From contig SHUD01000027.1 in assembly GCA_009697505.1 (NCBI GenBank), positions 1-32,125 of the forward strand: a stretch of 32,125 nt of DNA. Direction: 5' to 3'. A program made the translations under genes and the position numbers. The notes under the pieces are model-generated. The model saw nothing but the letters and a program-made list of their open reading frames with translations, made no database searches and was not told the origin of the DNA. The stretch is from Bryobacterales bacterium (GTDB taxonomy: Bacteria > Acidobacteriota > Terriglobia > Bryobacterales > Bryobacteraceae). Shown in pieces: positions 1 to 32,125 of this stretch; the stretch's first letter is position 1; each line of letters opens with the position of its first letter.

Positions 1-285
1 TATTCCGGCAAACCGGCGCGAAGCGACACGGCGATGACGGGCGAAGTCACGCTGACCGGTCTGGTGCTGCCCATCGGCGGTGTTAAGGAAAAAGTGCTCG
101 CTGCCCGGAGGCTGGGCCTGAAGCGCGTGATTCTTCCCAAGGCCAATGAGAAAGACCTGCGCGATCTGCCCGAAGAAGTGCGCAAGGAGATGGAATTCAT
201 CTTCGCCGAGCGGGTGGAAGACGTGCTGCGGGCGATCCTGCCGGGATTCGTGAGCCAGCCTGTGGCACCGGCCAAGGCGGCGTGA
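1..285 (+). CDS. lon: Lon ATP-dependent protease, C-terminal end (partial)
   Basis: This is the last 94 codons of the Lon protease proteolytic domain; the gene enters from the left edge. Lon is a cytoplasmic AAA+ serine protease that degrades misfolded and regulatory proteins with a Ser-Lys dyad. The visible part begins just after the catalytic Ser region with the characteristic RSDTAMTGE stretch, followed by LPIGGVKEK. The first Lys of VKEK (codon 85-87) corresponds to the dyad lysine of the family (K722 in E. coli). The tail after the conserved VEDVL helix is short and Ala/Pro rich. The stop at 283-285 overlaps a GTG at 282 that may have been the original start of the decayed antitoxin downstream. 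The ATPase half and the catalytic Ser lie outside the window. Confidence 0.96.
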
Positions 286-310
286 CATCGAACATCACGT
301 TTAGTGGTGT

Positions 311-499
311 GTGATGATGAAGACGGCGCGGCGAGGGCTGACGGCGGGGCAGGTCATCTCGGACTTGGTCCGGCAAGGGCTGTCTAGTTCTTCCCGTCGG
401 CCTGCGAAAGTACGCAATGGTGTGCCTTGGTTCGAAACGGTCCGGAAGAGAGCCCGGGCGGATCTCGCAGTGGTCAACCGCCTGCGTGATTCCGAATGA
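311..499 (+). pseudogene. VapB-type antitoxin, N-terminally damaged
   Basis: The 62-codon frame starting at GTG 311 has the middle and end of a VapB antitoxin: a TAGQVISDLVRQGL helix, an RNGVPWF segment, and a VVNRLRDSE tail of the kind seen in antitoxins paired with PIN toxins. The family usually has about 75-85 residues and starts with a beta-strand (MRTTL-DDD type) that binds DNA; that part is missing here. In another frame, a GTG at 282 overlapping the lon stop encodes about ten strand-like residues ([10 protein letters not shown]) and then hits TGA at 312. The simplest reading is a frameshift between about 305 and 320 separating the strand from the helices; this is inference. The stop (497-499) overlaps the toxin start ATG at 496 in an ATGA, the normal coupling for such pairs. 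The antitoxin function is probably lost or altered. Confidence 0.55.
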
Positions 500-941
500 G
501 CGCCGCGCTGCTCGACGTAAACGTGCTGGTTGCACTCTTCGATCCCAGCCACATTCACCATGAGAGTGCACACCGGCGGGCGGCGCATTGTCGGCAAAGA
601 TGGGGCAACGTTGGGCCACGTGTCCGCTTACGATCAATGGCTGCATTCGCGTGTTGAGCCATGCGAGCTATCCGACGGTTCGCGCAACTCCGGCCGAGGT
701 GATGTCGCATCTTCGGATACTTTGCGCTAAAGCCACCCATGAATTCTGGCCGGATGACATCTCGCTCCTGGATGAAGCCCGTTGCCGCCCCTCGAAAGTC
801 ACAAACTCGAGTCGATTGACCGACGTGTATCTGCTTGCTCTAGCGGTATCGCGGAAGGGCATTTTGGTGACGTTTGACCGGTCGCTTGTGTTGGACACCG
901 TGCCTGGAAGCACGGAGTCAAGCCTGGAACTGCTGGCATAG
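496..941 (+). pseudogene. VapC PIN-domain ribonuclease toxin, frameshifted
   Basis: From ATG 496 one frame reads MSAALLDVNVLVALFDPSH and continues to ESAH, a typical PIN N-terminus with the first acidic metal ligand. The rest of the domain (WATCPLTINGCIRVLSH, then SRLTDVYLLALA and ILVTFDRSLV with the later acidic ligands) lies in a different frame ending at 941. The switch must fall between about 575 and 610. A composite protein would be about 148 residues, normal for VapC. VapC toxins are Mg-dependent endoribonucleases, usually cutting tRNA or rRNA. No slippery heptamer or obvious recoding signal is seen, so I read it as a frameshift mutation; an assembly error is the alternative. Paired by ATGA overlap with the damaged antitoxin upstream. 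Confidence 0.8.
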
Positions 942-970
942 CGATTCCGCTTGTTAGATCCCTTTGCCTC

Positions 971-2491
971 TCAGTACGGTGGAGGAGGCATCTTCCCAAA
1001 CACGGTCTCCAGCGACATCCCCAAGCTCAGCAGTTTCCGGTCGCTCCCATGCGGCGCGTCGAATTCAAGGCCGACGGGTAGCCCTGCTCCCGTGAGCCCA
1101 ACTGGAAGGCTCAATCCCGGTATGCCCACCGTCGTCATCGGGCGGGTATTGCGGAGATAAGTGAAAAACGTGGAAAGTTTTTTTCCATTGAGATCGATTT
1201 CGGCATCCTCACCGATGGGGCGCGCGGGTAATACGGTGGTGGGGAAAGCGATAGCCGCTACGTTGTGGCTCTGGAAGTAATTGCGGTAGGCAGCCTGAAG
1301 CACTGGCCGATTCTTCATCGCGGCCTCATACGCCGCGCGAGTCGGAGCGCCCGCTCCTAGTACCAGCGTTTCATAGTAAGTCTTGACGTCGGGACTTCCA
1401 ATCCGTGCTGCAAATTCCTGAATGGTTATGTGCTCTCCGCTTTCCTGTAGATACCGCGACGTGTCGTAAAGCGTTTCGTAATACGTAGTGGGTATGGTTG
1501 CCGACAGGTACAGTTTATCGATATCCGGGATATCCGCTTCCACCAGTACGCAGCCGGCTTGACGCAGTGTGGCCAGCGCATTCTCGATCACCGGGGCGAG
1601 GCTGGGATCCAGGTTGTCGTAAAAATGGCCGCGCGGAATGCCAATGCGCACTCCTTTTAGCGCCACGGGCCGAGCGGGCGTTCTGTCGCCGGTGATGACG
1701 GAATCCAGAAGCGCGAGATCCTGCACGGAGCGTGCCATGGGTCCCGCAGTATCCCGCGTGTGAGATATGGGAACGATACCCTTACCGGGGTAGCGGCCCA
1801 TAGTCGGTCTCAGGGCGGTAATACCGCATAGAGCCGCCGGAATCCGGACAGAACCGCCCGTGTCTGTTCCCAATCCAGACGCGCACATTCGCGCCGCGAT
1901 GGCGGCTCCATTTCCTCCGCTGCTACCGCCGGGAATCAGGGCAGGATTGTAGGGATTGTGAACCGCGCCGAAAGCTCCATTGTTACTGGTGATGCCAAGC
2001 GCAAGCTCATGCATATTGGTCTTGCCGAGCATAATGGCCCCGGCGGAAAATAACGGCGCCAAGACGGGCGCGTCCGCGCGCGGGCGATGGTTTCGCAGGG
2101 CCGGTGTTCCCCCAGTAGTCGGGGCGCTCACTGTGTCGATGTTGTCCTTCACCAAAATCGGCAGTCCGTGCAGAGGCCCGAGCGGCTTGGCTGTGCGATT
2201 CTTGTCAGCGGCTCTGGCCGCTTCCAGAACCATCTCCTCGTTTTGCCAAATGAAGGCGTTGAGCGCCCGATGTTTGCGGCACTGCTCCAGGAGGGCGGTG
2301 GTGTACCGCTCGGATGACAGATCGCCCGATCGCAGCAGCGCGACGGCTTCCGTGGCGGTCAGGTCGACAAGTCTTCCGGATTTAGTCTCGGCCGAGTTCG
2401 ATTGGGCCCAGCCGGTTCGGCTTATGGTCAGCGCGGAGGCGCTGATGAGGGTGCGCGTCAGGAAGTGACGGCGCGTCGGGGGGAATCGCAT
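971..2491 (-). CDS. Amidase-signature family hydrolase, Tat-exported
   Basis: A 506-residue amidase-signature enzyme that hydrolyses a C-N amide bond through a Ser-cisSer-Lys triad. Visible elements: a twin-arginine-like leader (TRRHFLT followed by a hydrophobic stretch and an AQS cleavage region), then ILVKDNID with K115, PGGSSGG with cis-Ser S190, and GTDTGGSVRIPA with nucleophile S214. The 24-residue spacing between the two serines equals that in known members. I chose ATG 2491 because it gives the RRHFL leader and has a GGAGGA about 8 bases upstream; the open frame continues to 2674 but that extension overlaps the start region of the divergent peptidase. It is not GatA: no gatB or gatC is nearby and it is exported. 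The substrate cannot be read from sequence; peptide or aryl amides are possible. Confidence 0.9.
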   Translation of the reverse strand: MRFPPTRRHFLTRTLISASALTISRTGWAQSNSAETKSGRLVDLTATEAVALLRSGDLSSERYTTALLEQCRKHRALNAFIWQNEEMVLEAARAADKNRTAKPLGPLHGLPILVKDNIDTVSAPTTGGTPALRNHRPRADAPVLAPLFSAGAIMLGKTNMHELALGITSNNGAFGAVHNPYNPALIPGGSSGGNGAAIAARMCASGLGTDTGGSVRIPAALCGITALRPTMGRYPGKGIVPISHTRDTAGPMARSVQDLALLDSVITGDRTPARPVALKGVRIGIPRGHFYDNLDPSLAPVIENALATLRQAGCVLVEADIPDIDKLYLSATIPTTYYETLYDTSRYLQESGEHITIQEFAARIGSPDVKTYYETLVLGAGAPTRAAYEAAMKNRPVLQAAYRNYFQSHNVAAIAFPTTVLPARPIGEDAEIDLNGKKLSTFFTYLRNTRPMTTVGIPGLSLPVGLTGAGLPVGLEFDAPHGSDRKLLSLGMSLETVFGKMPPPPY

Positions 2492-2591
2492 AGCTTCTTC
2501 CTCCAGTTCTCCAGCGCCATCATCGGTGTTTCCGCCGGCTGGCAGGCGCCTCAATGCTAACGTACTTTGTAAATCCGATACCATGGCGGTT

Positions 2592-4409
2592 ATGAAGACG
2601 CTGCGCGTTTTTCCCGTCATAGTCCTTCTTTGCGGCCTTTGTGGCTGCGGTTCCACCCGTAGCTCGGACGCCAAGACCTTTCTGGACGAGGCGGAGAAGA
2701 AGCTGTTCGATCTGGTTCTGGATGCGAGCCAGGCGGCCTGGGTGCAGTCGACCTACATCACGGATGACAGCGAGGCCGTCGCGGCGCGCGCCAACGAGCG
2801 CTCCATCGCTGAAAGCGTGCGGCTCGCCAAGGCGGCGGTTCAGTTCGACAAAGCAGAACTTCCTGCTGACCAGCGCCGCAAGATGAACCTGCTGAAGGTC
2901 GGGCTGGTGCTGGCGGCGCCGTCCAATCCCGCGGAGAGCGCCGAGGTCACGCGCTTAGCAGCTTCGCTCGAAGGCCGCTACGGCAAGGGCAAGTACTGCC
3001 CGGATACCAAAGGCGGCGCCGAGAAGCCGTGCATGGATATCGCGGCGGTGACACGCGTACTCGCGACCAGCAATAATCCCGCGGAGATCCTGGACGCCTG
3101 GCGCGGCTGGCATACGATCTCGCCGCCGATGCGCAAAGACTACCAGCGCTTTGTCGAACTGGCCAACAAGGGCGCGCGCGAGTTGGGATTCAAGGACTCG
3201 GGCGCGATGTGGCGGTCGAAGTACGACCTGACGCCCGACGAGTTCGCCAAAGAGGTCGACCGGCTGTGGGAGCAGGTGCGGCCCCTCTACGTGTCTCTGC
3301 ACAGCTACGTGCGTTGGAAGCTGCGCGAGAAATACGGGGCCAGCGTGGTGCCGGAGAAAGGTCCGATTCCCGCGCATCTGCTGGGCAACATCTGGGCGCA
3401 AGATTGGTCGAATACGTACAAGCTGGTGGCTCCGGCGGCGGCCGACAAGGGCTACGATTTGACGGACATTCTGAAGAAGCGCAACACCAAGCCGCTCGAT
3501 ATGGTGCATTACGGCGAGAGCTTTTTCAAGTCATTGGGCTTCGCGCCGCTGCCGCGGACGTTCTGGGACCGGTCCATGTTCATCAAGCCGCGCGACCGCG
3601 ATGTGGTGTGCCACGCCAGCGCCTGGGATGTGGACAACGTCGAAGACCTGCGCCTCAAGATGTGCATCGACATCAGCGAAGAGGATTTCACCACGGTTCA
3701 CCATGAACTCGGCCACAGCTTTTATCAACGGGCGTATAACAAACAATCGTTCCTGTTGCGTGACAGCGCCAATGACGGGTTCCACGAGGCCATCGGCGAC
3801 ACGATTGCATTGTCCGTGACACCCGAATACTTGGTGAAGATTGGGTTGCTGAACCGCGCGCCAGATTCGTCGAAAGACATCGGGCTTCTGCTTTCTCGCG
3901 CGCTCGAAAAGATCGCGTTCCTGCCCTTCGGCCTGATGATCGACCAGTGGCGCTGGCGGGTGTTTTCCGGCGAGATTCCGCCGGATCAATACAACCAAGC
4001 CTGGTGGGATCTGCGGTTGAAGTATCAAGGCGTGGCGCCGCCGGTGGCGCGCAGCGAAGCGGACTTCGATCCCGGCGCGAAGTATCACGTGGCCGCGAAT
4101 GTTCCCTACACGCGGTATTTCCTGTCGTTCATCATGCAGTTCCAGTTTCACAAAGCTCTGGCGAAGGCCGCGGGTTGCCCGGCGCAGGGCGCTGACACCC
4201 CTTTGCACCGCTGCTCGATCTATGACAACAAGGAAGCCGGCGCGCGGTTGAACCAGATGCTGGAGATGGGGCTCAGCCGTCCATGGCAGGACGCGATGTC
4301 TGAACTCACGGGGCAGCGGCAGATCGACGCAACGGCGATCCTCGACTACTTTGCACCTCTCCAGAAGTGGCTGGACGAGCAGAATAAGGGCAAACCGGCG
4401 GGCTGGTAG
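2592..4409 (+). CDS. M2-family peptidyl-dipeptidase (ACE-like) lipoprotein
   Basis: A 605-residue zinc dipeptidyl carboxypeptidase related to angiotensin-converting enzyme. The zinc site is HELGH at residues 371-375 with the third ligand in FHEAIGD (E399). The 28-residue distance from the first His to that Glu is the same as in human ACE (383 to 411), and the surrounding [19 protein letters not shown] strongly resembles the M2 signature. The N-terminus is a lipoprotein signal: hydrophobic core then LCGC with C19 as the lipidated cysteine, so it is anchored in the envelope and probably trims peptides for uptake. I chose ATG 2592 for the compact signal; ATG 2583 adds three residues and is also possible. 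No strong ribosome-binding site is visible. It is transcribed divergently from the exported amidase, which would suit joint peptide or amide scavenging (inference). Confidence 0.95.
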
Positions 4410-4418
4410 AGTTATGCT

Positions 4419-4434
4419 ATTATGTATACATAAT
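4419..4434. promoter_or_regulatory. 16-bp perfect palindrome, probable VapB operator
   Basis: The 16 bases attatgtatacataat are a perfect inverted repeat that ends one base before the antitoxin start codon at 4436. They are AT-rich in a GC-rich neighbourhood and include or abut candidate -10 hexamers (tatgct, tattat). RHH antitoxins repress their own operon by binding such palindromes, so an autoregulatory operator is the natural reading. It leaves almost no leader, so the mRNA may start very close to the ATG or lack a leader altogether. Confidence 0.65.
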
Positions 4435-4435
4435 T

Positions 4436-4690
4436 ATGCCTGACCGCACAACCATTGTGATGCCGGAGCTGCTCAAGGCGAAAGCCGTCGCGCGCGCGCG
4501 CCAGCGAGGTATCTCTTTTGGTGAGTTGGTACGGCAAGCGGTGGAAAAGGAAGTGGCGGCGCCGGCCAGGGGCAAGTCAAAAAAGAAGACCGGCGATCCC
4601 TTTTGGGACAATCTGGTGACCTATGACGATGACGGGCCCGTGGATCTGGCGGCCCGCCATGACGACTACCTCTACGGCGAGGAATCTTGA
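4436..4690 (+). CDS. VapB-like ribbon-helix-helix antitoxin
   Basis: An 84-residue antitoxin. The N-terminal segment (RTTIVMPELLKAKAVARARQ, then ISFGELVRQAVEKE) has the strand-helix-helix pattern of CopG/RHH DNA-binding antitoxins. A basic linker (GKSKKK) follows, then an acidic, aromatic tail (DPFWDNL, YDDDG, DDYLYGEES) of the type that wraps the toxin active site. No Shine-Dalgarno sequence is visible before ATG 4436; the upstream 16 bases are a perfect palindrome, so operator and start region are nearly fused. The stop overlaps the toxin start by four bases (TTGA), implying translational coupling. It should neutralise the PIN toxin and, with it, repress the operon. Confidence 0.88.
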   Translation: MPDRTTIVMPELLKAKAVARARQRGISFGELVRQAVEKEVAAPARGKSKKKTGDPFWDNLVTYDDDGPVDLAARHDDYLYGEES

Positions 4691-5085
4691 TCTTCGTCGA
4701 CACGGGCGCCTTCTTGGCACTCTATCGCAAGCGGGACCAGTATTACCGGCAGGCGGCCGATACGTGGGCAAAGCTGGAACCACCATTCATCACCAGCAGT
4801 CACATCACGGCAGAACTCGCGACGTTGCTGGCGAGGCAGGTTGGGTGGGTGGAGGCGGTGGATCGCGTTACGGATGTCTACGCATCCCCGCACATTGCCG
4901 TCATCGGCTCCGATCGCGAAGATGAACTCGAAGCGCTGCGCTGGATGCGCAAGTACGCCGGCCAACGGGTCAGCTTCACCGATTGCGTCTCGTTTGCTCT
5001 CATGCGGCGTCACCGGATCCGGCGGGCGTTTACGTTTGACCGCCATTTCCGGCTGGCGGGATATGAAGTCATCGGATTGAAATAG
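4687..5085 (+). CDS. VapC PIN-domain ribonuclease toxin
   Basis: A complete 132-residue PIN-domain protein. The expected acidic metal-binding residues are present: D5 (IFVDTGAF), E43 (ITAELATLL), D99 (SFTDCVSFAL) and D118 (FTFDRHF). The family is Mg/Mn-dependent endoribonucleases that inhibit translation, usually by cutting tRNA or rRNA; the target here is unknown. Translation starts at TTG 4687, which overlaps the antitoxin stop TGA (4688-4690). This is the intact counterpart of the decayed vapBC pair behind lon, about 3.7 kb away, but the two toxins are not close copies. It ends 27 bases before alaS on the same strand. Confidence 0.92.
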   Translation: MIFVDTGAFLALYRKRDQYYRQAADTWAKLEPPFITSSHITAELATLLARQVGWVEAVDRVTDVYASPHIAVIGSDREDELEALRWMRKYAGQRVSFTDCVSFALMRRHRIRRAFTFDRHFRLAGYEVIGLK

Positions 5086-5112
5086 ATCCGGCATGGGAAA
5101 ATAAGACTACCG

Positions 5113-7683
5113 ATGACAGGCTCCCAGGTACGCCAGCAGTTCCTCGACTATTTTTCCGCCCGCGGGCATCGCGTGGTGCGCAGTTCGTCGCTGGTACCGG
5201 CGAACGACCCCACGCTGCTGTTCAACAACGCGGGGATGAATCAGTTCAAAGACGTGTTCCTGGGTCAGGATCAGCGGGACTACTCGCGCGCGGCCACCTC
5301 GCAGAAATGCGTGCGGGCGGGCGGCAAGCACAACGATCTGGATAACGTCGGCTACACGCGGCGCCATCACACGTTCTTTGAGATGCTGGGGAATTTTTCG
5401 TTCGGCGATTATTTCAAAAAGGACGCGATCGCGTACGCCTGGGAATTGATCACCAAGGATTACGGGCTTTCGAAAGATCGCCTGTATGTCACTGTGTTTC
5501 GCGAAGACGACGACGCCGAGAAGCTGTGGCAGGATTGGGTCCCCAAGGATAGAATTTTCCGGTTGGACGAAAAAGACAACTTCTGGCAGATGGGTGAGAC
5601 GGGACCGTGCGGGCCGTGCTCGGAGATTCACTACGATTTCGGGCCGGAAGCGGGTCCGGGCAGTTTTCCGCATGAGGCCGGCGAACGATTTGTCGAGATA
5701 TGGAACCTGGTGTTCATGCAGTTTGACCGCGACGCCAGCGGCAAGCTGAAGCCGTTGCCGCGCCCTTCGATCGACACGGGGATGGGACTGGAGCGCCTCG
5801 CGGCAGTCATGCAGGGCGTGCTGTCCAACTACGATACGGATTTGATCAAGCCCATCGTCCTAAAAGCCGGGGAACTGATCGGCAAGGCGTTCGGCGAGGA
5901 CCCCCAGATGGACACGGTGATGCGCATCAACGCGGATCACGCGCGGTCCGCGGCGTTCCTGATTCACGATGGCGTCGTGCCTTCCAACGAAGGCCGCGGC
6001 TACGTGCTGCGTAAGATTATGCGGCGGGCCATCCGCAACGCACGTATGGTGGGCGCGACGGACCCGTATCTCTACAAGCTGACCGGTTTCGTGGCCGAGC
6101 ACATGAACGACGCGTATCCGGAAATGATGGAGAGCGTGCAGCGTGTGGCTCGTGTGGTCAAAGACGAGGAGCACCGCTATGCCACCACGTTTCAGGTGGC
6201 CGAAAAATACTTCCGCGACGAAGCCAAGACGGCGGCGGGCGGAGTGTTGCCGGGTGCGGTGGCGTTTAAGTTGTACGACACCTATGGCCTCGCGCTGGAC
6301 GAACAGGAAGACATGGCGCGCGAACTGGGCCTGACCATCGATCGGGAAGGCTTCGCGGCCGAGATGGAAAAGCAGCGCGTGCGCGCCCGTGCCAGTTGGA
6401 AAGGGGCGGAGAAGGCGCAGGTCAATCCGGTCTACCAGACGCTGCCCAAGACCGAGTTCATCGGCCGTGAAACACTAGAAGCGCCGGCAACAGTGGTGGC
6501 GGTTCTCGATGGGGAAGTTGTGCTGGATCGCACGCCGTTTTATGCGGAAGCCGGTGGGCAGGTGGGCGATACGGGCGTGCTGGTATCTCCGCAAACCGGC
6601 GATACCATTGCCATCGTCGAATCCGCGCACAATGGCGCGCCGGGTAAGACCGCCCTCAGAGTCAAACTAACCGGATCACTGAAAGAAGGCGATACGGTGA
6701 TCGCGCGTGTGGATGCGCCGTCGCGCCACTCCACGATGCGCAATCACACGGGCACGCACCTGTTGCATGCGGCATTGCGGACCGTCCTGGGCACGCACGT
6801 CAAGCAGGCGGGTAGCGTGGTCGAGCCCTCGCGGCTGCGTTTCGACTTCTCGCATTACACGGCCATGGATCGCGACGAGCTGGCCGAAGTCGAGCGTTTG
6901 ATGAATCAAGAGATCCTGGCCAATCGCGTCGTGCACACCGACGTGATGGATCTGGATCAGGCGCTGTCGACGGGCGCCATGGCGCTATTCGGAGAAAAAT
7001 ACGGCGAGCACGTGCGCGTGGTATCGATCAACAGCTTCAGTAAGGAACTCTGCGGCGGCACGCATGTCAGCCGGACCGGCGACATCGGCCTGTGCAAGAT
7101 CGTTTACGAAGGCAGCATCTCCGCCGGCGTGCGCCGCATTGAGGCGATCACCGGGGAGGAAGCCTTGCGGCGGTTCCAATCGGCGCAGGCCCAGTTGGCG
7201 GGCGTCGCTAGTTTGGTGAAGTCTTCCGAAAGTGACTTACTGGAGCAGCTCGATAAACTGGTCGCCAAGGAACGGGCGCTGGAGCACGAACTACAACAGC
7301 TAAAAACCAAGATGGCCCAGGCGCAGGCGGGTGATCTGGAAAGCCAGGCGCGTGACATCAAGGGCGTAAAAGTGCTGGCGGCGCGCGTGGACGGCTTCGA
7401 CCGCCAGCAATTGCGGACGCTCGCCGATTCACTGCGCAACAAGTGGAAGTCGGCTGTCGTCGTGCTCGCGGCGGCGAGCGGTGAAGATATCGCGATTGTC
7501 AGTGGCGTGACGAAAGATCTGACATCCAAAGTCCAGGCGGGCAAGCTGGTGCAGGAGATCGCCCTCGCAACCGGAGGCAAGGGCGGTGGGCGTCCGGACA
7601 TGGCGGAAGGCGGCGGGAAGAACGTTGCCGCGCTCGACGGCGAGCTGGAGCGGGTTTACAAGACCGTGGAAGGGAAACTCTGA
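5113..7683 (+). CDS. alaS: Alanyl-tRNA synthetase
   Basis: An 856-residue full-length class II synthetase that charges tRNA-Ala with alanine. The class II catalytic core is at the N-terminus (FNNAGMNQFKD, the TRRHHTFFEMLGNFSFGDYF motif, GPCGPCSEIHYDFGP, and the SIDTGMGLERLA motif 3). The editing domain has HTGTH (H545, H549) and CGGTH (C647, H651), the four zinc/editing ligands that match H564, H568, C666 and H670 of the E. coli enzyme. A coiled-coil region (about residues 700-745) and the C-Ala domain with its glycine-rich GGKGGGRPDMAEGGG segment follow. ATG 5113 is a good family start. The stop is immediately followed by the GTG of the YpdA-like gene, so the two are probably translated from one message. 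Confidence 0.98.
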   Translation: MTGSQVRQQFLDYFSARGHRVVRSSSLVPANDPTLLFNNAGMNQFKDVFLGQDQRDYSRAATSQKCVRAGGKHNDLDNVGYTRRHHTFFEMLGNFSFGDYFKKDAIAYAWELITKDYGLSKDRLYVTVFREDDDAEKLWQDWVPKDRIFRLDEKDNFWQMGETGPCGPCSEIHYDFGPEAGPGSFPHEAGERFVEIWNLVFMQFDRDASGKLKPLPRPSIDTGMGLERLAAVMQGVLSNYDTDLIKPIVLKAGELIGKAFGEDPQMDTVMRINADHARSAAFLIHDGVVPSNEGRGYVLRKIMRRAIRNARMVGATDPYLYKLTGFVAEHMNDAYPEMMESVQRVARVVKDEEHRYATTFQVAEKYFRDEAKTAAGGVLPGAVAFKLYDTYGLALDEQEDMARELGLTIDREGFAAEMEKQRVRARASWKGAEKAQVNPVYQTLPKTEFIGRETLEAPATVVAVLDGEVVLDRTPFYAEAGGQVGDTGVLVSPQTGDTIAIVESAHNGAPGKTALRVKLTGSLKEGDTVIARVDAPSRHSTMRNHTGTHLLHAALRTVLGTHVKQAGSVVEPSRLRFDFSHYTAMDRDELAEVERLMNQEILANRVVHTDVMDLDQALSTGAMALFGEKYGEHVRVVSINSFSKELCGGTHVSRTGDIGLCKIVYEGSISAGVRRIEAITGEEALRRFQSAQAQLAGVASLVKSSESDLLEQLDKLVAKERALEHELQQLKTKMAQAQAGDLESQARDIKGVKVLAARVDGFDRQQLRTLADSLRNKWKSAVVVLAAASGEDIAIVSGVTKDLTSKVQAGKLVQEIALATGGKGGGRPDMAEGGGKNVAALDGELERVYKTVEGKL

Positions 7684-8667
7684 GTGCTGGACGTCGTAAT
7701 CGTCGGTGCCGGACCCACGGGACTGGCCTGCGGCATCGAGCTCAAGAAACTCGGCTGCAACGCGCTGTTAATTGATAAAGGCTGCGTGGTCAACTCGCTG
7801 TATCAATATCCGACCAACCTGGTGTTCTTCACCACGCCGGAGTTGCTTGAGATCGGCGACATTCCCATGACCGCGATGAACGAGAAGCCGGTGCGGAATG
7901 AGGCGCTCAAATACTATCGCCGCGTGACTGCGCACTACGATCTGGATGTCCGGCAATATCAGCACGTGCAGAGGATCACGGGTGAAGACGGCGCATTCGT
8001 GACCCACGCCGTGGATAGCCTGGGCTGCCCGCAGCGCTATGAGTCGCGCAAGGTGATTTTGGCGATGGGTTATTACGATGTGCCTAACCGGTTGAACGTG
8101 CCCGGCGAGGGATTGCCGAAGGTGATCCACTACTACAAGGAAGCGCATCCGTACTACGACCAGGACGTGCTGGTGGTGGGCGCAAGAAACTCGGCGGCGC
8201 TGGGCGCGCTTGAGTTGTGGTGGACCGGTGCGCGCGTCACCATGGTTCACCGCGGACCGGGCATCCACAAGAACGTCAAGTATTGGATCAAGCCCAATAT
8301 CGAGAATCGGATTAAGAACGGCGAGATTCCGGCATACTTCAACTCGACTGTGAAAGAGATCCGCCCCGATTCGGTCACGCTAACTACGCCTAAGGGCGAA
8401 GTCATCGTAAAGAACGATTTTGTTTTTGCGATGACCGGCTACCGTCCGGATACCGAATTCCTGGGAGCACATGGGATCGAGTTCGATCCGCACACCGCGC
8501 GGCCCAACACGAATCCGGAAACACTGGAGAGCGACCGCAAGGGGATGTATTTGGCGGGAGTATTGGTGGCCGGAATGCACACCAGCGAGATCTTCATCGA
8601 GAACGGCCGCTTTCACGGAAAAACAATCGCCGAAGCCATTGCCTCGGCGATCTCTTCGAAAACGTAG
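7684..8667 (+). CDS. YpdA-like FAD/NAD(P)-dependent oxidoreductase (bacillithiol disulfide reductase family)
   Basis: A 327-residue flavoprotein resembling YpdA/Bdr, the proposed NADPH-dependent bacillithiol disulfide reductase. It has an FAD dinucleotide fold at the N-terminus (GAGPTG, residues 8-13), the family segments SLYQYPTNLVFF and LPKVIHYYKEAHPYYDQDV, a second nucleotide fold (VVGARNSA, around residue 167), the MTGYRPDTEF motif and the final YLAGV...IFIENGRFHG. There is no CxxC pair of ordinary thioredoxin reductases. As I recall the Staphylococcus aureus enzyme, the proposed catalytic Cys14 sits in GGGPCG; the equivalent here is Thr12, with a Cys four residues later. Start is GTG 7684 directly after the alaS TGA with zero spacing. 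It ends 12 bases from the convergent thioredoxin-fold gene. No bacillithiol synthesis gene is visible in the window. Confidence 0.88.
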   Translation: MLDVVIVGAGPTGLACGIELKKLGCNALLIDKGCVVNSLYQYPTNLVFFTTPELLEIGDIPMTAMNEKPVRNEALKYYRRVTAHYDLDVRQYQHVQRITGEDGAFVTHAVDSLGCPQRYESRKVILAMGYYDVPNRLNVPGEGLPKVIHYYKEAHPYYDQDVLVVGARNSAALGALELWWTGARVTMVHRGPGIHKNVKYWIKPNIENRIKNGEIPAYFNSTVKEIRPDSVTLTTPKGEVIVKNDFVFAMTGYRPDTEFLGAHGIEFDPHTARPNTNPETLESDRKGMYLAGVLVAGMHTSEIFIENGRFHGKTIAEAIASAISSKT

Positions 8668-8679
8668 CGAGTTGCGTGG

Positions 8680-9255
8680 TTACTTTGTGGCGACGGCCTT
8701 GGGCGCCGGCGCGGCGCTGCTGGTGTTGGGAGCGGCCCCGCCACCTTTCAACAGCTTTTCGAGGAACGTGCGGATGTAAGCCTCGTCCTGGAGTTCCGGC
8801 GTACCCTCGGCGGCGCTCTGGGCGACGATAGTGCCGTCCTTATCGATGATGACAACTTGCGGCACCACCCAGCGGTCCATTACGGATAAGCCGAGGTAAC
8901 CCACCACCTGGTCGCGCGTGTTGAAGCCCACCGGGAATCCGATGTTAAATTCCTTGACGAACTGCGAGGCCATGGCGCCGTTGGCGTTATTAAACACCGT
9001 GCCTTGCATCACCACGCCGCGGTTCGCAAATTCCTTCTGCAGCTTGGTGAGGAACTGCGCCTCGCGCTGGCAGTGCGGGCAGGTGGTGAACATGAGCGGC
9101 ATCACCAGGATCTTGCCCTTAAAGCTGGAAATCGGGATGGGTTTTCCCGACGGGTCGGTGATGACGAATTCCGGAGACTTGCGCGGCACCGGGGGACCGG
9201 CGATGGCCGTAACGGTGAGCGCTAACAGAGCAGCAGCAGAAGCCAGGAGTCGCAT
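8680..9255 (-). CDS. Exported TlpA/Sco-like thioredoxin-fold protein
   Basis: About 191 residues: a signal peptide (hydrophobic stretch ending AIA), an AhpC/TSA-type start (SPEFVITDPSGKPIPISSFKGK), and a CPHC redox motif at C59/C62 after VMPLMFTT. The later segment with VVPQVVIIDKDG contains the usual cis-proline neighbourhood of thioredoxin folds. It probably acts outside the cytoplasm in disulfide reduction or cytochrome/copper-centre maturation; the CPHC form does not decide between TlpA and Sco, and no clear Sco copper His is obvious. The Ala/Pro-rich tail after residue 170 is probably disordered. I prefer ATG 9255; the open frame allows TTG 9261. The next gene on the same strand (HExxH protein) ends 27 bases upstream, so the two may be co-transcribed. 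Confidence 0.82.
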   Translation of the reverse strand: MRLLASAAALLALTVTAIAGPPVPRKSPEFVITDPSGKPIPISSFKGKILVMPLMFTTCPHCQREAQFLTKLQKEFANRGVVMQGTVFNNANGAMASQFVKEFNIGFPVGFNTRDQVVGYLGLSVMDRWVVPQVVIIDKDGTIVAQSAAEGTPELQDEAYIRTFLEKLLKGGGAAPNTSSAAPAPKAVATK

Positions 9256-9282
9256 GTCCAATAGTTTACCGCAGCGGAATCC

Positions 9283-10503
9283 CTATGGTAAGCCCTCGAA
9301 AGATTGGACCGAAGTGCCGGTCAGGCGGAGTGTAAAACGGCCGGAATCTCCCGTGCCGCTCACTTCTTCCGGTGTGGTTGCGGTTACTTCCATTTTTTTC
9401 CACTTCCCCTTGAGAACCCGCTGGTAGAGTTCGAAGTAGCGGCGGGCAGCGGCGGGGGAGTCCCACTCGGAAACGTAAGACAGAATCGGGCGCTGGTCCT
9501 TCTTGTGTTCGTAAAGGCGGAACCAGCCGCCGCGCCAGTGTTCGGCGGCATCTTTGCCTTGCAACTCTCCCACATATTGGCGTAGGAGAATCGCGTGGTC
9601 GAATTCGCCGATGCTGCCCTCGATGATCCCGCGGTACTGGCTGGCCTGTTTAGCGGCGAGTTTTTCCAGCCCGGGCGGGTCCAGCGCCGGCGGCTTCTTG
9701 CCGCCGAAGTATTGCTCGGGATGCAGAATCTGTTGCGTGCTGAAGGGACCGCGCGCGAAAACGGCATTGAACGCTTCCCGGCCCAATTTGCGGTACACGG
9801 CGTCCTGGAAACGCGCGCCTGCATTGTAGGGAAACAACAGCGATTCGCGCATGTACAGCGGCGTCTTTTCCAGTACCGGGAAATCCGCCGGATCGTCGCG
9901 CTCCCGGGTCAGGCGGTCGATCATGCCTTCCGGCACCTCGGCCTTGCCGCCGGATTGCTTCACCTCGTAAGCCCAGGTGAGCCACGTGGCCTGGCCTTCC
10001 ATCACCGCCTCGCGCGCCGTGATCTCATCGGAATCCGGCGAGCCGCGGTTGAGGTACTTGCCCAACTCGTGCTGCTGGTCGGCAAGCGCGTGGGCCAGTT
10101 CATGCACTAGTGCCATCTTTTGCTCTTCGCCCGGTGGAGTGGAATCGAGCAGATAGAGCCGTTTCTTGCGGTAATCGTAGAACGCGGCGGCCTGCTCGCT
10201 CAGCAGATCCGAAGTTTCCCGCGCCAGGTTGAAGTCCTGCGGCACCAGGCCGAACATTTTGAGCGCCAGTTCTTCGGCGTGGACGGCTTTATCGTGGTCG
10301 CTGTCTTTGATGTGAGTCGCGAGGTAGCGTTGGAATTTCTCCTTGGTCAGGACCTCTGACGGCACTTTCCTCTTGACCTGCCAGCCGGTGATTTCGCCCA
10401 GCGTGGCGACCATCTGGTCCATCTGCGCAAAGACTGCGGGCGGCGGCGCCGCCAAAGCGCCGGTCGCGGCCAGGAAAATGGCAAGCAGAAGACGGGCGGA
10501 CAT
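9283..10503 (-). CDS. Exported HExxH zinc-metalloprotein of unassigned family
   Basis: About 406 residues. A signal peptide (ARLLLAIFLAATGALA) is followed by a helical N-terminal region, then LVHELAHALADQQ with HExxH at H134-H138 and, 35 residues after the first His, EAVMEGQATW whose Glu (E169) is a good third zinc ligand: a gluzincin-like arrangement. The region after it contains an internal segment on tissue-free helices and a C-terminal part (YVSEWDSPAAARRYFELYQ, then a beta-rich tail with TGDSGRFTLRLTG) that I do not recognise. It may be a secreted peptidase; I cannot name a family. The start is ambiguous: ATG 10503 gives the compact signal peptide, ATG 10524 gives a longer n-region (MLRWWRL). 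Divergent from rpsT, with the rpsT promoter in the gap; the TlpA-like gene follows it. Confidence 0.75.
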   Translation of the reverse strand: MSARLLLAIFLAATGALAAPPPAVFAQMDQMVATLGEITGWQVKRKVPSEVLTKEKFQRYLATHIKDSDHDKAVHAEELALKMFGLVPQDFNLARETSDLLSEQAAAFYDYRKKRLYLLDSTPPGEEQKMALVHELAHALADQQHELGKYLNRGSPDSDEITAREAVMEGQATWLTWAYEVKQSGGKAEVPEGMIDRLTRERDDPADFPVLEKTPLYMRESLLFPYNAGARFQDAVYRKLGREAFNAVFARGPFSTQQILHPEQYFGGKKPPALDPPGLEKLAAKQASQYRGIIEGSIGEFDHAILLRQYVGELQGKDAAEHWRGGWFRLYEHKKDQRPILSYVSEWDSPAAARRYFELYQRVLKGKWKKMEVTATTPEEVSGTGDSGRFTLRLTGTSVQSFEGLP

Positions 10504-10548
10504 CAGACGCCACCAGCGTAGCATGCCCATTCCGGCCGTTCCCTGAAA

Positions 10549-10578
10549 TTGACCAGGCAACTCCTTCTAAGGTATTCT
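10549..10578 (+). promoter_or_regulatory. Sigma-70-type promoter of rpsT
   Basis: TTGACC (10549-10554) and TATTCT (10573-10578) are separated by 18 bases and lie 10 bases upstream of the rpsT ATG. Both hexamers match the sigma-70 consensus well. The short leader leaves room for little 5' regulation. It sits in the gap between the divergent metalloprotein gene and rpsT. Confidence 0.55.
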
Positions 10579-10588
10579 TAAAGTTCAC

Positions 10589-10855
10589 ATGGCAAATACT
10601 GTAACTGCGCTTAAGCGCGTTCGCATCACCGAACGGCGGACGGCCATCAACCGGACTCGCAAGACCCGGCTGCGTCATGGGATCCGCGCGATGCGCCGGC
10701 TGCTCGAAAGCAAGGACGCCAAAGGCGCGACTGCTTTGGTTCCCAAGACCTATTCGTTGATTGACCGCGCCGCCAAGTGGGGCATCATCAAGAAGAATAC
10801 GGCGGCCCGTTACAAGAGCCGGCTCACGCTGCGGCTGCGCAAGCTCGCCGCTTAA
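10589..10855 (+). CDS. rpsT: 30S ribosomal protein S20
   Basis: An 88-residue, very basic, all-helical protein beginning [17 protein letters not shown] and containing the S20 pattern of three long helices ([21 protein letters not shown], then [28 protein letters not shown] in outline). S20 binds 16S rRNA at the foot of the 30S subunit. Length and initiation MAN are typical. A promoter-like pair lies directly upstream. It ends four bases before the convergent holA stop; the rpsT/holA neighbourhood is seen in many bacteria. No terminator fits in the four-base gap, so transcripts of the two genes probably overlap at their 3' ends. Confidence 0.95.
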
Positions 10856-10859
10856 GTCT

Positions 10860-11921
10860 TCACGCGGTCAGCGCCAGAATCATCTCCTCCATTACGATGC
10901 GGTCGTCGGGACGCGAGTCTCTCAGCGCACGATCGGCTTCGAACAGCTTCACCACCGCCCGTTCCAGCTTCTGTTTGGAGAACGCGCCGACCGTCTGTTC
11001 GATCTGACGGGAGCGTTCCGGCCACATGCGGGCACCGAGCTTGTTGAAGTGCGCCTGAATTTGGGATGCACTCCGTAATCCGGCTTCCCGTGCGACCAGC
11101 GCCATGCGGAACTGCGTGGCCAGGAAGGTCAAAGCCAGCGGCATGTATTCGCCTTCGCGGGCCAGAGTATCCAGGACTTCCAGAGCTCGTGTGCGGTCTC
11201 CCCGGCCCAGAGCCGCCACCAAAACGAAGATCGTGGTTGCCTGGGCATCCGGCACCAGTGCGGCGATGTCTTCGGCGGTGACCTTGCGCTTGCCTGCCGT
11301 CAGGAGCGACAGCTTTTCGATTTCTACTTCGATGCGCGCGGCGTCGCCTCCGGTGGCATCGAGCAAGAGGGCCAGTTCGGCCAATCCGATTTGCAGTCCG
11401 GCCTTCTTGGCCACCGACTGCGCCAGGGAGCGCGCGGATTCCGGAGAGAAGGGGCGGAACTCGACTTGTGCGGGAATCGCGGCGTAATACTTCTGCACCC
11501 GCTCGATCTTGGCCTTGTCGTCGCCATCGAAGCCGTAACGGCTGCATTCGAGCACCACCACCGTACCGGGCGTAGGCTCGCGCAGGTAGGCGGCGAGTTC
11601 GCGGGCATCGCCGGGCGTCTCGCCTTCGTCGGCCGCGGCCGCGCGTCCCCGGGGCAACGCTGCTTCCGCGCTGGCCAACCAGATCACGCGTTGCGTCGCG
11701 AACAACGACAGCGAGCGGGCGTCGTCAAGGGCCGCTGCCAGCGGAATCTCATCCAAATCCAGGCGGCTGAATCCGCTTTCGCGATCCGCATCCGTGCCCA
11801 ACACCGCGTCCAATAACGCCCGGCGGCAGCGTTCCCGCCGATACGGTTCAGGCCCGAGAAACAGGTACAGTGGAGCCGGACCATTCTTTTGCAGGCTGGC
11901 GGAAAATTGATCCGGCGTCAT
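10860..11921 (-). CDS. holA: DNA polymerase III delta subunit
   Basis: A 353-residue clamp-loader delta subunit. Features: N-terminal PLYLFLGPEPYRRERCRRALLDAV (cut here to its outline), the ERVQKYYAAIPAQVEFRPFSP segment between the first and second domains, IGLAELALLLDATGGDAARIEVEIEKLSL, the helical middle, and a C-terminal region ending with IVMEEMILAL. Delta opens the beta sliding clamp; like others of this family it lacks an intact Walker A motif, having only a degenerate loop. It is the last gene of the psd/pssA/usg-like/lptE group, beginning 6 bases after the lptE stop. The pairing lptE-holA is the same as in E. coli (rlpB-holA). Confidence 0.93.
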   Translation of the reverse strand: MTPDQFSASLQKNGPAPLYLFLGPEPYRRERCRRALLDAVLGTDADRESGFSRLDLDEIPLAAALDDARSLSLFATQRVIWLASAEAALPRGRAAAADEGETPGDARELAAYLREPTPGTVVVLECSRYGFDGDDKAKIERVQKYYAAIPAQVEFRPFSPESARSLAQSVAKKAGLQIGLAELALLLDATGGDAARIEVEIEKLSLLTAGKRKVTAEDIAALVPDAQATTIFVLVAALGRGDRTRALEVLDTLAREGEYMPLALTFLATQFRMALVAREAGLRSASQIQAHFNKLGARMWPERSRQIEQTVGAFSKQKLERAVVKLFEADRALRDSRPDDRIVMEEMILALTA

Positions 11922-11927
11922 GGCAGT

Positions 11928-12437
11928 TCAAAAACTTTCGAGGATCGACGATACGACTTGCCGCGCGGTTTGTTGGCTGGCGCGAACCAGTGCCGAATCG
12001 CTTTCTTCAAAAAATGCAGCCGGGTCGATCGAAATCTGATAGCGCTCGCGCACTTCGAAGTTAGGCCGGCTGTAAAGCACCTTTCCCGTGGCTCGTTCGC
12101 GCAGGCTAAGGCGCATGACCACTCGCAATTCCACGGCGCTGGCGCGGCCGGTGGCCGGGTCAAACACGGTCGGGAAGGAGTTGTAGCCCAGCACCGCGCC
12201 GTCCAGCACCGCGTCCGCTGTTTCGGGATCGGTAACCACCCGATAGCGCGTGCGGGCGATGAACTCGCGGGCGATGGCTTGCGGGAGCTGATCGGTCAGC
12301 TTATAGCGCGTGGTGACGTTGGCAAAGGCCGGAACAGCAATGGTGTGGACTGTCTTGGGAACCAGATCGGCGCGGCCGCCCGTGTGGTAGCCACAAGATG
12401 CCGCGCAAGCGGCTATGAAGAAGGCCGCGAGTCTCAC
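11928..12437 (-). CDS. lptE: LPS-assembly lipoprotein LptE
   Basis: A 169-residue lipoprotein with a short signal and lipobox AASC (C15), then CGYHTGG, the typical LptE start of the mature protein, followed by VHTIAVPAFANVT and a mixed alpha/beta domain with the family's repeated Thr/Arg-rich strands. LptE plugs the LptD barrel and helps deliver LPS to the outer leaflet, which implies a Gram-negative envelope. I chose GTG 12437 because it overlaps the TGA of the upstream gene (GTGA) and starts exactly before the hydrophobic segment; the open frame to 12506 would add an Arg-rich leader that is the antisense-looking overlap with the previous gene. holA follows 6 bases after the stop. Confidence 0.88.
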   Translation of the reverse strand: MRLAAFFIAACAASCGYHTGGRADLVPKTVHTIAVPAFANVTTRYKLTDQLPQAIAREFIARTRYRVVTDPETADAVLDGAVLGYNSFPTVFDPATGRASAVELRVVMRLSLRERATGKVLYSRPNFEVRERYQISIDPAAFFEESDSALVRASQQTARQVVSSILESF

Positions 12438-13471
12438 CGTAGAAATCCCCGGGCCACGCTCAGGGCGTTTTCGGCGGAAAGCTTCAGGTTGTCGGCCACC
12501 ATCCAAACCCAGTAGGCGCGAGGATGATTCGAGTCGGGAGCAATGGCCCCGATGCTCAATCCACTTTGTCCGGCAATATTCGCGTTACTGGGCGGATCGC
12601 CCGACCGGACGTCGACGCCCGCGGTTTCGAGCGCGCTCGTGATTTCATTGAGTCCCGGAGCTTCCTCAAACTCGACCCACGCCGAAAAACTGTGGCCATG
12701 GAACACGGGCGCCTGAATCAGCCGCAGGGAAGGCATGGGGATGCCGGGGTAGGAGGCCAGCAATGACGCCAGATGCTTTTCGATCCGCTGTTCGACGCCT
12801 TCGAGCGGTTCCAGAGCTTCTTCTCCGTAGCGCGCCAGCATGGCGAAACTGAGCTGGGTGTCAAACACGTCGGTCTTCAGCTTTTGAAATGTGAGGACGC
12901 CGACGGTTTGCTGGCGCAGTTCGTCCAGACCCTTCTTGCCGCGCTCGCTGGCGGGCTCGAAAATGTGAATCACCACGCTGCGAATCGGCGCGGTTTTCGA
13001 CAGACTCACGAGCAGCATCGCCGAGGCGATGGCCGCCGGATGCGCGATGACGTGAATGACGCCCGGCTGCGGAAGGGAACGGGTGACCTCCGCCGAAGGG
13101 GCGCGCAACCGCGCGTGCGGCTGATCTTCCAGCGCCGCGGTCAGGTCGATCAGCACCGGCCCATCGGCGGGATTCAATTTCAACGCACGGCGGCTCGAGG
13201 CCGGCGATCCGGCCAAAAATGCAACCCGTGCCCCGGTCAGGCTCTGCGCGGTCAGCGGAGTCAGCGCGATCACTTCCTCCTCATCGCTGGCCAACATGGT
13301 TGCATTCTCCACGGACGCGGAAATCATTTCGATGGCCGGCGCGGGCTTGGACTGGCCCAATACTTCGCGCAGTTCGCGTCCCAGCAAGGAGTCTCCGCCC
13401 ACCAGCGCGACTCGCGTACGTGTGGTTTGCTCAGCCAGCCGGGCGCCCCTTGAATTTCCGGCGCGCAACAC
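12434..13471 (-). CDS. Usg-like aspartate-semialdehyde dehydrogenase homologue lacking the catalytic residues
   Basis: Up to 345 residues with the fold of aspartate-semialdehyde dehydrogenase: a Rossmann start (VALVGGDSLLGREL), the VAFLAGSPASSRRAL segment, the dimerisation domain, and PVFHGHSFSAWVEFEE. The catalytic positions are altered. The NPNC motif reads HPAA, so Cys becomes A147; the Gln motif reads FEPASERG, giving E172; the Arg seven residues before the conserved His is Q253. Only H260 (GHS) remains. E. coli Usg is a known homologue of this kind, so I call it Usg-like and not asd. Its role is unknown. The GTG 13471 start overlaps the pssA end by 41 bases; a start nearer 13438 would need CTG. 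Its stop overlaps the lptE start. A working asd gene must lie elsewhere. Confidence 0.8.
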   Translation of the reverse strand: MLRAGNSRGARLAEQTTRTRVALVGGDSLLGRELREVLGQSKPAPAIEMISASVENATMLASDEEEVIALTPLTAQSLTGARVAFLAGSPASSRRALKLNPADGPVLIDLTAALEDQPHARLRAPSAEVTRSLPQPGVIHVIAHPAAIASAMLLVSLSKTAPIRSVVIHIFEPASERGKKGLDELRQQTVGVLTFQKLKTDVFDTQLSFAMLARYGEEALEPLEGVEQRIEKHLASLLASYPGIPMPSLRLIQAPVFHGHSFSAWVEFEEAPGLNEITSALETAGVDVRSGDPPSNANIAGQSGLSIGAIAPDSNHPRAYWVWMVADNLKLSAENALSVARGFLR

Positions 13472-14306
13472 CGCCGATGCGAATCACGATGCCGCTCGCC
13501 ACATAGGTAATGGCCAGGGCCAGCAGAACGGGCTTGGAAAATACCCAGATCAGGTAAATAAAGCTGCCGATCAAAATGATGCTGAGCGGAGAGCGCGGCT
13601 GGGTGAGGCTCAGATCCTTGAAGCTGGGATAGCGCCACGTGCAGACCATGAGGAACGCCAGCAAGGCCAACAAAGCCAGCCAACACACGGAATAGATCCA
13701 CGAGTGAAGGGGCTCGCTCCCGGTGGCGTAAACAATCGCCGCGATCGCGCCCGCTGCCGAGGGGATCGGCATGCCGACAAAATACTTCCGGTCCGGCCGG
13801 CCGGGGTTCTTCGGAACAGGATTCTTGGTGATGTTGAAACGCGCCAGCCGGGCCGCTCCGCATAAGAGATAGAGGAACGCCAGAAAGTATCCGGAGCGAT
13901 GCAGGTATTCGAGTATGGTGGCGCCGGTGGAAGGATCTAAAAACTGCACGCCCCAGGTGAACGCCAGCACCGCCGGCGCGATACCGAAGGTGACGGAATC
14001 GGCCAAAGAGTCCATCTCGCGGCCGAATTCGCTCACCGTGTTGGTCATGCGCGCGATGCGTCCGTCGAGCCCGTCGAGGAACACCGCCCAGCCAATCGCA
14101 ACCGCTGCATTGCGGAAGTGGCCCGGCGCGGAAGCGGCGTCGGTGACCATCGCCATGGATCCCAGAAAGGCTTCGATCAAGGCGTAGAAGCCCAGGAAAA
14201 CGTTGCCCGCGGTAAACAGGGTGGGCAATGCATACGCCGCGCGCCGCGGACGGCGATCCGGCGATCGCGGATCAATCAACCGGTCGCGCCAGGTCATGCT
14301 GCTCAT
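13431..14306 (-). CDS. pssA: CDP-diacylglycerol-serine O-phosphatidyltransferase
   Basis: A 291-residue integral membrane CDP-alcohol phosphatidyltransferase. The family motif is complete: D81-G..A-R, then eight residues, G95, D99 and D103 (DGRIARMTNTVSEFG then REMDSLAD). It makes phosphatidylserine from CDP-diacylglycerol and serine. Several hydrophobic segments surround the motif (ALPTLFTAGNVFLGFYALIE before it; YFLAFLYLLCG, AAGAIAAIVYA, CWLALLALLAFLMV and SIILIGSFIYLIWVF after). The Arg/Pro-rich N-terminus (DPRSPDRRPRR) is cytoplasmic. The ATG at 14306 overlaps the psd stop in an ATGA, so the two enzymes of phosphatidylethanolamine synthesis are translated together; the open frame to 14381 is rejected for that reason. 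The serine specificity rests on the neighbour psd. Confidence 0.93.
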   Translation of the reverse strand: MSSMTWRDRLIDPRSPDRRPRRAAYALPTLFTAGNVFLGFYALIEAFLGSMAMVTDAASAPGHFRNAAVAIGWAVFLDGLDGRIARMTNTVSEFGREMDSLADSVTFGIAPAVLAFTWGVQFLDPSTGATILEYLHRSGYFLAFLYLLCGAARLARFNITKNPVPKNPGRPDRKYFVGMPIPSAAGAIAAIVYATGSEPLHSWIYSVCWLALLALLAFLMVCTWRYPSFKDLSLTQPRSPLSIILIGSFIYLIWVFSKPVLLALAITYVASGIVIRIGGVARRKFKGRPAG

Positions 14307-14944
14307 GCGGCTTCCTTGAAGCGGGCCAGAATCGTCGAACCGCCCGTAACGCGTTCGCCGGCGTGCACGGCGATTTCCCATTCCGGGCCGAGCAGCAGGT
14401 CAACGCGCGAGCCGAACTTCATGAGGCCGATCCGCTGGCCGGCCTCGAGAACGTTGCCGGCCTGGACATTGCAGACAATCCGGCGCGCGATGAGTCCGGC
14501 GATCTGCTTCATCACCACGCGCGTCGGGCGACCCTGGATGGAGCCGTCAATCGTGATGACGTTCTGTTCGTTCGCCGCGCTGGCCGCGGGCTTGCTGGCG
14601 ACCAGGAACTCGCCCTTCTTGTACGTCACGCATGCGACTTTTCCGCCGATGGGCGTGCGGTTGACGTGCACGTCGAATACGTTGAGAAAGATGCTGACCT
14701 GGTGTCCGCCGGCATCGTCTTGCTTGACCACGACCACCTTGCCGTCGGCGGGCGACACCGCGTAGGGGCCAGCGGGGATTTCCCGTTCCGGGTCCCGGAA
14801 GAAATTCAGGCAAAAGGCGGCAAGAAGATAGAAGGGAATAGCGAATGGCCAACTGAGCAGCCAGGTAACGGCCGCGCCCGCGCAGATGAAACCCAGCGCG
14901 TAGTAGATGCCATAGGAAACCATTTCCAGTTCCCATTGTCGCAT
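14303..14944 (-). CDS. psd: Phosphatidylserine decarboxylase, short form
   Basis: A 213-residue proenzyme that converts phosphatidylserine to phosphatidylethanolamine with a self-made pyruvoyl group. It begins with two membrane segments (IYYALGFICAGAAVTWLL, PFAIPFYLLAAFCLNFF), then FFRDPERE, AVSPADGKV, and FLNVFDVHVNRTPIGG, all family motifs. Cleavage should fall between G178 and S179 of KFGSR, giving a short alpha chain with the pyruvoyl at S179. The length is that of the short, archaeal-like class, not the about 320-residue E. coli type. ATG 14944 is used. It is first in the psd-pssA-usg-like-lptE-holA group and is divergent from the PQQ dehydrogenase across 55 bases. Confidence 0.95.
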   Translation of the reverse strand: MRQWELEMVSYGIYYALGFICAGAAVTWLLSWPFAIPFYLLAAFCLNFFRDPEREIPAGPYAVSPADGKVVVVKQDDAGGHQVSIFLNVFDVHVNRTPIGGKVACVTYKKGEFLVASKPAASAANEQNVITIDGSIQGRPTRVVMKQIAGLIARRIVCNVQAGNVLEAGQRIGLMKFGSRVDLLLGPEWEIAVHAGERVTGGSTILARFKEAA

Positions 14945-14975
14945 TGCGGCTCTCTAGGAACCAACGCGGGCGGTG

Positions 14976-14981
14976 TATACT
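14976..14981 (+). promoter_or_regulatory. Candidate -10 element of the PQQ dehydrogenase gene
   Basis: TATACT lies 18 bases before the ATG at 15000, in the psd/PQQ-dehydrogenase intergenic gap, and is directly preceded by TG. No convincing -35 hexamer is seen 16-18 bases upstream. The same octamer, tgtatact, occurs upstream of rimP. If used, transcription would start about 10 bases before the ATG. Confidence 0.3.
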
Positions 14982-14999
14982 TGCTACTCTGTGCACTTT

Positions 15000-16850
15000 A
15001 TGACGCGAATTCTTGCCACGGTTTCATTCCTTAGTTTTCTGGCGGTTCCGGCTCTGAGCCAATCCGATTGGCCGTCCTACGGGTATGACCAGGGAACGCG
15101 GCGTTACTCTCCGTTGAAGCAGATCAACACGACGAACGTCTCTAAGCTGAAGCCGGCGTGGCAGTACGGAATCAGCTCCGGGGTGAACAGTTTCGACTCC
15201 GCTAACCGCGCGCTGTCGGGAACGGAAGCGGTGCCGATCATGGTCGGCGGCATCCTGTATACGCCCACGCGCCAGCACACCGTGGTGGCGCTCGAACCCG
15301 AGACCGGCAAGGAAATCTGGAAATACGACTTTGGCCAGGAAGGCGCGCCCCTGCGCGGCGTCACCTTTTGGGCGGGCGACAAAGACAGCCCGGCCATGAT
15401 TCTGGCGGGATCGAGCAACGGACGTCTGGTGGGTCTCAACGCCAAGACCGGCAAGCCCGTCCCCGGATTCGGCAATGAAGGCACCGTCAATCTTCGCGTG
15501 GGAGTCACCGACAAGTTCCCCAACGCGATCTACCATATGGGTTCTCCGGGGGCGATTTACCGCAACCTGATCGTCACCGGCGCGCAGGGGCAGGAAGATA
15601 ATCCCGACGGCGCGGCCATGGATGTGCGCGCCTGGGACCTGCACAACGGCAAACTGGCCTGGACCTTCCACACCATTCCGCATCCCGGCGAAGCGGGTTA
15701 CGAAACGTGGCCCAAGGATTACTGGATTCGCGCCGGGTCGCCCGCGAACTGGGGCGCGATCACCGTGGATACACAGCGCGGGCTGCTATTTCTCCCCATC
15801 GGGCAGCCGGCGCCGCAATACTATGGCGGCGCGCGTCACGGGCAAAACCTGTTTTCGTCGTCGATCGTCTGTCTGGACGCCAACACAGGCAAGGTCCGCT
15901 GGTACTTCCAGCTCACGCATCACGACGTGTGGGATTACGACGCCGAAGCCGCGCCGTCGCTGATCGATGTCGTGCGCGATGGCAAGAAGATCCCCGCTGT
16001 GATCGCGGTTTCCAAACCTGGTTTGATGTTTTTCCTGGATCGCGAGACCGGAAAATCCATTTACGGAATGGAAGAGCGTCCCGTGCCGCAAAGTGACATT
16101 CCCGGTGAACAGACCTGGCCCACGCAGCCGTTTCCGCTGAAGCCGCCGCCCTTGACACGCCAGGGCATGCGGCCGGATGAAATCTTTAAGGGCGAGCCGG
16201 TGCACGAGAAGTTCTGCCGTGAGCTGGCGGAAAAAATCGGTGGCATCCACAGCTACGGCTCCTACACGCCATACAGCAGCAAAGAGTACCGGGTCATTTT
16301 CCCGAGTCAGCAGGGAGGCCCGAACTACGGTGGCGTTTCCGTGGATCAAAGCCTTGGGTATGTGTTCGTGAATTCCCGTGAGCTGGCCGGCATGGGGAAG
16401 CATGAGAAGACGCCTCCCGGCGACCAGGTCGCGTATCGTCGAGGCAGTCCGCTGGGTCCCGGAACCGTGAATGCGCGCTTCTGGAATCCGGCGACCCAGT
16501 TGCCGTGCCAGCAGCCGCCGTGGGCGCTGCTCACTGCCGTTAATGCGAACACGGGTGATATCGCCTGGCAGGTGCCGCTGGGCACCAGCGAAGAGATGGA
16601 GGCCAAGGGCATCCACAACACCGGGGCCTTCGGGCAAGGCGGGCCGATTTCCACCGCCGGTGGATTGGTGTTCATCGCCGGGACCAATGACAAGCGCATT
16701 CACGCCTTCGATTCGAAAAACGGCAAACTGCTGTGGGAAGGAAAGCTCGACTCCGAAGGCCACACCAACCCCATGACCTACCTGGGACGCAACGGCAAGC
16801 AATATGTTGTAATCGTGAGTTCCGGTTTGAATGCCTTCGCTCTGGAGTAG
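15000..16850 (+). CDS. PQQ-dependent dehydrogenase, exported eight-bladed propeller type
   Basis: A 616-residue periplasmic quinoprotein, most similar in pattern to the propeller part of membrane glucose/quinate dehydrogenases. A Sec signal ends at ALSQSDW. The mature start (WPSYGYDQGTRRYSPLKQINTTNV) is typical of the family, and blade-closing segments recur: VVALEPETGKEIWKYDF, LVGLNAKTGKPV, VRAWDLHNGKLAWTFH, IVCLDANTGKVRWYFQ, LTAVNANTGDIAWQVP and IHAFDSKNGKLLWEGK. The FQLTHHDVWDYD stretch and PGLMFFLDRETGK are also conserved. There is no CxxCH, so no fused cytochrome c domain. It would oxidise an alcohol or sugar with electrons going to the respiratory chain; the substrate is unknown. No pqq synthesis gene is in the window. 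I chose ATG 15000 because it gives a clean signal peptide; GTG 14973 is an upstream alternative. Confidence 0.9.
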   Translation: MTRILATVSFLSFLAVPALSQSDWPSYGYDQGTRRYSPLKQINTTNVSKLKPAWQYGISSGVNSFDSANRALSGTEAVPIMVGGILYTPTRQHTVVALEPETGKEIWKYDFGQEGAPLRGVTFWAGDKDSPAMILAGSSNGRLVGLNAKTGKPVPGFGNEGTVNLRVGVTDKFPNAIYHMGSPGAIYRNLIVTGAQGQEDNPDGAAMDVRAWDLHNGKLAWTFHTIPHPGEAGYETWPKDYWIRAGSPANWGAITVDTQRGLLFLPIGQPAPQYYGGARHGQNLFSSSIVCLDANTGKVRWYFQLTHHDVWDYDAEAAPSLIDVVRDGKKIPAVIAVSKPGLMFFLDRETGKSIYGMEERPVPQSDIPGEQTWPTQPFPLKPPPLTRQGMRPDEIFKGEPVHEKFCRELAEKIGGIHSYGSYTPYSSKEYRVIFPSQQGGPNYGGVSVDQSLGYVFVNSRELAGMGKHEKTPPGDQVAYRRGSPLGPGTVNARFWNPATQLPCQQPPWALLTAVNANTGDIAWQVPLGTSEEMEAKGIHNTGAFGQGGPISTAGGLVFIAGTNDKRIHAFDSKNGKLLWEGKLDSEGHTNPMTYLGRNGKQYVVIVSSGLNAFALE

Positions 16851-16874
16851 AACGCGTAGAATTGTAGGAGCTTT

Positions 16875-18197
16875 ATGGCAGACATGCATTCCTCATCGTC
16901 GGCGTTAGCACCCCGCCCGCTTTACAAAGAGCTGTACTTCCAGGTGCTGGTCGCGATCCTGCTCGGCGTAGCGCTGGGGTTCTTCAATCCGCCTCTCGCC
17001 AAGCAGATGAAGCCCTTGGGAGACGGCTTCGTCAAGCTAATCCGCATGATGATCGCGCCGATTATTTTTACCACCGTGGTCACCGGCATCGCGGGTATGG
17101 GCGACATGAAGAAGCTTGGCCGCGTGGGGATGAAGGCGCTGCTGTATTTCGAAGTGGTTACCACCGTCGCATTGGTGATCGGGCTGGTGATCGTGAAGGT
17201 GGTTCAGCCGGGCGCGGGGATTAACGCCGATCCCGCCACGCTCGATGCTAAATCCGTCGCGCAATACACCACGTCGGCCCAGCATTTGAGCTCGGTCGAT
17301 TTTGTTATGAACATCATCCCCGACCAGGTCGTCAACGCTTTCGCGAGAGGCGAAATCCTGCAGATTCTGATGCTCGCCATCATGTTCGGGTTGGGGTTGG
17401 CCATGTATGACAAGAGCAAGCCGATCCTGGACGCGATTCACAACATCAGCAACGTTTTCTTCAAAATGCTGGGCTTCATCATGTACGTGGCTCCGCTCGG
17501 CGCTTTCGGAGCCATGGCGTTTACCATCGGCATGTACGGCATCAAGACGTTGATTCAGTTGGGAACTCTGATGCTGTGCTTTTTTACGACCGCCGTCCTG
17601 TTCGTGTTTGTGGTTCTCGGCGGGATCGCCCGCGCGCACGGTTTCAGTATCTTCAAATTGCTGCGGTACCTGAAGGAAGAGCTTCTCATCGTACTCGGGA
17701 CCTCCACTTCGGAAGCTGCTCTGCCGTCGTTGATGGTCAAGCTGGAAAAATTGGGCTGCAACAAGTCCGTGGTGGGACTGGTGGTGCCCTCGGGGTATTC
17801 GTTCAATCTGGATGGCACCTCGATCTACCTGACCATCGCGGCTTTATTCGTGGCGCAGGCCACCAACACGCACTTGACCACGGCCCAGGAAGTGCAACTG
17901 CTGTTGGTGTTGATGCTGACTTCCAAGGGCGCGGCGGCCGTCGCCGGCGGAGGATTCATCACTCTGGCGGCGACGCTTTCTTCGCTAAACTCCGTGCCCG
18001 TCGCCGGGATCACCCTGTTGCTGGGCGTGGACCGCTTCATGTCCCAGATGCGCAGCCTGGTGAATTTATCCGGCAACGCCGTGGCTACCTTAGTGGTTGC
18101 CAAGTGGGAAGGCGAAATCGATCACAGCAAGGTCATGCTGGTGCAGTCCAGCAAGGTCCAACCCAAGACTGAATACGCTGTGAGCGGCAGCGAGTAA
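16875..18197 (+). CDS. Dicarboxylate/amino-acid:cation symporter (DAACS, DctA-like)
   Basis: A 440-residue inner-membrane symporter with the two re-entrant hairpins of the family. The signature runs through [14 protein letters not shown] (serine-rich HP1), [28 protein letters not shown] in outline (the NLDGT motif in TM7) and [20 protein letters not shown] (HP2), plus [21 protein letters not shown] in outline in TM8 with Asp and Asn substrate contacts. The HP1/TM7 region is closer to DctA (C4-dicarboxylates) than to GltP, but succinate/malate versus glutamate cannot be decided. An AGGAG-type site (taggagcttt) precedes ATG 16875. It lies 24 bases after the PQQ dehydrogenase and is probably co-transcribed. 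Confidence 0.92.
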
Positions 18198-18284
18198 TAG
18201 GGACCGGGCACAGGCTCCCTCAGGCGGAAACCCGATTGTCCGCCGCGCACTCCCCGCCTATTCTGGAAACCTCGGAGGAGTGTT

Positions 18285-19763
<1,479 letters not shown>

Positions 19764-19805
19764 CGATGCGGCTGCGCTCGCCGCCGGGGATTACACTGGA
19801 AGTGC

Positions 19806-20501
19806 ATGCGAATGTATCTCGCCGCCGTCGCGGCGATCCTTTTGAGGAACTCGCGCAAAACGGACTCGCTCCGGCGCCCCCAGCCTGCGTGTTTCTGTTT
19901 CACTTGGTGCAGCGCCTTCGCGGCCTTTGCGCTTCTGACGGGCTGTTCCGAAGAACCCGCCACCGTGAAAAAAGCCGACCCCCCTCCCACGCCCCTCAGC
20001 GGCCGCCAGGCGTTCCAGTATCTGTATGGATCGTCGCGCATGTGGGCTCCCGATAGCCAGCCTCTGACCGTGCGCAGTGTGAACGTGACCGGCGTAAAAA
20101 CTGAAGCCGGAAAAGCCGGCGGCTGGGAAATCCTTTTTGTTTCCGAGAGCCTGGCGCGCGTTCGTACCTACACCTGGTCCGCCGTGGAAGCCGACGGCCT
20201 GCACAAAGGTGTGTTTCCCGGGCAGCAGGAAGCTTGGCGCGCGGGTGGCAGCCAGCGGCCATTTTCTCCGGCGCTTCTGAAAGCCGATACTGTCGAGGCC
20301 TACGTGGAGTCCGTGAAATCCGCCAAGGACTACGTGAATAAGCCCGGCACGCGCCCGCCCGTGAACTTCATGCTGGAATACGATGCGGGCACGCGCTTTC
20401 CGAATCCCATCTGGCGCGTATTGTGGGGAGGGTCGGTCTCCTCGGCCGAGTATACGGTGACCGTGGACGCATCCACGGGCAAAGTCGTGGCCCGCGACTG
20501 A
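19806..20501 (+). CDS. Lipoprotein with PepSY-like C-terminus
   Basis: 231 residues with an unusually long leader and lipobox LLTGC (C47). A Pro-rich linker (PPPTPLSG) is followed by a compact alpha/beta domain with TYTWSAVEADGLHKGVF and, at the end, PIWRVLWGGSVSSAEYTVTVDASTG in outline; the last 30 residues (WRV, then V-D-A-S-TGKV) resemble the PepSY pattern in which a Trp is followed by a hairpin and a final TGKV. Function is unknown; PepSY proteins often interact with peptidases. The start may be downstream of ATG 19806, since residues 10-30 are not signal-like. It follows the broken Ig-domain gene by 42 bases and ends convergently with hspR, with a weak GGGCG/CGCCC hairpin at 20506-20520 in the gap. 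Confidence 0.6.
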   Translation: MRMYLAAVAAILLRNSRKTDSLRRPQPACFCFTWCSAFAAFALLTGCSEEPATVKKADPPPTPLSGRQAFQYLYGSSRMWAPDSQPLTVRSVNVTGVKTEAGKAGGWEILFVSESLARVRTYTWSAVEADGLHKGVFPGQQEAWRAGGSQRPFSPALLKADTVEAYVESVKSAKDYVNKPGTRPPVNFMLEYDAGTRFPNPIWRVLWGGSVSSAEYTVTVDASTGKVVARD

Positions 20502-20521
20502 TGGAGGGCGATTGCCGCCCG

Positions 20522-20905
20522 TCAGCCTTTCTTTGACGGCCGCAGCTCGATCACCGGGATCAGCGAATTCACCGCTTCCTTGACGGCCGGGCGCGCGCGT
20601 TGGGAAGTAATCTCCGTGTTGAGGCTGGAGACAAACGACTCGATCTGGCGCTGCATCTCTTCCATTTTTTCCCGCATGTTCAGAATGATTTCGACGCCCG
20701 CCAGATTTACGCCCAGCTCGCGCGTAAGCTTCAGAATCACTTCCAGGCGGTCCAGGTCTTCCTCGGTGTAGAGACGCGTGTTGCCTTCGCTGCGGGAAGG
20801 CTTGAGGAGCCCTTCGCGCTCGTACAAGCGCAACGTCTGGGGATGGATTTCGAACTGCTCGGCCACCGCCGAGATCATGAACGCGGCTCGTTTTGCCTTG
20901 GCCAT
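20522..20905 (-). CDS. hspR: MerR-family heat-shock repressor HspR
   Basis: A 127-residue MerR-type regulator. The winged helix starts at MISAVAEQFEIHPQTLRLYEREGLLKPSR (in outline), then NTRLYTEEDLDRLEVILKLTRELGVNLAGVEIIL. This is the HspR subclass: it follows dnaK-dnaJ and carries the family's GVNLAGVEIIL segment and a long C-terminal coiled coil (MREKMEEMQRQIESF). HspR with DnaK as corepressor normally shuts off the dnaK operon by binding HAIR palindromes. It begins 18 bases after dnaJ, with a GAGGA site 7 bases before ATG 20905. No perfect HAIR sequence is evident upstream of dnaK, so the operator here may differ. Confidence 0.88.
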   Translation of the reverse strand: MAKAKRAAFMISAVAEQFEIHPQTLRLYEREGLLKPSRSEGNTRLYTEEDLDRLEVILKLTRELGVNLAGVEIILNMREKMEEMQRQIESFVSSLNTEITSQRARPAVKEAVNSLIPVIELRPSKKG

Positions 20906-20923
20906 GTTGTGATCCTCGCCCCC

Positions 20924-22102
20924 CTACACCTTGCTCCAGATTTCCGTCCGCGGGTCCTCGGGGTGCAGCGTTGCGTATTCCCGCAGCAATTCCTTGGTGC
21001 GCTCGTCCTGGACCACGGGCGCTTCCACCAGGACCTCGACAATCTGATCCCCGCGCGTGCCGGTGCGGGAATTCTGGACGCCCTTTTCGCGCAGCCGGAA
21101 TTTCTGTCCGTTCTTCGTGCCCTGCGGAATGCGCAGCAGGGCGCGGCCGTCGATGGTGGGCACTTCGATCTTGGTGCCGAGTCCGGCTTCGTCAATACGC
21201 ACGGGAACCTGGATTTCGATATTGTCGCCCTCCCGCCGGAACAGCGGATGCGGTTCGACGCGAACGGTAATATACAGGTCTCCGGCGGGCGCTCCGTGGG
21301 TGCCCGCGTTGCCTTTGCCGGGCACGCGCAGGCGGGAACTCTGCTGCGCTCCCGCCGGGATGCGAACTTCCACGCTATCCGCATTGGAAATGCGGCCGTC
21401 TCCATGGCACGTTCCGCAGCGGTTGGTGAGCCGCCCCGCGCCTTCGCAGCGCGGGCAGGTGAGGCTGAAGCGCATCGCCCCCGCCAGCTGGGTCACGTTG
21501 CCGCCGCCGTTGCATTCCGGACACACGGTGTTGGCGCCGGAGCGCGCACCGGACCCGGCGCAGGTCCGGCACATTTCCTGGCGGTGGATCTTCAGCCCCA
21601 CTTGGGTGCCGCGGATGGCCTGCCAGAAATCGATGCTGAGGCCGTATTCGAGGTCGGTTCCTTTTTCGGGGGCCGCTGCGTGAGGCTCGTGCTGGCGGCC
21701 GAACCACTGGCTGAAAATGTCCTGGAAATTCGCGGACTCCCCAGGGCCGGCGTGGCGGCTGCGGCCCGCGCCGGGTCCTGCCCCCTTCACGAAATCCGCA
21801 AAATCAAAACCGCTGAAGCCCATGTTGGGACCGGCGCCGGGTCCGGTTCTATAGGCGCCCGCGCCTCCCGGCATGCCGCTTTCCGTATAGAAGCCGAATT
21901 GATCGTACATCTGCTTCTTCTTGGGATCGCTCAAAATATCGTAGGCCTCTTGCACCTGCTTGAAGCGGTCCTCGGCGGCCTTGTCGCCCGGATTCAGGTC
22001 GGGATGATACTTGCGCGCCAAGCGCCGGTAAGCCTTGCGGAGATCATCCGCGCCCGTGCCGCGGTCAACTCCCAGCGTCTTGTAGTAATCGTTTTGCGCC
22101 AT
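20924..22102 (-). CDS. dnaJ: DnaJ chaperone (Hsp40)
   Basis: A 392-residue type I J-protein. J-domain with HPD at residues 33-35 ([10 protein letters not shown]), a Gly/Phe-rich region with Gly-rich [11 protein letters not shown] (about residues 76-135), and a zinc-binding domain with four CxxC pairs: C178/C181, C194/C197, C216/C219 and C229/C232. The beta-sandwich substrate-binding domains follow. It stimulates DnaK ATPase and presents substrates. Start ATG 22102 has no good Shine-Dalgarno sequence; a 13-bp GC-rich hairpin ends 7 bases upstream. It sits between dnaK and hspR without grpE. Confidence 0.97.
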
Positions 22103-22108
22103 GGCAAC

Positions 22109-22142
22109 GGCCGGGGGTCAGGCCAGCTCCTGGCCCCCGGCC
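22109..22142 (-). other. Strong inverted repeat between dnaK and dnaJ
   Basis: GGCCGGGGGTCAG at 22109-22121 pairs with CTGGCCCCCGGCC at 22130-22142 (one G-T-type mismatch) around an 8-base loop. The stem is almost all G-C. It fills most of the 47-base gap, ends 7 bases before the dnaJ start codon on the transcript, and lacks a U-tract, so it is not a typical terminator. Likely roles are to set the dnaK:dnaJ ratio through RNA processing or to limit dnaJ initiation. Confidence 0.6.
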
Positions 22143-22149
22143 CCGGTTC

Positions 22150-24078
<1,929 letters not shown>

Positions 24079-24129
24079 GATATGTGTCGTTCTCCCGTTA
24101 AGCTCGCGGCCTTTATTTAGCTTATTGCC

Positions 24130-24158
24130 ATTATGCAAGTTTAGTGTGTTGTTGTCAA
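24130..24158 (-). promoter_or_regulatory. Sigma-70 promoter of the dnaK-dnaJ-hspR operon
   Basis: On the minus strand TTGACA (plus 24153-24158) and CATAAT (24130-24135) are separated by exactly 17 bases, a near-consensus vegetative promoter. Transcription would start about 45 bases before the dnaK ATG. The -35 and -10 regions carry two direct copies of CAAGT (plus strand, at 24136-24140 and 24156-24160), 20 bases apart; HspR normally uses inverted HAIR repeats, so these are only candidates for a binding site. Confidence 0.7.
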
Positions 24159-24229
24159 GTATACACGGAGGGTTTTGCGCGGAGGGTTTCCGCGCCGAGG
24201 ATTTCCTTGGAATGGAAGACGTTGATTCT

Positions 24230-25561
24230 TTAGGAACGATCGCCGGCTAGAACACAGTTCTTAGCGAGCCAGCCCACGTGATGCGAGGAAATAACCCGGT
24301 ATTCATTGGTGTACAGCTCGTGATTCCGCTCGACGTCGGCGAGGCGGTAAACGTAATTGGCCATCAAGCCGGCCGAGCGTTGGATTCCCGCCGGTGACGT
24401 GTCTCCCAGCGGGTTGATTCGTTCCAGACGGGCGCCGTTTCGCAGGTGGAAGCGGGCCACCGGATCCAAGGGCTCCTTACCGTGTTTGGCCTGCGTGAGA
24501 TAGTAAGCGCACAAAGGCTCAAGTTCCTGGCTGACTTGGGCTGAGAAATCGTCTCCCCAGGAAGCCGGCTGGTCCAGCCTGGATAGAAGCGCGGATACCT
24601 TCTCCTGCTCCGCTGCCGACTGGTTGAGCCAGGAACGGAACCCAGGTACCGGTGACAGCGTCGCAAAGTGTTTCAGGCGCGGGAATTCGGCGCTTAGATC
24701 TTCCGCTACTTTCTTGATGAGGAAGCTGCCGAACGGCACTCCGCGCAGGCCCTCCTGGCAGTTGGTGATGGAATAGAAAATGGCGCAATCGGCAGCCCGG
24801 GGATCGGAAACCGGGGAATCCGGATCCAGCAAGGGTTGAATGCGCGCACTCATGCCGCGAGTGAGGGCAACTTCAATGAAAATGATGGGATCGCCAGGCA
24901 GGGCTGGATGAAAGAATGCGAAACAGCGGCGGTCGGCCTGCAGGCGCCGGTGCAGGTCCTGCCAGCCCTGAATCGCGTGTACCGCCTCGAACTGAATCAG
25001 TTTTTCCAGGATGTTGGCCGAGGTGTTCCAATCAATGCGCTGAAGAGTCAGAAAACCCCGATTAAACCAGGAGGTAAGCAGGCCTCCGAGGTCGGCTTCC
25101 AGGGCCGACCACTCAGGGTGCAACGGCGTCTCGCGCAGCAGATCCTGCCGCATATCCACTAACCCGCGAGTTCCGCCCGGAGCCAGATTCAGGCGGCGGA
25201 ACAGTTCCTGGCGGGGGGATTCGACCGCCCGTTGCAGCGCTGCGAGGTTAGCCGGGGAAGGGTCGGCGCGGTACGCATCCCCGCAGCGGCCGACCTGGTC
25301 CGGATCGGGACCCAGTTGGTTCGCCAGATCGTCAAAGAATGCCTGGCGGGAAGGGGTATCGAGGGCCTGGTAGGCCACGAGGGCGTCGGTGGCCAGGCGG
25401 ACTCCCGATATTTCACCGCGTTCGGAGAGGAGGCTCAGGCACAACGAGGCGACCTGTTGACTACCGCGCGTCGAGCTTCCGGCCAGCGCCTTGGCCGCGC
25501 GCGCCGGAAACCTCATGAGGTTTGCGAATGTCACTGGATTCCACTCCGCCCAGTCGCTCAT
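24230..25561 (-). CDS. Malonyl-CoA decarboxylase
   Basis: A 443-residue homologue of human MLYCD and bacterial MatA, converting malonyl-CoA to acetyl-CoA and CO2. The helical N-terminal domain (about residues 1-150) is followed by the acetyltransferase-like catalytic domain. Diagnostic segments are [20 protein letters not shown] (S264), [30 protein letters not shown], and [20 protein letters not shown] in outline (H372), then [17 protein letters not shown]264 and H372 match the catalytic Ser and His of the family. No matB or matC neighbours are present; the gene lies alone between dnaK (same strand) and the divergent rimP operon. The enzyme could draw down malonyl-CoA or use malonate, but nothing here shows which. 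It ends 92 bases before the dnaK promoter. Confidence 0.95.
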
Positions 25562-25737
25562 ATCGGCCTATTTACATCTTAACTTAATCGCCACTTTATC
25601 GCCGAGCTGTGACACCCAGTCATAAATGAAGTCGCGCGCCCCCCTACGGCCAGCGTTGAAACGCCTTCGGCGCCGATGAGGTTGTGCGGGGGAGGGCGGC
25701 TGGCTTCCGCGAGTTAAGGAACGCGGCTCGCCTCGTG

Positions 25738-25743
25738 TATACT
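25738..25743 (+). promoter_or_regulatory. Candidate -10 element of the rimP-nusA-infB operon
   Basis: TATACT, directly preceded by TG, lies 24 bases before the attenuator hairpin and about 100 bases before rimP. No good -35 is seen. It sits in the 280-base gap between malonyl-CoA decarboxylase (divergent) and rimP; I see no open frame or other RNA gene in that gap, only a short GC-rich stem around cgccttcggcg near 25670. Confidence 0.35.
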
Positions 25744-25766
25744 GGAGGCAGTTGGCGAATGAGTGC

Positions 25767-25789
25767 AGTGGGCGCAAGCCCACTTTTTT
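25767..25789 (+). terminator. Premature terminator (attenuator) in the rimP leader
   Basis: AGTGGGC (25767-25773) pairs perfectly with GCCCACT (25778-25784) around a GCAA tetraloop, followed by a run of six T (25784-25789). It is a well-formed intrinsic terminator placed about 50 bases upstream of the rimP start. If the candidate promoter upstream is used, transcription would begin roughly 15 bases before it. Control by premature termination is the likely role, since NusA, encoded in this operon, acts on such hairpins. Confidence 0.75.
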
Positions 25790-25841
25790 ATTGCGTTAGA
25801 GCAACTCGCCTACGGGCAGCGAGAGTACAAAGTTGAACCAC

Positions 25842-26318
25842 ATGGCGGATCTAAACCGTGAGGCGGTCGTCGAAAAAGTGCGGGAGATAGCGGAAAGAGT
25901 CGGCGCAAGCCAAGACCTGGAGATTGTCGAAGTCGAGTTACTCGGCGGCGGCAACCACCGGGTTCTGCGCATTTTTATCGATAAGCCGGCCGGCGTCACG
26001 CACGCTGATTGCGAATTCATTTCCCAGCAGGTGGGAACCATCCTGGACGTGGAGGACGCGATCCCGGGCGCGCATTACACGCTCGAGGTCAGCTCTCCCG
26101 GCGTGGAGCGCAAACTCAGCAAGCCGAAAGAGTTCGAGCGCTTTGTCGGGCAGAAGGTCAAAGTGGTGCTGCGCCAGCCCGTGGAAAATCAGCGCCACTT
26201 GACCGGGACGCTCACCCATTTCGCCGGCGGCGTGATCACGCTGGAACCGGCGCCGGGAAAAAGCGTCCAGTTTCCACTCGAGCTGGTGGAAAAGGCCAAC
26301 CTTAAGTTTGAGTGGTAA
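25842..26318 (+). CDS. rimP: Ribosome maturation factor RimP
   Basis: A 158-residue RimP. N-terminal alpha/beta domain (VEKVREIAERVGASQDLEIVEVELLGGG in outline), the LRIFIDKPAGVTHADCEFISQQVG segment, and the highly conserved YTLEVSSPGVERKL, then the C-terminal SH3-like domain with LTGTL and FPLELVEKANLKFEW. It binds the 30S subunit during late assembly. I chose ATG 25842; TTG 25833 would add three residues (MNH). First gene of the rimP-nusA-infB-ylxP operon, behind an attenuator-like leader; nusA follows after 32 bases. Confidence 0.96.
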   Translation: MADLNREAVVEKVREIAERVGASQDLEIVEVELLGGGNHRVLRIFIDKPAGVTHADCEFISQQVGTILDVEDAIPGAHYTLEVSSPGVERKLSKPKEFERFVGQKVKVVLRQPVENQRHLTGTLTHFAGGVITLEPAPGKSVQFPLELVEKANLKFEW

Positions 26319-26350
26319 CTCCCGCACAACGAAAACGGAAAGCATAATTT

Positions 26351-27730
26351 ATGAGCCTGGGGCCAATTTTTCAATCCATCGAAATACTCAGCAAGGAAAA
26401 AGGGATCGATCCGAAGATCATTCTGGACGCCGTCAAAGACGCCATGCTGGTGGCCGCCCGCAAACATTTTCACACCACCGAGGAGCTGGTGGCGGACCTG
26501 GATCCGGCCACCGGTGCGATCCATATCTACGGCGTAAAGCACGTGGTGGAGGAAGTCGCCGATCCGGTTACCCAGATTGCGCTGGCCGATGCGCAGGCGC
26601 TGCAGCCGGATATCGAGATGGGCGGGGAGATCCGTACTTCTAAACCCACCGATGTGCTGGGGCGCATTTCCGCGCAGACCGCCAAGCAGGTGATTTTGCA
26701 GAAGGTGCGCGAGGCGGAGCGCGACAACGTTTTTTCCGAGTATTCCGGCCGCGTGGGTGAAATGATTACGTGCGTGGTGAAGCGGATCGAAGGCCAGGAC
26801 CTGATCGCGGACCTGGGCAAGTCCGAAGCGCGGTTGATCAAGAAGGAACAGTCGAAGCTGGAAAGTTTCAGCGTGGGCGACCGCATCCGCTGCGTGATCA
26901 AGAGCGTGGAAAAAGCCGGTAAAAACGCGGGAGTGATCCTTTCGCGGGCGGCGCCGGAATTGGTGATGCGGCTGTTCGAGCAGGAAGTCCCGGAAATTTA
27001 CGACAGCACCGTCACCATTCGGGGATGCGCGCGGGAAGCCGGTGAGCGTACCAAGATCGCCGTCTCCAGCCGCGACCGCGACGTGGACAGCGTGGGCGCC
27101 TGCGTGGGCATGAAAGGCATGCGCGTGCAGTCCATCATTCGCGAACTGCGGGGAGAGAAGATCGACATTATCGAATTCAACGACGATCCGATCGGGTTCG
27201 CCACGCACGCGCTGAGTCCGGCCAAAATTTCGCGCGTCACCGTTGTCGACGCCGCCACCAGGCACATGGAAGTGGTGGTGGATGACACGCAGCTTTCGCT
27301 GGCCATCGGCAAGAAGGGGCAGAACGTGCGCCTGGCCGCCAAACTGCTGGGCTGGCGGATCGACATCAAGAGTGAGGAAGAGAAGCGGCAGGAAGTGGAG
27401 TCGCAGATGGCGGCGCTGGTGGTGCCGGGCGCGCCGGTCAGCGTGCTGATGGATCACGGTCTCAACGAAGCCATGGTGGAGAAGTTGATGCAAGGCGGCG
27501 TGACCACCGTGGAGAGCCTGGGCTCCATGACGCCGGAGGAGTTGGAGGCGGTGCCGGGCATCGATCCGGAAACCGTGCAAAGCATCCAGGTGGCGGTGAA
27601 CGGCTATTACGGGCAGTTTGAGACCTCGCCGGCGGAACCCGCCGCCGAGGAAACACCGGCGGCCGCGAGTGACGCCGCAGTCCCGGAAAGTGAATCTGTT
27701 ACGATAGAAAAATCGGAGTTATCCACGTAA
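26351..27730 (+). CDS. nusA: Transcription factor NusA
   Basis: A 459-residue NusA. The N-terminal RNA polymerase-binding domain (to about residue 125) is followed by S1 (GRVGEMITCVVKRIEGQDLIADLG in outline), then KH1 and KH2 with VGACVGMKGMRVQSIIREL and LAIGKKGQNVRLAAKLLGWRIDI (outline). After these come a helix-hairpin-helix region (about residues 365-425; TVESLGSMTPEELEAVPGI) and an Ala/Glu-rich tail, a single C-terminal module and not the two acidic repeats of E. coli. NusA modulates pausing, termination and antitermination, including at the operon's own leader hairpin. No ylxR or ylxQ gene separates it from infB, only 128 bases. Confidence 0.97.
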   Translation: MSLGPIFQSIEILSKEKGIDPKIILDAVKDAMLVAARKHFHTTEELVADLDPATGAIHIYGVKHVVEEVADPVTQIALADAQALQPDIEMGGEIRTSKPTDVLGRISAQTAKQVILQKVREAERDNVFSEYSGRVGEMITCVVKRIEGQDLIADLGKSEARLIKKEQSKLESFSVGDRIRCVIKSVEKAGKNAGVILSRAAPELVMRLFEQEVPEIYDSTVTIRGCAREAGERTKIAVSSRDRDVDSVGACVGMKGMRVQSIIRELRGEKIDIIEFNDDPIGFATHALSPAKISRVTVVDAATRHMEVVVDDTQLSLAIGKKGQNVRLAAKLLGWRIDIKSEEEKRQEVESQMAALVVPGAPVSVLMDHGLNEAMVEKLMQGGVTTVESLGSMTPEELEAVPGIDPETVQSIQVAVNGYYGQFETSPAEPAAEETPAAASDAAVPESESVTIEKSELST

Positions 27731-27759
27731 TTCAGTTCGGTGCAGGATGGCGGCTCGCG

Positions 27760-27787
27760 TCCGGTTGGTTAAGTCCAGTTGGTTAAG
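27760..27787 (+). repeat. Two tandem 14-bp repeats between nusA and infB
   Basis: TCCGGTTGGTTAAG (27760-27773) is immediately followed by TCCAGTTGGTTAAG (27774-27787), identical at 13 of 14 positions. They lie 71 bases before the infB start in the untranslated gap. Repeats here could form a protein- or ribosome-binding site in the mRNA, or be simple slippage products; nothing else in the gap is evident. Confidence 0.75.
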
Positions 27788-27858
27788 CGGGATGATTCCA
27801 AAAGAAAGGCCTAGCGCTCAAGTCCCTGGAGTGGAAGTTCGGCTTCGGGGTTTCATGT

Positions 27859-30807
27859 ATGAGTAAAATTCGGATCAACGAGCTTGCTCGAGAACTCGAA
27901 GTCAAACCCAACGTCCTTCTGGACCTGTTGCTGGAACTGGGGGTTGCTAACAAAAAGACGCACTCCAGTTCGCTCGATGACGACGTCGCGCTGAAGCTCC
28001 GCCAACGTATCGCCGCTGGGGAGGAAGGCGAACCTGCCGCTCCGCGAATAGACCGGCCCCCGGCTGACCCCAGTGTAATATCACCGGCGGCCCCGGTGAC
28101 TGCGGCGGAACCCGCTATCCCGCAAAAAAGCGGCGCCGCGCCCGTGGCTGACACCGTGGCCAAGCAGCCGGCGCCCGCCGAACCCCCCGCGGCGCCGATA
28201 CGTCCAACGTTCCCTCTGCGGCCACCCCTGGCGACCGGGCAGCCGCTTACGCCGCCTTTAGAGCACGCGACAGCACACACAGGGCCGGTCCCGCCGCCAG
28301 CGGCGCTGCCGTCGCTCCCGAGTATTCCGGTGAGTCGCGGGCCCATGATCCAGACGCGGACAGCGCCTCCGGCGCCCAAGCCGGGGCAGATTTTGTCCGG
28401 CCCCAGGCAGCCGCTGCCGCCGGAGGTGGTGGAGGCACTGAAGCCCGCGCCCGCGGCGAGCGTTTCCCCTTTCGTTGCGGCGCCAACGCTAGTTCCTGGC
28501 GTGCCGCGTCCGGGTGCCGTACCGGCCATGCCGGCGCCTCCGCGTCCGGCGCTGCGTCCCGGTCCCGCGGCCCCTGCGCAGGCTGGAGCGCCAGTTGGCG
28601 GTGGCAATCCGCTGCGTCCTCCGGCAAGGCCGAATCTAGCCGGACAGCCCGTGGCGCGCCCGGTAGTCCCTCCGCGCGCGGATATGGTTGCGCGGTTGGC
28701 GGCCAAGCCTCCGGCCATGCCAGGCGCTCCGGCGCCGGGTGCGCCTCGTCCGGGCGTGCCTACGGCTCGCCCGGGTAGTCCGGTTCCGGGACGCCCAATT
28801 TACACCGGCCCGGTCCGTCCGGGTCAGCCTTTGATGCGCAGACCGGGAGGTCCTGGTGGTCCGCTGCGCGGACGCCCCATGCATCCGACGTCGCCCTTGC
28901 GCGCGGAACCGGCCACCTTGCCGGCAGATCCAGGGCGCCGTCATGCGACCAAACCTGGCGCGCGCGGAGCCGGCCGCCGCCGCGAGGATGAAGAGGGTCG
29001 TATACGGCCCGTGGCCAGGCGCCAGGAAGCGTTCCAGCCGCCGCCGATCGATCGCGAGATCACGATTGCCGAAGGCATCACGGTCAAGGAACTTTCCGAA
29101 AAACTTGGCATCAAGGGCAACCTGCTGGTTAAGCGTTTGGTGGAAAAGAAAATTTTCGCCACCATCAATCAAACCCTGGACGTCAAGTTGGCCGAAGAAC
29201 TGGCGCGTGATTTTGGCGCGTCGACCAACAAGCTGAGCTACGAAGAAGAATCGACGCACGACATTCAGCAGACCGAAGTCGATGAGGATCGCGAAAAGCG
29301 CCCGCCGGTGGTTACCATCATGGGTCACGTCGATCACGGCAAGACTTCCCTGCTTGACGCCATCCGTGTCACCAACGTGGCGGGCGGGGAAGCCGGCGGC
29401 ATCACGCAGCACATTGGCGCCTACCATGTCGAGAAGAATGGCAAGAACATCGTCTTCATCGATACCCCCGGTCACGAAGCGTTCACACGCATGCGCGCCC
29501 GCGGCGCCAAAGTTACCGATATCGTGGTGCTGGTAGTCGCCGCCGACGACGGCGTCATGCCGCAGACGCTGGAAGCCATCGATCACGCCAAGGCCGCCGG
29601 CGTACCCATCCTTGTCGCAATCAACAAGATCGACAAGCAGGACGCCCAGCCCGAACGCATTAAGCAGCAATTGGCGGATCGCGGATTGCTGGCCGAAGAC
29701 TGGGGCGGCGACACGGTCATGGTTCCAGTGTCGGCCAAGGCCAAGCAGAATCTGGACCTGTTATTGGAAATGATTCTGTTGGTGGCGGAGATGCAAACCC
29801 TGAAGGCCAACCGCGCGCGTCCCGCCATGGGTACTGTGCTCGAGGCCAAACTGGACCGCGGCCGCGGCCCGGTGGCTACCGTGCTGGTGCGCAACGGAAC
29901 TTTGAAGGTGGGGGATTATTTTATTGTCGGATCGGTGTTCGGCAAGGTCCGCGCCATGTTTGACGATAACGGCGCCCCGACGCGCGAAGTTGGTCCTTCA
30001 ATGCCCGCTGAGGTGCTCGGCCTGGAATCGCTGCCCGAAGTGGGCGATACGTTGCAGGTGGTCACCGACACGGCCAAGGCCAAGCAGATCGTGATTTACC
30101 GCGAGGCCAAGGCTCGTGAAGCGGCGATGTCGAAGACCAATCGCATCACGCTCGATCAGCTCCATGATCAGTTGAAGGAAGGCGAAACCAAGGAGCTGAA
30201 CATCATCCTCAAGACCGACGTAGGCGGAACCGCCGAGGTCCTGACCGATACCCTGCAGAAGCTTTCCAACGACCGGGTGAAGATTCGTGTACTGCACTCC
30301 GGTGTCGGCGCGATTACCGAAACGGACGTGCTGCTGGCGTCTGCCTCCAACGCCATCATCGTCGGCTTTAACGTCCGGCCGGAGCGCACCGCGCAAGCGG
30401 TCGCCGACCAGGAAAAAGTGGACATCCGCCTGCACTCGATCATTTACGAGCTGTCGGATCAGATCAAGAAGGCCATGACCGGAATGCTGGAGCCGGTCTT
30501 CAAGGAAGTCTATAAAGGCCGGGCTATCGTCCGCGAAGTGTTCCGCATCTCCAAGGTGGGTTCCGTTGCCGGTTGCCAGGTGGACGATGGCACCATCGTA
30601 CGCAATGCCGAGGTGCGCCTGGTGCGCGACAACGTGGTGATTTTCACCGGCAAGATTGATGCGCTGAAGCGCTTCAAAAACGATGCCAGTGAAGTGAAGC
30701 AGGGCTTCGAGTGCGGTATCTCCCTGCAGAACTTCAACGACCTAAAGCCCGGCGACGTGATCGAATGCTTCGCTTCCGAACGGGTGGCGACCGAAGCCTT
30801 CGTGTAA
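27859..30807 (+). CDS. infB: Translation initiation factor IF-2
   Basis: A 982-residue IF-2. A first IF2_N module ([26 protein letters not shown] in outline, residues 1-50) is followed by a long linker rich in Pro, Ala, Gly and Arg (about residues 55-370), then a second IF2_N module ([25 protein letters not shown]). The G domain begins with GHVDHGKT at 489-496, then [15 protein letters not shown] and NKID; domains II-IV follow. It positions fMet-tRNA on the 30S subunit in a GTP-dependent way. ATG 27859 is chosen because the first module starts there; a GGGG lies 8 bases upstream. An overlapping ATG at 27855 opens a three-codon frame that stops at 27864-27866. ylxP follows after 9 bases. Confidence 0.97.
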
Positions 30808-30816
30808 GCTACTTCC

Positions 30817-31104
30817 GTGCCGTGTGTAGGCGTCATTACGTTGGAGCTGAGTATCGGCGACGCGCAATCCCTCAAAGACAAGCGGCACTACGTCCAGGGA
30901 CTGAAAGACCGGCTACGCGCCAAGTTTAACGTCGCCGTGGCCGAAATCGATCATCAGGATTCCTGGCAGCGCGGCGTGGTCGCGGCCGTGACCGTTTCCG
31001 GCGACCGGGCTTTCGCCGAAAAAGTCCTGCAGAGCGTGGAAAACGAGGCCGCGCACTTCCTGGGCGGAGTCCTGGTGGGCAGCGCGGTGGAGTGGCTGGA
31101 GTAG
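30817..31104 (+). CDS. ylxP: YlxP-like DUF503 protein
   Basis: A 95-residue alpha/beta protein of the DUF503/YlxP family, usually found between infB and rbfA. The start VGVITLELSIGDAQSLKDKRHYV (outline) and the FNVAVAEIDHQDSWQRGVVAAVTVSGD segment are typical. Its function is not established; the neighbourhood suggests ribosome assembly or translation. GTG 30817 is the start. In this window it is followed by hicB, not rbfA, and a second, divergent copy of its last 26 codons plus stop is found at 31619-31699 beyond hicBA, so its 3' end may have been exchanged. Confidence 0.9.
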   Translation: MPCVGVITLELSIGDAQSLKDKRHYVQGLKDRLRAKFNVAVAEIDHQDSWQRGVVAAVTVSGDRAFAEKVLQSVENEAAHFLGGVLVGSAVEWLE

Positions 31105-31115
31105 AATGAAGCAGT

Positions 31116-31376
31116 ATGGCAAGAGCAAAGAGGCAATCCTCCTACCAAATTGACCTGGTACCCGCTATGGAGGGCGGCTACACCGTGATTGTGCCCGCGC
31201 TTCCCGGTTGCATCAGTTACGGGGAGACGGTCCAGGAGGCCACCCGCAACGCGCGTGAGGCGATCGAGCTTCATTTGGAAAACCTGGCTGCCCACCGGGA
31301 GCCGATACCGAAGGGCCATGGCGTCGCACCCGTCCTGAGCACTCTCGTTCAGGTGGGCGTGGGGGATGGCCGGTAG
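31116..31376 (+). CDS. hicB: HicB-family antitoxin
   Basis: An 86-residue HicB with the partial RNase H-like fold: YQIDLVPAMEGGYTVIVPALPGC, then ISYGETVQEATRNAREAIELHLENL (in outline). This is the pattern that binds and blocks HicA. There is no clear C-terminal DNA-binding domain, only a short Val/Gly tail. It begins 11 bases after ylxP, so it may ride on the infB operon's transcription. Its stop overlaps the hicA start by 11 bases. hicA is interrupted, so HicB may persist as an orphan. Confidence 0.9.
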   Translation: MARAKRQSSYQIDLVPAMEGGYTVIVPALPGCISYGETVQEATRNAREAIELHLENLAAHREPIPKGHGVAPVLSTLVQVGVGDGR

Positions 31377-31605
31377 CAAACTACCCACACTCCGTTAGAA
31401 AGAAGTCGTCCGAGCCCTGGAACATGCCGGATTCCAAACGTGGCGTCAGAAGGGGAGTCACCTAACGATGTTTCGCCGTATAGACCGGCGGGCGTTGACA
31501 ATTCCCATTCATTTTGCCAAAGACGTGCCGAAGGGGACGCTGCGGACGATCATTCGTGACGCGGGCCTGACAGTTGAGGACTGTGTCAACCTTCTGCGGC
31601 GTTGA
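31366..31605 (+). pseudogene. hicA: HicA-family mRNA interferase toxin interrupted by an in-frame TAG
   Basis: From ATG 31366 the frame reads MAGSKLPTLR, TAG (31396-31398), KEVVRALEHAGFQTWRQKGS, then HLTMFRRIDRRALTIPIHFAKDVPKGTLRTII and a typical end (LTVEDCVNLLRR) to the stop at 31605. Ignoring the TAG, it is a complete 79-codon HicA: the catalytic His is in GSHLTMF (position 32) in the double-stranded RNA-binding-like fold. HicA cleaves mRNA independently of ribosomes. TAG replaces a codon that could be CAG by one C-to-T change. There is no good start codon between the TAG and the catalytic region, so toxin production is probably abolished. Overlap with hicB is 11 bases. Confidence 0.85.
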
Positions 31606-31618
31606 GGTCTGCTTACAC

Positions 31619-31699
31619 GTTTTACAGACCGTGGCGCGCGAGGCGGGGGTGCTGCTAGGCCCACTGCTGATGGGCGTGACGACCGAGTGGCTGGCGTGA
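31619..31699 (+). pseudogene. Displaced 3' end of a second ylxP (DUF503) gene
   Basis: These 27 codons (VLQTVAREAGVLLGPLLMGV and TTEWLA then TGA) align without gaps to the last 26 codons plus stop of ylxP at 31024-31104, with 13 of 26 residues identical (VLQ, V, EA, LG, L, G, EWL), and both end at the same position relative to EWL. The nucleotides agree at about 50 of 81 positions by hand count, so it is a diverged relative, not a recent duplicate. There is no ribosome-binding site or start before it. It begins 13 bases after the hicA stop. Confidence 0.6.
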
Positions 31700-31758
31700 C
31701 ACATTGTGGCCATCGACCGCCACGGATTACTTCAGGAAAGGGTAGTTCGCGTTTCCCG

Positions 31759-32125
31759 CTAACGCGTACCGATGAAACCGTGGCCGCCTGAAGACCCTGC
31801 CACCGCACCCGAGTTGTTGATACACCATACGAAGGTGTTCGCAAGGCTCGGAGCGTCAAACGTGGCTATGCTGCCATCCTTAGTCCGCAGAAAGCCGTGC
31901 CCGACGCTGGATACGTCAATATACGACCCAGCGATGTCACCCCTGTTGTTAATGCCGAATGCGGTGGGGATATCAAACCACTGCTGTCCGGCTATCGCAT
32001 TTTGACCCTTGGGTAAGTCGTGTTTGCTCAGTGGGATGAATGGTATTTTGACTTTTTTCGATTTCAACTTCCGCTGACGGTTTTGGGGCGTTTTCGCCGG
32101 TGGAGGGACGATGCTGGAGCATGCG
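31759..32125 (-). CDS. HAF-repeat protein (partial)
   Basis: The frame is open to the right edge and ends at 31759. Visible segments follow the HAF-repeat pattern: FDIPTAFGINNRGDIAGSYID, then GHGFLRTKDGSIATFDAPS and CINNSGAVAGSSGGHGF (outlines), in which each unit reads G-F-x-x-x-x-G-x-x-x-x-F-D-A-P and I-N-x-x-G-x-x-x-G-x-S. Such proteins are usually secreted and of unknown function. Only about one and a half repeats are visible and the protein ends soon after GGHGFIGTR, so it is either the natural C-terminus or truncated. A start at TTG 32067 is possible, but the frame continues to 32125 without a stop, so I treat it as entering from the right. The 59 bases between the ylxP fragment and this gene hold nothing I recognise. 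Confidence 0.6.
   Translation of the reverse strand, partial: ACSSIVPPPAKTPQNRQRKLKSKKVKIPFIPLSKHDLPKGQNAIAGQQWFDIPTAFGINNRGDIAGSYIDVSSVGHGFLRTKDGSIATFDAPSLANTFVWCINNSGAVAGSSGGHGFIGTR

Follow-up and report, generated by a model that had tools for sequence, protein, structure and literature searches.

At the right end of a contig from a soil acidobacterium, ylxP is followed by a hicBA toxin-antitoxin pair and then by a second ylxP 3' end. We consider it likely, from sequence comparison, that hicBA came with a foreign ylxP end, and that an exchange on one side and an illegitimate join on the other displaced the original end to a place behind hicA. The window is the entire contig (32,125 nt) of the genome carrying the stranded end, here called G000, whose assembly is 65% complete. 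G002 denotes its closest relative among the genomes compared and G021 a sister genome. Features of the locus are collected in Table 1.

Table 1. Features at the right end of the contig
Feature	Coordinates	Strand	Remarks
infB	27859..30807	+	Pfam IF-2 and GTP_EFTU; upstream neighbour of ylxP; nearest is G002; in reference tree
ylxP (DUF503)	30817..31104	+	GTG start; PF04456, E 1.9e-28; apparent mosaic
Apparently foreign ylxP 3' end	31000..31104	+	Site-wise likelihood scan; start uncertain, best estimates codon 54 to 75 (30976 to 31039)
hicB antitoxin gene	31116..31376	+	HicB_lk_antitox PF15919, E 2.2e-13, above cut-off; likewise behind ylxP in G001 and G002
hicA toxin gene	31366..31605	+	Overlaps hicB end; in-frame TAG at 31396-31398
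Stranded, probably original ylxP 3' end	31616..31699	+	27 codons plus stop; sequence matches and placement on native branch
Remnant of reverse-strand gene behind stranded end	31759..31978	-	ORF; Pfam scan without support for HAF
End of IS4-type element	31979..32125		Contig stops within element

Two ylxP 3' ends flanking hicBA

The original prediction had noted that 31619-31699 matches the YlxP C-terminus (31024-31104) without gaps at 13 of 26 residues and that both end alike, an observation we confirm. Homology begins at about 31616, one codon ahead of the start first proposed and 10 bases past the hicA stop. That the 26-residue match might lie within chance, a risk named at the time, is not borne out: its BLOSUM62 score against the own C-terminus is 60, with a runner-up of 17, in a set of 641 open segments of 26 codons plus stop from both strands of the contig, own end included. 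A blastn search with 31605-32125 matched ylxP 3' ends in 14 of 29 relatives' loci (E cut-off 0.1), at best with 78% identity over 81 bp (E 6e-13). A profile built from 80 ylxP ends also finds the segment, with 28 bits and E 5e-6, among 56,565 reading-frame pieces from 323 loci. Every one of the 199 profile matches in long frames at E < 1e-3 carries the rest of YlxP, the weaker listed matches down to E 0.57 are ylxP genes too (by eye), and the best match that is not ylxP has E 3.7. When 112 ylxP ends were compared, a set that includes some duplicates, the best eleven matches of the segment were ten members of the genus and L091, a locus of an unassigned genus. The segment 31616-31699 is a true ylxP 3' end. 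The profile search found no further stranded ylxP ends among the 323 loci.

Between the two ends, the insert (31105-31615) contains hicBA and, by open reading frames and Pfam scan, no recombinase. Its hicB starts 11 bases behind the ylxP stop. The pair resembles other HicBA systems (PF15919/PF07927) in its hicB and hicA domains and its overlapping genes. It differs in that hicA is interrupted and in that the pair stands behind ylxP in three genomes only, among the matches listed. The hicA frame from the ATG at 31366 soon meets its TAG, the next in-frame ATG, GTG or TTG is at 31468, and the HicA domain (31399-31602; PF07927 profile positions 2-58 of 58, E 3.9e-18) lies behind the TAG.

Several hicBA relatives elsewhere (L324-L326, L330, L331) have a CATAAT-like box a few bases ahead of the hicB start. 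At 31090-31116 the ylxP stop (GTAGAAT) sits at the place of this box, as if a ylxP tail had been fused to the hicBA promoter. In L327 and L328, from another family, hicBA relatives are found behind an apparent end of ispG (by eye), which is also a housekeeping gene.

Behind the stranded end, the original prediction had placed an opposite-strand HAF gene. The HAF label has no Pfam support, and the sequence from about 31979 is the end of an IS4-type element, which cuts the reverse-strand gene at 31978. This end recurs with 99-100% identity at 11 more positions, spread over 10 other contigs of the assembly. A copy in G002 bears a DDE transposase gene and DUF4372; from its DUF4372 and DDE_Tnp_1 domains we take the element to be of IS4 type. 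At least three of the copies lie within 3 bases of a contig start, and the element probably breaks the assembly.

Placement of the two ends

A reference tree was inferred from nusA and infB, with ylxP left out, for 35 and subsequently 48 genomes. G021 is the sister of G000 and G002 in this tree, with support of 0.997 (48 genomes) and 0.988 (35 genomes). In a FastTree tree of nusA only, the sister of G000 and G002 is poorly settled, with G022 in that position at a support of 0.000; the data contain no ylxP for G022, which the reference trees leave out. The best-fitting branch was sought by likelihood for each 27-codon ylxP end.

With 48 genomes, the stranded end is placed on the G021 branch with a weight of 0.81-0.83 (three parameter sets), and all of its weight lies inside the genus. 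RELL values are 0.99 for inside the genus and 0.63 for exactly the G021 branch. For the present ends of G000 and G002 (codons 69-95), the weight inside the genus is 0.00 and 0.00 in the 48-genome tree and 0.00 and 0.02, respectively, in the 35-genome tree. Their RELL values inside the genus are 0.02-0.03 and their log-likelihoods inside minus outside the genus are -10.1 (G000) and -7.5 (G002), with KH z values of -1.70 and -1.20 that are not significant alone. Codons 60-95 give RELL values inside the genus of 0.022 (G000) and 0.075 (G002), and codons 1-60 place inside it at 0.998-0.999. Separate analysis of the 5' and 3' parts of ylxP, which had been proposed as a check, puts codons 1-60 inside and codons 69-95 outside the genus in both genomes. 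Since G000 and G002 are one lineage, they count as a single event. These placements support with moderate strength that the stranded end is native and the present ylxP end foreign; the signal for a foreign end comes from 27 codons.

Leave-one-out placement with the same 27 codons served as a control. Each of the 19 other genus members favours a position inside the genus, with log-likelihood differences (inside minus outside) of +0.7 to +34 and RELL values of 0.48 to 1.00. Among 44 windows of 27 codons across nusA, infB and ylxP, codons 69-95 of ylxP are alone in having an inside-genus weight below 0.05, and they do so in both genomes (0.00 each), although the control windows, ylxP ones excepted, belong to the reference alignment itself, which favours them. 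Three infB windows come near this cut-off, with inside-genus weights in G000 and G002 of 0.05 and 0.93 (codons 532-558), 0.06 and 0.06 (codons 559-585), and 0.05 and 0.28 (codons 910-936). Several control windows have a native log-likelihood difference below -10, and for ylxP codons 1-68 genus branches other than that of G021 are preferred. Because many control windows and ylxP codons 1-68 miss the exact reference position, it is placement outside the genus alone that is distinctive. Several short windows of nusA and infB (nusA 136-162, infB 667-693 and others) prefer branches of the genus that differ from their position in the whole-gene tree, which points to within-genus recombination or to noise.

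The best outside branch for the present end shifts with taxon set and genome, between G024, G026/G087/G088, and G159/L118. By amino acids, its nearest matches after G002 among the 112 ends are three genomes of the genus g35 (21, 21 and 20 of 27 residues), whose 5' ylxP parts match at just 63-64% of bases. We left g35 off the tree, as infB is absent from eight of the nine fetched regions and nusA is cut short in the ninth. Given the absence of infB from the ylxP region fetched for eight of nine genomes of this genus (G114-G125; L285-L287, L289-L294), ylxP seems to have left the operon there. Contrasts in raw DNA identity are small: the best matches of the present end outside the genus, G023 and G119, reach 0.741, and the genus member G011 reaches 0.704. 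A simple identity contrast between genus and non-genus sequences points weakly in the same direction as the placements and was not relied on.

Thus ylxP looks like a mosaic, in which the 5' part is from the genus and the last 21-42 codons apparently arrived with hicBA. Of 18 contrasts in the 48-genome scan, 16 put the change of origin at codons 54-62 and two put it at codon 75; both of the latter are against G024, where the breakpoint interval is wide. With 35 genomes the change falls at codon 75 against G024 and at codons 53-56 against G026/L118. Since the stranded end starts at codon 69, the insert is nearly conservative, and if the breakpoint is at codon 54 or later, about 15 or fewer native codons would be missing. 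The ylxP reading frame is open in G000 and G002. Between these two genomes, codons 61-95 show 10 base differences in 105 and 3 residue differences in 35, and codons 1-60 show 23 in 180 and 4 in 60, respectively, so the end has not been fast-changing since they split.

Distribution of hicBA and proposed history

Within the family (237 genomes, 216 of them with a ylxP match), the matches listed show hicB of this kind beside ylxP in G000, G002 and G001 alone (search at E 1e-9; hicB places compared with ylxP places by eye). A class-wide hicB search of 399 genomes at E 1e-17 gave nine further genomes, with no ylxP tail in their nine loci or in L196; L331 has fewer than 40 bases upstream of hicB, so it provides no test for such a tail. 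A donor with ylxP and hicBA outside the genus was found neither among the matches listed for the family nor in the class-wide search.

G002 matches G000 at 91% over the first 193 bases past ylxP, after which its hicB breaks off at about codon 61 and gives way to another gene. As hicB stands at the same spot in both, it probably arrived before G000 and G002 parted. The cut inside hicB makes the G002 locus uninformative on the earlier presence of a stranded end. G001 belongs to another clade of the genus, together with G014 and G007. Its HicB is 78% identical, and hicB starts 9 bases behind the ylxP stop. The ylxP end of G001 is placed with the clade to which this genome belongs. G001, G014 and G007 have a common gene behind ylxP (protein 87-89% identical), which we presume to be a PQQ dehydrogenase, and G014 and G007, having no hicBA behind ylxP, serve as the hicBA-less form for G001. 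Within the genus, the last YlxP codon is Glu solely where hicB is present (three genomes) and Ala, Thr or Ser in the other 18 genomes with ylxP.

The ylxP-linked toxin gene is disrupted or absent in each of the three genomes, and the cause differs among them: the stop codon in G000, a frame change in G001 (L006 2042-2320), and in G002 (L002 1800-2000) the lack of any hicA after the cut hicB. Judging from these reading frames, the toxin-antitoxin function is probably gone, while ylxP stays open.

The original prediction also regarded the absence of rbfA behind ylxP as a sign of disturbed gene order. All 22 other genus genomes have rbfA, and in none of the 20 that also have ylxP does it adjoin this gene; the two are on different contigs in 19 genomes and about 114 kb apart on the same contig in one. 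The absence of rbfA here is therefore uninformative. An empty site, with the displaced end and the same downstream gene and no hicBA, had been sought as confirmation and was not found in the 22 other genus genomes. Except for 26 bases in G004, on a contig other than its ylxP contig, 31700-31978 has no DNA match in these genomes at E 0.01. Nearest to an empty site is G021, which has a similar ylxP end and no hicBA, but a different gene behind. Across most of the 20 other genus members the gene behind ylxP differs (by eye), and a common gene is found in a few sets (G021 and G017; G012 and G016; G001, G007 and G014). The region behind ylxP is possibly a hot spot of gene turnover in the genus.

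The proposal that a hicBA cassette brought its own ylxP 3' end and displaced the original is largely supported by the placements and their controls. Before the split of G000 and G002, a ylxP end with hicBA from a bacterium outside the sampled genus would have recombined into the resident ylxP. On the left, homologous exchange inside ylxP, at about codons 54-75, would have kept the reading frame and given the gene the foreign codons in which it now ends. On the right, illegitimate recombination would have linked the incoming DNA, a short way past hicA, to about codon 69 of the resident ylxP, thereby stranding the original 27-codon end at 31616-31699. Later the toxin gene would have decayed, and the foreign ylxP end would have stayed because it was now the working end. 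The lack of a recombinase in the insert, together with a left breakpoint in homologous sequence, fits such a one-ended homologous exchange with an illegitimate right join. On the right side no homology between the hicA end and ylxP is seen in G000, and this junction is known from one assembly. We infer that the ylxP end and hicBA arrived together, that the join had this direction and mechanism, and that the mosaic protein functions.

A tandem duplication, with two ylxP copies, hicBA between them and the second copy deleted except for its 3' end, is in our view unlikely. Such events do occur in the group, as L091 (JANXXR010000098.1) has a tandemly duplicated segment with the infB 3' end, ylxP and a secreted-protein gene. 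However, a recent copy should resemble its own end most, and the stranded end is identical to the own ylxP end at 50 of 81 bases (31 differ) versus 61 of 81 for G021. The foreign placement of the present end would require a separate event. No more ylxP matches were found in the genome at E 0.001, in a search that also missed the stranded end and that short remains could escape. The region of L091 concerned (1-2600) carries the label Deltaproteobacteria, but with 76-78% protein identity in YlxP it is close to this genus.

Integrase-mediated insertion of a mobile element that carried a ylxP end and later shrank to hicBA appears somewhat less probable still. It would produce the same geometry as e14 in icd, in which the insert supplies the gene end (PMC11148124, PMC6379469) and the old end lies on the other side. 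Against it, neither an integrase nor larger cargo is found in 31105-31615, and the two junctions have in common just a 10-base stretch with one mismatch (by eye; decay may hide more). In G001, hicBA stands behind an essentially native ylxP end, so the breakpoint differs.

We see a slim chance that the present ylxP is wholly native and that a G021-like genome supplied the stranded end and its downstream DNA, which were joined behind hicA. The similarity of the stranded end to G021 and the variable DNA behind ylxP in most genus genomes (by eye) would agree with this. It leaves unexplained, however, why codons 69-95 place outside the genus in two genomes whose codons 1-60 place inside it, and the slow divergence of this end between G000 and G002 (10 of 105 versus 23 of 180 bases) speaks against rapid change as the cause. 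An assembly chimera is hardly credible, even at the end of a metagenome contig that closes in a repeat and comes from an assembly 65% complete, as the two ylxP ends are too unlike (50 of 81 bases) to mislead an assembler and the far side enters the IS copy repeated near-identically on other contigs of the same assembly.

Displacement of the original ylxP end by a foreign end arriving with hicBA thus remains our preferred reading. As a tentative extension, hicBA in this group could be a passive cassette that uses a ylxP tail as homology arm, each transfer swapping the gene end and stranding the old one with no recombinase involved. G001, with related hicBA, an almost native ylxP and Glu as last codon, fits a second transfer with a later crossover.

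Parallels and implications

The arrangement has the hallmarks of gene-end displacement. Two ylxP 3' ends flank the insert, and the outer one appears ancestral and the inner one foreign, within the limits of 27 codons and of KH tests that are not significant alone. In the reports on prophage e14 in icd of Escherichia coli K-12 (icdC; PMC11148124, PMC6379469), the insert gives the gene a new 3' end with the frame kept, and the original icd end of 165 bp lies on the far side of the insert. The ylxP locus would share this geometry, with a housekeeping gene that gets its 3' end from an insert and the original end beyond it. They differ in that e14 is a prophage with an integrase gene and the ylxP insert is hicBA of about 0.5 kb with no recombinase, and in that the icd ends differ by 12 bases and the ylxP ends at 31 of 81.

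C-terminal displacement in rhs genes is described as a laterally acquired alternative end that supplants the old one, which persists as a dissociated tip (PMC2935791). The ylxP case would be similar in that an acquired end replaces an existing one and the old end is left behind. There, the tips of rhs genes are exchanged and form long arrays, whereas here the gene is the small housekeeping gene ylxP and the cargo a separate toxin-antitoxin pair. For Vibrio type VI secretion effectors, one study proposes displacement by homology-facilitated illegitimate recombination, with one end homologous and the other illegitimate, and the old 3' end is shifted back, as we propose for ylxP (PMC5361080). There, the exchanged gene is the effector itself with its immunity gene, whereas ylxP would be a mere anchor for the toxin-antitoxin pair. 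We found no paper naming both ylxP and hicBA in the openly accessible literature.

Displacement of gene ends has precedents in integrase-bearing prophages and in polymorphic toxins; new here is its apparent occurrence in a small conserved gene of a translation operon. A practical search rule is to look past each toxin-antitoxin pair for an orphan second 3' end of the gene that precedes it. If our reading is true, the tail of a housekeeping gene can be the handle by which a 0.5-kb toxin-antitoxin pair with no recombinase spreads, and foreign tails can occur in core genes on which phylogenies are built.
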